Positions 1 through 64,000 of a DNA stretch of 64,000 nt are shown in pieces. Both the position numbers and the translations under genes were made by a program. Numbering within the stretch: the first letter of the stretch is position 1; each line of letters starts with the position of its first letter. Origin of the DNA: a bacterium (GTDB lineage Bacteria > Bdellovibrionota > UBA1018); contig JAIEMT010000014.1 of assembly GCA_019751945.1 (NCBI GenBank), positions 62,001-126,000 of the forward strand. The letters are read 5' to 3'. The notes below the pieces were generated by a model, which had not been told where the DNA came from, made no database searches, and was given only the letters and a program-made list of their open reading frames with translations.

Positions 1-2
1 AA

Positions 3-362
3 GCGACGCATCCTTGGCTGCAATGTCAGCTGGAGCTTCAATTTCCCCAAAGCGAACTTCAACAGCTCGAGTCCGCACTGATTTCTGTTTATCAAGGAAC
101 GGAAACAGAAGCGCGTTTGCTGCTTCCATCTAGTTGGACGGTGTATTTTAAAAAACGCGATAGCGATAGCCAGCTCTTCCTAGCGCATCCCGCGCCAGAT
201 ACCTGGGTGGCGACTTGCGCATTAAATCCAGCGCTTGCAGAGGCGTTAGTTTTAGCAGTTCAAGACCTGTTAGGAACTGGAACCGAATTTCATCTGAGCC
301 GGTTGAAACATGTCGGGAAGGTGAATCGCCTCAGCAATTTGGAAGTGCTGATTAAGAAGTAG
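3..362 (+). CDS. C-terminal part of a CDS that begins upstream of the window (hypothetical)
   Basis: Frame of ORF 117..362 stays open back to position 3 with no stop. Confidence 0.6.
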   Translation, partial: ATHPWLQCQLELQFPQSELQQLESALISVYQGTETEARLLLPSSWTVYFKKRDSDSQLFLAHPAPDTWVATCALNPALAEALVLAVQDLLGTGTEFHLSRLKHVGKVNRLSNLEVLIKK

Positions 363-1425
363 ATCTTCGGACTTTGCGCTCCGTGTAGATGGCCGCGTAG
401 ACTTCCATTGCAACCACTTTAAAAATAGCAGCGACAGGAATGGAGATGAGCATTCCAATCAATCCATAGTAGCGTTGCCCGACAGCGACTGCGGCAAGCA
501 AAATAAGGGGATGCAGATTCACCAGTTTTGCCACGATGATTGGAAAGATCACGACAGTGTCAATGATGTTGGCAAATGCGTAAACGGCGACCGCGGGCCA
601 TAGGAATTCATTGAGCTGGGGGTCCATGAAAAAGAGAGCAATGCCTGGCACTGCACCAATCACTGGACCGATGTAGGGAATCACATTGGTCACGCCAGCA
701 AAAAAACCGAGCATGAGTGCATATGGTGCTCCAGCGATGGCCAAACCAACTGTAGTGATCAGGCCCACTAAGAAGGCCTCAATCAGCTTCGCGCGCAAAT
801 AGTCGGATAGAGCGACCGTAATCTGATGACTGATTAAGAAAAAAGATTCGAAGAAACGGTTTGGGACCAGCTGAAAAAAACTTCTGCGAATCTTTCTACC
901 GTCATTCAGTAAAAAATAAGTGAGCAGCGGAACTAAGAATACGCAGACCATAAGGTCGCCCATCACTCCGGTGCCGTTGTTCACGAACCATTGACCCGTA
1001 CTTCTGCTCCAGGCGATCAGAGAGTCGGTGGGGCTCACCGAGCTAATGGCTGGAAACTTCTGCTTGAGAGATTCTTCCATCATTCGGCAGCGCTCGATAG
1101 CGTTCGCGTAGTAGGTGTCAGCTTTTACCTGAAAGGAGTCCCACTCCAGATTGCCTGCCTTCAATGCAAACGCAATGGTGAGCGTGCAGACCACTGCCAT
1201 GCCGCTAAACACCACGAGTGTGGCTATTGAACGCGTGTAGCCGCGTCTTTCCAATACAGCAACGAGCGGGGAAAGAAACATCGTGAGCATCACCGAGAGT
1301 AAGGTGGGGGTAGAAAGAGCGGGCGTGAGAAAGAATAGGGCAAGAGTTCCTGCTCCGGCTAAGAGTACGAATGCGAGTTTGAAAATATCCCGGCGCAGGC
1401 CCGGGTCCAAACGTGGCGTCTTCAC
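352..1425 (-). CDS. AI-2E transporter family / PerM-like permease
   Basis: 357 aa multi-TM protein with AI-2E family-like pattern (GVTNVIPYIGPVIGAVPGI, HPLILLAAVAVGQRYYGLIGMLISIPVAAI). Confidence 0.85.
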   Translation of the reverse strand: MKTPRLDPGLRRDIFKLAFVLLAGAGTLALFFLTPALSTPTLLSVMLTMFLSPLVAVLERRGYTRSIATLVVFSGMAVVCTLTIAFALKAGNLEWDSFQVKADTYYANAIERCRMMEESLKQKFPAISSVSPTDSLIAWSRSTGQWFVNNGTGVMGDLMVCVFLVPLLTYFLLNDGRKIRRSFFQLVPNRFFESFFLISHQITVALSDYLRAKLIEAFLVGLITTVGLAIAGAPYALMLGFFAGVTNVIPYIGPVIGAVPGIALFFMDPQLNEFLWPAVAVYAFANIIDTVVIFPIIVAKLVNLHPLILLAAVAVGQRYYGLIGMLISIPVAAIFKVVAMEVYAAIYTERKVRRSTS

Positions 1426-1964
1426 GACGCGTCCTCGTGAATCTGTGCCATCTTTCTTGCGCGTGTGATGAGAGTAATTTTTTCGGTGGTTTCAAGCAGG
1501 CGCCGTGCGAGCACCGACGAAAGTTGATAAAGAATTTTCACGCCCATGGCAGGTTTACGTTGGAGAATTTCGGTGAGGTCTGGTTTGAAAAATCCGACGA
1601 GCACCGTACGCTCCGTAGCTACAGCCGTAGCGGTACGAAGATTTTCCTGGTCGACGAGGGCCACTTCCCCGAAGAAACTTCCGGCACCCAAAGTAGTTAC
1701 CAAGTTATCTCCATGGGGCGATTCAGTACTGATCGTAATGAGTCCGCGGGCAATGACGTACATTCCCAGGCCTCGGTCGCCTTGTTTAAATATGGCTTCG
1801 TCGGGTTGGTAGGTCCGCTCATAAACAAAGTGGGAGAGGTATCGAAGCTCCCGGCGAGTGAGGGTCTTAAACAGGACGTTTTGCTTTAAAACTTCGATGA
1901 CTCCGGTCTCGCCTCGGCCGATTTTAAAGAGATCTTCCCAGAAGAAGTGTGGGTGCTTCTGCAT
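1422..1964 (-). CDS. Cyclic nucleotide-binding domain protein
   Basis: cNMP-binding fold pattern (DEAIFKQGDRGLGMYVIARGLITI...LGAGSFFGEVALVDQENLRTATAVA); overlaps the AI-2E gene stop/start. Confidence 0.85.
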   Translation of the reverse strand: MQKHPHFFWEDLFKIGRGETGVIEVLKQNVLFKTLTRRELRYLSHFVYERTYQPDEAIFKQGDRGLGMYVIARGLITISTESPHGDNLVTTLGAGSFFGEVALVDQENLRTATAVATERTVLVGFFKPDLTEILQRKPAMGVKILYQLSSVLARRLLETTEKITLITRARKMAQIHEDAS

Positions 1965-2003
1965 ACTTGGCTGATCGGCTAGTTTTCATGATAAATTAAA
2001 CCT

Positions 2004-2405
2004 ATGGGGCCCGCTTTGAAGCACGTTCTGATCGTTGAGGATGTCGATGAAATGCTTCGCCTTTTAGAGCTCACCGTGAGCGCTATTCCAGGCCTAAAAG
2101 TGACCAGCACCTGTCGCAATACCTGGGAGACCCGTCTGGAGCTCACTCGCCGCATGCCGGCCATTGTTTTACTCGACGAAATCCTCCCCGGGGAGTCCGG
2201 CTTGGACCTTTTGAAGGAGCTGGTTTCTCTCAATCTCACCGTCGTACTTTTGACGGGCAATTTGCAACAGAAGAGGTTGCCCCTCCCACCGGGGGCGATT
2301 GCCCGACTGACGAAACCCGGCTGGGGAGACGACCTAGAAGCCGAGCAAAAGCGCTTCGCGGACGAGCTTTTGGCCGCTTTAGCGGCCCCCAACAAGCCTA
2401 CTTGA
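2004..2405 (+). CDS. Response regulator receiver-like protein
   Basis: VLIVEDVDEMLRLLE...IVLLDEILPGESGLDLLKEL...VVLLTG; CheY-like. Confidence 0.75.
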   Translation: MGPALKHVLIVEDVDEMLRLLELTVSAIPGLKVTSTCRNTWETRLELTRRMPAIVLLDEILPGESGLDLLKELVSLNLTVVLLTGNLQQKRLPLPPGAIARLTKPGWGDDLEAEQKRFADELLAALAAPNKPT

Positions 2406-2430
2406 CGGGAGTGGTCTATATTGTTAAGAG
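2402..2430 (+). promoter_or_regulatory. Putative sigma70-like promoter upstream of rpsP
   Basis: TTGACG (2402-2407), 17-nt spacer, TAAGAG (2425-2430). Confidence 0.4.
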
Positions 2431-2479
2431 TCTTCGGCTAGACACAGGGCTACACAGATAGCTAAGGAGATTCACTCAG

Positions 2480-2725
2480 ATGGCAGTCAAAATTCGTCTT
2501 TCTCGACAAGGCGCAAAAAAGCATCCCCAGTACATGGTCGTCGCAGTTGACAGTAATAAGAAGCGCGACGGAGAGTATCTCCAAAAACTTGGCCATTATT
2601 TCCCCAAGGCCAAGGATTCCAAGGAAAAGTTAAAGGTCAACGTCGAAGCAATTCAAGCTTGGCAAGCAAAAGGCGCCCAACTTACACAAACGGTTGGACA
2701 ACTCCTCAAAACCTTAGCAAAATAA
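2480..2725 (+). CDS. rpsP: 30S ribosomal protein S16
   Basis: MAVKIRLSRQGAKKHPQYMVVAVDSNKKRDGEYLQKLGHYFP. Confidence 0.97.
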   Translation: MAVKIRLSRQGAKKHPQYMVVAVDSNKKRDGEYLQKLGHYFPKAKDSKEKLKVNVEAIQAWQAKGAQLTQTVGQLLKTLAK

Positions 2726-2834
2726 GATCTGAGTCTCACCTCATCAGTACTGCACGTACGTCTACGGGACGACGTGACAAAGTGCAGAAGCAGTAGTGGT
2801 AGCGATACCCGTTGTTGAAGAGAGGAGTCGTGTG

Positions 2835-3116
2835 ATGTCAGATCCAACAGGTGCTGGCCCAGCAGGCGGTAAAAAGCTCGGCGAGCTTACAAAACTAATT
2901 GAGTACATGGCGAAGATGTTGGTCGATCTCCCAGATCAAGTCGACGTGAACGAGATTGCCGGTGAGAATACCACCGTCATCGAGTTGAAAGTCGCGAAGG
3001 AAGATCTGGGCAAAATCATTGGAAAGCAGGGCCGTACGGCTCGCGCGGTTCGAACGATTTTGAATGGAGCCTCGACCAAGCTTCGCAAGAGAACAGTTTT
3101 AGAAATTGTCGAATAG
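2835..3116 (+). CDS. khpA: KH-domain RNA-binding protein KhpA/YlqC
   Basis: KH motif [23 protein letters not shown] at 2835 preceded by AGAGGAG. Confidence 0.85.
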
Positions 3117-3819
3117 CTTTCAGCCAATCGAATTTCATTTTCTCACCCTCTTCCCGGAAATATTTCCGCCGGCGTTGCATTCGAGTCTTATCGGCAAGGC
3201 TCAGAAGCAGGGCCTTGTCTCGTTCCATTTCACACAGATTCGCGACTTCGCAAAAGACAAGCATAAGCGCGTAGACGACACCCCTTACGGCGGCGGGGAG
3301 GGGATGCTTCTGCGGGCCGATGTTTTACATGCCGCTTGGAAGAGTGTTTTGCCGAAACCCACAAAGAGCGCTCGAACTCTGCTCCTATCGCCGCAAGGCA
3401 AGATCCTCACTCAAGAGCGTGCAAGAAAACTTCTGAAGTATAAGAAAATCATTCTGGTCTGCGGTCACTACGAGGGGGTTGATGAACGTTTCATTGATCG
3501 TTGCGTGGATGAGGAAGTTTCCATAGGGGATTACGTGCTGACGGGCGGAGAGTTACCGGCATTAGTTCTCGCAGATGTCGTCACTCGGTTGATTCCAGGA
3601 GTGGTGGGGAACGAACGTTCTTTGAGCGAGGATTCTCTCGAACGCGGACTTTTGAAATACCCTCAGTTTACCCGACCCAGAGATTTTGATGGCGTCGAGC
3701 CTCCGGCAGTTTTACTGAGTGGAGATCACAGAGCCATTGCCAAGTGGCGTTCTGAGCAAATGCTCACGCGAACAAAAAAAAAGCGCCCGGATTTATTCCG
3801 AGCGCTGAAGAAAAAATAA
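3106..3819 (+). CDS. trmD: tRNA (guanine-N1)-methyltransferase
   Basis: [13 protein letters not shown]..., [42 protein letters not shown] start overlaps khpA stop. Confidence 0.95.
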
Positions 3820-3822
3820 GTC

Positions 3823-4557
3823 TCATAAGGGAAGATCATTCGGACTTGAGCGGCCATCCCCCTTTAAGTTTCCATGAACACAAAAAGGTGCGACTCCTCG
3901 AGACAGTTTCTGAACAAGGACGAAAGCGCTGGCTTCTCTCGGTGCTACTTGGTTCCAGGCTGGGACTTTGGGATTGTTGTCGAGGTCCAGTCCAAGGGGC
4001 TTGCTGCCCTTTCCATCTGCAACCACAAATAGGATGCTGCGTCCGGATAGTGCAGAGGCAGAAAACTCGCCCTGAGTATCTTCGATCCAAGAAGGATACA
4101 ATCGATGACCTTCTAAATCCTGCTCATATACAGTGTGGACTGCTCTCTGGAGCAATCCAAAGAAGCTCGCAAAATAGGCTTCATCGGAAGTAGGGAGTCT
4201 CCAGCCTTCCCCCATCTTCACAGTACAGGTCGCCTCAGCGTCGTCCCATTTCTTCGCAGAATAGCTGGGTCCTAAAAAAGCATAGTAAACGGATCCTCCA
4301 AGAATGGTTGAGAGGTGGGCAGTGTGAACTCCCGATGCCTTCTCTCCTTCTGTCATTCCCCAGGTAATGGTCACCTTTCCCTGTCTTTCAACCATGGCGT
4401 GCTCATTTGATTTTTCTATTAGGAAGGGCTTGAAGCCAGCTGGAGCGTCGCTTGAGACTTCCGGGGTATCAGAATGAGCTGCCTGGCTTAGGATAAGAAA
4501 GAAGATGAAGAGAACAGAATACAGGGGTTTCGAAATAGAAAACATTTGGATCTCCAC
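3823..4557 (-). CDS. Secreted hypothetical protein, DUF1566-like character
   Basis: Signal peptide; WDDAEATC...GEGWRLPTSDE motif; ORF 244 aa. Confidence 0.6.
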   Translation of the reverse strand: MEIQMFSISKPLYSVLFIFFLILSQAAHSDTPEVSSDAPAGFKPFLIEKSNEHAMVERQGKVTITWGMTEGEKASGVHTAHLSTILGGSVYYAFLGPSYSAKKWDDAEATCTVKMGEGWRLPTSDEAYFASFFGLLQRAVHTVYEQDLEGHRLYPSWIEDTQGEFSASALSGRSILFVVADGKGSKPLGLDLDNNPKVPAWNQVAPREASAFVLVQKLSRGVAPFCVHGNLKGDGRSSPNDLPL

Positions 4558-4610
4558 GATTCGTTAATAAGAAATTCGTGGATTTTTATACTATTAGAGT
4601 AGAAAAATCA

Positions 4611-4640
4611 AGCGCCCAGACCAAAGGTCTGGGCGCTTTG
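4611..4640 (-). terminator. Intrinsic terminator of the small Cys/His-rich gene
   Basis: Perfect 12-bp stem AGCGCCCAGACC-AAA-GGTCTGGGCGCT, T-rich tract (TGATTTTTCT) on minus strand. Confidence 0.75.
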
Positions 4641-4661
4641 TCCAAGAGTCATAATTTTTTG

Positions 4662-4883
4662 TTAGCTCTTTGCTTCGTCTTTCTTGTCTTTCTTCTTATC
4701 TTTGCCGTGGCAATCGCAGTCTTTCTTAGCGTGGTGGCAGTTCTTGCATTCCTTGTCGCCACCCTTTTTGTCCGATTTCTCAGTTTTTGCAGGAGCAGCG
4801 CTGTCATCTGCGAAAACCGGGCTACCTAAGCCCAATGCCAACAAAGATGCTGCACAAACGCCCAAAGTAATTTGTTTTTTCAT
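4662..4883 (-). CDS. Small secreted Lys-rich Cys/His protein with CKNCH motif
   Basis: 73 aa; signal peptide (MKKQITLGVCAASLLALGLGSPVFA), then ...CKNCHHAKKDCDCHGKDKKKDKK. Confidence 0.7.
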   Translation of the reverse strand: MKKQITLGVCAASLLALGLGSPVFADDSAAPAKTEKSDKKGGDKECKNCHHAKKDCDCHGKDKKKDKKDEAKS

Positions 4884-4963
4884 ATCGAGTTTCTCCTATT
4901 TTGAACCTCAACTCTACCAACCCTAGTTGAGGTGTGCAGCAAAAAAACCGATCAGAAGAGGTG

Positions 4964-6424
4964 AGAGTCTTTGCGTTGACTTTATGCATCATTTTTCTCT
5001 TGTTAGAGTTTCCCGCGTGGGCTGGGATGAGCTGCCCTGTCTTCCCTGCGGATTGGCAGCGTTGGGTAGACAAGGCTTTAAAGACTGGGAACTCCGCAGA
5101 AGTCGAAGCCCTTCACAATACCTACACCGCCTGTAAGTCGCGTACTTCGCAACAGGTGCAGCACTGTTTTCAGAATTTGGAAAACTACTGGGATTTTTGG
5201 ATTCGTTACAAGAACGACAAGCTCTTAGAAAAACTTCCCGAGTATGTTCGTGAACAGGATCCGGAGATGGGAAAATTACCGGCTCTGTTTAAGGGCAATA
5301 GCTACTACACGGGGTGGGAGAAGGATTTGGAAGAGTGCCGTGTTGAAAAACGCAACACTCCCGAATGCAACTCCGTCAAAGGCGCAATTCAGATCAATTA
5401 TCTGCACAGTGGAATAGCGGTAGCGATGCCTGCCCCTATTTCTCTGCTGATGATTCCCGGAGATCGCTATGACAAATACGTGATCTTTCTTTCAGATAAG
5501 AACGCCCAGGTCTTCCACGCGGATATGCTGACGATGCAGAAAAAGGATGCCAAGACGGGAAAGCCGCTTGATGAGAAACTGATTCTACCTTTTACTCAAC
5601 GTGCGAAGGAACCGCAAATGCACCCGATGACCGAAACTCAGCGGTCTGGATCTTGTGTCAGTTGTCATCCGAACGGTTTACGTGAAATTTTTCCGGCCCC
5701 AGGTTCAGTGGCACTGCAGGATCGGGAGAAGTTTTCTCAGATCCAAGAGTACATTCAATCTGCCGGGAAGGTTGGTTACTCCAAGTTTTTCGATGTGAGG
5801 CATGCCGGTCCCGCCGTCGGGCATCGCCAGTACTGTACGAGTTGTCACAATGCGGGCAGCGATCAGGATAACTTCAAGTTTCCTGGGCGCAGCCCGCTCA
5901 GTGGTCTGACGAGTTGGAGTCAGATCTACGGAAAGATGACAAACAAAGGGAATTTTTGCATGCCTCCTCGTGCGAAGAAGGATGCGGGCCTGCTTGCTTA
6001 CGAAGAAGCTTTAAAAAAAGTCGACCAGCTGCCTGACAGAGATCGTGACGATATAGTCACTGCTGCTCGATCGGGTGGGGGCGTTTTTGAAAATTCCAAG
6101 GTGATGGAAACGAACGAAAAGTCTCCTCCGTTGATCGATAAAAATTTCGAGTTCAAATACGACCTTCCCTGGCAGAAGAAAATGCTGGGAATTTTAGTCA
6201 AGCGCAGGCTGATCACAGCGGAACAAAAATCTCTTGCTGAGGCCTCTCTCGAAACGAATCAAAAAGAAGGTGTGGAGTTGTTTCGAGAGCTGCAGCGAGA
6301 CTATCAGCGAGATTTATTGAAGTGGCTCAAAGGTGGATCCGTGAATTGCTTCTCTTCCCCCCGCTATGAGGAGACCCCATCCCCAGCTTCGGGAGAAGCT
6401 CTAGAGGCCGGTAAAGCTGACTAA
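4964..6424 (+). CDS. Secreted protein with two CxxCH heme c-type motifs (cytochrome-like)
   Basis: Signal peptide MRVFALTLCIIFLLLEFPAWA; SGSCVSCHPNG and QYCTSCHNAG; start chosen by SD AGAAGAGG (ORF track starts at 4934). Confidence 0.65.
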   Translation, partial: RVFALTLCIIFLLLEFPAWAGMSCPVFPADWQRWVDKALKTGNSAEVEALHNTYTACKSRTSQQVQHCFQNLENYWDFWIRYKNDKLLEKLPEYVREQDPEMGKLPALFKGNSYYTGWEKDLEECRVEKRNTPECNSVKGAIQINYLHSGIAVAMPAPISLLMIPGDRYDKYVIFLSDKNAQVFHADMLTMQKKDAKTGKPLDEKLILPFTQRAKEPQMHPMTETQRSGSCVSCHPNGLREIFPAPGSVALQDREKFSQIQEYIQSAGKVGYSKFFDVRHAGPAVGHRQYCTSCHNAGSDQDNFKFPGRSPLSGLTSWSQIYGKMTNKGNFCMPPRAKKDAGLLAYEEALKKVDQLPDRDRDDIVTAARSGGGVFENSKVMETNEKSPPLIDKNFEFKYDLPWQKKMLGILVKRRLITAEQKSLAEASLETNQKEGVELFRELQRDYQRDLLKWLKGGSVNCFSSPRYEETPSPASGEALEAGKAD

Positions 6425-6523
6425 TTTAGTTTATTAAAAAAAGTTGAGGGTCAAGCTCTCCTGGCGTTGAAAAGTGGTATGCTCGGACTCGATCGGGGTT
6501 GTACCCCTGTGGGAGGGTTAGAC

Positions 6524-6715
6524 ATGACTCAAGTTATCGCATTGCTGAAGTCGTCTTATCCGTTCTGGATCTGGGTAGGTTTGGCAGCTACTGCTGGTTC
6601 CACCTACTTCCAAGGTCCAAAACACGTCAATTTCTCAGAAACCACTGGCGAGGCCATTCGGGTTCAAACCTTGATCCCCCTGACCCTCAATACCTCTGAC
6701 GAAAGCCTAGATTAA
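6524..6715 (+). CDS. Small hypothetical protein
   Basis: ATG 6524 with GGGAGGG upstream; one hydrophobic segment. Confidence 0.45.
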   Translation: MTQVIALLKSSYPFWIWVGLAATAGSTYFQGPKHVNFSETTGEAIRVQTLIPLTLNTSDESLD

Positions 6716-6745
6716 CACTAGCAAAAGTGCTACAAACCGGACCTC

Positions 6746-7321
6746 GTGTCTGTACCTCTTTACGTAGTATTGCTCCACCATCCGATTCGGAATCGTGAGG
6801 GTAAACTCGTAACGACTGCGGTCACGAACATGGACATTCACGACATTTCGCGCACGGCGCGGACTTTCGGAGCGAGCGGATATTTTCTGGTCACTCCGAT
6901 TCCCGTGCAGCACGAATTGGTGAATCGGATTCTAGGTCACTGGAGGACCGACGGTTCACGGGAATACCATCCGGACAGGGCAGAGGCCGTCAACCTGGTC
7001 CGGCTCGCGAATGATTTTCGCGAAGTGAAGGACGCCATTCGATCGGTGCATGGTGAAGATCCCGAAGTGGTTCTGACCTCTGCTCGATCGCTTCCGAACT
7101 CGATCAGCTACACGCAGTATCGTTGTGAGCTGGAAGAACCTGGACGAACGAAACCAGTCGCAATGGTTTTCGGCACTGGTTGGGGAGTTTCGGAAACCTT
7201 CTATCCCGAGGTGGATCGGAATCTGGCTCCGATCCACGGGCGCGAAGGTCAAGAGGGGTACAATCACCTCTCGGTTCGTTCCGCTGTGGCAATTATTTTG
7301 TCGCGGTTGTTCGGGCAATAG
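6746..7321 (+). CDS. SAM-dependent RNA methyltransferase (PF09936-like)
   Basis: [40 protein letters not shown]...; position between trmD and rplS. Confidence 0.8.
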
Positions 7322-7391
7322 CCGGTTCTGGGTTTCGGCCCGGAATGCAAAATGCCAGCGTTTTAAAAGTTCGATTGTTAGGAGCATTCAA

Positions 7392-7862
7392 ATGGCAGCC
7401 ACACAACCCAAACCCAGAAAAACTACCAAAGGTATTTACGTAAAACTGAAAGGTCTCGCTGATCGCGTCGCGCTTGTCGAAAAGCCGCAGCTGCGCACCG
7501 AGTTTCCGGATTACAAGCCAGGTGACACCGTAAAAGTTCACGTCCGAATTAAGGAAGGTGAAAAGGAACGTACCCAGGCTTACGAAGGTGTTGTGATTGC
7601 CAAGGGCAATAAGGGCGCAAGCAAGTCCTTCACCGTTCGAAAGATTTCTCACGGCGTTGGCGTTGAGCGTATGTTCCTGGAAAGCTCACCCAAAGTCGCT
7701 AAGATCGAAATCGTTCAAGTGGGTAAAGTTCGTCGTGCGAAACTGTATTACATTCGAGACCTCGAAGGTAAGGCAGCACGCATTGAACGTGAATTAGACA
7801 CCGCAGTATCTTCCGCTCCGGCTTCAGCCGCGGGCAAAAATACTGCCGGTGACGCTAAGTAA
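7392..7862 (+). CDS. rplS: 50S ribosomal protein L19
   Basis: [56 protein letters not shown] 7392 with AGGAG upstream. Confidence 0.95.
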
Positions 7863-8571
7863 GCCGAAACCCGATCTGTCTTTAGAAGCGCAGTACGGTC
7901 ATCCACAGGTTCTACTCGCAGGAGTGGACGAAGTGGGAAGGGGATGTCTTGCGGGCCCAGTGTATGCCGCAGCGGTTATCCTTCCGGCCGAAGTGCATTT
8001 GGATTCCTGGAAAGATCTCAAAAAAAAGCAGCCCTGGTTGAAGGAAGTAAACGATAGCAAGCTTGTAGCTCGCGAGATGCGCGAAGAGTTGGCTCCGCTG
8101 ATCCGGAGCTGGGCTCGAGCACACGCGGTGGCTTTTGCAACGGTCGAAGAAATTGATCGTATCAATATTCATCACGCTTCTCATTTGGCCATGATTAGGG
8201 CGATTCGGGCACTGGGTTTGGTTCCTAATCAGATTTTGATCGATGGAAAGTTTGTGCCCAGAGATTTTGCGCGAGAGTTTCCACGGACTCTGGTGGCCGC
8301 AGTTGTGAAGGGCGATCAGAAATCGCTGAGTATCGCGTGTGCTTCCATTTTAGCGAAAGTCGAAAGAGATTCGTTGATGGTTGCGCTCGATGCGCAGTAT
8401 CCCGGCTATGGGTTGGCCGATCACAAGGGCTATTCGACTCCCGCTCACAAGGCAGCTTTGACCAAGCTTGGGGCTTGCGTCCTTCATCGTCGGAGTTTTA
8501 GTCCGGTCCGAGAATCGCTCGTTCCAGAGGCCGTTCGGACTCAAGAATCTCTCTTTTTTGGTGGAAGTTGA
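7849..8571 (+). CDS. rnhB: Ribonuclease HII
   Basis: [49 protein letters not shown]. Confidence 0.95.
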
Positions 8572-8619
8572 CTTCGAGTAGATCCCTGGGTAAGGCGCGC
8601 TAAAAGAAGGAGAAATGCT

Positions 8620-8904
8620 ATGAAGAAGTTATTTGTCATTGGAGTTTTTTTTATGGGTTTGCCTGCATTCGCTGACGTTTGCAATAAGGCCACTGCGGAG
8701 ACCCATGCAGCGGAAGTTGCTGCCACGATTCAGAAAGTGAATGGTCTCAAGTCTCAAGTTCAAGTGAAGGTGACTGAAGATCAGAACTTTTACTTTTTCG
8801 AACATATTTTCGATACGGGCTTAGACGTACCTGCTTATAAGGTCCAAATCGAAAAGTACAATTGCCAAATTCGATCTGTTTCGTACGCCAACTACGAAGG
8901 TTGA
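8620..8904 (+). CDS. Small secreted hypothetical protein
   Basis: Signal peptide MKKLFVIGVFFMGLPAFA; AGAAGGAGA SD. Confidence 0.6.
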   Translation: MKKLFVIGVFFMGLPAFADVCNKATAETHAAEVAATIQKVNGLKSQVQVKVTEDQNFYFFEHIFDTGLDVPAYKVQIEKYNCQIRSVSYANYEG

Positions 8905-8948
8905 TTTAAGTTCCCGTGCTGAGGAACGGCTCTTGCCTCAGCACGGGG

Positions 8949-9305
8949 ATGCTTTCCAAAAGAGGTTATGGCTTCAAGGTCGAGGAGCATGCTCTTCGTT
9001 GGTTCTTAGAAAATCGTCCGGGCAGCCGCTGTATTGCGAAGAATTACTATTCCAAAGTGGGCGAACTCGACCTGGTGTTTGAAGAGCCGGGGCCGCGTGG
9101 GGTGGAGCTGGTCTTTCTCGAGGTTAAAGCTCGAATCGGAGTTCCTCCTTCTTACGAGTGTGTGGATTATCGAAAAAGACGGCGACTTGCTTTAGCGGCG
9201 AAACGGTTTTTGATTCGGTACCGAGGGCCGGCTTCTCAGATTCGCTTTGATTTTCTAGTTTGGGACGGAAGTGATTGGGATCACCTGATTAACGCTGAGC
9301 TCTAG
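8949..9305 (+). CDS. UPF0102 / YraN-family protein
   Basis: G.KVEEHALRWF...KNYYSKVGELDLVF...FLEVKAR pattern, next to rnhB. Confidence 0.85.
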   Translation: MLSKRGYGFKVEEHALRWFLENRPGSRCIAKNYYSKVGELDLVFEEPGPRGVELVFLEVKARIGVPPSYECVDYRKRRRLALAAKRFLIRYRGPASQIRFDFLVWDGSDWDHLINAEL

Positions 9306-9361
9306 CCTTGCTTTTGGGAAGAGTTATTGATTTCGCTCTCCGTTCCTGAAAAAATGACCGA

Positions 9362-9751
9362 ATGAGTTCAGCGCTTCGTATTTCCCTATTTGTTATGCTT
9401 GTTGGTTGTTTAACTTTCCAGAGCGCTACTTCCGCGCATGCCATGGATAAAGATGTTCGTACCGTGTTGATTGCTTCGGGCTATGGAGCTGTCGGTGGGG
9501 CAGTGGTGGGGCTTGTCGCCTGGCCGCTTTCTGAGCGTGCGGAATCAATATGGATCGGATCTTTGGTGGGATTAACTCTGGGGGTTGCGGTGGGGATTTT
9601 TCACATTGGGCATCGCGACGACCCTCAAAACCCTTTAAATAGTGACGGCAGTCCGCAGTCGGACTTGTTTTGGAATTCGAGTTCATCGCTTGCTGCAATG
9701 ACAGCGCCGAAACCCGAAGTCTATTTCGCCTATCCTGTGCTGAGTTTCTAA
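9362..9751 (+). CDS. Hypothetical membrane protein, Gly-rich TM segments
   Basis: 129 aa; two hydrophobic Gly-rich segments. Confidence 0.5.
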   Translation: MSSALRISLFVMLVGCLTFQSATSAHAMDKDVRTVLIASGYGAVGGAVVGLVAWPLSERAESIWIGSLVGLTLGVAVGIFHIGHRDDPQNPLNSDGSPQSDLFWNSSSSLAAMTAPKPEVYFAYPVLSF

Positions 9752-10104
9752 GAGTCGAAGCTTTTGCGTGCGCGATCTTCGTTATCGTGAATTTCGAAGA
9801 GGTTTTCTTCGTCGAAAGCCTTGATGACTTTCTTGAACTCGCTGCGAACGTTGCAATACTTCGGACGCATCGGAGCCTTCACGTTGAAGTCTTTGAGGGT
9901 CTGAATGAAGTTCGAAATGCCGCTGGAGCCTACGAACTCGAGGTGCTCGAGATTGAAGATGATCTTTCTGGGAACGACGTCGGTTTTACTTCTTTCGATC
10001 AGGTCGATTAAATCTTCCTTTAATGGCTCCTGGTTTTCATAGTCCAGGCGGCCATCCATCGACACGACCACGACATCGCCCATCTTCTTAATCTGAGTTT
10101 TCAT
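9748..10104 (-). CDS. STAS-domain / anti-sigma-factor-antagonist-like protein
   Basis: VVVVSMDGRLDYENQEPLKEDL...KIIFNLEHLEFVGSSGISNFI. Confidence 0.85.
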   Translation of the reverse strand: MKTQIKKMGDVVVVSMDGRLDYENQEPLKEDLIDLIERSKTDVVPRKIIFNLEHLEFVGSSGISNFIQTLKDFNVKAPMRPKYCNVRSEFKKVIKAFDEENLFEIHDNEDRARKSFDS

Positions 10105-10141
10105 CTATTCTTCTCTCCCCAGGTCTATTATCGTGGGCGGA

Positions 10142-11062
10142 ATGAGTTCAACCAAGAGGCAAAAAATACCGGCGGCAGGCCCTTCCGGGACACTTTGGGT
10201 CGTGGCCACTCCCATCGGGAATCTTTCGGATTTTTCGGATCGGGCCAAAGAGGTCTTGGTGCAGTCGGATGCCATTCTTTGCGAGGACACTCGTCGCACC
10301 TCTCAGCTCATCGCTGCTTTAAAGCTCCCCTCGAAGAGTTTGGAGCGGTTAGATCAGCACGCTTCGGATGCGAAGATTGCGAAGATTCTTGAACGATTGC
10401 AGGCAGGTGAGTCGTTTGCGTTGGTTTCAGATGCAGGAACTCCGGGCGTGAGTGATCCCGGGCCTCGTTTGGTAAGCCGTGCGGTGGAATCAGGAGTTCC
10501 AGTGGTTCCTATCCCAGGAGCTTCCGCTGTTGCGACGTTATTTTCTATAGCTGGTGTAGAAGAAACTTCATTTTTGTTTCGAGGATTTTTTCCAAAAAAG
10601 GGAAGTGAACGTACAGAGGAGCTCCGACTCGCCTCGGAGTGTGAAATTACACGGGTTTTTATTTGGTTCGAAAGCCCGAATCGGATTGTAGAAGCGCTGG
10701 AGTCGGTCAACGAGTGCTCGAATTCCTTGATGGGCGTGGATTCGCGGGTTTTTGTTGTGGCTGCCAAGGAAATGACAAAGATTCATGAAAAGTATTTTCA
10801 TGGAGACATCGAAACTGTTCTCGAGTCCGTTCGTAAAGAAATATTGACTGAAGGTCCGAAGGGCGAGTGGATTTTTTTGACGAAGTTTCCTCCAATAATT
10901 AAGGAAGATTCGAAAAGTTCAGAATGGCTTAAGACTCTCGAGTGTTTGCTCGCTGCCGAAGTGAGTACTTCGGTCGCAGTGAAATTAGTTAGCCAATATT
11001 TTGGCGAGCAGCGGAATAAAATTTATCAACAAGCACTAAAAATTTTAGAAAAAAAATCTTAA
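10142..11062 (+). CDS. rsmI: 16S rRNA (cytidine-2'-O)-methyltransferase
   Basis: GTLWVVATPIGNLSDFSDRAKEVL...CEDTRRTSQL...SDAGTPGVSDPG. Confidence 0.95.
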   Translation: MSSTKRQKIPAAGPSGTLWVVATPIGNLSDFSDRAKEVLVQSDAILCEDTRRTSQLIAALKLPSKSLERLDQHASDAKIAKILERLQAGESFALVSDAGTPGVSDPGPRLVSRAVESGVPVVPIPGASAVATLFSIAGVEETSFLFRGFFPKKGSERTEELRLASECEITRVFIWFESPNRIVEALESVNECSNSLMGVDSRVFVVAAKEMTKIHEKYFHGDIETVLESVRKEILTEGPKGEWIFLTKFPPIIKEDSKSSEWLKTLECLLAAEVSTSVAVKLVSQYFGEQRNKIYQQALKILEKKS

Positions 11063-11066
11063 GGTG

Positions 11067-11094
11067 TTGACCCATTCCTGATCTCCCGTAGACT
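11067..11094 (+). promoter_or_regulatory. Putative promoter of HD-GYP leader
   Basis: TTGACC (11067-11072), 16-nt spacer, TAGACT (11089-11094). Confidence 0.35.
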
Positions 11095-11100
11095 TAGAAG

Positions 11101-11205
11101 TGTGGTTGTGGAAGGAATCCAAGGATGGATTCAGGGAGACAAAATTCATTGCTCTCGCGGGCCTCAGTGGAATCAGGATGATTTTTCACTGAGGCGTTTT
11201 TCTTT
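11101..11205 (+). ncRNA. Candidate sRNA or attenuated 5' leader of the HD-GYP gene
   Basis: Hairpin GAATCC-AAGGAT-GGATTC and downstream perfect terminator; several GGA motifs. Confidence 0.4.
11161..11205 (+). terminator. Intrinsic terminator or attenuator
   Basis: GCCTCAGTG (11161-11169) / CACTGAGGC (11187-11195), then GTTTTTCTTT. Confidence 0.7.
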
Positions 11206-11224
11206 CGGCAGCCCACAATAAAAT

Positions 11225-12514
11225 ATGAAAGCAAGCCGCCACAAATCCTCAGCAAAAACTGTGACGAAAACGGCTCAGAAACAGCCTAGCGAAGCTACGA
11301 GCGCTGTTTCTGTTATTCGCGGTCTCGAAGAGGAGATCGCCCGCGTTGTTCACAGCATGCATGAAAAAGTGCGTCAGCTTGAGTACATGATGGATTTTTC
11401 GCGTCTCTTGAATTCGACCCTAGATCCCCAAGTGGTGCGAGAGAAGGCCCTCGAAGCGACCTGTCGTTTACTGAATTGCGAAACTGCTTCGCTATTTCTG
11501 ATTGATACTAAGGCCAACGAACTCTACTGGGAAACTGCGCTCGGAGAAATTGGGCAAGAGCTGAAGCGCTCAGTACGTCTTCCTATCAACGACAAATCGA
11601 TCGCAGGTTACGTGGCAATGACGGGCGAAGGGTTGCAGATCAACGATGTTGAAAGCGATCCGCGCCACTTCAAAAAACCCGGATCGAGTTTTAAAACCAA
11701 GACCATGCTCTGCGTACCGCTTCGAAATCGCGGCAAGGTGATTGGGGTTCTGCAGGCGTTGAATAAGCAGGATCAGGTGCCGCCGCAGCCTAGCGAGCAC
11801 AAGTGGGCAAGCTTTCAGGCTGAAGATTTCAAGATGCTCGAAACCCTGAGCTATCAAGTGGCCATTGCTGTTGAGAACTCCAAACTCTACACCGACCTCA
11901 AAAAGAGTTTCTACGAAACCGTGGAGGCCCTGGCCGAATCGATCGAGAAGAAAGACAGCTACACCGGTGGCCATACCAAGCGCGTGGTTTTCTATTCGAT
12001 GTGCATTGCAAAATACATGAACCTGACCCCCGAGCAGCTCGAGACCGTCCGTCTTGGAGCACTGCTTCATGATGTGGGGAAGATCGGAATTGAAGATAAG
12101 ATCCTAAAAAAAGATGCTCCCCTCGATAAAGACGAGTGGAAGGTTATGCAGACCCATCCGGATCTGGGCTATGACATTATGAGTCGGGTAGAGAGTCTGG
12201 CTGATGTGATGGGCGGCATGCGCTTCCACCATGAGCGTTGGGATGGAAAAGGGTACCCCCAGGGGCTCAAGGGCGAAGAGATTCCCTTTTTGGCTAGAAT
12301 TATTGCAGTTGCGGACACCTATGACGCGATGGTGAGCACCCGTCCCTATCGAAAGGGGCTTCCTCCGAAGACGGCGTACGATGAGATTACCCGTTATCGG
12401 GGAACTCAGTTCGCTCCAGACGTCGTCGACGCGTTCATAAAGGCCTTCAACGAAGGTAAAATGGGCAAGGGCTCTGGCGACACGAGTAAGCACCAGCTGT
12501 CCAACATGGACTAA
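11225..12514 (+). CDS. GAF + HD-GYP domain putative c-di-GMP phosphodiesterase
   Basis: GAF-like N-terminus; GGHTKRV...LLHDVGKIGI...HHERWDGKGYPQGLKGEEIPFLARIIAVADTYDAM. Confidence 0.92.
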   Translation: MKASRHKSSAKTVTKTAQKQPSEATSAVSVIRGLEEEIARVVHSMHEKVRQLEYMMDFSRLLNSTLDPQVVREKALEATCRLLNCETASLFLIDTKANELYWETALGEIGQELKRSVRLPINDKSIAGYVAMTGEGLQINDVESDPRHFKKPGSSFKTKTMLCVPLRNRGKVIGVLQALNKQDQVPPQPSEHKWASFQAEDFKMLETLSYQVAIAVENSKLYTDLKKSFYETVEALAESIEKKDSYTGGHTKRVVFYSMCIAKYMNLTPEQLETVRLGALLHDVGKIGIEDKILKKDAPLDKDEWKVMQTHPDLGYDIMSRVESLADVMGGMRFHHERWDGKGYPQGLKGEEIPFLARIIAVADTYDAMVSTRPYRKGLPPKTAYDEITRYRGTQFAPDVVDAFIKAFNEGKMGKGSGDTSKHQLSNMD

Positions 12515-12577
12515 GACTTATCCCCATCTATTTGTTGCTAAAATCAGACCCTCTTAGTAAGTTTCGCCATACGGCGT

Positions 12578-13456
12578 ATGGCATGGTTTGACGATCTTAA
12601 GACCCCAAAGGTCAAAACTCAGGTTTCGCAACGAACGACCAAGGTTCCAGAAGGACTTTGGGTCAAATGCACGCGCTGCGGGGAAATCCTTCAAAGCAAA
12701 GTTTTAAAAGATCAGCACCAGGTTTGTCCGGAGTGCTCGTTTCATTTCCGCATGACCGCTGCGGAGCGAATCGCGGTTCTAACGGACGAGGGCAGCTTCG
12801 ACGAATATGGGGAGGGGTTGGTTTCAAACGACCCGCTCGAGTTCGACGACACCAAGCCTTATAAGACCCGATTACGTGCGGCTGCGGGCAGCACCGGCTT
12901 GCACGACGCGTTTGTCGCTGGCAAAGCCACGGTAAAGGGACTGCCCTATCACTTGGGTGTTTTCGAATTTAAATTCATGGGCGGAAGCATGGGCGTGGTG
13001 GTGGGTGAAAAGGTCACTCTCCTTTTTGAACGCGCCTTGGCCGACAAGCTTCCCGCAGTTGTTGTGAGCTCCAGTGGCGGGGCTCGAATGCAGGAGGGAA
13101 TTTTGTCTCTCATGCAAATGGCGAAAACGACCGCCATTATTCAAAAGCTTCGCAAAGCGGGGATTCCATACATCTCCGTTCTATCGGATCCGACCACTGG
13201 GGGAGTGGCCGCGTCGTTTGCAATGTTGGGGGATGTGATTTTGGCCGAACCCGACGCATTGGTGGGATTTGCTGGTCCGCGTGTGATTGAACAGACCATT
13301 CGCCAACAACTCCCAAAGGGCTTTCAGCGCAGTGAATTCCTACTCAAGCACGGCTTCGTCGATCGGATTGTGCATCGAAAAGACCTGGCCAATGAGCTCC
13401 GCCAATGGATGTGGCGATTGGGGCGTCACACGTGTCATTTCACAAAGCGGCATTAA
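12578..13456 (+). CDS. accD: Acetyl-CoA carboxylase carboxyltransferase beta subunit
   Basis: Zn ribbon CTRCGEIL...CPECSFHFRM; SSSGGARMQEGILSLMQMAKT; DPTTGGVAASFA. Confidence 0.95.
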   Translation: MAWFDDLKTPKVKTQVSQRTTKVPEGLWVKCTRCGEILQSKVLKDQHQVCPECSFHFRMTAAERIAVLTDEGSFDEYGEGLVSNDPLEFDDTKPYKTRLRAAAGSTGLHDAFVAGKATVKGLPYHLGVFEFKFMGGSMGVVVGEKVTLLFERALADKLPAVVVSSSGGARMQEGILSLMQMAKTTAIIQKLRKAGIPYISVLSDPTTGGVAASFAMLGDVILAEPDALVGFAGPRVIEQTIRQQLPKGFQRSEFLLKHGFVDRIVHRKDLANELRQWMWRLGRHTCHFTKRH

Positions 13457-15867
13457 TTTATTTTGCTTCCCTAGCCGCTTTACAACTTCCACTTCAAATT
13501 TTTAGCAACGGGGGATGGGTCTACGCCGCGAAAGAATCCGGACGCATGCATTGGTCTGGAAAAAAAACGGAGTGGGATCGAAAAAATAATCGAGTCACCC
13601 TGGTTGGAAACGCGGTCTTTCGTCAGGAAGGGGAATCGCTCAGCGCTGATTACATGGTGCTGGATCTCGATAAGCGCTCAGTCTACGCCAAGGGAAACTG
13701 CGTTTATATTGCGAACGACAGCATTATCTACGGAACGGAGATGCTCTTTGATCTCGAGGCGCGCTCAGGAACCATTTATTCCGGTCGAGTCGCGAACGAA
13801 AAATTCACTCTTTTGGGTGACCGCATTGAAAAAATTGGCAGCAATCGATTCAAGGTAGAAAACAGTGAGTACAGTACGTGCCGAGACTGCGCTCGCAGTT
13901 GGACCATTGCTGCCGGAAAAGTCGACATGGAGATCGAAGGCTATGCCTACATGTCGGACGTCGTTGGACGCGTGAAAGATTCTTCCATTTTTTGGATGCC
14001 CTATTTGATTTTGCCGATGAAGACGCAGAGACAGACGGGACTTCTGTTTCCGAAGTTTCGGTTTGTGGACGGCTCCTTCCGAATCGTTCAGCCCTTTTTC
14101 TGGGCCATTTCTCAGAGTACCGACATGACTATCGGAGTGGGTGACTTCGCGGATCGTGGTATTCGTTTAGAATGGGAAGGTCGCTACCGATTGTCGGCAC
14201 GTAGTGCGGGAACCGCGAATGTCTATTACCTTCGGGACAAACTCTTTAACGACTATCTTTCTGAACCGTCGAATTTTTCAAACTATCCGGAAATTTCAAT
14301 TCGTCCCACGTCTCATCGATGGGCAATCGATGTTTCTCAGACTCAGGAGTTTCCGCTGGGAATTGACCAAAAGCTTCGATTGATTGAAGTGAGTGACAGT
14401 CTCTATCCCATTCGTATGGGCGATGTGCCGGGAAATGGCGAAGCGTATGTGAGTTCGGAGTTCATGCTCTCGCACGCTTCGAATGAGTTCAGTGCTTTCG
14501 TGGCAGCACGCCGTTATCGCAACTTGCTCTATCCCAATCCTCAGATTTTTGATCCGCAAACGGTGCAGGTTTACCCGAGTGCAGTTGTGGCCAGCAATAG
14601 TAAGTTTCTTTTTGGAACTCCGATTGCTGGGTCGCTCAGTGTGGGAATTAAAAACTTCACGCGAACCAGCGGTGATTTTGATCTGGATCCGTGGTCACTT
14701 GAAGCAGATCCCAGTAAGACGGTACCAGTTCCCGGAATCGACCCGGTTCGAAAGGCGACGCGAATTTCCTTTAATCCTTCTCTGTACACCACACTTCGGC
14801 CTTGGGGCGTGATGTCGATTGTTCCGTCGGTAGAGTATCGCGGCTATTTTTATTCTTTCCACCAATCGCTTCCGAATCTGGTCCGGGGTTATTTGCTATT
14901 TAAGACAGATGTGTTTGCTCAACTTGAAAAAATTTATGAAGATCCGAACAATGCCGAGGCGCCGAAGAGTAAGCACTTGATTCGTCCTTTGCTCACGTAC
15001 CACCTGATTCCAACAAGTACGATTCATGAACCGAGTCATCCGTTTATCTCTCAAATGCAGTATGCAAACTCAGGTACCACCGGCTCTTTCGGGGGATGGG
15101 GTGGCTATCAGTTTGATGACGATGATGTGATTCCTCTCGATGCTCCAGGTACCTCGAGCAACTATTTCATGCCCGAAGGAAATTCAATTTCCTATGGATT
15201 CACCACTCAGTACATTCGCAAGCGGGCGCCGAATGTCTATAATTCAGATTGGTACTATCAAACCTCTGTCGAGTTGAAGACGGGCCAGACCTTGAATTTT
15301 CGGGAGTTCGATAAGCCCGTTGCTGAGCGCCAACCGTTTTCGCAGTACTTTGCAGATCTTATTTTTCTCTACGACAAGTGGAGTGCTTCCTTAAACTATA
15401 CTTATTCGCCGAACGTTCCCGTGAGCCCCGATAGCAGTCGTCATGCCGTTACGTCGGCGTTTACCTACAATTTTGATAAATCGATTCGTCAAAAAATTCT
15501 GCTCTTTGATCGCAGTTTTTCGTTGGGTTACACTTACGCTCGTCAAAACGGTACGACGAATAACATGCGCGCGGCCTTTAGTTATTCGATATCTGATTAT
15601 ATTATGCCGACCATTTCGGCTTCCTGGGATTTCTATTCGAACCGAATGTTGTCGGGAGATGCGGCGATAAAATTTCAAAGTCCTTCGCAGTGCTGGACGT
15701 TTGATTTGGGTGTAAACCGAAGTGTGTGCGCAAAAGAGCGACCCACCGATACCGGATATTGCACGGTGGTTCGATTTGATGTGGGTCTCAATTTTACAGG
15801 CAGTGGTTTCGGTGTTTTACCTTCAGGATATTTGCCTCAGAATTCTTCGGAGAAAGTACAAAGATGA
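13432..15867 (+). CDS. LPS-assembly protein LptD/OstA-like outer-membrane protein
   Basis: OstA-like N-terminus (VTLVGNAVFRQEGESLSADYMVLDLDKRSVYAKGN), large beta-rich C-terminus; GTG 13432 gives a better signal peptide than ORF start 13405. Confidence 0.8.
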   Translation: MSFHKAALIYFASLAALQLPLQIFSNGGWVYAAKESGRMHWSGKKTEWDRKNNRVTLVGNAVFRQEGESLSADYMVLDLDKRSVYAKGNCVYIANDSIIYGTEMLFDLEARSGTIYSGRVANEKFTLLGDRIEKIGSNRFKVENSEYSTCRDCARSWTIAAGKVDMEIEGYAYMSDVVGRVKDSSIFWMPYLILPMKTQRQTGLLFPKFRFVDGSFRIVQPFFWAISQSTDMTIGVGDFADRGIRLEWEGRYRLSARSAGTANVYYLRDKLFNDYLSEPSNFSNYPEISIRPTSHRWAIDVSQTQEFPLGIDQKLRLIEVSDSLYPIRMGDVPGNGEAYVSSEFMLSHASNEFSAFVAARRYRNLLYPNPQIFDPQTVQVYPSAVVASNSKFLFGTPIAGSLSVGIKNFTRTSGDFDLDPWSLEADPSKTVPVPGIDPVRKATRISFNPSLYTTLRPWGVMSIVPSVEYRGYFYSFHQSLPNLVRGYLLFKTDVFAQLEKIYEDPNNAEAPKSKHLIRPLLTYHLIPTSTIHEPSHPFISQMQYANSGTTGSFGGWGGYQFDDDDVIPLDAPGTSSNYFMPEGNSISYGFTTQYIRKRAPNVYNSDWYYQTSVELKTGQTLNFREFDKPVAERQPFSQYFADLIFLYDKWSASLNYTYSPNVPVSPDSSRHAVTSAFTYNFDKSIRQKILLFDRSFSLGYTYARQNGTTNNMRAAFSYSISDYIMPTISASWDFYSNRMLSGDAAIKFQSPSQCWTFDLGVNRSVCAKERPTDTGYCTVVRFDVGLNFTGSGFGVLPSGYLPQNSSEKVQR

Positions 15868-16610
15868 AATCCATGAATGAATCAATAGCGCTCTATTCCA
15901 ATGCGGCTCTCCCTCAGTTGAAACAGGCGTTCAATACGAATCTAGCCGCGATGGAAAGAATCGAATCCCGATTGGTGAAGACGGTGAAAGCGGGTGGTTC
16001 GCTTCTGATTTTTGGAAGTGGTCACTCGTCATTGTTTCCTTTGGAGTTCTATCATCGTGCGGGTGGACCTTCTTTTGTGATTCCGCTCGTCGCTGATTTT
16101 TTAATGCCGACAGCTGGCCCTCCTGTTGCGAGAATTCTAGAGCGCACGCCGGGACTCGCTACTGTAGTTTTGCGTCGAGCAGAGCCCAAGAAGGGAGAGA
16201 TGCTTTGGCTTTCGTCCCAGTCGGGTGTGAACGCAGGTGTGATTGATGTGGCTATCGAAGCCAAGAAACTCGGATTGCACACCGTGGCTTTCACCAGTCT
16301 TCGTCATAGCAAGTCGGTACCTTCTCGCCATCCGTCGAAGAAAAAACTTTTTGAAGTTTGCGATGAAACGATGGATCTCGGAGGGATGGTGGGGGATGCC
16401 GCAGTTCCGGTGGGTCGGGGAGTTTCGGCGGGACCTCTCTCCACGTTGACCGGGATCTTTCTAGGTCATTCCATTTTAGTTTCAGCGTGTGCGACGCTGG
16501 AGAAAAAGGGAGTGCGTTGTGTGTACACAAGTGTGAACACTCCCGAGGGCGAAAAAAGAAATCGCAAGATCGAACAGGTTGCAGCTCTGCGTGATCCTCT
16601 CCTACGATGA
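15864..16610 (+). CDS. SIS-domain sugar isomerase-like (UPF0309-like)
   Basis: LLIFGSGHSSLFPLEFYHRAGG...SQSGVNAGVIDVA..AKKLGLHTVAFTS. Confidence 0.75.
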   Translation: MKSMNESIALYSNAALPQLKQAFNTNLAAMERIESRLVKTVKAGGSLLIFGSGHSSLFPLEFYHRAGGPSFVIPLVADFLMPTAGPPVARILERTPGLATVVLRRAEPKKGEMLWLSSQSGVNAGVIDVAIEAKKLGLHTVAFTSLRHSKSVPSRHPSKKKLFEVCDETMDLGGMVGDAAVPVGRGVSAGPLSTLTGIFLGHSILVSACATLEKKGVRCVYTSVNTPEGEKRNRKIEQVAALRDPLLR

Positions 16611-16678
16611 GGAAAAATTTTGCCTAGGGGCGACCGTGCTTGGCGTTCCGAATTTGAAAGACTACAATAAAGGGGCCT

Positions 16679-17464
16679 ATGAGGATTCTGCTTTCCAATG
16701 ATGACGGGGTGCATGCAGAGGGGTTGAGGGCCATGCAGCGCGAGCTGAAAAAGCTGGGCGATGTGTGGGTAGTTGCTCCACTTGAAGAGCAGAGTACCAC
16801 CGGACATTCTCTGACCATTCATAAACCGCTTCGAATGATTCCGATGGGGAATCAGTTTTTCGGCGTGAGTGGTTCTCCTGCGGATTGTGTTTATTTGGGA
16901 ATTCGCCAAGTACTGAAGGCTATGCCGGATTTAGTCGTCTCTGGAATTAATCGCGGCGCCAATCTTGGACAAGATGTTTACTACTCTGGAACGGTGTCGG
17001 CTGCGCGCGAAGCATGCATCTTAGGTTTACCTTCGATCGCAGTGAGCTTGGCGATTGATTTTGCAAAAGCTCAAGCCGAGTCGAAGTTGCACTACGAATC
17101 GGCAGCAAAAATGGCCGTTCAGGTTTTAAAAACCGTGCAGATGAAAAAGCTCCCGTTGCATACGATGCTGAATCTGAATGTACCTGACCTTCCTTTGAAA
17201 CAAATCAAGGGCGTGCGACTGGCCCGTCAGGGATTCCGATATTACAGCGGCAGTATTTTGCGCCGAACGGATCATCGTGGAAAAGATTATTACTGGGTAG
17301 GTGGTCACTATAAAGGATTTAAGAACGAGAGCGGAACGGACTGCCATTCTGTGGAGTCCAAATATGCTTCGCTGACTCCGCTGAGATTGGATTCGACAGA
17401 TCATCAGTATTTGCTGACTCTGAATCAGGGGTGGGAAATGGATCGAGGAAAATCCAAGCGATGA
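16679..17464 (+). CDS. surE: 5'/3'-nucleotidase SurE
   Basis: MRILLSNDDGVHAEGL...VVAPLEEQSTTGHSLT...SGINRGANLGQDVYYSGTVSAAREA. Confidence 0.97.
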   Translation: MRILLSNDDGVHAEGLRAMQRELKKLGDVWVVAPLEEQSTTGHSLTIHKPLRMIPMGNQFFGVSGSPADCVYLGIRQVLKAMPDLVVSGINRGANLGQDVYYSGTVSAAREACILGLPSIAVSLAIDFAKAQAESKLHYESAAKMAVQVLKTVQMKKLPLHTMLNLNVPDLPLKQIKGVRLARQGFRYYSGSILRRTDHRGKDYYWVGGHYKGFKNESGTDCHSVESKYASLTPLRLDSTDHQYLLTLNQGWEMDRGKSKR

Positions 17465-18147
17465 GGAACCATACCTGGCTCCTGCTAGTAGGGGTTTTTG
17501 TGGCGGGAGCGGTGAGCTCTTGCGCAACTTCTGGGGGCGGTCGCTCGGGCTTGATCGATCGTTTAGATGAAATGGATCGCGCGAGTGGTCACGGCGATCG
17601 TCGTCGTTCAAAAAAAATTCGAATGCGAGAAGATGAAGAACAGGAAGTGAGCCAAGCAGAGGCTGAAAAACTTTCTCAAGTAGGTTCGCGCTTACGCTGG
17701 CCGCTCAAGAATGTGCAGATCACTTCGCCGTTTGGCAGCCGTGGTTCAGATTTCCACGAAGGAATCGATCTTCGCGCAGCATCGGGAACACCGGTTTTGG
17801 CATCCGGGAATGGAACGGTTCTTTACGCCGGACAGAGAATTCACGGCTATGGAAAAATGATCGTGATTCGACATGAAAAGGGCGTTTCCACCGTCTATGC
17901 TCATAACTCCCGAATTTTTGTTCGAAAGGGCCAGTGGGTTCGCCAGGGCGAAAAGATTGCGCTCTCAGGAGCGACAGGTCGAGTTCAAGGTCCTCATGTG
18001 CATTTTGAAATGCGCACGGGCGTGGTGGCTGTGGATCCCAAACGCTGGGTGGCTCATCGCGCTGTGGTGGCCAAAGTACCGCTGATCAATCGCAAAGCCG
18101 CTAGCGTGGGTGCTGCTAGTAAGAATCTCGCAAAGAGCAACGAGTAG
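17461..18147 (+). CDS. M23-family (LytM) metallopeptidase lipoprotein
   Basis: Lipobox VSSC; FGSRGSDFHEGIDLRAASGTPVLASGNGTV...GPHVHFEMR. Confidence 0.9.
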   Translation: MRNHTWLLLVGVFVAGAVSSCATSGGGRSGLIDRLDEMDRASGHGDRRRSKKIRMREDEEQEVSQAEAEKLSQVGSRLRWPLKNVQITSPFGSRGSDFHEGIDLRAASGTPVLASGNGTVLYAGQRIHGYGKMIVIRHEKGVSTVYAHNSRIFVRKGQWVRQGEKIALSGATGRVQGPHVHFEMRTGVVAVDPKRWVAHRAVVAKVPLINRKAASVGAASKNLAKSNE

Positions 18148-19980
18148 TTAAGTCGACTGCATCTTCTGAATCGAGGATAGAACGATCTCTCGCTCTTCAA
18201 CTGCCGCAGACCATTTCCTTTCGCAGTCATCGACTAGAGCTTGGATCTGTCCCATCTCTTGGATCTTGGATGCCGAGTCAGCGGGATTTGTCGTAAGCGC
18301 TTCGTTGATGTCGCCGATTTTTCGTTGGTGAATCACCAGTGCTTTTTCATTTTCGTCGATGATGGTGTCGAGTTGTTTGAGTCGTCGATCGAGGGCTTTT
18401 TTCTTCTCTTTATAGTTCACCTTTTCTTCGCCAGGGGGTTCTTTTGCTGAGCTGGCTTTGTCTGGAGATTTCCCAGGTTCCGAGCGAAGTGTGGCGAACG
18501 CCCCTTTTTCTAGACTCCATACATAGTCGTCATAAGTTCCCGGGTAGGTTCCCGCCTGGCCATTGTGAATTTCTAGAATCTTCGTACCAATGCGGCTGAT
18601 GAAACTGCGATCGTGGCTCACTACAATGAGTGACCCTGGAAAAGCCTGAAGCGACTGGGTGAGGGCTTCGACAGTTTGGAAGTCCAAGTGGTTGGTCGGT
18701 TCATCTAGGATGAGGCAGGAGGCTCTTTGAAGCAGGACTTGTCCGAGTGCCACCCGGGAACACTCACCGCCGGAAAGAACTCGAACGGGTTTTTGAACAT
18801 CGTCCCCAGAAAAAAGAAGGGATCCTGCCAGGCCTAGAATTTCTTGCGGCAAGACAGACGGGTGGGCTTTTCGCTCTAATGCTTTGAAAACGGTGTCATC
18901 GGGGTTCAATTCTTCAGCTACGTGTTGGTTGAAGAAAGCGAGGGTTACTTCGTAGCCCGGTTCAATCGTTCCGGCAAGGGGAGTGAGTCTTCCGGCCAAC
19001 CCCCTGAGGAGAGTACTTTTCCCGGCACCGTTTAGCCCTACGACCGCTAGGTGATCGCCACTTGCAAGGGCCAGGTTCACGTTCTTGAGAATGGTTCTCT
19101 CCCCGTAACCCAATGAAACCGATTTGAGGTTGAGCACCATTTTCCCAGTACGGTGGGGCGGCGGAATCTTAATTCGTGCCGAAACGGGAAGGGGCTTTAC
19201 TTCCACCTTTTCCATTTTATCTAAACTCTTCAACCGGGACTGAGCTTGGCTAGCTTTGGTTGCCTTCGCGCCAAAGCGTGCGACGAAATCAAGAATCTGT
19301 TTTCGCTTTTCTTCGAGAGAGAGGGCTCGAGCTTCCAGTTGAGTTCGAAGCAGCTCTTTCTGCTCGAAGTAGTCGTCGATGTTTCCGTTGAACTTCGTGA
19401 TCTCGCCGCCCTCCACTTCTAGAATATGATCTGTGGTGCGTCTTAAGAATTCCCGATCGTGAGAGATTAGAAGAAAAGCCCCCCCGAATCCTTGCAGGAA
19501 TTTTTCAAGCACCATCAATGTTTCTAAGTCGAGGTAGTTCGTCGGCTCATCGAGGAGCATAAGGTTAGGTTGCTGACCGATGAGGTGAAGCAGTTTGGCC
19601 CGCATCCGATAGCCGCCGCTGAGGGAAGTGATTTTTTTGGTGTAGAGGTCCTGAGAAAGGCCTAAGCTATTTCCTAGAGCCTTGAGATCCCAGATGGGTG
19701 TCAGTGCGTCTCGACCGATGAAGTCTTCCACCGTATCGTCCGGGTTCCAGCGGTCGTGTTGAGAGAGATAGCCGAGTTTGAGTTTTCTCGAGCGGGTCAA
19801 GCTGCCCGAATCCAGAGATTCTTCACCAATTAAGATTTTAAAGAGAGTGGTTTTCCCTGCTCCGTTGGGTCCGATGACTCCGACGTGTTCGCCTTCGTTG
19901 ATGGCGAAAGAAGCAGCTTCAAAGAGTGTTTTGGAAGCGTAGGCCTTATGGCCCTGCTGGAGTTGGAGGAGGTTGTCCAT
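18148..19980 (-). CDS. ABC-F family ATP-binding protein (Uup/EttA-like)
   Basis: Two Walker A motifs (GPNGAGKTT, GLNGAGKST), two signature motifs (LSGGYRMRAKL, LSGGECSRVAL), no TM. Confidence 0.93.
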   Translation of the reverse strand: MDNLLQLQQGHKAYASKTLFEAASFAINEGEHVGVIGPNGAGKTTLFKILIGEESLDSGSLTRSRKLKLGYLSQHDRWNPDDTVEDFIGRDALTPIWDLKALGNSLGLSQDLYTKKITSLSGGYRMRAKLLHLIGQQPNLMLLDEPTNYLDLETLMVLEKFLQGFGGAFLLISHDREFLRRTTDHILEVEGGEITKFNGNIDDYFEQKELLRTQLEARALSLEEKRKQILDFVARFGAKATKASQAQSRLKSLDKMEKVEVKPLPVSARIKIPPPHRTGKMVLNLKSVSLGYGERTILKNVNLALASGDHLAVVGLNGAGKSTLLRGLAGRLTPLAGTIEPGYEVTLAFFNQHVAEELNPDDTVFKALERKAHPSVLPQEILGLAGSLLFSGDDVQKPVRVLSGGECSRVALGQVLLQRASCLILDEPTNHLDFQTVEALTQSLQAFPGSLIVVSHDRSFISRIGTKILEIHNGQAGTYPGTYDDYVWSLEKGAFATLRSEPGKSPDKASSAKEPPGEEKVNYKEKKKALDRRLKQLDTIIDENEKALVIHQRKIGDINEALTTNPADSASKIQEMGQIQALVDDCERKWSAAVEEREIVLSSIQKMQST

Positions 19981-20016
19981 TCCCTCCTCCTTACCAGAAA
20001 TGAAATCAATTCCGAA

Positions 20017-20481
20017 CTAGTTGCAGGACGGAATGACGAATTCTTTGTTGAACAAGACGTTGTAGCCACCGCCAGCACGGCCCGGGAGTACTTCAGCAAC
20101 CCCGATCGTGAAGGTGTCGTATTTTTCGGTGACAATCTTACAGTTCGTGGAATCCCGGCCTTCGCAAACGAGAACTTGCGAGAAGAGCGGAGCCGACAGA
20201 ACTTGGTCAGCCCAGCTGCTGCACTCCACGCCACGGCGATCGTGAACGTAGTTGGTGCAGATTTGGACCGGCTTAGCGGTCAAGATTTGCTGACCGGTGC
20301 TGCAGGTCTTCATGACATCGATATAATGAGTGCCGCCGTTCATAGCGATTTTCGGAGAAAGAGCAACCAAGCCGCTTCTTTCAATTTCAGCCCAGCTAGA
20401 ATTTGCATTGACGCCAGCAGCGAATGCAGAGGTGCTGACCAAACTCAAAACCAAACAAGATGCTAGTGCGAACTTCTTCAT
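20017..20481 (-). CDS. Secreted hypothetical protein
   Basis: Signal peptide MKKFALASCLVLSLVSTSAFA; several Cys. Confidence 0.65.
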   Translation of the reverse strand: MKKFALASCLVLSLVSTSAFAAGVNANSSWAEIERSGLVALSPKIAMNGGTHYIDVMKTCSTGQQILTAKPVQICTNYVHDRRGVECSSWADQVLSAPLFSQVLVCEGRDSTNCKIVTEKYDTFTIGVAEVLPGRAGGGYNVLFNKEFVIPSCN

Positions 20482-20750
20482 TTTTTACCCCCAGATGTTT
20501 TGTGGACGGAATGTTCACAAAAAGTTTTGAGATTAAATATATTTGTACTTTCGAGATTACAATCGCGTTTGGCTGGCGCTCAGCAGTAGACGCAGAGCGC
20601 TCCTGTGTGGGAGCGGGAAGGCGGGTGACGATCTTGGCAAGTGCGAATGACGGGGTGTTTCAGGGTGAGTTTCGGTTGCGATGGGGAGAGTTACTCGCGT
20701 CGGCGCCAGTTGCTTCGGCCTGGAGTCTATTTGTGGAGGTGCATGTCCTC

Positions 20751-20962
20751 CCTTTCTGCCTGCCGCCCATCCATGGTTGGCCCTCGGCGGCTGGTTTGCT
20801 TCCAGCTCACCTGAACGCCGCCAAGGCTTTCCAGGAAAAAAAGAATTAAAAATTTAAATTCTTCTCCCCAAGAAGGCCATCGAGGCGGTCCTGCGCAGCA
20901 GGCGAGCGCTGGATGCGCGAGAGCCTCGAGGGGCCAACCAGGATGGGCGGCAGGCAGAAAGG
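20751..20962. repeat. 212-bp element bounded by 36-nt near-perfect inverted arms
   Basis: 20751-20786 CCTTTCTGCCTGCCGCCCATCCATGGTTGGCCCTCG; reverse complement of 20927-20962 is CCTTTCTGCCTGCCGCCCATCCTGGTTGGCCCCTCG (one 1-nt bulge per arm). Confidence 0.85.
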
Positions 20963-21016
20963 CGAGTCGTGCATTCTTCACGGTTCGAGTTGCTGAAGAA
21001 GCAAAAAATCCCGAGA

Positions 21017-21034
21017 ACTCGCGCCGGCGCGAGT
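21017..21034. repeat. 18-bp perfect palindrome ACTCGCGCCGGCGCGAGT, copy 1 (upstream of HNH gene)
   Basis: Read directly. Confidence 0.95.
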
Positions 21035-21235
21035 AAAATAATTTGAGAAATGCTTGACAGGTTTGTGGAGAGCAATCTCTTGGAGTCCGAGGTGTGAATT
21101 TAAAATCCTGTTATTCGCGTTTATTTCCGTTTCTTCGAACGAATAGAACTATTTTCGATTTCAAAAAATAAATCCGGACTTCATTTACTAGCGTGCAACT
21201 GCATTCGCCAAAAAACCTTGTGTTACAGAGTGCGC

Positions 21236-22051
21236 ATGAAAACTTTGCATGAAAAAGCTGTGGCATTGGTGAAAACGTATCTTCGAACCGAAACGGAGCT
21301 GCTTTCTGTTTTGCAGGAAATCGATCTCTGTAAAGGCTATCGAGAACAGGGATTTAAAAGTCTCTTTGACTATGTGAGGTCGCTCGGGCTTTCAGAGAAC
21401 GTTGCTTATAATTTTATTACGATCTCTAGAAAATCCGTTCAGGTTCCTGCCCTGAAAGAAAGGATTCAAGATCAGGAGATTTCATTATCGAATGCCAAGG
21501 TCATTGTTTCGATTCTCACTCCTGAAAATCAAGACAAGTGGCTTCAGGCGGCAGCGCAACTTCCGAAGCGAGAATTGGAGAAGGTAGTCGCAAAAGAGTT
21601 TCCTGAGAAGAGCGTGAAGGAAACCACTCGGTACGTGGCTGAAGAACGAGTGGAGTTGAAATTGGGAATTTCAGAGGCCCTCCTGAAAAAACTGAAGCGC
21701 ATTCAAGATCTGGAATCCAAGAAGGCCGCAGCCTCTCTCGAGCAGACTTTAGAAGCCATGGCCGATTTATATCTTCAGAAAAACGATCCGCTTGAGAAGG
21801 CCAAGCGTTCGAAACCACTCGCGCCGGCGCGAGTGAACAAGAATCCCCGAGTCATTTCGGCTTACCTCAACCACGCCGTTCAGAAACGCGATCAGGCTCA
21901 GTGCACGCATCAACAAGAAGGCAAACGCTGCGGGGAAAGGCGCTGGCTCGACATTCACCATATAAAACCCCTATCCAAGGGAGGCCAAACGACGCTCGAG
22001 AACCTTGCTCTGCTCTGCAAGGGGCATCATCAGCTCCTGCATCATCGATAG
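21236..22051 (+). CDS. HNH endonuclease-domain protein with helical N-terminal region
   Basis: RRWLDIHHIKPLSKGGQTTLENLALLCKGHHQLLHH; no RuvC-like motifs seen. Confidence 0.85.
   Translation: MKTLHEKAVALVKTYLRTETELLSVLQEIDLCKGYREQGFKSLFDYVRSLGLSENVAYNFITISRKSVQVPALKERIQDQEISLSNAKVIVSILTPENQDKWLQAAAQLPKRELEKVVAKEFPEKSVKETTRYVAEERVELKLGISEALLKKLKRIQDLESKKAAASLEQTLEAMADLYLQKNDPLEKAKRSKPLAPARVNKNPRVISAYLNHAVQKRDQAQCTHQQEGKRCGERRWLDIHHIKPLSKGGQTTLENLALLCKGHHQLLHHR
21817..21834. repeat. 18-bp perfect palindrome ACTCGCGCCGGCGCGAGT, copy 2 (inside HNH gene)
   Basis: Identical to copy 1; extends to 20-bp CACTCGCGCCGGCGCGAGTG here; encodes the linker PLAPARV. Confidence 0.95.
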
Positions 22052-22162
22052 GCAGCTGGGACTAAGGTGTTGCAGGTACGAGTTTAATCGGAAAATTAGT
22101 TCTGAAGAAAACCGATCCTCTACCCAGAATACCAATGTAGAGGCGTGGGAGTACTTTGCGCC

Positions 22163-22369
22163 CTAACCTCTAGCCGCCTGCTTCCGTTCACCTTCGGTCA
22201 ATGGCCCTTGTTCTTGATTGCCGGTCACGTAGACTTCGAACTCGTTGGAGACATTGTCTAAGGAGGCCTGAATGGACCCGCTCTCCTGAGCTCCCCGGAA
22301 GATGAAATACATGCCTTCCTCGGCATGAACTTGGGTCAATAAAGACGTGAGCAAGAATACGAAGGGCAT
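22163..22369 (-). CDS. Small secreted hypothetical protein
   Basis: MPFVFLLTSLLTQVHA signal peptide, 68 aa. Confidence 0.45.
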   Translation of the reverse strand: MPFVFLLTSLLTQVHAEEGMYFIFRGAQESGSIQASLDNVSNEFEVYVTGNQEQGPLTEGERKQAARG

Positions 22370-22436
22370 GGGTTCCTCTGGTTTGCGGCGTTATTATCTG
22401 CTTTTTATTTAATAAACCGCGGGATTTATGGATCGA

Positions 22437-22511
22437 TGGCGGAACCGCCCAGAATCGAACTGGGAATAGCTGTTTAGGAAACAACCGTTATATCCATTTA
22501 ACTACGGCTCC
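22437..22511 (-). tRNA. tRNA-Arg (CCU anticodon), CCA encoded
   Basis: Minus strand GGAGCCG...GTTGT-TTCCTAA-ACAGC...CCCAGTTCGATTCTGGG CGGTTCC G CCA; complete cloverleaf. Confidence 0.95.
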
Positions 22512-22599
22512 GCGCACAGTGTTCAGGGTTTATCAGATGGCTTTAAAAACCACAACAGTCGGAAATATAACGGTTTTTTACACACCTTATATATAAATA

Positions 22600-23633
22600 A
22601 TGGCTGTGGTATTAAAGGATCCCGTGAAACGCGTATTCCTAAATACATACTGTGTACTGATCGGCTTGCTAGAGGGAGCCTGTGGACAGGTCGAATCCAG
22701 TGGAATGATCGACAGTCGCAGAACCTTGAATTGGGCTGATGCTGGACTGACCGGTCAGTATATTCATGCGGTGTTAGAGTGGCACTCCAAGGGGCCTCGC
22801 CAAGCAGAGCCGGCCCCAGAGGCTCGCAACCAACTTTCCAGTTTGGACGAAGTGATTGGCCAGATGGATGCATCGGGGCTGAGATTTTCGCTCCTTTCCC
22901 CTAATGCGACGCTTTCAGAGGCTTCTCCCTTTTATACATTTAATCTCGATGTCTTTAGAAACTCTCACTTGAGTGTGAGAGATCCGAGGACCCTCACCCT
23001 ATTGCGCCAGAGACAACAGAACCTCCTCACGGAGTTTGATACCCATGCTTCGAAAGCGCTCGGGTCTCTGGGAGAATGGGAACGCCTTGGTAAGCTGGAA
23101 GGTCCTATTGAGAAGGTTTCGGATGACTTGCGTGCCCGGCTCAGAGCGGTGCGGTACTGGGATCGTCTTTTGAAACTCCGCGACAACGCTCGAGGTGAAG
23201 TGCGTGATCTATCTGACAGCTTGGCGTCTTTGGGAGTCGATCTCTCGGTGGTGCTCAGCAATGAGTTCAAACTCTCCAAACAGCTCTTCACGCAATTGGG
23301 AGAAAATGATCGTCCCGCCGATGAAACTGTCCAGCTTCTGCTGGACGAGAAAATGAAGACCAACATCTTGAGCTTCGCCAGCGCCAAGCGGACACTGAAG
23401 ACCGAGATGGGTCACTACCTATTAGACTGTCTCCAGTTTCGTGCCCAGTACGAGCCATTCCTTACATTCTCTTTGACGATCAGCCCGGTATCGTGATTCT
23501 TAAAGGTGCTAAGGGTTCAGAGGAGTTTACGGTTGGAAAAATTCAGGACCTGCTGAAAATTATTTCCCAGCGTGAGCGGAGTCTGAAAACTTATATGACC
23601 ACTTTAGAAGCGACTCAGGCCGTAGCATCGTAA
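22600..23633 (+). pseudogene. Hypothetical lipoprotein-like CDS with an apparent frameshift near 23455-23470
   Basis: ORF 22600..23496; a -1 frame continues open as YILFDDQPGIVILKGAKGSEEFTVGKIQDLLKIISQRERSLKTYMTTLEATQAVAS to stop 23631-23633, just before the next ATG (23642). Confidence 0.55.
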
Positions 23634-23641
23634 AGGACGAC

Positions 23642-24370
23642 ATGGGCACTCAGATCAAAAAATTTAGTGAAATCGCAAAAGGCGATGCTGTACTTCCCTC
23701 AAGCTGGGATTTTCGCGCCGTCGTGAATGATGACAACCTGACCTACTTCGTTTGGAACACTCAAACGCAGGAGGGGTTGATCGTCGATCCTGCCCGAGAC
23801 GATCTCGAGGCGATCGAAAAGTTGCTTGCCGAATTGAAGTCCGTGCGTTGGTTTGCAGTGATTGATACGCACACTCACGCCGATCATATTTCTTCGGCAT
23901 TCGAGTTGTCTTCAAAGCTTGGCGTTCCGCTTCTCATGAGTTCCAAAAGTCCTTCGACTCGGGTTCAATTGCGCGTGAGCCAGGAGATGAGTCTCCCTTT
24001 GAAAGCTGCGCCCATTCATTTTGCCCACACCCCGGGTCATACTCCCGACGGCTTACTGGTTAGCTGGGGTCCCTTCCTTTTTACAGGGGACACGATTCTT
24101 TACGGCGACACGGGTCGAGATGATTTACCGGGTGGAGATCCGTCCGCTCATTACGAAAGCCTTCAGGTTTTTAAAAAAGTCGCAAAGGCTGATGCGCTTG
24201 TCCTGTTCGGTCACGACAGCGAAGGCGGTCGCGTGACCACCTGGAAAACGCAGCTCCAAATGAATGCGAGCCTGACGCAAGACCGAGAGACTTTTGTGCG
24301 AGAGGCCAGCGCTTTTGTCGGCGCCGCTCCGAAGAAATTGAAAGAATCTCTGTACGAAAATCTAAAATAG
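23642..24370 (+). CDS. MBL-fold hydrolase (glyoxalase II / ETHE1-like)
   Basis: DTHTHADHISSAFELSSKLGVPLLMS...HTPGHTPDGLLV...FTGDTILYGDTGRDDLPGGD. Confidence 0.88.
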   Translation: MGTQIKKFSEIAKGDAVLPSSWDFRAVVNDDNLTYFVWNTQTQEGLIVDPARDDLEAIEKLLAELKSVRWFAVIDTHTHADHISSAFELSSKLGVPLLMSSKSPSTRVQLRVSQEMSLPLKAAPIHFAHTPGHTPDGLLVSWGPFLFTGDTILYGDTGRDDLPGGDPSAHYESLQVFKKVAKADALVLFGHDSEGGRVTTWKTQLQMNASLTQDRETFVREASAFVGAAPKKLKESLYENLK

Positions 24371-24485
24371 AAATTGACCTTCGCCTCTGTTTCCTCCAGT
24401 TAGAGTCCTCTCAATAAACAAGACCGTGCCCTAGGTCGCTAGCGAATGCGTCGGCGCCTTGGCGCCGGGTATTCAAGGGGGATTT

Positions 24486-24905
24486 ATGAAAAAGACTTTC
24501 TTTGGTTTAGTAGGGGCTTCCGTTTTGACTGTAGGCAGTGTCCTTGCAAACGTGCATCCGATCATTGGCAGCTCCTTTATTTCTCCGGAGACCGATATGG
24601 GATTTATGAAGGCCTCCATGGAATTTCAGTTCGTGAGTCAGGATTCGATTACGTCTATTAATCATTGCACCTTTACGGACGGTCAGAAGTTGGACGCCAA
24701 AATCGTAGTTCCGGCCAAGATCACCGATACCGAAATTGAAGTTACGGGTTCGGACCAGAACACTGTTGTCGGGCGCATGGGCATGAGCTGCGAAATTAGC
24801 GTTGCCCCAGGTAAAATGAGCTATTCTGTGGCAGGTGATCAGCTCACTCTGATTCTTCCCGCTGAGCTCGGAATGCCGCCTTTTTTGATGACCCGCGTGA
24901 AGTAA
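24486..24905 (+). CDS. Secreted hypothetical protein
   Basis: Signal peptide MKKTFFGLVGASVLTVGSVLA. Confidence 0.6.
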   Translation: MKKTFFGLVGASVLTVGSVLANVHPIIGSSFISPETDMGFMKASMEFQFVSQDSITSINHCTFTDGQKLDAKIVVPAKITDTEIEVTGSDQNTVVGRMGMSCEISVAPGKMSYSVAGDQLTLILPAELGMPPFLMTRVK

Positions 24906-24940
24906 GTTTCGTTTCCTAGGACTTCGATGTATGGAAAGGC

Positions 24941-26242
24941 ATGGTTTTTAGTTCCGCCCCGAAGTCCATCGAAGTCCTGGGATCGGCTTGCCTTGTACTC
25001 GGTTTTATTCATTCCTTTTTGGTCTCTGGCGTTCGTGCTCTGGGAGACCGTTTCAAGAAGCGTAGCTTTGCCTACCGCACCCTTCATCTTCTGGGCGAAA
25101 TCGAATTCGTCTTCGCTTTCTGGGCATTCATCTTTGTTATCTTGGCGCTGTTTATTCGCGATGCGAGGGTCGGAAGTTACATCGGCAGCCTGAGTTTTGA
25201 TGAAGTAGTTTTCCTTCCCGTCATTCTGATTTTGGCGTGCACCGAACCTGTTTTGGAATTGGCTTCTTCCTTGTTACTGGGAGTAGGGGATTGGATTGCC
25301 CGAAACCTCGGATTTTCTAAGAAACCTTTACAACGTCACTCGGTACGGTTCTTTGTTCTGATGGTGGCAGGGCCGGTTTTAGGCAGCCTCATTACAGAGC
25401 CCGCCGCTATGGCAGTAACTGCCCGCTTACTGAGGCGCGAATATTTTTCAAGCGATCGTTCACTGAAGTTTAAATACGCCGCCATTGCACTTCTCTTCAT
25501 TAATATATCGATTGGTGGGACGCTCACTCACTTCGCAGCACCTCCCGTATTAATGGTGGCGAAGGCTTGGGGTTGGACTTCGGCTTTCATGTTTCTGCAC
25601 TTTGGTTGGAAGGCACTGGTTTCTAGTGCAGTCCTCGTGTGCATTTTTCTCCTGAGATTCAAGAAGGAGTTCAAACAGCTCCCATCGTCCTTCAGTATTC
25701 GGGATCCTCGTTCGTCGCTCGGGTCCATGATGGTTCACCTGGCGCTCATGGGTCTGGTCATTAAATGCATTCATCATCCGTGGATCAATCTCGAGATTTT
25801 ATTGCTCTACATTGCTTACCGATTCTTCTTCGAGGGCGATGTCCGCAGGCTCCAGATCAAGGATGGTTTACTTGTAGGTCTTTTCCTGGGGGGGATTGTG
25901 ATCTTGGGAGGGCAGCAGGCCTGGTGGTTGAAGGCGGTGCTCGCATCATTAAATGATCTTGGAATTTTTGTTGGCGCAACCCTTCTGACAGGGGTGGTGG
26001 ACAACGCAGCCCTCACCTTTCTAGGGTCTCAAGTTCCAGACTTAGCGGAGTCCACGAAGATTGTTCTGATGTCAGGAGCCGTCATCGGAGGCGGCCTCAC
26101 TTTGGTAGCCAATGCTCCCAATCCAGCGGGTTATCAAATCTTAAAAGATTCTTTTGGAGCTAAGGGTTTTCAGCCTCTGCGTCTCCTGGTGCACGCAATT
26201 CTACCCACCACGATTGTTGCGTTACTGTTCTGGTTTCTTTAA
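24941..26242 (+). CDS. Putative Na+/H+ antiporter (PF07399-like) membrane protein
   Basis: 433 aa polytopic; GSLITEPAAMAVTARLL, NISIGGTLTHFAAPPVLMVA, GATLLTGVVDNAALTFLGS. Confidence 0.75.
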   Translation: MVFSSAPKSIEVLGSACLVLGFIHSFLVSGVRALGDRFKKRSFAYRTLHLLGEIEFVFAFWAFIFVILALFIRDARVGSYIGSLSFDEVVFLPVILILACTEPVLELASSLLLGVGDWIARNLGFSKKPLQRHSVRFFVLMVAGPVLGSLITEPAAMAVTARLLRREYFSSDRSLKFKYAAIALLFINISIGGTLTHFAAPPVLMVAKAWGWTSAFMFLHFGWKALVSSAVLVCIFLLRFKKEFKQLPSSFSIRDPRSSLGSMMVHLALMGLVIKCIHHPWINLEILLLYIAYRFFFEGDVRRLQIKDGLLVGLFLGGIVILGGQQAWWLKAVLASLNDLGIFVGATLLTGVVDNAALTFLGSQVPDLAESTKIVLMSGAVIGGGLTLVANAPNPAGYQILKDSFGAKGFQPLRLLVHAILPTTIVALLFWFL

Positions 26243-26862
26243 GCGCCGAATTTCTGCCAGAGCCAAGCACAGAGTGCGACCCACGCATACGCCCCCACAA
26301 AAGTGGCAAACGCTTCGTAGGATTTATTTTTCATCGAAATTTCCCAAGAGTAGGCCAGGTGAGAAGTTTCTGGATTCACTTTCTTGAGGGCCGCCGAGTT
26401 TTTCCAAAACTTTGGGAAGAATCGCGGAACTTTTTTGCAGTACTGAAGGTAAGGTTCGCCGAAAATTTTTCGAAGCTTGGTCTCCTCATCTAAAATGATG
26501 AAGTGATAAAGCACCGCAAAAACAACCGTGACCCCTACCAAAATGGGCAGGTTCTGAATCGACCATACGACCCCCACGGCCATGAGATAGGTGCCCAAGT
26601 AGAGCGGGTTTCGCACGTAGGCGTAGGGTCCGCCCACGGCAGGGCGGCTATCTTTGCGCAGGTAGCCACTCGCCCAGAAGCGAAGTGCCGCGCCGATAAA
26701 GCAGAGAACCATTCCTGGCCAAGTTGGAAATTCTCTCGAAAAGAAGCCTAAAAATAGGACAAAAAGCCAGGCCAGCGTGATTCGTGTTTTGCCTTGGATG
26801 ATGCCTCGAAAGCCCCCGAAACCTGTCATCAGACTCCCCATGCCACTTGAAGATGCGCTCAT
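26239..26862 (-). CDS. Isoprenylcysteine carboxyl methyltransferase-family (ICMT/PEMT-like) protein
   Basis: GPYAYVRNPLYLGTYLMAVGVV...DEETKLRKIFGEPYLQYCKKVPRF. Confidence 0.85.
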   Translation of the reverse strand: MSASSSGMGSLMTGFGGFRGIIQGKTRITLAWLFVLFLGFFSREFPTWPGMVLCFIGAALRFWASGYLRKDSRPAVGGPYAYVRNPLYLGTYLMAVGVVWSIQNLPILVGVTVVFAVLYHFIILDEETKLRKIFGEPYLQYCKKVPRFFPKFWKNSAALKKVNPETSHLAYSWEISMKNKSYEAFATFVGAYAWVALCAWLWQKFGA

Positions 26863-26886
26863 CTTTTTTGAGTAACTTCTCTGGAA

Positions 26887-28062
26887 ATGGGATGCAATCG
26901 CAATTTTGCCGTCTTGAGAAAATCGCTTAAATCGGTTAATCAGAGGGATCTTATGACTATGGAGGAAACCCAGTTGAAACGCTCTTCAGCGCAGACTCAC
27001 ACACCGAAACCGTCGCGCCCGCCGATGGCAGCTCATCTAGCTCCCACGAAGGCGAAGGCGGCGAGCTCTCCCAAACATCAATTCAGACTTGCTCCACAAC
27101 AACTGATTCAGATTCACGATCTCATGGTGAAGTCGCGAGTTTTGGAAGAGCGCTTGATCCGAATGTACAAACAATCGGATGGTTACTTCTGGATCGGCGG
27201 TCCCGGAGAAGAAGCCTTCAACATCCCGCTCGGTCTGAGTGTAAAAAAAGGACAGGGTCCTCAGTTCGATTACCTGCACCTGCACTATCGTTCGAGTGGA
27301 ATCTTACTCGCGATGGGTGCGGAGCCGATTTCTTTTATTCGTCAGATGAAGAACGTGGCGTCCGATCCGTATTCGGGCGGAAGAAACTTTGCCAATCACG
27401 CTTCCATTAAAGCCTGGAATGTGTTGCCCATTACTTCGACGATCGAAACTCAATATCAAACGGCGATTGGCACCGGCATTGCGCAGATGCGCGAAGGCGG
27501 CCAGGGCCTGACCATCGTGAACGGTGGCGACGCGGGAACGGCGGAAGGGGATTTTGCTTCTTGCTTGGTTTGGTCGACCCGTCCGAATGAAGAGCTTCCG
27601 ATTTTGATTATTGTGACCAACAACGAGTGGGGGATTTCCACTCCCGCAAATACTCAGCACGGCGAAAGCCACATTGCGGATCGCGCTCGCGCTTTCAACA
27701 TCAAGTCGCGCACGATCAACGGCAATGATGTCGAAGAGTCTTTCTTCGCAATCAGAGAAGCGATGGATTACATTCGCAAGGAACGCAAACCCTACATGAT
27801 CGAAGCTCGTGTTTCGCGCTTGTACGGTCATAGCTCCGCCAGCGGTGCAAATCTCGTGACGAATGAATCGGATCCGCTGACTTTGTTTGAAGATCAGCTG
27901 GAATCGGCTGGAATTTTATCGAAACAGGAAATGGCCGACCTCCGCGAGAAATACAACACGGAGATGCTTGAGATGGCGAAGCGTGTGAAGGAAGAGCCAC
28001 TTCCGGATGCGTCCACGATCTATGATCATGTGTATGCAGGCCAGAAAGGAAAGTACTGGTAA
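26887..28062 (+). CDS. Thiamine-pyrophosphate-dependent dehydrogenase E1 component, alpha subunit
   Basis: RMYKQSDGYFWIGGPGEEAFNIPLG...NGGDAGTAEGDFAS..NNEWGISTP (TPP-binding GDG-like/NN motif). Confidence 0.9.
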   Translation: MGCNRNFAVLRKSLKSVNQRDLMTMEETQLKRSSAQTHTPKPSRPPMAAHLAPTKAKAASSPKHQFRLAPQQLIQIHDLMVKSRVLEERLIRMYKQSDGYFWIGGPGEEAFNIPLGLSVKKGQGPQFDYLHLHYRSSGILLAMGAEPISFIRQMKNVASDPYSGGRNFANHASIKAWNVLPITSTIETQYQTAIGTGIAQMREGGQGLTIVNGGDAGTAEGDFASCLVWSTRPNEELPILIIVTNNEWGISTPANTQHGESHIADRARAFNIKSRTINGNDVEESFFAIREAMDYIRKERKPYMIEARVSRLYGHSSASGANLVTNESDPLTLFEDQLESAGILSKQEMADLREKYNTEMLEMAKRVKEEPLPDASTIYDHVYAGQKGKYW

Positions 28063-29129
28063 TGGCAAACATGGCGCAGGCCATTCGAATGGCCCTTCAT
28101 TACGGTGAAGAAAATCTGGGGTTGAAAGAAATTTTTGGGGAGGACGTCGGTCCTCCATTAGGTGGCGTTTTCACAGTCACTCAAGGTTTGAAAACCACTT
28201 GGAACTCTCCGCTCGACGAGCGCGGCATCATCGGCGCGGCCATGGGCTTAGGCGCTGCTGGCCGTCGTTGTGTCGCTGAGGTTCAGTTTTGCGACTACAT
28301 TTATAATACGATCGATCTGTTGAAGTTGGCTGGCATGCAGAGCTGGGCTTCCAACGGCGATTGGAACATGCCGATGACCGTGATGACTCCGGTCGGAAGC
28401 GGTATTCGTGGTTCGATTTACCACTCGCACTCGTTTGATGCGACTATGACCCACATTCCGGGTTGGAAGATTGTCATGCCGTCGAATCCTCTGGATGCAT
28501 ACGGCTTGATGCTCGCATGTTTGAAGGATCCGAATCCGACGATGTACTTGAAGCCGAAGGCACTCCTTCGTATTCGCGGTCAGGAAAAGATTCCGGGCGA
28601 ACCCGATTTGACTCCCGAAGGCGAAAAGCAGCTGAAGGAAATGATCGATGCTCCGCTCGGAGATCGTTCGAAGTGGAAAGCTCGCTGGCCCCAGCTCGAA
28701 GATTACACGGTCGAAATCGGCAAAGCTGCGAAGGTTCGCGAAGGGGAGCACCTCACGATCGTCAGCTACGGTCGCACGCTTCCTCTCGCCGTTCAGGCAG
28801 CGGATCAGGTTGCAGCCGAAGGCATTTCGGTGGAAGTCATCGATATGCGCACCCTTTGGCCGTACGACTGGCAGATGATTTCGGAGTCGATTCGAAAGAC
28901 TCGCCGCGTGATTTACGTGAACGAGGACACCGAAGTGACCAACTTCGGAGAACACCTGGTTCGCCGTACGGTGGAAGAGCTGTTTTACGACCTCGAAGCC
29001 CGTCCGAAGCTGTTAGCAGGCGCCTTTATTCCGGGAATTGGTCTGGCCGATACCCTGGAAATGGCCAGTGCTCCACAGCTGAACCATATCGTGGATGCCA
29101 TCCGCGAAGTGGCCGCCGAGCGCGCTTAA
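28062..29129 (+). CDS. Thiamine-pyrophosphate-dependent dehydrogenase E1 component, beta subunit
   Basis: EDVGPPLGGVFTVTQGL...FNSPLDERGIIGAAMGLGAAGRR-type pattern; transketolase-C region. Confidence 0.9.
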   Translation: MANMAQAIRMALHYGEENLGLKEIFGEDVGPPLGGVFTVTQGLKTTWNSPLDERGIIGAAMGLGAAGRRCVAEVQFCDYIYNTIDLLKLAGMQSWASNGDWNMPMTVMTPVGSGIRGSIYHSHSFDATMTHIPGWKIVMPSNPLDAYGLMLACLKDPNPTMYLKPKALLRIRGQEKIPGEPDLTPEGEKQLKEMIDAPLGDRSKWKARWPQLEDYTVEIGKAAKVREGEHLTIVSYGRTLPLAVQAADQVAAEGISVEVIDMRTLWPYDWQMISESIRKTRRVIYVNEDTEVTNFGEHLVRRTVEELFYDLEARPKLLAGAFIPGIGLADTLEMASAPQLNHIVDAIREVAAERA

Positions 29130-29240
29130 AACGCTGTAAAATCAACGCAATGCGACACTGTGTCATTTTGCAATAACTAGGGATTCCCAAAGACCTTTTT
29201 TTCTATATAATAGATGTAATAAGGTCGGGGGATCTCAAAA

Positions 29241-31757
29241 ATGACGCAGTCTTACGAAACAGGCTTTCGGAAGCTTCGGATCCGTTTTCTCTTCACACTT
29301 CTGATAGTCGCGATGCTGGATCAACCACATTCCACACTCGCGGCGGATGGCGCCCCTGCTGATCAAGCTTTCATGAGTCAGTTTAATTCTACTCTCGGCG
29401 CTTTCGATAAGCAGCGCTTAGCCAATGTCTACACCAGCTGTAATGCTTTTAATGATCAATTCGCCCAAGGCCTAGGCTCTCTTTATAATCTGAGCAAAAC
29501 GGGGAAGGGGAGTCTGCAGAAAGTCGGTGTGGAGACGAACTGCGGGATGGTTCCCGCTGTTTCTGAAAAAGCAAAATTTTCCTGCGAAGATTTTAAACTT
29601 CTAGGCGGAAAGATCGACAACGGCCGAATTGATAAGCGAATTGCTGAGTATGAAGGTTACGAAAAAGTTTTAAAATGTCGGGACAGCAAAGCCACTGCCC
29701 TTCGTGGCGAGATGACCTGCTTGGCGAATCAATCGCGAGTTTTGAACGACCAGATTGCCCAAACACAAGCTTATTACTCTCAAAACATCCAGCGCTTCCG
29801 CCAAGCCGTCGACCAGATCAACCGTGCCATTAAAGATGCCGCCGAGAAAAAGAACTCCATCGACAACAAACTTCGAGGCGATGAGAACAAGCCGGGCCTT
29901 TTGACTTTGAGTAAACAATATGCCGACCCGGCTTTTATGGGACAGATGTCTGCAGAAATTACGCAGCAGAAAGAAGCTCAGATCGCCCTTCAAAACGCAA
30001 AAGACGCTTTTGAAGTGGAGTTGAAACAGTTAGCGGTTTCTCGAGCCCTCTCTTGTTTCAAAGATCCAGGACAGTCCAACGCCGTGAAACGCCAGAACGT
30101 GAAGTCGCTCATGTGTTTCGATCCCAAGACCTACAAGACCACGAGCAACGTGAGTTCTTATGACTATGTGGTGTGTATGGCTGCCCAGTATGGGTACAAC
30201 AACACCAGTACGGGGGCTTCCGATAAAAACGCAGCTTCTGATCAAGCCCGTGACAATGCACAAAGTATTTTGAATGCATTGATCAGTGAAGCTCCAAGCC
30301 TTCAAGATGTGACGCCTTTGACGAAGGTGGCTCGGGGAGCCACCGAGGGTGCTGATCCAAGCTTGAAGACCACTCAGATCAACTCACCCGATGATATTGA
30401 AAGACTCTACGGCGCGAAACTAAACAGCATCGATCCCAAAATTCACGACTTCGTGATGCAAGAGTTGAAACGCTGCTATACGACGGAACAAGCCAAGATC
30501 ACCGTCGATCGAAACAAGGCCGGTACTTCGATTCATCGCAAACAAGCCGATATTCAGCAAAATCAGCAAACCCTGTCAAAACAGGGCACCATTGTCGTGG
30601 ATAAGTACGCCAGCGCGTATTCGCAGATCATGGAAACTCTGACGGGGTCGCCGAATGCGCTCAATGTTCAGAACTGTCGCGGCGAAAATCTGAATCCGAA
30701 TATTCAGGCCGCCTGCTTTGACCAAATCGAAGACAATATGAAAGCTTTGGTCAACGGCGAATCTCGCTCTACCGTGGATGGTCAGAGCGTTCCCATTTCT
30801 CAGATGACGATTACGATTAAAGGTACAAATCCTCAAACTTGGGAAAGCGTTTCTTGTCCAGGCTTGAATGGTTGTATCAAGGCGCTGCAGACTTTCGGCG
30901 AATTGAAACAGAACCAGGTGAACTATTACGGTGAACAGAAGGTCGCTTTCGTAAAAAATGCCAATACTGGTATTACGAATTTCACGCAGCAGATGATCAA
31001 CTCGATGGGTGCTCAGGCTCAGTCGTTGGATCAGCAGCTAAAACGGATTCAATCCGGTTTGGGAGAGTTTAGTAAGACGGAAGGAAAGCTCAGCGTTCCC
31101 CCCGTCACCAAAGTCGCTTTGAGTGAGATGAAGAAGGATGGGGATGAATTGATGCAAGTTCCCGACGATCTCAAGGGGTTGATCGGAGGAAATACCAACC
31201 CTCCCTTGGCGGACTTGTCGAACTCCTCTTTTTCGGAAGCTCAGGGGATTGTGGCCAAAGCGGCTCAAGAAGTGGCTGCCGAAAAGACCGGCATTGTTCG
31301 GATTCGGGAAGAGTTAGCTTCGTTGAAAATGAGTTGTGCGAATTCCCAGTTTAAAGACATTCTGGCTCGGAATAAGGCGGAGCTTAATTCTACCTATGAG
31401 AAGATCGTCAGTGACGATTACAAGTGTTTCATGTCTTTGTGCGACGGTACCAAAGCGGACTCCTTAAACCAGATTATCCGAGCGACGGAGGATGTAAGTC
31501 GTTCGCTCGATAGCAATTCGGCTTCCTTAGAGGCCGGAGATATTTCTACTCTTTATGCAGGACTCAACGGTGTTTGCGAAGATGCGGAGTCTAAAAAAGA
31601 TAAGTTTGAGAAGGGCGTTACCAACAGCACTGACAAGTATAAGTTCGAATCGAAGTCCGGGGATTGTCGAAAGTTTGTCACCAACTATCAGAAGCTGATC
31701 ACTCCCCTGCAAGAGGCGGCGCTCAGAGGGACCAATTCCGGCGGAGCTGACAGATAG
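29241..31757 (+). CDS. Large secreted coiled-coil-rich hypothetical protein
   Basis: 838 aa with N-terminal hydrophobic signal and Gln/Asn/Lys-rich helices. Confidence 0.7.
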   Translation: MTQSYETGFRKLRIRFLFTLLIVAMLDQPHSTLAADGAPADQAFMSQFNSTLGAFDKQRLANVYTSCNAFNDQFAQGLGSLYNLSKTGKGSLQKVGVETNCGMVPAVSEKAKFSCEDFKLLGGKIDNGRIDKRIAEYEGYEKVLKCRDSKATALRGEMTCLANQSRVLNDQIAQTQAYYSQNIQRFRQAVDQINRAIKDAAEKKNSIDNKLRGDENKPGLLTLSKQYADPAFMGQMSAEITQQKEAQIALQNAKDAFEVELKQLAVSRALSCFKDPGQSNAVKRQNVKSLMCFDPKTYKTTSNVSSYDYVVCMAAQYGYNNTSTGASDKNAASDQARDNAQSILNALISEAPSLQDVTPLTKVARGATEGADPSLKTTQINSPDDIERLYGAKLNSIDPKIHDFVMQELKRCYTTEQAKITVDRNKAGTSIHRKQADIQQNQQTLSKQGTIVVDKYASAYSQIMETLTGSPNALNVQNCRGENLNPNIQAACFDQIEDNMKALVNGESRSTVDGQSVPISQMTITIKGTNPQTWESVSCPGLNGCIKALQTFGELKQNQVNYYGEQKVAFVKNANTGITNFTQQMINSMGAQAQSLDQQLKRIQSGLGEFSKTEGKLSVPPVTKVALSEMKKDGDELMQVPDDLKGLIGGNTNPPLADLSNSSFSEAQGIVAKAAQEVAAEKTGIVRIREELASLKMSCANSQFKDILARNKAELNSTYEKIVSDDYKCFMSLCDGTKADSLNQIIRATEDVSRSLDSNSASLEAGDISTLYAGLNGVCEDAESKKDKFEKGVTNSTDKYKFESKSGDCRKFVTNYQKLITPLQEAALRGTNSGGADR

Positions 31758-31783
31758 CTTTGAACGGGATATGCTAGTAAAGC

Positions 31784-32620
31784 ATGCCCTCAGTTAAGAA
31801 GATTCCCTTCATCAAAATGCACGGTTTGGGAAACGACTTCGTCGTGATCGACGATTTCACCAAGCCCGCGGGCTTTGAAAGCCCCATTAACGAAGAAATC
31901 GCCATTCGGATGTGTGACCGACGTCTTGGAGTTGGAGCAGACCAGCTGCTCTGGATTCGAAAGCCCTCCGAGGATACTCCCAAGGCCGATTGCGAGATGC
32001 TTATTTTGAACAACGATGGTTCGAGCGCCGAAATGTGCGGAAATGGGATCCGCGCGGTCGCGCTCCTGCTTTACCGCGAAGGCCCGAAGCCCAAGCAAAA
32101 GAAATATTCGATTCAAACTTTGGCTGGGTTGCTCGAAGTCGAGTTTCCAAAAGAAGGCGAAGTCCGAGTCAGCATGGGCACCGCAAAGTTAGGAGAGCCC
32201 GCTGAAAAAATTCGTTCAGAAGATCGTGATTTTCAGTTTCAGGAAGTCAGCGTGGGAAATCCCCATGCGGTGATTTTCTTAAAAGAAGATTTAGAAAAAT
32301 TTCCGCTCGAGAAATACGGACGCCCGATTGAAATCCATTCCCGATTTCCGAAACGGACCAATGTCGAGTTTGTCGAAGTCGTCTCCCGCTCCAAAATCCG
32401 CGTGCGCGTTTGGGAACGCGGAGCCGGTGCCACGCTGGCGTGCGGAACGGGTGCCTGCGCAGCAGCCGCTTCGGCGATTGCTCAAAAGCTGGTGGATAGC
32501 CCCGTTCAGGTTCAACTGCCGGGCGGGGAGCTCACCATTTCCTGGACCGGGAAAGCCTCAGACCCCGTGTTCATGCAGGGACCTGCCACCGAGGTTTATA
32601 GAGGAGAATTCCGAATTTGA
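31784..32620 (+). CDS. dapF: Diaminopimelate epimerase
   Basis: KMHGLGNDFVVID...NNDGSSAEMCGNGIRA...ERGAGATLACGTGACA. Confidence 0.97.
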   Translation: MPSVKKIPFIKMHGLGNDFVVIDDFTKPAGFESPINEEIAIRMCDRRLGVGADQLLWIRKPSEDTPKADCEMLILNNDGSSAEMCGNGIRAVALLLYREGPKPKQKKYSIQTLAGLLEVEFPKEGEVRVSMGTAKLGEPAEKIRSEDRDFQFQEVSVGNPHAVIFLKEDLEKFPLEKYGRPIEIHSRFPKRTNVEFVEVVSRSKIRVRVWERGAGATLACGTGACAAAASAIAQKLVDSPVQVQLPGGELTISWTGKASDPVFMQGPATEVYRGEFRI

Positions 32621-32904
32621 CTTCGAAGTCTATCCTCATGCTGGTCTCTTTCTTTGCGGCCATTTCGGCCCAGGCGATTTGTCAGAGGGAGCTCAAAAAG
32701 GGCGCTACTCCAGATTGGTCCAAGATCATCTTTGTTTGCAGCGAAGGAGGGAGTTCATTTCGAGCGCAATGTGACCTCACGACAGACCCGCTAGAATCTG
32801 GAAAGCCCTGGGTGGATGTTCGAGGAGCCCAGTGGAAGAAGCACGGCGCAAACGAAGGGATTGAAGGCAGTTTTGGCTTCATCGTTTGTAAGAAGCTCAA
32901 GTGA
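32617..32904 (+). CDS. Small secreted hypothetical protein
   Basis: Signal peptide MTSKSILMLVSFFAAISAQA; overlaps dapF stop. Confidence 0.55.
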   Translation: MTSKSILMLVSFFAAISAQAICQRELKKGATPDWSKIIFVCSEGGSSFRAQCDLTTDPLESGKPWVDVRGAQWKKHGANEGIEGSFGFIVCKKLK

Positions 32905-33016
32905 ACTAGATTCCAGTTACCAAAAAGTTGACTATTTAGATCTGATATCCTACGCAGCTGAAGCTGTGAATTCTTGAACTAGTCAAGCTCCGTGCTCAAT
33001 AACGCACCGTAGCTAC

Positions 33017-33035
33017 CAAAAGGTGGTGACCACCT
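33017..33035 (-). terminator. Weak candidate terminator after the 33039 minus gene
   Basis: AGGTGGT-C-ACCACCT palindrome followed by TTTT on minus strand. Confidence 0.4.
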
Positions 33036-33038
33036 CAG

Positions 33039-33263
33039 TCAGTTGTCGATGTTGGAGAGGGGATTGACGTAGAGTCGGAACGTCTTGTCCCGATGCCGGC
33101 GGATCGCAAAGACCCCGTTTTCCTTCTCGTTTGCCAATCGCTCGTAGAAGGTGGGATCGAGTTCTGCGACCTCTTTTACGTTTTTTCCTTCGTATTTTCC
33201 GAAGTCAATGATGACCAGATCTTCGTCAATCACGCCCGTCACTGGGCTGATAGCAGCGCTCAT
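33039..33263 (-). CDS. Hypothetical protein (DUF3820-like IDFGKYEGK motif)
   Basis: IIDFGKYEGKNVKEVAELDPTFYERLANE; internal Met start assumed. Confidence 0.5.
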   Translation of the reverse strand: MSAAISPVTGVIDEDLVIIDFGKYEGKNVKEVAELDPTFYERLANEKENGVFAIRRHRDKTFRLYVNPLSNIDN

Positions 33264-33400
33264 GGGTAGTAGTTTAGCGGGAATCGCGTGAATTTGTCCA
33301 GCAGTGTTCCCGTCTGGTAAAGCCCTCGAAAATACCCCAAATTCTGTCAATTCACGCAGTGCATTACTCGGGAATTTCTGTTATAAGGGACCCACATCTT

Positions 33401-34903
33401 ATGTGCGGAATCATTGGAATCATTGGAACCCCTGACGCGGCTCGGGAAGCGTTTCTGGGGCTGACGACTCTTCAACATCGCGGGCAAGACGGCGCAGGCA
33501 TCCTGACTTACGATGCCGATGGCTTTCATCGGGTCAAGAACCTGGGCTTGGTCGAATCCGTTTTCACGCGCGACAATATCAGCACCCTGACCGGGAACAC
33601 GGCTCTGGGACATGCGCGATATAGTACGGTGGGGAAGGGCGACATCATCGATGTGCAGCCGTTCCTGCTGAGCTACCCCTTCGGGATGGGAATGATCCAC
33701 AACGGGAACATTGTGAACTTTGCGGATCTGAAGAAGAAGCTTCGCACTCAATCGAAGCGTCATTTGCTCACTCATTCCGATACCGAAGTGGTCTTAAATC
33801 TTTTTGCGGAAGGACTGGTTCAAGCCACCGATGGTGGAACGGATCTGACCTTTGAGCATATCTGCTCGGCAGTTCAGAAAATTTTCAGCCAGGTGAATGG
33901 CGCTTACAGCATTATCAGCATGATTGCCGATCATGGCTTGGTCGCATTCCGCGATCCGGATGGATTGCGCCCATTGATTTGGGGCAAGAAGCATGTGGGT
34001 GAGCGAGCAGGCGACACCGATGGAGCTTTAGATTCTGGTGAAGCACATATGTTTGCTTCCGAGAGCGTGGCACTGGGCTTTATGGGCTACGAAGCCATTC
34101 GCGACGTTCAGCCGGGTGAAGTCGTTTTCATCACGAACGAAGGAAAAGTTTACAACAAAGTCCTGACCAAAAAAGAAGCCCGTCACTGCATGTTTGAATG
34201 GGTGTACTTCGCTTCTCCCGAATCTATTATCGATAAAGTTCCGGTTTATGGCGCTCGAATCAATCTTGGAAAAAGTCTAGCGCGACTGTTGAAAAAACAG
34301 ATTGAAGAAAAGAAGATTGAAGCAGACTTGGTGGTGCCCGTTCCTGAGACCTCCCGAATCGCGGCCATTGCGCTTGCGGAAGAGCTCGACATTCCCTACC
34401 GCGAAGTCTTGATTAAAAATCGCTACATTAAGCGCACTTTCATTTTAGATTCTCAAGAAAAGCGCCAGAAAGCCGTGAGTTTGAAGCTTTCACCGGTGCG
34501 TTCTGAAATTGAGGGGAAACGTGTGATTCTAGTGGACGACTCGATCGTTCGCGGCACGACCTCGAAGAAGATCATCGAACTCGTGCGCCAGGCCGGAGCT
34601 TCAAAGGTTTATTTCGTCTCGACGTGTCCGCCCATTCAACATCCTTGTTACTACGGTATCGATTTCCCGAGTCCCCAGGAGCTGATTGCTTCGAAGCGGA
34701 ACGTGGCTGAAATCGAAAAGTATTTGGATGCGGACGCCGTGATCTATCAAGACATGAAGGGTTTGAAAGAAGCCATTGGTGGCAATCCCTGCATGGCTTG
34801 CCTCGATGGGAAGTATCCGACCGATGTTTCGGCCGGTACGCGCTTCTCCGAGGATCGAACCACGGATCGCAACCAAGCTCAGCGTCGTACAGCCGGTATC
34901 TGA
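33401..34903 (+). CDS. purF: Amidophosphoribosyltransferase
   Basis: MCGIIGIIG N-terminal Cys; LQHRGQDGAGI; ILVDDSIVRGTTSKKIIELVRQAGA. Confidence 0.97.
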   Translation: MCGIIGIIGTPDAAREAFLGLTTLQHRGQDGAGILTYDADGFHRVKNLGLVESVFTRDNISTLTGNTALGHARYSTVGKGDIIDVQPFLLSYPFGMGMIHNGNIVNFADLKKKLRTQSKRHLLTHSDTEVVLNLFAEGLVQATDGGTDLTFEHICSAVQKIFSQVNGAYSIISMIADHGLVAFRDPDGLRPLIWGKKHVGERAGDTDGALDSGEAHMFASESVALGFMGYEAIRDVQPGEVVFITNEGKVYNKVLTKKEARHCMFEWVYFASPESIIDKVPVYGARINLGKSLARLLKKQIEEKKIEADLVVPVPETSRIAAIALAEELDIPYREVLIKNRYIKRTFILDSQEKRQKAVSLKLSPVRSEIEGKRVILVDDSIVRGTTSKKIIELVRQAGASKVYFVSTCPPIQHPCYYGIDFPSPQELIASKRNVAEIEKYLDADAVIYQDMKGLKEAIGGNPCMACLDGKYPTDVSAGTRFSEDRTTDRNQAQRRTAGI

Positions 34904-34922
34904 TAATTTAGGTGCTTGAAAA

Positions 34923-36080
34923 ATGATTCCTATTCTTTACCGAGGTTCTGTCAAAGACCTTTTGGGGCCGCTTCCGGCGGTGGATCCCAAGGGTGGACGC
35001 ACGGTAGAATCAGCGATTTTCGAGTATAGTGACGCGTTTTCTGTTTTTGATTGGGGCCGCATGCCCGACCTACTCAGTGGAAAGGGCCAGGCGTTGGCTG
35101 TTTTGGCCGCTGAGTGGTTCGAGATGATCGAACGCCCGGAGACCTGGCAGGCTTTCTCAAAAACGGCCGAAGCGCAGCGCCTGCGGAAGTCCAATAAGTT
35201 CGGCGGATTGTTCAATGAGCTCGGCGAGCGTCTTCAGAAGGAAGGATTACCCACTCACTACTTGGGTTTGGTTTCGGGAGATACTTCTCCAGTAAAACCT
35301 CTCCGAACGGGAAATGTGGATCAACCCCTGAGCCGCTTTGCGGTTCGACGCGTGGGAGTAGTGAAGCCCACGATGACGACCGTGCAAGGTCGGGTCACTC
35401 CGGACTATTCTCCCACCCGCGCAGCGCCCGCTCCAAAATTAATTCCGTTAGAAGTCGTGTTCCGATTTAGCTGTCCGCCGGGGAGTTCTGCCATTGAGCG
35501 TCTGGGGATTCCTGCTGGAACTCGGTGGGAGTTTCCGCTCCTCGAACTCTTCACCAAGCTCGAGCCGACGGATCGCCCGGTGGATTCGGTAGAAGGTTTA
35601 GCCATCTCCGGTCTCACGGGTTCACAAATGCAGGAGCTTCTTTTCAAAACCGCCTGGGTTGCTGGCCTGATCAAGACCCTGTGTGAAAATGCGGGGCTGG
35701 AATTGGCCGATGGCAAGCTGGAGTGGGGTTTGGACCAGAACGGCCAAATCTTTTTGGTGGATGCGATTGGTCCTGATGAGTTGCGCCTTTTGAAGAATGG
35801 CGTTCAGCTTTCCAAAGAATTTTTGCGCGGATTTTACCGCCAGCAGCCTTGGTACGACGCCGTGGTTCGGGCGAAGAAGGAAGCCGCAGATCGCGGCGAA
35901 GTGGAGTGGAAGAAGCGCGTGAGCGTTCCCGTTCCAGCACTTCCCGAAGTTTATCGTGAGACGGTTTCTCAGATGTATCGGACTTTGGCGAATGAGCTGA
36001 GTGGTCGAAAGTGGTTTCCACAGGCTTGGTCGGTGGATCAAGTGGTGAGCAAGCTCCGCGAATTAGGAGGTGCTTCGTGA
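34923..36080 (+). CDS. SAICAR synthetase-like protein (divergent PurC)
   Basis: LYRGSVKDLLGP...FEYSDAFSVFDWGRMPDLLSGKGQALAVLAAEWFE resembles PurC ATP-grasp-like N-terminus; sits in pur operon. Confidence 0.7.
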   Translation: MIPILYRGSVKDLLGPLPAVDPKGGRTVESAIFEYSDAFSVFDWGRMPDLLSGKGQALAVLAAEWFEMIERPETWQAFSKTAEAQRLRKSNKFGGLFNELGERLQKEGLPTHYLGLVSGDTSPVKPLRTGNVDQPLSRFAVRRVGVVKPTMTTVQGRVTPDYSPTRAAPAPKLIPLEVVFRFSCPPGSSAIERLGIPAGTRWEFPLLELFTKLEPTDRPVDSVEGLAISGLTGSQMQELLFKTAWVAGLIKTLCENAGLELADGKLEWGLDQNGQIFLVDAIGPDELRLLKNGVQLSKEFLRGFYRQQPWYDAVVRAKKEAADRGEVEWKKRVSVPVPALPEVYRETVSQMYRTLANELSGRKWFPQAWSVDQVVSKLRELGGAS

Positions 36081-37402
36081 GCGCTTCCAAGACCGTATTA
36101 GTTTTAGGCTCTGGCGGACGCGAAAGTGCAATTGCTTGGAGGCTTTCTCTGTCGCCTCAGGTGGCGCGCGTGATCTGCGCTCCTGGAAATGATTCCTTTC
36201 CCTGGGAGCGGTGGCCGATTGGAGTTGCTCCTTCCGATTTTGATCGCTTGATTGCTCGCTCGAAGGCCGAAAAGGTGGATCTCATTGTCGTCGGGCCGGA
36301 TAATCCGCTGGCAGACGGAGTCGTCGATCAGATGACTGCTGCGGGATTAGAAGTTTTTGGTCCCACAAGGGGCGCGTCGAAACTCGAGTGGAGCAAGGCC
36401 TTTGCTAAAGAAGTGATGAAAGCCGCTGGCGTTCCTACTGCGGAATATTTTGTGGCCCAGACGAATGCCGAGGCACAGAAAATTTTGAAGCAGGTTCCGT
36501 GGCCTAAAGGTGGCGGCTGGGTCATCAAAGCGGATGGGTTAGCTCTGGGAAAGGGTGTTCGAGTTTGTTCGACTCACGAAGAAGCAGTTGCAGCTGCCGA
36601 AGAATTAATCGGTGTTTCTGGGTCTCTCGTCATTGAAGAAAAGCTGAGCGGTGTAGAAGCGACTTGGATGGCGATCTGCGATGGCAAGACCGCTGTACTT
36701 TTAGAACCCGCTCGAGATCACAAACGCCTCGGCGATGCGGATCAAGGTCCCAATACCGGCGGAATGGGTGCCTACAGCCCCGTTCCTGGTTTGAATCAGA
36801 ATTGGGCTCAGGCTATTCATTCTCAGGTTTTTGTTCCGATGTTGGCTGAAATGTCGAAGCGCGGAATTCCCTTCAAGGGTGTTCTTTACGCGGGGCTGAT
36901 GGTCGATCTGGAGCGAAAGAAGTTTTGGATCATTGAGTTCAATTCCCGCTTCGGAGATCCGGAAGCGCAAGTCATTTTGGCGCGTTTGGATGCCGATCTC
37001 TACGAACTTTGTTGGAGAAGTGCCCGAGGAGAGCTCGCGCGTGGGAAAAGTGGGATGCAGATTGTTCCGTTTGTGAAGGAGGCCGCGCTGGTCGTGATTG
37101 CAGCGGCGCCGGGGTATCCCGAATCTCCCAAGAAAGGCATTCCGATTCACGGTGTGCCCATCGACAAGGGCGAATTAGCGGGCAGAGTTTTCTGGGCCGG
37201 CGCTGCCGCTTCTGACGATGGTTGGATGACTTCGGGTGGCCGAGTTTTTGGGGCTCTCGGTATGGGCGAGAGCTTTGAAGCTGCGCGAACCCAAGCTTAT
37301 GAGCGTGCGAGCCGTTTGAAATTTGAAGGAATGCATTTTCGCAAGGACATCGGTGCGGGTTTGAATTCCAAGCCGGAGTATCTGGAAGGGAGCTGGCAAT
37401 GA
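36077..37402 (+). CDS. purD: Phosphoribosylamine-glycine ligase
   Basis: VLVLGSGGRESAIAWRLSLSP...GPDNPLADGVVD...DHKRLGDADQGPNTGGMGAYSP; GTG start 36077. Confidence 0.96.
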   Translation: MSASKTVLVLGSGGRESAIAWRLSLSPQVARVICAPGNDSFPWERWPIGVAPSDFDRLIARSKAEKVDLIVVGPDNPLADGVVDQMTAAGLEVFGPTRGASKLEWSKAFAKEVMKAAGVPTAEYFVAQTNAEAQKILKQVPWPKGGGWVIKADGLALGKGVRVCSTHEEAVAAAEELIGVSGSLVIEEKLSGVEATWMAICDGKTAVLLEPARDHKRLGDADQGPNTGGMGAYSPVPGLNQNWAQAIHSQVFVPMLAEMSKRGIPFKGVLYAGLMVDLERKKFWIIEFNSRFGDPEAQVILARLDADLYELCWRSARGELARGKSGMQIVPFVKEAALVVIAAAPGYPESPKKGIPIHGVPIDKGELAGRVFWAGAAASDDGWMTSGGRVFGALGMGESFEAARTQAYERASRLKFEGMHFRKDIGAGLNSKPEYLEGSWQ

Positions 37403-38046
37403 GTTCTATTCCAATTGCCGTTTTCGCCTCCGGTCGCGGAACGAACTTCGAAGCCATTCTGAAAGCCACGCAGAATCAGAAGCTGAATGCCAAGATCGTG
37501 GCTTTGGTTTGTGATAAGAAGGGCGCTCCCGTATTAGCAAAGGCAAAGGCTGCTGGAATTCCCGTTTTGGAAATCGTTCCGACGAAGGAAACGACTCGCG
37601 AACAGCATGATCAAAATGTTTTAGAGGCCTTGAAGCCTTACTCTCCTAAGTTTTTGGTGATGACCGGCTATATGCGAATTGTCACCTCGAAACTTTTAGA
37701 AGCCTTCCGTTCGCCCCGCAAGTACACGCGAGTGGTGAATGTGCACCCGTCGCTGTTGCCGGCGTTTCCTGGGGTGGCAGGTTATGCGCAAGCTTTTGCT
37801 CATGGAAATAAGGTCGCGGGTGTGACGGTGCATTTGGTGGAACAAGAAGTGGATAGCGGCCCGATTTGTGCCCAGGAAGCGTTTTCAATCGCGGATTGTA
37901 AGACGGCTGAAGAAGTTGAAAAGCGCGGGCTGGAAGTGGAGCACCGCTTGTTTGCAGAAACCCTGAAGTGGGTGCTGCCCGAAAAGTTTGAGGTCGAAGA
38001 GCGCGAGTTAAAATCGCATCGGAGGTTCTGTGTTCGTCAGAGTTGA
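37399..38046 (+). CDS. purN: Phosphoribosylglycinamide formyltransferase
   Basis: IAVFASGRGTNFEAIL...VNVHPSLLPAFPG..GVTVHLVEQEVDSGPI. Confidence 0.95.
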   Translation: MSSIPIAVFASGRGTNFEAILKATQNQKLNAKIVALVCDKKGAPVLAKAKAAGIPVLEIVPTKETTREQHDQNVLEALKPYSPKFLVMTGYMRIVTSKLLEAFRSPRKYTRVVNVHPSLLPAFPGVAGYAQAFAHGNKVAGVTVHLVEQEVDSGPICAQEAFSIADCKTAEEVEKRGLEVEHRLFAETLKWVLPEKFEVEERELKSHRRFCVRQS

Positions 38047-41000
38047 AGTCGGAATGCGTCCTGAGTTTCCTGATCCCGCTGCAAACGGACTCTTACGCCG
38101 AATCGAATTGGCTCACCCGGATGCTCGCAAGGCCATTCGCTGGGCTCGAATGCTGGATGTATTTTGGATTGATGCTCCTTTTCATCGGGAAGAAACGATT
38201 TCGTTGGTGACCACGGTTTTTTGGGACAAGGTGGTGCAATGGCTTTTCACCGGGAATCTCATTCCCGCTGCAGCTGGAAAGTCCGGTAGCATACAAGATT
38301 TGATGGAGGCTGCTCCGAATCGTCCAGGAAATTTCTGGGCTATTGAGAAGAGATTCCGTCCCGGTGTCACCGATAACGTGGGTCGCACCGCTCAAGAAGC
38401 GTTGGCCATTGTTTCTCGTCAAGATGGAAAAGATCAGATCGCGAAATTTAATGACTCCTGTCGCGTTTCCAGTGGCAGCTTTTTGCTTTTGGAAGGCCCG
38501 AAGATTTCAGAAGGTTTGATCGAGAGCATTGCGAGAGATGTTTTTTGTAATGAGCTCATTGAGACTTGGGTTCATTACAATGAAGTCGAATTGAAAAAGA
38601 ACGATCGCTTTCAGCAAGATCGAGTGAAGCGCGATCTGCCCAGAATTTCTATGCAAGGAAATGATGAAGCGGAAGTGATTCGCCTGGGCGGCCTTTCGGA
38701 TGAAAATCTGGTCGGCATGAGTAACAAGCGCCTTTGGGCGCTGAGCCTGCCTGAGATGCAAGCCATTCGAAATTATTTTAGCGACGACAAGACTCGAGAG
38801 CGCCGGCGAGAAGTGGGTTTGGCAGATCCTACCGATGTGGAAATGGAAGTGTTAGCTCAGACCTGGTCGGAGCATTGTAAGCATAAACTCTTCGGCGCGG
38901 AAATTGACTATACGGGGGTCGATCAGGAGAAGGAAAAGATTCCGTCGAAGATCGATGGGCTTTTTAAAACAACGATCGTGAATACGACCCGCGACCTTCC
39001 GAGGGCGTGGTTGTTATCGGTGTTTGATGACAATGCCGGCATTATTGCTCTGAATGACGACACTGCTTTTTGTATCAAGGTAGAGACCCACAACAGTCCG
39101 TCGGCTCTCGATCCTTACGGCGGAGCTCTGACGGGTATTGTCGGTGTGAACCGCGATATCTTGGGTTGCGGCTTGGGTGCGCTTCCTGTTTTCAATACCG
39201 ATGTGTTCTGCGTGGCGGAACCCGATTATTCCAAAATGCTGCCCGATCGTATCCTGCATCCCCGTAGAATTTTAGATGGAGTGAGAAGAGGCGTCGAGCA
39301 CGGTGGAAATAAGAGCGGTATTCCCACAGTCAATGGGGCGCTCGTTTTCGATGATCGCTTCTTGGGAAAACCCCTCATTTACTGTGGTACTGGCGGAATT
39401 TTACCCCGAAAGATTACGCTTCCAGAAGGAGAGCGTTCGACGCACCTGAAGGAGATTCATGCCGGCGACCACGTGTGCATGGTGGGTGGACGAATTGGAA
39501 AAGACGGAATTCATGGGGCAACCTTCTCGTCGCTTGCGATGGATGAGTCGTCTCCTGTAACAGCCGTGCAACTTGGAGATCCCATCACACAGAAGCGCGC
39601 TGCCGATTTCTTACTCGAGGCGCGAGATCTAGGACTGTACCGCGCGATTACAGACAATGGTGCAGGCGGTTTGTCATCCAGTGTAGGGGAGATGGCTCGA
39701 ATTTCTGGTGGCGCCCGAATTGATGTCAGCAAAGCTAAAACCAAGTATCCCGGCTTGAAACCCTACGAACTCACGGTCAGTGAATCACAAGAGCGAATGA
39801 CGGTGGCTGTGCAGCCTGAGTGTTTAGCAAAGTTTAAGGACCTCGCAGCTCGTCGCGGAGTCGAGGTGAGCGATCTGGGAATTTTCTCTGACACCGGACT
39901 TTTTGAAGTTTATTACGGCGATCGAATTGTCGCTTCTTTGGATTTGGAGTTTCTCCATAAGGGGGCTCCTCGAATTAAGCTCCAGGCGAAATGGAACGGA
40001 CCGACACTTGCTCCAGCAGCTCCTGCAGCTTCATTAAAGCAAGAGAACGCGGAGCCTTTATTGCTGGGGCTCTTAGGTCGTCCCAACATTGCTTCGAAGG
40101 AATGGCTCATTCGACAATACGACCACGAAGTGCAGGGAATGTCCGTCATTAAGCCGCTTCAGCTCTGCGGCTTAGCCACACCGGAAGCGTTTAGTAGCCC
40201 GAACGATGCGGGCGTGATCAAGCCCATTGCGGGCGCTCCCATCGGTGTGGCCGTGGGTTGTGGAATCAATCCCAAGCTCTCCGACATTGACGCTTATTTG
40301 ATGGCCCAGGCCGCAGTCGACGAATCGATTCGAAATGTGCTCTGCGTGGGTGCGGAATATGGCACGGATGATTCTGTTTTGGCGCTAGTGGATAATTTCT
40401 GCTGGCCCGATCCGGTCGGGGATCTCGGAAAGAGTGCCGCTCTAGTCCGTGCTTGTTACGGATTGCGAGATGCAGCCATGGCGTTGGGTGCTCCGCTTGT
40501 TTCTGGAAAAGACAGCATGAAGAATGACTTCAAAGGTCGTCGAGGAAATGAAGAGATTAAAATCTCCGTGCCGCCGACGCTCTTGATGACTGCCGTTGCC
40601 AAGGTTCAAGACATTCATCGCGCTCGCAGTTCCGATTTTAAAAACGTGGGCGATCGAATCTATGCCATCGGTGGAATTGCTCAAGCCAGTTCGGGTTGTA
40701 TCGGGCTTTTAGGTTCGGAGTATGCACTTACCGGCGCATCGGTAGGATCTAATCCCCGAGTAGGCCGGCCCGATTGGGAACTTGCTAAGAAGCTTTACAA
40801 GTGGCTCGGTGGCGCCGAAGGAAAAGAATTGGGTCGACTCAGGTCCTTGCACGATATTTCGGAAGGCGGCCTCTTAGTGGCCGTAGCAGAGTCTATGATT
40901 GGACGAGGGCTCGGAGCCAACATCACTATTCCTAGTGCGATTGAAAACGCTTGGGAGTTTTGTTTTGGCGAGGGCTTCCACAGCTTCATGGGTTCCGCAT

Positions 41001-41188
41001 CGGAATCCGATGCGGCTTCGTTAGAAGCAGAGATGAAGCTGCTTGGAATTCCATTTATTTCCCTGGGCAGTGTTTCCTCCGGAGATCGTTTAGAAGTTCG
41101 CGGTCAGATTGGCGCTGAGAACCTGAACTGGGATTTCGGAGTCCAAAAACTTCGATCGGCCTGGAAGAAAGAGGGGTACTGGGAATGA
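38030..41188 (+). CDS. purL: Phosphoribosylformylglycinamidine synthase, synthetase subunit with N-terminal PurS-like extension
   Basis: LAQTWSEHCKHKLF; KVETHNSPSALDPYGGALTGIVGVNRD; 1052 aa; GTG start with GGAGG. Confidence 0.95.
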   Translation: MFVRVEVGMRPEFPDPAANGLLRRIELAHPDARKAIRWARMLDVFWIDAPFHREETISLVTTVFWDKVVQWLFTGNLIPAAAGKSGSIQDLMEAAPNRPGNFWAIEKRFRPGVTDNVGRTAQEALAIVSRQDGKDQIAKFNDSCRVSSGSFLLLEGPKISEGLIESIARDVFCNELIETWVHYNEVELKKNDRFQQDRVKRDLPRISMQGNDEAEVIRLGGLSDENLVGMSNKRLWALSLPEMQAIRNYFSDDKTRERRREVGLADPTDVEMEVLAQTWSEHCKHKLFGAEIDYTGVDQEKEKIPSKIDGLFKTTIVNTTRDLPRAWLLSVFDDNAGIIALNDDTAFCIKVETHNSPSALDPYGGALTGIVGVNRDILGCGLGALPVFNTDVFCVAEPDYSKMLPDRILHPRRILDGVRRGVEHGGNKSGIPTVNGALVFDDRFLGKPLIYCGTGGILPRKITLPEGERSTHLKEIHAGDHVCMVGGRIGKDGIHGATFSSLAMDESSPVTAVQLGDPITQKRAADFLLEARDLGLYRAITDNGAGGLSSSVGEMARISGGARIDVSKAKTKYPGLKPYELTVSESQERMTVAVQPECLAKFKDLAARRGVEVSDLGIFSDTGLFEVYYGDRIVASLDLEFLHKGAPRIKLQAKWNGPTLAPAAPAASLKQENAEPLLLGLLGRPNIASKEWLIRQYDHEVQGMSVIKPLQLCGLATPEAFSSPNDAGVIKPIAGAPIGVAVGCGINPKLSDIDAYLMAQAAVDESIRNVLCVGAEYGTDDSVLALVDNFCWPDPVGDLGKSAALVRACYGLRDAAMALGAPLVSGKDSMKNDFKGRRGNEEIKISVPPTLLMTAVAKVQDIHRARSSDFKNVGDRIYAIGGIAQASSGCIGLLGSEYALTGASVGSNPRVGRPDWELAKKLYKWLGGAEGKELGRLRSLHDISEGGLLVAVAESMIGRGLGANITIPSAIENAWEFCFGEGFHSFMGSASESDAASLEAEMKLLGIPFISLGSVSSGDRLEVRGQIGAENLNWDFGVQKLRSAWKKEGYWE

Positions 41189-41958
41189 GTACTGCAGTGA
41201 AAACAAAACCCCGAGTTCTGGTGCTCTTTGGCGATGGAATCAATTGCGAAAAAGAGACGGCGCAAGCTTTTGCGCTAGCTGGATTTCAGCCGGAGATTCG
41301 CCACTTAAACGATTTGATTGCCGAGAGAATGAACAACACCGTTTTGCAGCGCGAATACAAAGTCGTGGCTTTGCCAGGCGGGTTTTCTTTCGGTGACGAT
41401 CTGGGGAGCGGGCAGGTTCTGGCTTTAAAGATTCAATATGGTCTGGGTTGGGACCTCAATCAATTTGCTCAAGCCGGTGGAATGGTGATCGGGATTTGTA
41501 ATGGCTTTCAAGCGCTGCTCAAGTTGGGTGTTTTCGGCCAGGGTATTTCCATCACTCACAACGTGCACGGCAAATTTATGAACACCTGGGTGCGGATTAA
41601 TCCTCAGGGAAACCGCAGCGTTTGGTTGAAGGGTGCTGGGCCGATCGATGTGCCGATTCGACATGGCGAAGGTCGGATTGTGATTGCGCGCGATCGTCAC
41701 AAGGAAGTGATGAGCAAACTCGAGCGCACCGAGATGATGTGTCTCCGATACGAGGGCGATCCGAACGGGAGCGAGATGCAGATTGCTGGACTGAGTGATT
41801 CCACCGGAAGAATCCTGGGGTTGATGCCGCATCCGGAAGCCTTTGTACGTTGGACGGCACACCCGGAGTGGACCATGGCTCCCGGACGCGCGAGCGGTCC
41901 CGGCCAGGGACTACTTCTTTTCCAAAACGCGTATCGCGAGGTCACTCAGAATGCTTAA
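41185..41958 (+). CDS. purQ: Phosphoribosylformylglycinamidine synthase glutaminase subunit
   Basis: ALPGGFSFGDDLGSGQVLA...GICNGFQALLKLG. Confidence 0.95.
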   Translation: MSTAVKTKPRVLVLFGDGINCEKETAQAFALAGFQPEIRHLNDLIAERMNNTVLQREYKVVALPGGFSFGDDLGSGQVLALKIQYGLGWDLNQFAQAGGMVIGICNGFQALLKLGVFGQGISITHNVHGKFMNTWVRINPQGNRSVWLKGAGPIDVPIRHGEGRIVIARDRHKEVMSKLERTEMMCLRYEGDPNGSEMQIAGLSDSTGRILGLMPHPEAFVRWTAHPEWTMAPGRASGPGQGLLLFQNAYREVTQNA

Positions 41959-43525
41959 GATTCGTCGCGCACTTCTGACTGCTTCGGATAAAGCAGGAAT
42001 TGTCGATTTGGCGAAAGCGTTGGTTCAGGCTGGAACAGAGCTCGTTGCGACGGGTAAGACTGCCTCCATTTTGCGGGAGGCCGGTTTATCAGTCACTCCG
42101 ATCGAAACGATCACGGGCAGTCCCGAGGCTTTCAAAGGTCGAATGAAGACGTTGTCTTTTAACGTCTGTAGCGGAATTCTTTTTCGTCGGGGCGATGCCG
42201 ATGACGAGCAGGACTTAAAAAAGCTCAAGATTGTTCCGATCGATTGCGTCGTCGTGAATTTCTATCCGTTTGAAAAGGCGGCGGCGAAAGAAGGTGTTTC
42301 TCGCCCAGAACTGATCGAAGAAGTGGACATCGGTGGCCCCACATTGGTGCGTGCAGCTGCGAAGAATGCGCCGGATGTCTTGGTTCTCACTCATCCCGGT
42401 CAGTACCCTGCGGTCATCGAGCAGCTGAAAAAACAAGGCGGGGTTTCGCCGGATCTTTCCCATTCGTGCGCACAATCCGCTTGGGATCGGATCTTGGATT
42501 ACGACAAAGCCATTGCGCGTGAACTCGGCGGCAAAAAGCTTCTGAAGCTTCGGTATGGTGAGAATCCTCATCAGCAAGCGAATCTCAGTTTTGATGCGGA
42601 CACTTCCCCTATTCAATGGGATTTGAAACTCACTCCGGCAGAGCTTTCTTACAACAATATTTTGGACGTTTCGGCGGGCTACGGTTTGGCGAGCGATCTC
42701 ACCCAACTTCGTTCCAGTTCTTCAGGCGTGGTCATCATTAAACACAATAATCCGTGTGGCGTGGCGCTTGCGGGGGATCAACTCACCGCTCTGAAGCACG
42801 CTTGGGCCGGCGATCCTGTCTCCGCATTTGGCGGCGTGGTGGTGTTCAACCGTCCTCTTGAAAGCGCGACCGCGGCTTGGTTGGCTGAGCGCTTTGTGGA
42901 TGTGGTGGTGGCTCCCGGTTTGACTCCTGAGGATCCAGCTCTTCAAACCCTGAAGGGGAAGCGGAAGAATTTGAAAGCGGTTTCCGTTCGCTCTTGGAAT
43001 CTGGTTCCTGCTCAAATGACAGTGGCAGTACCCGGTGGTGAATTGATTCAAACCAACGATCTGGGCGTCGACGATCCGTTGAAGTCGATGACGAAAGCAA
43101 ATTGGCCGGCAGAAAAAAATCTCCTCGGCCGATTTGGAATTTCAGTCACGCGTTCTTTGAAGTCGAACGCTGTGGCATTGGTTCACGAAGATCCTCGTTC
43201 TGGTGTGATGCGGTTAGTGGGAGCAGGGCAGGGACAGCCCAATCGAGTGGAAGCGCTCGAGAAGCTAGCTTTTCCCCGTGCGCGAAAGTTTTTTGCCGAG
43301 CCGCCGGAGTTTGCACAAAATGAAATCAAAGGAAGTTTGGAAGAATGCGTGCTGGTTAGTGATGCATTCTTTCCATTTCGGGATACGGTGGATATCGCTG
43401 CGAAGGCGGGAATTCGCTGGATTATTCAGCCAGGCGGCAGCTTAAAAGATGGGGACAGCGTTGCGGCTTGCGATCAATATGGAATTGCGATGGCTTTCAC
43501 AGGCATCAGGCATTTTAGACATTAG
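41951..43525 (+). CDS. purH: Bifunctional AICAR transformylase/IMP cyclohydrolase
   Basis: RRALLTASDKAGIVDLAKAL...LRYGENPHQQA...NPCGVALA..AFGGVVVFNRPL. Confidence 0.96.
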   Translation: MLKIRRALLTASDKAGIVDLAKALVQAGTELVATGKTASILREAGLSVTPIETITGSPEAFKGRMKTLSFNVCSGILFRRGDADDEQDLKKLKIVPIDCVVVNFYPFEKAAAKEGVSRPELIEEVDIGGPTLVRAAAKNAPDVLVLTHPGQYPAVIEQLKKQGGVSPDLSHSCAQSAWDRILDYDKAIARELGGKKLLKLRYGENPHQQANLSFDADTSPIQWDLKLTPAELSYNNILDVSAGYGLASDLTQLRSSSSGVVIIKHNNPCGVALAGDQLTALKHAWAGDPVSAFGGVVVFNRPLESATAAWLAERFVDVVVAPGLTPEDPALQTLKGKRKNLKAVSVRSWNLVPAQMTVAVPGGELIQTNDLGVDDPLKSMTKANWPAEKNLLGRFGISVTRSLKSNAVALVHEDPRSGVMRLVGAGQGQPNRVEALEKLAFPRARKFFAEPPEFAQNEIKGSLEECVLVSDAFFPFRDTVDIAAKAGIRWIIQPGGSLKDGDSVAACDQYGIAMAFTGIRHFRH

Positions 43526-43536
43526 AAGAGGTTCGA

Positions 43537-44568
43537 ATGGCCGTTCTGACTTATGCACAATCTGGAGTAAACCGGGAAGCTGCCGATAAACTCGTCGAAA
43601 AGATCGCGTCGCTTGCAAAGGTGACCAATAACAAAAAAGTGAAGAGTTCCGTGGGCGGCTACGCCTCTCTCTTTGAGTTGGATAAGAAGCGTTGGTTAGC
43701 AGCTTCGACGGATGGAGTGGGCACCAAGCTCAAGCTCGCCTTTGCTCTGAATGTTCACAACACGGTCGGAATCGATTTGGTCGCGATGTCGGTGAACGAT
43801 TTGCTTTGCGTAGGTGCCGAGCCGCTTTTCTTCTTAGATTACTTTGCCACCGGAAAATTGGAATCTCACGTTGCCGAGCAAGTAATCGCAGGAGTCGTCG
43901 AAGGATGTCGCCAAGCGGGTTGCGCCCTGGTGGGCGGTGAGACGGCCGAGATGCCCGATTTTTACATGGCAGGCGAATACGATCTCGGCGGTTTTGCCGT
44001 GGGCACGGTGGATCCCAAAAAGGTTTTACCCAAAAAGGAAGTGAAACCCGGGGATGTGTTGCTCGGCCTTGCTTCGAGTGGATTTCATAGCAATGGTTTT
44101 AGCTTGCTCAGAAAACTGGTTCCTCATGGCGAAGCCGGCGAAGAAATTTCGAGCCAGCTTCTGACTCCGACCCGGATTTATACTAAAGCTCTGATGCCAC
44201 TGATTCAGAAGGGGGCGTTCAAGGGGTTGGCGCATATTACCGGATCGGGTTTTTTAAACGTGCCGCGTATATCTGACAAGGTGAGCTATGAAATTCAGCT
44301 CCCCCTGTTCTCAGAAATTCCTGCAGTTTTCCCATGGGTTTTTAAGCGCGCCAAAATGACGCTTGAGGAAATGACCACCACCTTCAACATGGGCATTGGA
44401 ATGGTTTTAGTGGTTGCTGCGAATAAGAAAGCTGCGGTACTCAAGCAGCTTCGCGCTTCAGGGGAGAAGCGAGTCTGGGAATTGGGGCAGGTCATTAAGA
44501 AAGCCCCCGGCCAGAAGTCTCAGGTGATCATTCACCACGGGAAGGAAAAGGTCGTTCTCGATTATTAA
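43537..44568 (+). CDS. purM: Phosphoribosylformylglycinamidine cyclo-ligase
   Basis: STDGVGTKLKLAFALNVHNTVGIDLVAMSVNDLLCVGAEPLFFLDYFATGKL. Confidence 0.97.
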   Translation: MAVLTYAQSGVNREAADKLVEKIASLAKVTNNKKVKSSVGGYASLFELDKKRWLAASTDGVGTKLKLAFALNVHNTVGIDLVAMSVNDLLCVGAEPLFFLDYFATGKLESHVAEQVIAGVVEGCRQAGCALVGGETAEMPDFYMAGEYDLGGFAVGTVDPKKVLPKKEVKPGDVLLGLASSGFHSNGFSLLRKLVPHGEAGEEISSQLLTPTRIYTKALMPLIQKGAFKGLAHITGSGFLNVPRISDKVSYEIQLPLFSEIPAVFPWVFKRAKMTLEEMTTTFNMGIGMVLVVAANKKAAVLKQLRASGEKRVWELGQVIKKAPGQKSQVIIHHGKEKVVLDY

Positions 44569-44589
44569 TCGAGAAAAAGGGGGCGCTCG

Positions 44590-47211
44590 TTGAGCTTACT
44601 GGCTCAAATCGGTGCAGAAAAACTTTGGGGCCTTCATCCGCAGGCTTGGGTCTGTGTGGGCGGAGGCTTGTCCCGAGAAGATTTAAAGGATGCGCTCCTC
44701 TCCCCGAAGAACGGAGGCCGCGGGTTTTTCGGAAGCTCCGTTGTTCGAGTTCAAGATATTTGCCTCCGGGTTCTAGCAGGGGCGGGGCACACCATTTCTC
44801 CTGATTCACTTTTGTCGAATTCTGCCCGCCAGGAGATTTTGAGAATTCTGATCGCGGATCGAAAAATTCTGGTTCATCTTCCCGAGATCAAAAAACTTCG
44901 TCGTCAAACGTCGTTTCTCAAGAAGCTCGATCGGTCCATTCAGTCGGGGCGTATGGCCTTTGCTCATGATCAAGAAGAGTCTGTCTATTACGAGCGCTTG
45001 GGAAAACTCCGGCCCGTTCAGGATGAAGTCCGCCTGCTCGCTCGAGCCTATGAATCGTGGCTGAAAACTTATCAAGTTTGGGATGCTCCCGCTCTTTTAA
45101 GAGAAGCGGTGAGTGTTTTGAAATCCCAAGATTCTTTTCAACTCCCGGCCGAGATTTTTTATCTTCACGGGGTTCATGTAGAAAGTTTAGAGGCCAGTTT
45201 CTTGGATGCGTTAGCTGAACACACTTCAGTCATTCGAATTTCTGATTTGAATGAAAAACTAGAGATTCGTTCGTGCGCCTATCAACGCTGGCACACGGCC
45301 GACGATGCTGCAGATTTCTTAGCTCAGAAGCTCGCTTCCATTCCCAAAGAAAACTGGGCTGAGCACATTGTATTGGTTCCCGACCAACCCGAAATTCGAA
45401 GAACTTTAATGAGGGGGCTTCGCCAGTGGGGAGTCCCGGTGGCAGATCCCCGAGATCCCACCCAGATGCGCTGGGACGAATCGGTGAAGGCGGCGCTCCT
45501 GCCGATGGAAGTCGTCGCCGGAAGATTTGAGCGTGGTGCTGTTATTTCCTGGTTGCAACAGACGGGGAGTGGTGAGGCGATTGGAGAGATCAATAGTCGC
45601 GGCGTCACTCAGGGGCTGCCCTCCTACGCGGGCGGAGTATTGAGCCCGATTTACGACAAGTTGAAGCGTCTCCAAGCGCGATTTCAGGGAAAGAAGACGG
45701 CTTTAGAAATCGGGAAGGCCCACCTCGAGTATCTGATTCAGAGTCAGATGGAGTCTCGGACTGTTCAGATTTTTGAACGTCTTTGGGAAAATCTCGTCGG
45801 CGATTTTGAAAAGATTGGGCAGTCTTCGCGAAAGGCTCCGGTGCTTTTTTGGCTCGAAGCTCTGATGATTCGAATTCGGGATTCGGGACCGGCTCTCGAA
45901 AAACTTCGTCCTCAGCACGGCGTGAAAATTCACCGCCTGGGTCAGGCTCCTGTCGATGGAATTTCTCAAATCTGGATTTTCAATCCCGCCTCGAACTGGT
46001 TGGAAGATCAGGTGGGGGACTATTGGTTTAGTGAACGGGATCGGGAAATTTTAGCATCCGAGTTTGCAGTTCGGTCGGCACCGCAATTAAAGCAGGAACG
46101 AATTGCCTCGATTCAAGCTTGGGCAAAACAAGCGGATCAGGTGCACGTTTTAGATTCGGCTTACGGATGGAATGGAAAGGAGCGGGAGTCGTTGATGCCG
46201 TTGCTAGCGGAGTTGGGTTTGCAACCTGACGAGGGCTCGAAGGAAATGGCCCATGCGCGCTGGGTCCGAAGTTTCGGAGCGATTCGCCCCATTCCTCCTC
46301 AGACGGTTCGTCTGGCCCCTGTTTCGGTTTCGGGAAAGCCCACCATTGCTGCCACAGCCTTAGATCACGCCAGCACTTGTCAGTTTCGGGCACTGAGTTC
46401 TTCTCGCTGGAAGCTTTATGACTTGCGCGAGCCCGGAATGAATGTCTGGCCCGAAGTGCGCGGAAATATTTTGCACCGAGCGGTAAAGATTTTAACCGAG
46501 TCGCGAGGGGGTGGATCCAAGATTCAGCGAAGCGCTCGAGAGGCCTTAGAAGAGGCCTGGTTGCTGGAACGGCCGAAGGGACTTTTTCGTGGGGAGCGAC
46601 ACGCTGCTTACGTGAAATCGAAAATGGTGGCGGTGCTCGAGAGATTTATTGAGCAAGAGCAAGAGTACATCGAGCGTTCGGGGACGCAGGTTCTTCATCA
46701 AGAAGGCCCGCTGCTTCGGTTGGAGTTTGAAGATTTTGATGTCACCGGAATTCCTGACCGCGTGGACGAACACGAAAAGGGAATTTTCGTGATGGACTAT
46801 AAATCCGGTACTCAAAAAGTTTCGGGAACTAAGATGGTTGAGGAAGGCTATCGCCTCCAACTTCCTTTTTATGCTGTCGCGCTTGAGAAGCAATTAGGAA
46901 AGCCGGTGGTTGGCGTCCAGTTTGTCGAGTTGACTCCGAAGGGGTCTCGAATTCGGGGAATCTTTTTCAAACCCTTCAATGGCAAAGAGCCGGGGAAGCT
47001 GACCAACACTCGTTCTAAGACCAGCGTCTTGGAACTCGAGCCTGAATCCGTGTGGACTCAGGCTACTGCACAGATTCGAGTGACGGCCCGCCGCTACTTA
47101 GATGGAATTTACGATCCCGTTCCTAAGGATCCTGAAACTGACTGCGGGAGTTGTCGTTACTCGGATCTCTGTGGTCGGTCCCGAATGGTGAACGAGGTGG
47201 AGCGAGCATGA
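44590..47211 (+). CDS. AddB-like PD-(D/E)XK nuclease-family protein
   Basis: C-terminal GIPDRVDEHEKGIFVMDYKSGT...LQLPFYAVAL and CGSCRYSDLCGR (Fe-S-like cysteines). Confidence 0.8.
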   Translation: MSLLAQIGAEKLWGLHPQAWVCVGGGLSREDLKDALLSPKNGGRGFFGSSVVRVQDICLRVLAGAGHTISPDSLLSNSARQEILRILIADRKILVHLPEIKKLRRQTSFLKKLDRSIQSGRMAFAHDQEESVYYERLGKLRPVQDEVRLLARAYESWLKTYQVWDAPALLREAVSVLKSQDSFQLPAEIFYLHGVHVESLEASFLDALAEHTSVIRISDLNEKLEIRSCAYQRWHTADDAADFLAQKLASIPKENWAEHIVLVPDQPEIRRTLMRGLRQWGVPVADPRDPTQMRWDESVKAALLPMEVVAGRFERGAVISWLQQTGSGEAIGEINSRGVTQGLPSYAGGVLSPIYDKLKRLQARFQGKKTALEIGKAHLEYLIQSQMESRTVQIFERLWENLVGDFEKIGQSSRKAPVLFWLEALMIRIRDSGPALEKLRPQHGVKIHRLGQAPVDGISQIWIFNPASNWLEDQVGDYWFSERDREILASEFAVRSAPQLKQERIASIQAWAKQADQVHVLDSAYGWNGKERESLMPLLAELGLQPDEGSKEMAHARWVRSFGAIRPIPPQTVRLAPVSVSGKPTIAATALDHASTCQFRALSSSRWKLYDLREPGMNVWPEVRGNILHRAVKILTESRGGGSKIQRSAREALEEAWLLERPKGLFRGERHAAYVKSKMVAVLERFIEQEQEYIERSGTQVLHQEGPLLRLEFEDFDVTGIPDRVDEHEKGIFVMDYKSGTQKVSGTKMVEEGYRLQLPFYAVALEKQLGKPVVGVQFVELTPKGSRIRGIFFKPFNGKEPGKLTNTRSKTSVLELEPESVWTQATAQIRVTARRYLDGIYDPVPKDPETDCGSCRYSDLCGRSRMVNEVERA

Positions 47212-50144
47212 CAACGCGCAAGCCTCCGATCTTTTCTGAAGAGCAGCGTTCTGTCATCGACACCTGGGGACAGGGTGTTGCCGTATTGGCTGGAGCGGGT
47301 TCGGGAAAAACGACCACTCTCGTAGAAAAGTGTTTGGAATTGATCCGCCGGAATCCGGAGGCCCGTTTTGTTGCCGTGTCTTTTACGGAGAAATCAGCCA
47401 GCGATTTAAAGACACGTTTGGCGATGCAAACGCCCCTGGGACCTCACTGGGTGATGACGATCCACGGTCTTTGCGGGTCTATTCTGAGGGAAAATCCGCC
47501 GACGCTCCGATTTGGAGATCAGGAACGTAAGCTCGATGGGCAAGAGTCCATTCTTTCAGAAACAGAAGCCTCCTTGTTGTGGGAGCGGGCACTTGAAAAT
47601 CTGTGGAGTGAAAATCTCGCTCCCGAAATTCAAGCCAGCGTTGAGAAATTGTTGGACCGTGAGAACTGGGACTCCCTTAAAGGATTGCTCAGACGTTTAA
47701 AGGACCTCGGATCTTTTGGCGCCTTGGGAAAACTCGAGCAAGCCCCCGATTCCGAATCGCAGGCTCTGGCCCAGGTGGCTCGCTTCGTTTTTGATCGATA
47801 CGAACGCTTAAAAATGCGCCAAGGGGCTTTGGATTTTAACGATTTAGAAATCGGTGCTCGTCAGGCTCTCGAGAATCGTGCGGTTTGTGAGGCTTACCAG
47901 AAACGGTTTGATTTGGTCTTGATCGATGAGTTTCAAGATACTAATCCGGTTCAAGCAGAAATCCTGACCCGATTCGCTCGTCCTGATTTTTCGAATCTCT
48001 GCGTCGTTGGAGATCCCAAGCAATCCATTTATCGATTCCGAGATGCAGACGTTAGTGTGTTCGAAGAGTTTTGTCGGAAACTTCCGGTGCAATTGGCGCT
48101 ACATAAGAATTTTAGAAGCCGTCCGGGAATTTTGGATTTTACCAACCAGATTTGCTCCCGCGCTTTTGAAGTAGCGGGGATGACCTATTTGCCTTTGACT
48201 CCAGCACGCGAAGCGGTGGCTGAAATGCCTCCGGTGATTAAGCTTCAAGCCACCGAGCCTCGAGCGCTTGCTGCTTGGATCTTGGGCGAGGTGAAAAAGG
48301 GAATTCCTCTGGATCGAATGGCGCTGCTTCTCAGGCGAATTCGTGGAAATGAAGATTGGATTAAGGAGATTGCTGCCGCAGGAGTTCCTGTCGCGGTGGG
48401 CAGCGGCGGACTTTTTTGGCAAGACCCTCGAGTTCGAGAGCTCGTCGCACTATTGAAGTGGTGGGACAATAAATCCAATACTCTTTCGGCGGCAATTTTT
48501 CTACGCGCTCCTTGGGTTGGAATTCCCGATGAGACTTTGGATCAATGGATTGCTTCAGATCTGCGCACGGGCTTTTTCTCTTCGAAGCATCCGCTAGCGT
48601 TGGCGCTGAAAAAAATCCGCGAGAAAAAATCGGTTCGTCCTGCAGAGGTTTTGGAAGCGGTTCTGACTAGCCCCGAAGTCGAAGACGAGCTGGGAACGGC
48701 GTGGTTGGGGCTTTGGCACCGCTGCGAAGAACTCGCGTCAGCCGGTCAGGACTTTCATCAGACGGTGATGGATCTTTCGTCAGCCGTCGAAGGAAAACCT
48801 CGCGATCGCGATGTGCCTCCTCCTAAGAACCTGGGGCAGCTTTCAGTTCTGACCTTGCACGGAGCAAAGGGGCTGGAGTTTGAGCACGTGATTTTGATCG
48901 ACCTTCCGGAGAAAGCGCAACGTACCACGCGCGCACCTCTGTTGTTCTGGGATCGGGAAGCTGGAATTTATCTCGGTAAACGAAATGAAGAAGGTGATCG
49001 TGATAAAGAAAATCCTGAGGAAGCTCGGTGGCGTAGGCTAGAGCAAGACAAGAACTTGGCTGAGAGCATGCGTCTCTTCTATGTTGCGCTGACGCGCGCG
49101 CAGGAACGTTTAGTGTTGGTCTATCCGAATCTTCCCGAGGAAGATCGCAACTCTCGGAATGCTCCGGATCCGGTGAATGTCGACGACGTGTTTAGAAAAG
49201 ATTTCTGGCGAGGTTGGATTGAGCGGGCAACCGAAGTCACACATCCTCTTGCGGCCGAAATTTTAATTCCGGGGGAATTTGCTCAGGTCACTCAGCAAGG
49301 GGTTGAGAAGCCAGAGCTGTCTCATCCCAGTCAGCAGACTCCTCAAGTGGTGGGATTAAAGCGCGCTCGCCACAGTGTCACCGAATGGTTGAATCTGGCT
49401 CGATGCGCGCGCCTCTATGAGTGGAGCTATGTGCGGCCGCCGCAGGGGAGTAGTGACGAGCGCAGTGTGGATCAAGTCGAGCTGCTTTCTGCAGACGGCG
49501 ATGCACCCATCAGCCAGCGTGAGCTTGGAACTCGAGTCCACGCCTGTCTTGAGAACGTTGACGAAGCGGCCCTACGCGGGTTGGAAAAAGATGTGAACGA
49601 CGAGAGACGTTTTTCAGCACAGAAAGTGTTGGAGTGGGCGAAGTCGTCGACGTTGATGAAGACTGCTGATGCCGATCGGGATGTTTGGTCCGAGCTCAGT
49701 TTTGAAATCCCGGTGGGCGGTCAGATTTTGGTGGGATCGATCGACCGGCTGGTTGAAGAACGCTCTGACCAGGGCCGCGTCTTACATTTAGTGGATTTTA
49801 AGGTGACCGAAAGACCCCGTTCTTCGGAAGAATTGCTCGCGTCCTACCAAGCGCAGATGGACCTCTATGCTTGGGCTATTAGTCAGATTGAGGGAGACTC
49901 TGCGCTACTGAGTGAAGGCCGCCTTCGGGGATATTTGGTGAATATCTCGGGCGCGCAGGTGGCGGAGTATGAGGTTCCCTTGGGCGGGGCCTTCGACGCC
50001 GAAAAGCTCGCCGCCCTCGCCGATCGAATCGTCAATGGCCAGGCCGGAAAGCCCCAGCCCTCCAAGCACTGCGAGAAGTGCAGTTTCAGAGGTAGGTGTC
50101 CGGAGGGTCAAAAAGGTACGCAGAAGAGCCTGGAATTGTTCTGA
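47208..50144 (+). CDS. AddA-like UvrD/Rep-family helicase-nuclease
   Basis: AVLAGAGSGKTTTLVEKCLELI (Walker A), LIDEFQDTNPVQ, VVGDPKQSIYRFRDAD, C-terminal VDFKVTERPRS and CEKCSFRGRCP. Confidence 0.92.
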   Translation: MTTRKPPIFSEEQRSVIDTWGQGVAVLAGAGSGKTTTLVEKCLELIRRNPEARFVAVSFTEKSASDLKTRLAMQTPLGPHWVMTIHGLCGSILRENPPTLRFGDQERKLDGQESILSETEASLLWERALENLWSENLAPEIQASVEKLLDRENWDSLKGLLRRLKDLGSFGALGKLEQAPDSESQALAQVARFVFDRYERLKMRQGALDFNDLEIGARQALENRAVCEAYQKRFDLVLIDEFQDTNPVQAEILTRFARPDFSNLCVVGDPKQSIYRFRDADVSVFEEFCRKLPVQLALHKNFRSRPGILDFTNQICSRAFEVAGMTYLPLTPAREAVAEMPPVIKLQATEPRALAAWILGEVKKGIPLDRMALLLRRIRGNEDWIKEIAAAGVPVAVGSGGLFWQDPRVRELVALLKWWDNKSNTLSAAIFLRAPWVGIPDETLDQWIASDLRTGFFSSKHPLALALKKIREKKSVRPAEVLEAVLTSPEVEDELGTAWLGLWHRCEELASAGQDFHQTVMDLSSAVEGKPRDRDVPPPKNLGQLSVLTLHGAKGLEFEHVILIDLPEKAQRTTRAPLLFWDREAGIYLGKRNEEGDRDKENPEEARWRRLEQDKNLAESMRLFYVALTRAQERLVLVYPNLPEEDRNSRNAPDPVNVDDVFRKDFWRGWIERATEVTHPLAAEILIPGEFAQVTQQGVEKPELSHPSQQTPQVVGLKRARHSVTEWLNLARCARLYEWSYVRPPQGSSDERSVDQVELLSADGDAPISQRELGTRVHACLENVDEAALRGLEKDVNDERRFSAQKVLEWAKSSTLMKTADADRDVWSELSFEIPVGGQILVGSIDRLVEERSDQGRVLHLVDFKVTERPRSSEELLASYQAQMDLYAWAISQIEGDSALLSEGRLRGYLVNISGAQVAEYEVPLGGAFDAEKLAALADRIVNGQAGKPQPSKHCEKCSFRGRCPEGQKGTQKSLELF

Positions 50145-50434
50145 TCTGATTCTGCTTTTTCGAACGATAGATTAGCAGGCTCAGGCGTGTCCGGTAAAAA
50201 CCAAATAGGTTGCCTCCAGCCGTCACGGCGATTATGAGAGTAAATCACTTCACCAGTAAAGGTAAGTTAGGACCATTTTTAGTGGAATTTATGTTATGAA
50301 GGAATTCTCAGCGTTACACGAGTTGACGCAGCTGCCGTTCAAGCTTTGAAGCTCCATGAACAACTTGACACTGATTTCGGATTTCGCGTTTGCTGGCACG
50401 GGACTGGCCAGTTTCGAGACAACCCTCCTAGTTT

Positions 50435-50959
50435 TTGAAGAAGGTGATGATGGACTCTCACAACTCAACAATAAAAATTCTCAAGCCAAACATCGAAGCT
50501 CCTGACTTTTGCTTGCCGGCAACACCGGATCAAAAAATCTCGCTGCACGAATTTCGGGGGTCGCCGGTGGTGTTGGTGTTCTATCCGGCTGATTGGAGTC
50601 CAGTGTGCGGAGATGAACTCGTTATTTTCAATGAAGTTTTGCCCGAGTTGAAACGTCACAAAGCAAATGTGCTCGGAATTTCAGTGGACAATGTTTGGAG
50701 TCACATTGCTTACACGCAAGCGAAGCATTTACACTTTCCCCTTCTGTCAGATTTTGAACCCAAAGGAGCAGTCGCCAAATTTTACGGAGCCTACGAAAGC
50801 TCTGCAGGAGTCTGCAGTCGGGCTCTTTTTGTCATTAATGGTGAGAGTATGATTTATTGGAGTTATGTCTCGCCAATGGGAGTTAATCCAGGAGCCGATG
50901 GCGTATTGGACGCATTGAGTTCGATGCCTGGGTCATTAGCTCGGGAGGGTTCATCATGA
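50435..50959 (+). CDS. Peroxiredoxin (AhpC/TSA family)
   Basis: VVLVFYPADWSPVCGDELVIFNEVLPELKRHKANVLGISVD. Confidence 0.88.
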   Translation: MKKVMMDSHNSTIKILKPNIEAPDFCLPATPDQKISLHEFRGSPVVLVFYPADWSPVCGDELVIFNEVLPELKRHKANVLGISVDNVWSHIAYTQAKHLHFPLLSDFEPKGAVAKFYGAYESSAGVCSRALFVINGESMIYWSYVSPMGVNPGADGVLDALSSMPGSLAREGSS

Positions 50960-51507
50960 GTCTTAAAATTGCTGTCAATAAATTGGATCATTGTCGCGGC
51001 CGGCTTTTAGCTCCCGTGGCGGTGGTTGAATACGGCGATTATCAATGTCCATTTTGTGCCTCTGCCTATCCGGAGTTGGAAAAAGTGATTGAAGAATTTG
51101 ATTCGCAACTTTGTTTCGCTTACCGTCACTTTCCTTTGCGCAACATCCATCCGTATGCTGCGCTGGCTGCAATGAGTGCAGAAGCTGCGGGTCAACAGGG
51201 TCAGTTTTGGAATATGCATCGGCTCCTTTACGAAAATAGCGCGGAACTTTCTGAACGTCGCATTTTGGAATGCGCCGAAGCGTTGGAACTAGATATGGAT
51301 CGGTTTGCCACCGACTTGGATCAAGACGAGCTGAAAGAAAAAGTGTCAGAAGATTTTTCTGGGGGAGTTCGAAGTGGCGTGAATGGTACTCCAACTCTAT
51401 TCCTAAATGGCGAACGTTTCGATGGTCCGCCGCTCTATCCCGCGCTGAGAAGTGCACTGGTTGAAATTCTAAGTGAAACAGGACCGACATCGTCGACATG
51501 GAGGTAA
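50956..51507 (+). CDS. DsbA-like thioredoxin-fold protein
   Basis: VVEYGDYQCPFCASAYPELEKVI...GVNGTPTLFLNGERFDGP; no signal peptide. Confidence 0.85.
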   Translation: MSLKIAVNKLDHCRGRLLAPVAVVEYGDYQCPFCASAYPELEKVIEEFDSQLCFAYRHFPLRNIHPYAALAAMSAEAAGQQGQFWNMHRLLYENSAELSERRILECAEALELDMDRFATDLDQDELKEKVSEDFSGGVRSGVNGTPTLFLNGERFDGPPLYPALRSALVEILSETGPTSSTWR

Positions 51508-51511
51508 GAAG

Positions 51512-51625
51512 GTGAAACGATTCAATTTGATCGCGTGTGCGCCTGTTTCTGAAAGTGAGTTCTTTCACAGTTATGCTGAAGGAGCTGCTCACATTCATTT
51601 CGGTGTCTACCCGAACAGAGACTAA
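51512..51625 (+). CDS. Possible 37-aa small ORF or truncated gene remnant
   Basis: GTG after AAGAAGG; translates to (M)KRFNLIACAPVSESEFFHSYAEGAAHIHFGVYPNRD, overlaps transposase 3' end by 4 nt. Confidence 0.3.
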   Translation: MKRFNLIACAPVSESEFFHSYAEGAAHIHFGVYPNRD

Positions 51626-52152
51626 TCCTTCACTGGTTCGATAAACACTATTCCCTCAGTTTCCAGCTTTGCTAGGATTTTCCGATCACGTGTGCCCATG
51701 CCTTCCAACACATTCAGCAACACGTACCGTGCCGCATTTTGAAACTGCCTTCCCCAATCCACAATCTTCGACCACGCCAATCCATCCCAGAACTTCTCGG
51801 GTCGTCCTTTGATAGCTCCTGTGACTAGATTCGCTACGCCTCCCGCAAATTCGCGCAAGAATCCCTGAAGCTGAGCGCGCTTTCTCGCTTGTACGAGCAG
51901 GTGGAGATGATTTCCTACGTTCGCGAAACGGTAAACGCGGATTTGATGTTTCTCAGAAACTTTTTGCAAAAGTCCCCAGACTCGCCACTTGTGGAGGAGA
52001 AGGGAGCGGCTGCCTCTCGCCCTGGTGGAGCGTAGGGTGAGGTGCAGCGCTCTCTTGGGATCGAAAGGTCGTTGGGTTTTTCTCTTACCTTGTTTGAAGC
52101 TGCCTCCGTGTTCTTTTGGAGAGGAGGGGAGGAATGAGAGTTGTTTTGGCAT
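51622..52152 (-). mobile_element. REP-associated tyrosine transposase-like (RAYT, Y1/IS200-like)
   Basis: FANVGNHLHLLVQARKRAQLQGFLREFAGGVA (HUH motif), catalytic-Tyr-region ARYVLLNVLEG; ORF track start 52200, internal MPKQLSFLP start preferred. Confidence 0.85.
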
Positions 52153-52305
52153 GACGGCTTCTAACACAGAATTATCTTGGGGCAATGGGTTTTTGTTCAA
52201 AATTGTGCGGTGTTTTTAGAGTGATCGGAAGATTTTGGAGTCCCTTTCTGCGGGGTGCTTGGTTGTTTTTGTTGGGCTTGCTTGTTGCGGCTTCCCTGAC
52301 GCCTT

Positions 52306-52389
52306 ATATCCTGGTTGTCCCTCCAGGGCTCGCGCACGTCCGGTGCGCGTCCGCGCTTTGCGCGGCACCGCCCTGGAGGCCTTGGATAT
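52306..52389. repeat. Three-way-junction palindromic element near the RAYT gene
   Basis: Outer stem CCTCCAGGGC (52320-52329)/GCCCTGGAGG (52370-52379) plus ATATCC/GGATAT; inner hairpins CGCGCAC-GTCCG-GTGCGCG (52331-52349) and CCGCGC-TTT-GCGCGG (52351-52365). Confidence 0.85.
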
Positions 52390-52578
52390 GGGGGAGTTTG
52401 TTTATGGAACTTCTCAACTTTGGGTGGGGAACGGCTCTAAGGGCGCGTTAAATCCACTTCTCAGTCCGCCAAAAATTTGGCGAAAAGTTTTTTTGGCAAG
52501 TGCGGCGGGTGGCTGGTAGAATTTTTAATTATATTGAGTGGATAAAAGATTTTCGGAACCCCTTTGGGAGTCTCAAGG

Positions 52579-53316
52579 ATGAAACTAGAAAAACGAAAAC
52601 TTTTGGGTCTGGGTTTCTTTATACTCCAGGCTTTTGCAGTATGGAGCGGCCCAGCGTTAGCAGCGCCTCCTCCTGCTGAAAATGAAGAGTACAATTTCAA
52701 TTGGCTCGATCCGGATAAGAAAATCTACGTCCTTCAAAATCGGAAATACACTAAGGCAAACAAGGTTTTGCTGAGTGGCTTCATCGGCACCAACGTGTCT
52801 GCACCGTTTCGAACGTCTTATTCTTTCGAACCCCGATTTGCTTACTATTTTAACGAAATGTTTGGCATCGAAACGTTCTACGCGCTTTCAACGAATGCGG
52901 AAAACAGCACCTTCCAAGCCTTGAAGACAGCCAATCCGACCTCACTTCCGGTGGTGAGAGAAATTCGCGCTAAATACGGCATCATGCTGCACTACGTTCC
53001 TTGGTACGCCAAGATCAATGTTTTCAACCAAGTGCTCTACTTTGACTGGTACTTGGCAGGAGGTGTGGGCACTGTTCAGGCCGCGCGCGACACTCGCACC
53101 AGCGCTGCAGCCGCGTCAGTGTATGAGAATGAAAACTACTTCAGCTTTTTCTGGTCTACCGGCCATCAGTACCATCTGTCTCGGACTTTTGTCGTCCGCC
53201 TGGATTTCAGCGGAACTTACTTCACAGCTCCGCTTTATGGCACGGCCTCTCAGGGATTAGGAAACACGCTTTTTGCGGACTATAACTTTGCTGTCGGTGT
53301 GGGGCTTCGACTCTAA
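52579..53316 (+). CDS. Outer-membrane beta-barrel domain protein
   Basis: Signal peptide, FGIETFYALSTNAENSTF..., C-terminal alternating aromatic strands ending NFAVGVGLRL. Confidence 0.75.
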   Translation: MKLEKRKLLGLGFFILQAFAVWSGPALAAPPPAENEEYNFNWLDPDKKIYVLQNRKYTKANKVLLSGFIGTNVSAPFRTSYSFEPRFAYYFNEMFGIETFYALSTNAENSTFQALKTANPTSLPVVREIRAKYGIMLHYVPWYAKINVFNQVLYFDWYLAGGVGTVQAARDTRTSAAAASVYENENYFSFFWSTGHQYHLSRTFVVRLDFSGTYFTAPLYGTASQGLGNTLFADYNFAVGVGLRL

Positions 53317-54864
53317 GTGATGAAACGACTACTTCTTCTCATTCTTTTGGTTTCGACTTCTGCTTCAGCAGCCGATCCTACGGGACGCGGTACTTTGCTG
53401 GACGCACAGAGCTTCTACAATTCGGGCCAGTATTTCAAAGCGGCTCGATATGCGTTCACTGCGCAAGAGCTGGATTCCAGCCTGCAATCGGAATCCTACT
53501 CTTGGATTACAATCAGCCTGATCCAGGCGCGCCTTTATAACGCAGCTTCTTATTTCTTCATTCGGACTTTGCAATCGGGAAATAAGGCCGCAATTCGACG
53601 AGTTTTGACTCATTCTCAAGAACTTCTCGTGCGTTTGGGTGCAGATATTCTCAGAAAATATCTCATCCGCCATACCAACTACGAAGACTATGACGGCACC
53701 AATCGAAGCGCTTATCTCTATGCTCTCAGCAAAGACGCTTTGTTGAAAGGTCAGCACGATAAGGCTATCGGATATGTGAATGGGATGTCTTCGCGCAGTC
53801 CCCTTTGGCCCTACGCACTTTTGGTGCGAGGCACAGCGCGCGCCATTCTCGGCCAAGGCAATCTGGCCATCGCTGATTTCAAACGCTGTGAAAACAACGC
53901 TTCGGATTATGCCGATCGCTTGAAAGCCAACTCTTCTGGAAAACGCTTTAAACAATTGCTTCGTGAAGCCGATGATCTGGAGTCTCGATGCATCGCCGGT
54001 CAAGCCCGCACACTCTATCAGATGGAGCGTTTCGATGAAGCAGATCAGACCTACGATCAGATCGCAAAGGCCAGCTATGTTTGGCCAGACATCTTGTTCG
54101 AGCAGGCTTGGAATTCTTTTGCGCGACAGGAATATAATCGGAGTCTAGGAAAACTGGTTTCTTATAAGAGCCCTGCTCTGAAATTTGTTTTCAACACGGA
54201 GGCGGATGTTTTGAACGCGCAATCCTATCTAGCGCTTTGCCTCTATCCTGACGCCAATGAGGCAATCAATGACTTCAATTCGAAGTACGGTAGGTTTGGC
54301 GAGAATTTAAAGCGTTTCATTCAGGCCAATTCGTCGAATCTGTTTTCAATGTATTCCTTAGGGAAAGAGTCGCTGCGTGGGCCTCTTCACAGCTCGAACA
54401 CAATGAATCGGTTAGTGAATCGATTTGTGCGCGGTCCTTACTTTCAAAACTTGGTGGCAGCAGAATCGGCTGTTTACACCGAAGAATATAACATCCGCCA
54501 GTTTGATGTGAATCAGGCCGGTGTGAATCACGATCCGCGCTCGGGTTTTCCGGGATTCCTCGATCAAGTTCTGAAATGGCGTTTGAAGACCATTCGGATG
54601 CTGGGTGGGGTTTTTGTGAAGAACAGCCTGCTCGATTACTACCAGACAATCATTTCGGACTTCGACAAGATGTCCTTTATTAAGTTGGAAATGCTCAGTC
54701 GCGCAAAAGGAAGATTGCTGGGAAGAAAAGTGGAAGAACGAAGTCGCGGGAACATCATTCCGTCGCGACGAGACTATCAATACTATTGGTCGTTTAACGG
54801 TGAATTTTGGACAGATGAACTAGGAGACTACGTCTTTGGCCTTGAGTCCCAATGTGGTACCTAA
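53317..54864 (+). CDS. TPR-repeat secreted protein
   Basis: Signal peptide; AQSFYNSGQYFKAARYAFTAQEL, repeated TPR-like units. Confidence 0.75.
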   Translation: MMKRLLLLILLVSTSASAADPTGRGTLLDAQSFYNSGQYFKAARYAFTAQELDSSLQSESYSWITISLIQARLYNAASYFFIRTLQSGNKAAIRRVLTHSQELLVRLGADILRKYLIRHTNYEDYDGTNRSAYLYALSKDALLKGQHDKAIGYVNGMSSRSPLWPYALLVRGTARAILGQGNLAIADFKRCENNASDYADRLKANSSGKRFKQLLREADDLESRCIAGQARTLYQMERFDEADQTYDQIAKASYVWPDILFEQAWNSFARQEYNRSLGKLVSYKSPALKFVFNTEADVLNAQSYLALCLYPDANEAINDFNSKYGRFGENLKRFIQANSSNLFSMYSLGKESLRGPLHSSNTMNRLVNRFVRGPYFQNLVAAESAVYTEEYNIRQFDVNQAGVNHDPRSGFPGFLDQVLKWRLKTIRMLGGVFVKNSLLDYYQTIISDFDKMSFIKLEMLSRAKGRLLGRKVEERSRGNIIPSRRDYQYYWSFNGEFWTDELGDYVFGLESQCGT

Positions 54865-57800
54865 ATTGAGTCGCGGAGTTCTGAGCCTATTCTTCGTGGC
54901 ATTGGTGTCGCTCGTCGTGACGGGCGATGCGAACCTGGGCTGGAGCGCTCAGTCGGGTCCTTATTCGGATTCTGATTTGCGCTCGATGGCCACCGGCAAC
55001 GAATCCAAGATTCAAGAAATTCAGCAGCAGGAAATCACTCAGCTCCGAATTGCTTTAGGTCGAAGACTTCCCGTCAATCGCCAAGCTGATCTCTATTTTC
55101 GTCTCGCTGAGATTTATTTGGAAGCTTATCGCATTGTCTATTTACAAGAAGGACGGGTTCACGATCGTCGCCTTGAGAAGGGTAGTAATGAGCGTTTCAT
55201 TAATCGTTCTCATTCGCGGGCCTATGCTGAGCGTGGAATTCAAGCAGCAAAGCAAGTTCTCAAGTTCAACATTGCCTACAATAAACTCGATAGAGTCTAT
55301 TACTTCCTGGGTTTTTATAATGGCGAAATTGGAAACAAGAAGGAGAGTTCGAAGTACTACGATCTCTTAGCCAAGAAATTTCCCAACAGTCCAGTTATTG
55401 CTGAGGCCTATCGGGAATTGGGAGAGAATGCTTTTGACAGACGAGATTATCGAAAGGCCAAAGCTTACTTTGAAAATGCTCTTCGAAGAGATTCCGGAGA
55501 CAGTGCCGTTCGCATTTACCATAAACTAGCCTGGGCTCATTATCGCCTTCGTTCCTATGACCGAGCGGTGAGCACGATGAAAGAAGCCGTTTCCCGCGCC
55601 ACTCAAAGCGGAGAAAAATTCCTATCCTTAAGAGAAGAAGCTCTGCGCGACATGGCCATCTTCATGACTGAAACAGGTCGTGTAGAAGAGGCGTTGAATT
55701 ACTTCAAAAGTGTTGCTGGAGACAAAGACTACTTTCCAAAAATCCTAGAAACCTTGGGCCGACAATACGAACGTAACGTTGAAACTCAAAAGGCCATTCA
55801 GGTCTACGAGACCTTACTAGCCATCCACCCAGAAGGGGATACCGCTTTTCGGGTTTTTGTGAAGCTAGTGGATCTCGACCTCAGAAAGAAACACTATAAA
55901 GATGCGCTTCGCAGGATTTCCAAAGCCAATATTATTAATGATGGCGATTCCGAAACCAAAACAGCGTACCAGAATCTGAAAGCCATGGTTCGTCGAACGG
56001 CAACGGAGCATCATGAGCTTTATCGCAAGAAGCATGTACGCGCAGACCTCTTGATCGCGGAAGATTTCTACGAATCCTATCTGAAGTATTTCCTAGGAAA
56101 GATGGATTCGCGCAAGGAAACGCCAGAAATTCAGATGTACTTGGCTGAAGTGAAGCGCGATGTCGGCAAACCCAAGGAAGCCTCGGAACTTTATCGTAAA
56201 GTCTTAGACTCCGAAGACAAGCGCTACGCCCGCGAAGCCGGGACACTTTGGACTGCTAGCTTGGCTGAAGCCATTAAAAAGGTGAAGCCGGGTTCGGAGC
56301 CCTCGGCAGTTGAAAAAGATTTTGTCGATGCGGCCGACGCCATGCAAGAGTCGCTGGGGAACATGCCTGAAGGTCGGGAGGCCGCTCTTAAGGCAGCGCA
56401 AGTGTTAGCGGGATATAAGTCCACTCAAGGGGAAGCGATTGATCGTTGCCGAAAAATCATGAAGCGATCTCCGAAGTCGACACAGGCCCTCACAGCTGCG
56501 CGGCTCTGGATTCAGCTCATGGGAGACCGTCTCCCGAAGGTTACGTCTAAGGATTTCAACGACTCGGGTGCCGTCGATGATTTACGCGATGCCATCAAAG
56601 AAACTCGCGAGAACGTTGAGCTCATGGCTCACGATCGCGATTCCGGTGGAGGTCGTTTACGGCAGCAGTTGGCAGAGCAAGAGAGTCGCTTCAAGGTAGC
56701 TGCCATTGCTGTCCAAGAAAAAGATCAGAACTATGCCGGAGCTGGGAAGAGCTATGAAAGTTTTGCAGCCACCGCTCCTACCAAGGAAGCGGGCGAGAAA
56801 GCGTTCTCAAGTGCAGTGGCCTCTTACTCGAAGGCGGGGGATTTTACGGCTGCCGAGCAGGCCATTCATAGCTGGATTCGGAAGTATCCGAACAGCACCA
56901 AGCCCTTTGAAGTGGCACGTACCGTTGCGACCGAGGCTTTGATCCAAGGACAATTCGATCATTCTGCCGCTCTGTTTGAAACACTCGGAAAACAGAAGGA
57001 TGAGTCGAAGGCCTACGAAGTGGCCGCGCGTATTTACGAAGGCAATGGCAATATTGTCAAAGCTCAGGTGGTTTTGGGAGATTTCATCCGCCGCTATCCG
57101 CAGTCTTCTGATCGTTGGAACGTGGGGTTGTCGCTGGCGCGAATGTTCGAAACCCAAGGACAGCTCAGCGATGCCGCAAAAACTTATCGCTACTGTTCAG
57201 CCTCATCCGCTGAAACAGCCCCGGAATGTGGCGCTCGCCTAGGCGATATTCTCATTAGACTGAAGGAAATGGAAAACGCGAAGGAAACTTTTGGGCGCGT
57301 GGCTGCTATGAAGTCTAAGCAGAACTCTCCATTCGTCGCGTACTCTCGCTATCGTCTCGCGGAATTGATTGAGGCGGAACCCCATTTTGATCCGCTTCGC
57401 CTTCCTGAGAAATCCTTGCAACGTGCGATGAAGCAACGCCTAGATTTTCTGGAGCGGTTGAGTCGTTCGTATCAGGCAGCTGTTCAAGCGGGTGGTCCTT
57501 GGGCCGTCGCCGCGTTGGATCGTCTTGCAACCTGGGTTCTCCATCTTTCCGAGGAAGTCGATCAGATCGCGCCAGCTCCCGGAAGCACACCAGCGGCGGC
57601 CGCTCAGTTTAAGGCGGGATTGAAAGGTGTGAGTGATTCGCTTCGAAAGAAGGCTTTCGATACCTGGCAAGACGCTTTCAAAAAAGCAGCGGATTCCGAG
57701 CTTCTTTCACCCGTTTTACCTGAAATCATGGATCGACTGGCGGATCTCGGCCGTGAGAAGCGTCTTCCTCGCGCTCAGGGTTATCGTGGCAGATTTAGAA

Positions 57801-58498
57801 TTGTCGGTTTGCCTGCGGATGGCGGCAGTGAGGGAACGTCGGCTGCATTCACTCGAATTCGAGAGCGATTGTTGAAGAATCCTCAAGATGCCAATGCCTG
57901 GTTGGATTACGGCAACTTGATATGGGGTCAAGGAAAACCGCTTCTTGCAAAAGTAGCCTACGATCGTTCACAAAGTTTGAATAAGAAGAGCCCGGGTGCT
58001 CTCAATAATCGTGCGGTGGTGCTCCTGACATCCGGGGCCAATGAAGAAGATTGGTTCATCGCAGCGGGAGCGAATCAGCTTCTACGTGAAGCACTTTCTC
58101 AGGACGATCTCTATCTCCCAGCTAAAATCAATCGCGCGACCCTCTTGAACTACTATCGTATTTTTTCTAAATCGCGCGCGCTTTGGGAGCAGATCAATGT
58201 TCGCGCTCCTGGGCTAGATACTCATGACGGATTGGGCGTGGCTCTCATGGGGTCAGGACGTTTCAGTGAGTCGATTTCTGAATTTTCTCGAGCTGCAGAA
58301 ATCGGGGGCAATCGCAGCCGTTTTGTCGATGCTTATCACGACGCTGTTCGGATGAGTCTCAGACCGGGAGTGGAAGGCGCAGAGCAATGTCTGTCGAAAC
58401 TGGGCTCGTTGAGTTCGTCGGATCTCGCGGGCTTTGAGAAGCAAGCGGTCGATCACTTACAAAAGACTTGTGAGAAATGGAAGACACCAGGCACATGA
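54836..58498 (+). CDS. Large TPR-repeat protein
   Basis: 1220 aa, many TPR-like units (e.g. AEAYRELGENAFDRRDYRKAKAYFENALRR). Confidence 0.85.
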   Translation: MALSPNVVPKLSRGVLSLFFVALVSLVVTGDANLGWSAQSGPYSDSDLRSMATGNESKIQEIQQQEITQLRIALGRRLPVNRQADLYFRLAEIYLEAYRIVYLQEGRVHDRRLEKGSNERFINRSHSRAYAERGIQAAKQVLKFNIAYNKLDRVYYFLGFYNGEIGNKKESSKYYDLLAKKFPNSPVIAEAYRELGENAFDRRDYRKAKAYFENALRRDSGDSAVRIYHKLAWAHYRLRSYDRAVSTMKEAVSRATQSGEKFLSLREEALRDMAIFMTETGRVEEALNYFKSVAGDKDYFPKILETLGRQYERNVETQKAIQVYETLLAIHPEGDTAFRVFVKLVDLDLRKKHYKDALRRISKANIINDGDSETKTAYQNLKAMVRRTATEHHELYRKKHVRADLLIAEDFYESYLKYFLGKMDSRKETPEIQMYLAEVKRDVGKPKEASELYRKVLDSEDKRYAREAGTLWTASLAEAIKKVKPGSEPSAVEKDFVDAADAMQESLGNMPEGREAALKAAQVLAGYKSTQGEAIDRCRKIMKRSPKSTQALTAARLWIQLMGDRLPKVTSKDFNDSGAVDDLRDAIKETRENVELMAHDRDSGGGRLRQQLAEQESRFKVAAIAVQEKDQNYAGAGKSYESFAATAPTKEAGEKAFSSAVASYSKAGDFTAAEQAIHSWIRKYPNSTKPFEVARTVATEALIQGQFDHSAALFETLGKQKDESKAYEVAARIYEGNGNIVKAQVVLGDFIRRYPQSSDRWNVGLSLARMFETQGQLSDAAKTYRYCSASSAETAPECGARLGDILIRLKEMENAKETFGRVAAMKSKQNSPFVAYSRYRLAELIEAEPHFDPLRLPEKSLQRAMKQRLDFLERLSRSYQAAVQAGGPWAVAALDRLATWVLHLSEEVDQIAPAPGSTPAAAAQFKAGLKGVSDSLRKKAFDTWQDAFKKAADSELLSPVLPEIMDRLADLGREKRLPRAQGYRGRFRIVGLPADGGSEGTSAAFTRIRERLLKNPQDANAWLDYGNLIWGQGKPLLAKVAYDRSQSLNKKSPGALNNRAVVLLTSGANEEDWFIAAGANQLLREALSQDDLYLPAKINRATLLNYYRIFSKSRALWEQINVRAPGLDTHDGLGVALMGSGRFSESISEFSRAAEIGGNRSRFVDAYHDAVRMSLRPGVEGAEQCLSKLGSLSSSDLAGFEKQAVDHLQKTCEKWKTPGT

Positions 58499-58758
58499 GA
58501 AAAATGATGAGTGGAGTTCTTTTTTTGGGACTGGTTCTGAGCACCCTGGCTTTCGCAGCGGGCGAAAAGAAAGAGCCCCGAGTGATTTATCCCAAGAAGA
58601 CGGACTTAGACTTTGAAGGAACTCAGATTGAAGGGGAAGTTCGAAATCCTGGAGAATTTTATTTTCAGGTTCGACCGGAAGAGAAATTTGATTCGTTAGT
58701 GAAGCGCCGAAAGAATTTTCATCGTGAAATGCTTCGCGACGTGGTGCTGAGCAAGTAG
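58495..58758 (+). CDS. Small secreted protein of gliding-motility-type cluster (CglF-like candidate)
   Basis: Signal peptide; VIYPKKTDLDFEGTQIEGEVRNPGEFYFQVRPEEKFDSLVKRRKNF. Confidence 0.55.
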   Translation: MRKMMSGVLFLGLVLSTLAFAAGEKKEPRVIYPKKTDLDFEGTQIEGEVRNPGEFYFQVRPEEKFDSLVKRRKNFHREMLRDVVLSK

Positions 58759-58768
58759 AGGATCGATC

Positions 58769-60886
58769 ATGGCAAAAGACAAAGACGATTCAGGTGAAGT
58801 AGCTCCTCCATCAGGGGTAAAAGTCCCACCCAGACCCGCACTTTTCGTGGGTCGCAAAGTAGTTGTTCTGCAAAGTGTTGATGGAGATCGCACCTATCAG
58901 TTCAATAAAGACCGCATTGTCATCGGCCAAGTGATTTCGGCAGACGTACGCCTCACAGGCGACTGGATTGCGCCCATTCATGCAGTTCTTGAAGTCCGGA
59001 AGTCTCAAGACGATAAGTACATTTGTACGATTTATGATCTAGCCAGCGAATCGGGCGTTTTCGTCAATGACAAGAAAATCATCAGCCAAGGTTTAAAAGA
59101 CGGGGACACCATTAAACTGGGTCGTTACCAGCTGAAGTTCTCCCTCGAAGATGCGGACAAAGTTGCTTCGCGCCAGAAACGAAAGATTAAGGACTCAGGC
59201 GATCAGCAACTCTACATGGATCCCAAAGAGGATTTCACGTCCCTCATTCTTCAAGATGAGATGGAAGTGGAAGAAATCTTCGACTATCGCCCTGCGAAGA
59301 AGCAGGCCGTAGAAGTCGTCATGTCCTGGAGAGGGACCATTCTCGACGTCGAGCACTACGTGAACCAGAAAACAATTACCATCGGTGGTTCGAAGGCGTG
59401 CGATTTCGCCGTTCCTCCTACCTTGGGCCCAGGCAGTTTCAATTTGCTGAAGTTCACTCAAGGTCGTTACGTTTTGAATCTGCATCCGAAGATGTCGGGT
59501 GTGCTACAAAGCCATGGCGAAGTCATCGATATTCAGAATCTCACTACCAAGGCAGCAAAGGGCGTCGAAGGCGGCGAGTTGCCTCTCGAACAAGATGAGT
59601 TTGCAAAAATCAGTGTAGGAGAGGTCGACTTCTATGTGAGCTTCACCGCGGCTCCCCCGCGACTTAAGCATCGCCGCATGTTCGAGCGCGATCCCTATTA
59701 TTACCGCGTTCTCGCTACCTCGGTGGTATTCACTGCCGCGATTGTCGGCATGCTCTTGAGCGTGGATGTTCCAAAAGATTTGGAAGCTGAAAAGATTCCG
59801 GAACGTATCGCCACCGTTCTCTATCAGCCTGAGAAATTCATGATCCCACCGATTCCGAGAGTTCAGGAAAAGAAGCCCGAACCGGAGAAGGTAGAGCCTC
59901 CGAAACCGAAACCCACTCCTAAGGAGACGGTGAAAGTGGAGATTCAGCCTCAGAAGGATCCGCCCAAGGTCATTCCGAAGGAAATGGATGTTTCGAAACC
60001 AAAAGTTCAGCCCAAGCCCGCTCCGCAACCTACGAAGGTTGCTGTGAAAGCGCCTGAACCAAAACCGGTCAAAGCTGCGGCTCCGAAGGCGCAACCTGCA
60101 GCTAAAGAAGGCGAGGGCGCTCGAGCAAAGGGGCCTGAGGGAACACGTGGATCTCAGAAAGCACCTCCTGCGGATGTTCCTCAGAAGAAGGCCAATCGTC
60201 CGTCTACTTCGAACACCGGAACCGCCGGTGTTCGTGGCAACAGCCAGGTTCCAGGTCCGGGCAACGTCGACGTCCTAAAAGGCATGACGGCGCAGATTCA
60301 AAACGTCTTAGGAAACACGGCTGGAAAATTTGGTTCTGGCGGTGGCAAGAAACTCGAAGGTTACGGCGCGTTTGACACCCAAGGGAGTGGCGGAGCAGCT
60401 CTTTCCGGCCGCGCTTCCGGTGGTGGTGGCAATGCAGAGGCCCTCGGTGGATTAAGCGACAGGGGCAGCGGCGGGGGTCGCGTCGGCACGGGTAAAGGTG
60501 CTGCCGGCAACGCTTCGGGAATTATCGGCGGACAGCTCCGCGTCGGCATTCGTGTCGGAGCTCCTGAAGAAGCAGTGGTCATGGGTGCCATCGATGCCAA
60601 CGCTATCGAAGCAGCCTTGCTCGCTTATCGCGACAATTTCCGCAACTGTTACGAAAAGGAAATCAATGCGGAGCGCCCGGATCTCTCCGGTCGGGTCAGC
60701 ACCAACTTCGTGATCGGGTCTTCGGGACGTGTGACTCAAGCAGGGATCGAATCCAGCACACTGAAGAACGAGCGAGTCGAACGCTGTATTGTTGGCGTGA
60801 TTCGGCGAATTCCATTCCCCATCCCGAAGGGTGGCGGAATCGTGCAAGTGACCTACCCGTTCAAGTTCAATCCGCTGAAACGGTAG
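58769..60886 (+). CDS. FHA-domain, TM, Pro/Lys-rich, AgmX/PglI C-terminal-type protein (GltG/GltJ-like)
   Basis: FHA-like N-terminus (GDWIAPIHAVLEVRKSQ...ASESGVFVNDKKI), single TM, PKP-rich periplasmic stretch, C-terminal NCYEKEINAERPDLSGRVSTNFVIGSSGRVTQAGIESSTLKNERVERCIVGVIRRIPFP. Confidence 0.82.
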   Translation: MAKDKDDSGEVAPPSGVKVPPRPALFVGRKVVVLQSVDGDRTYQFNKDRIVIGQVISADVRLTGDWIAPIHAVLEVRKSQDDKYICTIYDLASESGVFVNDKKIISQGLKDGDTIKLGRYQLKFSLEDADKVASRQKRKIKDSGDQQLYMDPKEDFTSLILQDEMEVEEIFDYRPAKKQAVEVVMSWRGTILDVEHYVNQKTITIGGSKACDFAVPPTLGPGSFNLLKFTQGRYVLNLHPKMSGVLQSHGEVIDIQNLTTKAAKGVEGGELPLEQDEFAKISVGEVDFYVSFTAAPPRLKHRRMFERDPYYYRVLATSVVFTAAIVGMLLSVDVPKDLEAEKIPERIATVLYQPEKFMIPPIPRVQEKKPEPEKVEPPKPKPTPKETVKVEIQPQKDPPKVIPKEMDVSKPKVQPKPAPQPTKVAVKAPEPKPVKAAAPKAQPAAKEGEGARAKGPEGTRGSQKAPPADVPQKKANRPSTSNTGTAGVRGNSQVPGPGNVDVLKGMTAQIQNVLGNTAGKFGSGGGKKLEGYGAFDTQGSGGAALSGRASGGGGNAEALGGLSDRGSGGGRVGTGKGAAGNASGIIGGQLRVGIRVGAPEEAVVMGAIDANAIEAALLAYRDNFRNCYEKEINAERPDLSGRVSTNFVIGSSGRVTQAGIESSTLKNERVERCIVGVIRRIPFPIPKGGGIVQVTYPFKFNPLKR

Positions 60887-60887
60887 A

Positions 60888-61020
60888 AAAACAGTTTGCG
60901 GTTTGCAGTCTGCGGCCACAGGCATCAGTCTGCAGAAGCCGTCCCATCTAACAGTTGCCAACAGAAACAGCCCCAGCCTCAGCAAACGGATGCCAGCTTC
61001 CGCAAACTGCAAACTGTTTT
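60888..61020. repeat. Long imperfect inverted repeat between convergent genes (putative bidirectional terminator)
   Basis: AAAACAGTTTGCGGTTTGC (60888-60906) vs reverse complement of 61002-61020 AAAACAGTTTGCAGTTTGC (18/19). Confidence 0.8.
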
Positions 61021-61021
61021 G

Positions 61022-61597
61022 TTACCCGTTTTTCTTCATCGCTAAGAACCGGAAAGTTCTGTAGCCAGCAGCTGCCGCAGTGTACATGATCTTTCGAAGC
61101 GTATCGTATCGGATGCGCTTGTCGGCTTGAATGGCTAACACGCCTTCGAAAGGAAGCGGATTTCCCTGAGCATCGCGGGCCTTCGACTTCACTTGGAGAA
61201 GTTCTGCGCGCTGGCGAGCTTTCATCAGGGCATCATATAAAGGCACAATTCTTCGGCCGCCTTCATCCAAAGAAGTGGGATTAAACTGATAAACAGCTTC
61301 GTCAGAACCTGCTGCAGCAGCGTTCTGTACAAAATCCATAATGCGCTGATTGTCGATGGTGAGCGCTTCAGGTGTTACAATCACCTGTAAGCTATCGGGC
61401 GGAAGATCGCGTGAGCCAGTCATCGGAAGCTGAATTCCATTTACCGACGCAAAGTTCGTTGTGCTCGCCGAATAAGTTTTTAGCAAGAAGATAAGAATAA
61501 TGACCAACACGTCCATTAAGCTCGTTAACTGGAGCTCAAAGTCCTTCTGAATTCTTCTGCGGGTTCTGCGCGACTGAATGGAGCGACGGAATGCCAT
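61022..61597 (-). CDS. ExbD/TolR-like protein
   Basis: RRRIQKDFELQLTSLMDVLVIILIFLLKTY N-terminal TM; IQADKRIRYDTLRKIMYTAAAAGY. Confidence 0.88.
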   Translation of the reverse strand: MAFRRSIQSRRTRRRIQKDFELQLTSLMDVLVIILIFLLKTYSASTTNFASVNGIQLPMTGSRDLPPDSLQVIVTPEALTIDNQRIMDFVQNAAAAGSDEAVYQFNPTSLDEGGRRIVPLYDALMKARQRAELLQVKSKARDAQGNPLPFEGVLAIQADKRIRYDTLRKIMYTAAAAGYRTFRFLAMKKNG

Positions 61598-61600
61598 CTC

Positions 61601-62146
61601 TTATGCGTCTCCCAAAAGATTTCCGAAAATCACATTCGGAAAAAGATTTTTCAACGGCTCGTCGTTGCCAGTCTGTTCGTTCTTTTGAAAAATCGGCGGA
61701 TCGCCCGCTTCCATCGTTCGGAAGGAGTCCATCACCACAATCAATTCGTCGTAAGTGTTTCCAGAGGCAGGAATAATCACGATCGAGTTTTCTTTCGGAA
61801 ACTGCTTCTTCACCCCAATCAAGACATCGTGAATGCCTTGTGCGTTGGGCGTGCCGTCCGGATTGTGAGGGACCTTCTTCGGAGCAATCTTGTTAAACGG
61901 ACTCCAAATTTCAGCGCCACTTTCTTTCAACGTCACGGTCAGCTGCAAGGGTTTTTCTTTCAGCTTTTCTTGAATCTGTTTGGTGCTCGCCGTGGGGAAG
62001 GGCGATTCAATACTTCCCAAACTCAAGAACGACATCGTGAAGAGCAAGAACGTAATCAGGGTGACCATGGCATCCAAAATCGGAACCAGGTTCAGAACAA
62101 TTCCACCTTGATGCGTTTTGCGGCGGGAACTCGGGCGTTTAAACAC
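61601..62146 (-). CDS. ExbD/TolR-like protein
   Basis: GIVLNLVPILDAMVTLITFLLFTMSF; TYDELIVVMDSFR. Confidence 0.88.
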   Translation of the reverse strand: MFKRPSSRRKTHQGGIVLNLVPILDAMVTLITFLLFTMSFLSLGSIESPFPTASTKQIQEKLKEKPLQLTVTLKESGAEIWSPFNKIAPKKVPHNPDGTPNAQGIHDVLIGVKKQFPKENSIVIIPASGNTYDELIVVMDSFRTMEAGDPPIFQKNEQTGNDEPLKNLFPNVIFGNLLGDA

Positions 62147-62153
62147 GCTCTAG

Positions 62154-62822
62154 TTACTCCTTCTCGGATGAGTGCCGATATTTGCGAGCCGACAAAAGAT
62201 CCAAAAGCTTCACGCCGAACTCGTCGATCTCTTCCAGAATCTTCGTCGCCTGATTGGTCAGAATGCTATGCGAGACCATCGTGAAAATCGCGGTGATCAA
62301 ACCAAATGCCGTCGCATTCATGGCCAGAGCGATACCCGCCGACAACGCTGCTTGGCGCTGTGCCGGATCGGCTTGCTGAGAAATCGCATCGAAGGAAGCG
62401 ATCAGACCGAAGATCGTTCCCAAGAGTCCCAAGAGGGTGGCGATGTTGGCAATCAACGCTAAGAAGGGAATTCGCTTCTCGAGCTTCGGAATCATTTCCA
62501 AGCTTGCCGCGTCGATGGCGTTTTGAATCTGCTGCTCATCGCGGGAAGCGCGCTGAAGGCCAGCTTTGATGACCTTTGGAAGCGCCGCTCCTCCTGCGCC
62601 GTTACAGACGCGGATGGCTCCGTCCAGGTCGTTGGCCAGAATGAACTTCTGGACTTCGAACATGAAGGAAGGACCGTCGATGTTGTATTTTCTAAAGAGT
62701 CGCGCGAATCGTTCGAGCGTCAGACCGATTGAAATTCCCAAGGTACAGGCAATCAAGCCCATCCAGAAATTGTGTGAACGAAAGGCGTCCATGACCAGCT
62801 TTACCAAGCTCGGTAGATCCAT
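62154..62822 (-). CDS. MotA/TolQ/ExbB proton channel family protein
   Basis: LEKRIPFLALIANIATLLGLLGTIFGLIASFDAI...GIALAMNATAFGLITAIFTMVSH. Confidence 0.93.
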   Translation of the reverse strand: MDLPSLVKLVMDAFRSHNFWMGLIACTLGISIGLTLERFARLFRKYNIDGPSFMFEVQKFILANDLDGAIRVCNGAGGAALPKVIKAGLQRASRDEQQIQNAIDAASLEMIPKLEKRIPFLALIANIATLLGLLGTIFGLIASFDAISQQADPAQRQAALSAGIALAMNATAFGLITAIFTMVSHSILTNQATKILEEIDEFGVKLLDLLSARKYRHSSEKE

Positions 62823-62912
62823 GAGCTTTCCCCCTAAGTCGGATATGATTGTTCAATAAACTTCGTATCTTAACTTAAGGATACCGGATTTCGCGGAGCG
62901 GTCAACCTGTTC

Positions 62913-63248
62913 TTAAGCCAGGTGTTTTTGAATGGCTTCGACGAAGGCTTCTTTGGGCTGATTTCCAACCAATTGCTCGACGACTTTCCCGTTTTGGAAA
63001 AGGATGACGGTCGGAATTCCACGAATATGGAACTGGGTCGGGGTTTGCGGATTCTCATCCACATTCATTTTAAAGACTTTTACCTTGCCAGTGTATTCAT
63101 CCGCCAAAGAATCGATGGTCGGGCCCAAAAGCTTACAAGGACCACACCATTCCGCCCAGAAATCTACCAAAGTGAGTTCATTAGACTTCAAAATATCGCT
63201 GTTGAAATTGGAGTCGGTTGCTTCTTGAACGTGTTTGGAGTTCGCCAT
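62913..63248 (-). CDS. trxA: Thioredoxin
   Basis: TLVDFWAEWCGPCKLLGPTIDSLADEY...IRGIPTVILFQNGKVVEQLVG. Confidence 0.97.
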   Translation of the reverse strand: MANSKHVQEATDSNFNSDILKSNELTLVDFWAEWCGPCKLLGPTIDSLADEYTGKVKVFKMNVDENPQTPTQFHIRGIPTVILFQNGKVVEQLVGNQPKEAFVEAIQKHLA

Positions 63249-63367
63249 GGTTGTGAGTACCTTTCTTAGTCTATTTTAATACAAAACCTTGGTGTTTTTA
63301 TCAAAAAATAGATAACTTCTGCCTACTATCCCTAGCATTTGGCGACCGCAGGGTCGAGGAAAAGGAT

Positions 63368-63961
63368 ATGGCGAATAGTGTAATGGATCCCAAAGCCTAC
63401 CTCTTGCAAACCGCAACCGAGTCTCGTGCTGCTTTCGACGATTTTTTGACACTCAACCAAGATTCTTTAGTTCAGGCCGCCCGAAAGATAGGCCAGTGCG
63501 TTAAGGAGGGGGGCAAGCTGTTGATCCTTGGAAATGGGGGATCGGCTGCCGATGCCCAGCACATGGCTGCTGAAATGGTCGGAAAAATGCTGGTGGATCG
63601 CCGTCCGCTTCCAGCCATTGCTCTCACTACTGATTCCTCGAACATTACTGCCATTGGGAATGATTTTGGATACGATCAGGTTTTCGTAAAACAAGTCCAG
63701 GCTCTCGCAAAAGCGGGGGATGTGGTTCTGGCCATCTCCACCTCCGGCAACAGTAAGAATGTGATTTTCGCCGTAGAAGAAGCCAAGAAAAAAGGCTGCC
63801 TCGTGATCACTTTAACAGGCGGCAGTGGTGGTAAATTGAAAGCGCTAGGAGATCTCGCGCTCAATGTGGCTCAAGGAAAGAACTCCAGTCGCATTCAAGA
63901 GAGCCATATTTTCGCCGTGCACAGCATGGTGGATTTATTGGATCGATTTTTTTTAGACTAG
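63368..63961 (+). CDS. gmhA: SIS-domain phosphoheptose isomerase
   Basis: GGKLLILGNGGSAADAQHMAAEMVGKM...ALTTDSSNITAIGNDFGYDQVF...STSGNSKNVI. Confidence 0.93.
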   Translation: MANSVMDPKAYLLQTATESRAAFDDFLTLNQDSLVQAARKIGQCVKEGGKLLILGNGGSAADAQHMAAEMVGKMLVDRRPLPAIALTTDSSNITAIGNDFGYDQVFVKQVQALAKAGDVVLAISTSGNSKNVIFAVEEAKKKGCLVITLTGGSGGKLKALGDLALNVAQGKNSSRIQESHIFAVHSMVDLLDRFFLD

Positions 63962-63967
63962 GAGAGT

Positions 63968-64000
63968 ATGCGCCATCTCAAAGTCTTCGTTCTGAATCGA
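63968..64000 (+). CDS. Start of next CDS, truncated by window end
   Basis: GGAG then ATGCGCCATCTCAAAGTC... (MRHLKVFVLNR...). Confidence 0.4.
   Translation, partial: MRHLKVFVLNR

Follow-up and report, generated by a model that had tools for sequence, protein, structure and literature searches.

An HNH-family gene and its lineage-specific palindrome: a candidate recognition site and module boundary

A perfect 18-bp palindrome, ACTCGCGCCGGCGCGAGT, occurs twice at one HNH-family gene of the 64,000-nucleotide stretch of DNA analysed here (the window), once in front of the gene and once within its reading frame, which raises the question of what role such a pair plays. An earlier note on this DNA had proposed a recognition site of the HNH nuclease, a recombination site that allows the promoter and N-terminal segment to be deleted or inverted, or an element that spreads through these genes. 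We confirmed that both copies are identical, with starts 800 bp apart (Table 1), and the note's view that such a repeat is unlikely to arise by chance agrees with dinucleotide shuffles of the window, which yielded 0.04 matches to the palindrome at up to 3 mismatches. The positions relative to the gene also hold, whereby the upstream copy (PAL1) ends 201 bp 5' of the start codon (ATG, 21236) and the second copy (PAL2) lies in frame and codes for PLAPARV, the linker between the N-terminal domain (N-domain) and the HNH domain. A third, degenerate copy (PAL0) is located further upstream, and palindromes of this outer type abut unrelated DNA at loci L013, L018, L019, and L025–L030. The DNA between PAL0 and PAL1 (module A) has long inverted arms at 20740–20786 and 20927–20973 and recurs many times, complete or in part, in the genome of the window. 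A tRNA gene is found at 22440–22511 on the minus strand, approximately 390 bp 3' of the HNH gene.

Table 1. Features of the palindrome-bearing locus. Positions refer to the window, those of the 125-bp insertions to the loci named.
Feature	Position	Strand	Description
PAL0	20693..20710	.	Left element border; 2 mismatches
Module A	20693..21034	+	Hairpin-rich noncoding unit, PAL0 to PAL1; from inverted-repeat search
PAL1	21017..21034	.	Exact 18-bp palindrome 5' of the HNH gene
Promoter/5' region of the N cassette	21035..21235	+	About 89% identity among copies
HNH-family gene	21236..22051	+	271 aa from ATG; TTG at 21218 also in frame
N-terminal helical domain	21236..21802	+	ParB/Noc-like HTH at about residues 28–121 (Foldseek, weak profile matches)
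PAL2	21817..21834	.	Exact palindrome within the ORF, in a disordered linker
HNH nuclease domain	21835..22048	+	Catalytic and zinc residues invariant in the family
Right homology border	22045..22046	+	After CATCAT (HHQLLHH); TAG at 22049–22051 in copy-specific DNA
125-bp insertion sites	L031:3826-3972; L127:3270-3416; L136:2294-2440; others

Copies of the palindrome and module borders

A count of the 18-mer across the 3.23-Mb draft genome of the window, whose place is near Oligoflexia and Bacteriovoracaceae, gave 22 exact copies and 8 with 1–2 mismatches, a reversed-pattern control in the same genome gave 0, and a search of 34 further genomes from the family did not find the 18-mer. When the count was set against the HNH genes, 21 of the 22 exact copies proved to be tied to such a gene or to the adjoining hairpin module A, with 12 in the linker (PAL2), 2 at the boundary of modules A and N (PAL1), and 7 at the outer edge of module A (PAL0); the remaining copy stands solo within unique DNA (L015, C13). 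Approximately 14 further copies are interrupted at the centre by an IS-related insertion or by ends of it, and many copies are found at contig ends, as is expected of a repeat that breaks the assembly. Searched with the HNH protein, this genome gave 28 matches, of which many are full length and open and some are fragments. Copies at many places together with solo palindromes support the suggestion that a spreading element is involved.

The palindrome loci were mapped in terms of the modules A (20693–21034), N (21035–21816, comprising the promoter and the N-domain), H (the HNH part), and C (a 125-bp insertion). Complete copies are ordered PAL0-A-PAL1-N-PAL2-H, and across the copies the presence or absence of modules changes exactly at the palindromes. 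Locus L020 reads A-PAL-H without N and thus presents a deletion-type junction that lacks the promoter/N-terminal cassette, L017 and L136 consist of unique DNA-PAL-N-PAL-H without A, and in L127 and L128, the latter beside a uvrC-like gene, unique DNA is followed by PAL-H without A and N. At locus L250 of G028, which belongs to the same order and carries a different palindrome, TCGTACAGTACGA, the DNA left of PAL1 is fused straight to the linker right of PAL2, so that the same type of junction is present in two genomes with unrelated palindromes. "Deletion-type" here describes the apparent form of these junctions and leaves aside the order of deletion and insertion at each site. An inverted N cassette between two palindromes was not found among the mapped loci, and the 125-bp insertion alone was present in both orientations. 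Thus, the deletion half of the recombination proposal is supported by the junctions at the palindrome, whereas inversion is not, and recombination between copies extends beyond the palindrome. The core of module A, with the arms CTTTCTGCCTGCCGCCCATCC and GGATGGGCGGCAGGCAGAAAG, was also found without a palindrome at L132, L133, L135, L139, and L141 and therefore resembles a separate miniature element. At the contig ends of L018, L027, L032, and L140, a second IS-like end, CAGGCGTGTCCGGTTAA, sits in the A/T-rich centre of module A.

With regard to exchange among the copies, the distances of the N-cassette quarters from nine copies intercorrelate at 0.41–0.85 and correlate with those of the HNH part at −0.18 to 0.21, which as a sign of exchange is suggestive only. 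The N tree and the HNH tree reject each other, but adjacent segments inside N, used as a control, also reject each other's trees, so exchange appears to be general and the test does not single out PAL2; the tree conflict was thus withdrawn as proof of breakpoints at PAL2. Raw divergence had hinted at the N cassette being a younger sweep over older HNH domains, which was discarded because the fourfold-site divergences of N and HNH are similar (0.337 and 0.390). The noncoding 5' part of the cassette (21035–21235) is better conserved than fourfold sites, differing by just 0.113 between copies compared to 34% at the adjacent fourfold sites.

The right end of the homology lies within the reading frame. 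Pairwise identity among 19 copies, aligned on the final HNH motif (HHQLLHH), ranges from 0.5 to 0.87 up to the last histidines and drops right after them to about 0.26, which is random, and the same drop was seen in 10 copies from G017 and 6 copies from G024. Since the homology ends within the ORF, the final residues and the stop codon are supplied by the flanking DNA, a border found in three lineages. The HNH genes of G028 (L182–L191) have their own stop and are enclosed by inverted terminal repeats, CCCCAGCAAGGCGGGTTTGA...TCAAACCCGCCTTGCTGGGG, at least about 70 bp long. Around the HNH genes of the window's genome no inverted terminal repeats were found and no target duplication was recognised by eye.

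The insertion named module C is a 125-bp non-autonomous element with the ends AGTGTGTTTGGAAAGTCC, which interrupts the palindrome at its centre and is flanked on either side by duplicated CCGG. Its nine full copies, in both orientations, are 100% identical, whereas their host copies differ by approximately 10–20%, and it derives from a DDE insertion sequence (DDE_Tnp_1; L125, L126, and L035). The element is a recent, site-specific passenger of the palindrome, which did not originate from it. ISs such as ISPpu9, which insert into REPs, are a comparable case (PMC8450116). The idea that the 125-bp insertion is neutral to the reading frame was rejected, as one orientation holds two stops (L034).

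Palindrome pairs in related genomes

The HNH family is multicopy across the order, and the genomes richest in it have 64, 52, 45, and 36 matches. Although the linker sequence is hypervariable, most of the close-subfamily members examined carry a palindrome or a short hairpin there, including, besides the G028 palindrome, CCTGTAACGTTACAGG, CCTGTAGCGCTACAGG, CTTGTATCGATACAAG, ATGTCACGTGACAT, ACTCCGCCGGCGGAGT, CTGTTCACGTGAACAG, and others. In eight lineages the linker motif recurs upstream of the same gene while its sequence differs between lineages, and the mismatch fraction between palindromes is 0.02 for matched pairs compared to 0.38 for unmatched ones (minimum 25%). The eight genes were chosen for having a recognisable palindrome pair, so that these values demonstrate lineage-specific pairing and do not describe its frequency. 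In G028, the pair is present in 10 of 10 examined HNH genes and the 13-mer of this genome has 29 genomic copies (control 0). CTGTARCGYTACAG occurs 11 times in G017 (control 0), intergenic solo copies included, and within this genome the closest N-domains (89–95% identity) have a common palindrome and more distant ones differ. The upstream copy is missing from most G017 HNH genes and from all examined G024 genes, and members of a more distant subfamily have palindromes only sporadically, L205 being the one clear pair.

Solo copies are also present at L246, L251, and L255–L260. Those at L258, L259, and L260 (G017) have the common left flank TGACGCNNGCNNTC, which might belong to a longer intergenic repeat or to an operator. 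The solo palindrome near position 1510 of L255 (G017) lies in another coding sequence and codes for PVTLQ, as in HNH linkers. Some copies of the motif have a loop that is not self-complementary, as in ATGTC-ACGGT-GACAT and ACATGTC-ACGG-GACATGT.

The encoded protein

Pfam HNH was found in 34 of 34 family proteins, and the HNH and zinc-ligand residues C223, C232, H242, N256, C261, and H264 are invariant among them. They comprise the His, Asn, His, and zinc Cys residues that characterise an HNH endonuclease. A Y1 (tyrosine HUH) transposase was not found among the 34 proteins. The AlphaFold model (mean pLDDT 88, pTM 0.55) has a disordered linker exactly at the palindrome, with pLDDT below 50 for residues 196–199. 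In Foldseek searches the DNA-binding domains of ParB and Noc rank after other HNH proteins (probability 0.93–0.97, target TM up to 0.56, E 0.45–0.9). Several copies gave subthreshold matches to the HTH_ParB profile, and hhalign placed the HTH in the same register as that of ParB with an E of 0.057, yet with a probability of 1%; the link to ParB is therefore clear from AlphaFold and Foldseek alone and weak by sequence. Neither residues nor a match of an N-terminal CTPase domain were found before the HTH region. ParB and Noc bind 16-bp palindromes, namely parS (TGTTTCAC-GTGAAACA) and NBS (TATTTCCC-GGGAAATA), respectively (PMC7383237), and the G023 site CTGTTCACGTGAACAG has the ten central bases TTCACGTGAA in common with parS. 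With moderate confidence, we interpret the N-domain as a ParB-like reader of the palindrome.

Palindromes without a TGTA half-site (L167, L168, L194, and L195) go along with Leu, Ile, or Ala at the position equivalent to the DNA-contacting Asn178 of ParB, a trend from a small sample, whereby the window copy fits no simple rule. A PDB profile search with the N-domain returned chance matches alone, PADLOC matched at the HNH level only, which led to the rejection of a defence family, Rfam gave no match, and collection scans with the HNH protein or its alignment gave no named relatives.

Candidate mechanism, alternatives, and known systems

We consider it somewhat probable that the palindrome is bound, and probably cut, by the ParB-like-HTH/HNH protein that the gene encodes, and that it is at the same time a module boundary of a gene that spreads itself. 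The protein, a ParB/Noc-like HTH joined to an HNH nuclease, would read the cognate site carried by its own gene, once upstream of the promoter and once in frame in the linker, and the drift of the site and of the protein specificity would go in step. Breaks at these sites may then cause copies to lose, gain, or exchange modules, namely the hairpin module A and the cassette of promoter and N-domain, and may leave or seed solo palindromes. We infer binding, cutting, and cutting as the driver of rearrangement and spread; as a prediction, the recognition site put forward in the earlier note is strongly favoured by the genomic association with these genes, the co-variation between lineages, and the ParB/Noc-like N-domain. 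A counterpoint is that a functional nuclease that cuts PAL2 should endanger its own gene. It is possible, and we propose it tentatively, that this is a new class of autonomous mobile gene, in which a ParB-like-HTH/HNH nuclease would spread via its own palindrome, the palindrome within the ORF would enable swaps of the promoter/recognition cassette between nuclease domains, and the right end would lie in the ORF with the stop taken from the target.

It might also be that the palindrome is only an operator through which the protein or another regulator represses its own promoter, whereby the linker copy would be a second operator or a roadblock and the nuclease would act elsewhere, e.g., in defence. 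The distance of 100–375 bp between the upstream copy and the start codon in several lineages, the conserved 5' region, the TGACGC-type left flank common to intergenic solo palindromes of G017, and the ParB-like DNA-binding fold would fit such a role, but an operator leaves unexplained the junctions exactly at the palindromes in two genomes, the copies at the ends of module A, and the multicopy spread with unique flanks, so that we regard it as unlikely. The motif could act as RNA instead, with hairpins in the 5' and coding parts that control translation or mRNA stability and in which loops that are not self-complementary would be allowed; yet PAL1 may fall outside the transcript, the motif also occupies the outer edge of module A and intergenic positions, and the Rfam search was negative, which makes this reading extremely improbable.

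Two other explanations concern the repeat as DNA. A REP-like repeat, mobile alone or via another enzyme, might have inserted repeatedly near or in HNH genes, so that common copies would be ordinary repeats. The 30 near-exact copies, the solo copies (L015, L246, L251, and L255–L260), and the IS-derived element that targets the palindrome centre are consistent with this, but insertion at two constant gene positions, with a sequence particular to each of eight lineages, would be unexpected, as would the placement of 21 of the 22 copies at the HNH gene or the adjoining module A, and we hold such an independent repeat to be quite unlikely. That the copies are passive direct repeats kept alike by gene conversion and deleted by slippage or RecA, with no dedicated enzyme, appears highly doubtful: L020 and L250 do resemble slippage products and recombination is widespread among the copies, but neither the palindromicity retained through sequence change in every lineage nor the solo copies at unrelated sites would be explained.

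Among known systems, REP/RAYT is the closest functional analogue, although its defining enzyme and flanking arrangement are not found here. It is a single-gene nuclease unit with co-evolving, lineage-specific palindromes that are also present elsewhere in the genome (PMC2817692), and the HNH gene likewise has lineage-specific, co-evolving palindromes. However, the enzyme here is a ParB-like HTH with HNH and not a tyrosine HUH transposase, and where a RAYT gene is flanked on both sides by inverted REPs, the HNH gene has one palindrome upstream, one in the ORF, and none 3'. The gene is furthermore high-copy (tens) and the palindrome low-copy (about 10–40), and no GTAG head was seen. The likeness to ParB/Noc comprises the predicted fold and putative HTH register of the N-domain and palindromic sites of 14–18 bp, one of them with the parS core, whereas CTPase boxes and a C-terminal dimerisation domain were not seen here, a nuclease is fused, and there are many copies per genome. 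ParB-CTPase/HNH fusions exist (PMC12704722), but the CTPase fold is absent from the window protein. HNH homing endonucleases are similar in that an HNH nuclease is tied to its own spread, which here would proceed via breaks and repair, but there is no intron, intein, or homing-site interruption, and the presumed target is intact twice in the element. The DUF222-HNH genes of actinobacteria (13E12 repeat) are multicopy as well and have an N-terminal helical domain; two members of the HNH family studied here gave weak matches to DUF222, and membership was rejected with 0 matches over the cut-off in the window's genome. IscB gave the best NCBIfam score for the HNH domain, far below the cut-off, and IscB/OMEGA was rejected as there is no RuvC or PLMP domain and no match to an omega-RNA family at the locus.

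In the open-access literature, we found no description of HNH genes that are tied to REPs. If the preferred reading is true, species-specific palindromic repeats would have a second enzyme system behind them, one that evolved independently and uses an HNH nuclease instead of a tyrosine transposase, and it would show how a ParB-type reader became a selfish nuclease. The natural protein–palindrome pairs, from at least eight lineages and with several per genome, would then make the evolution of DNA-site specificity directly testable. The border at which the stop codon comes from the flanking DNA is an unusual gene ending.
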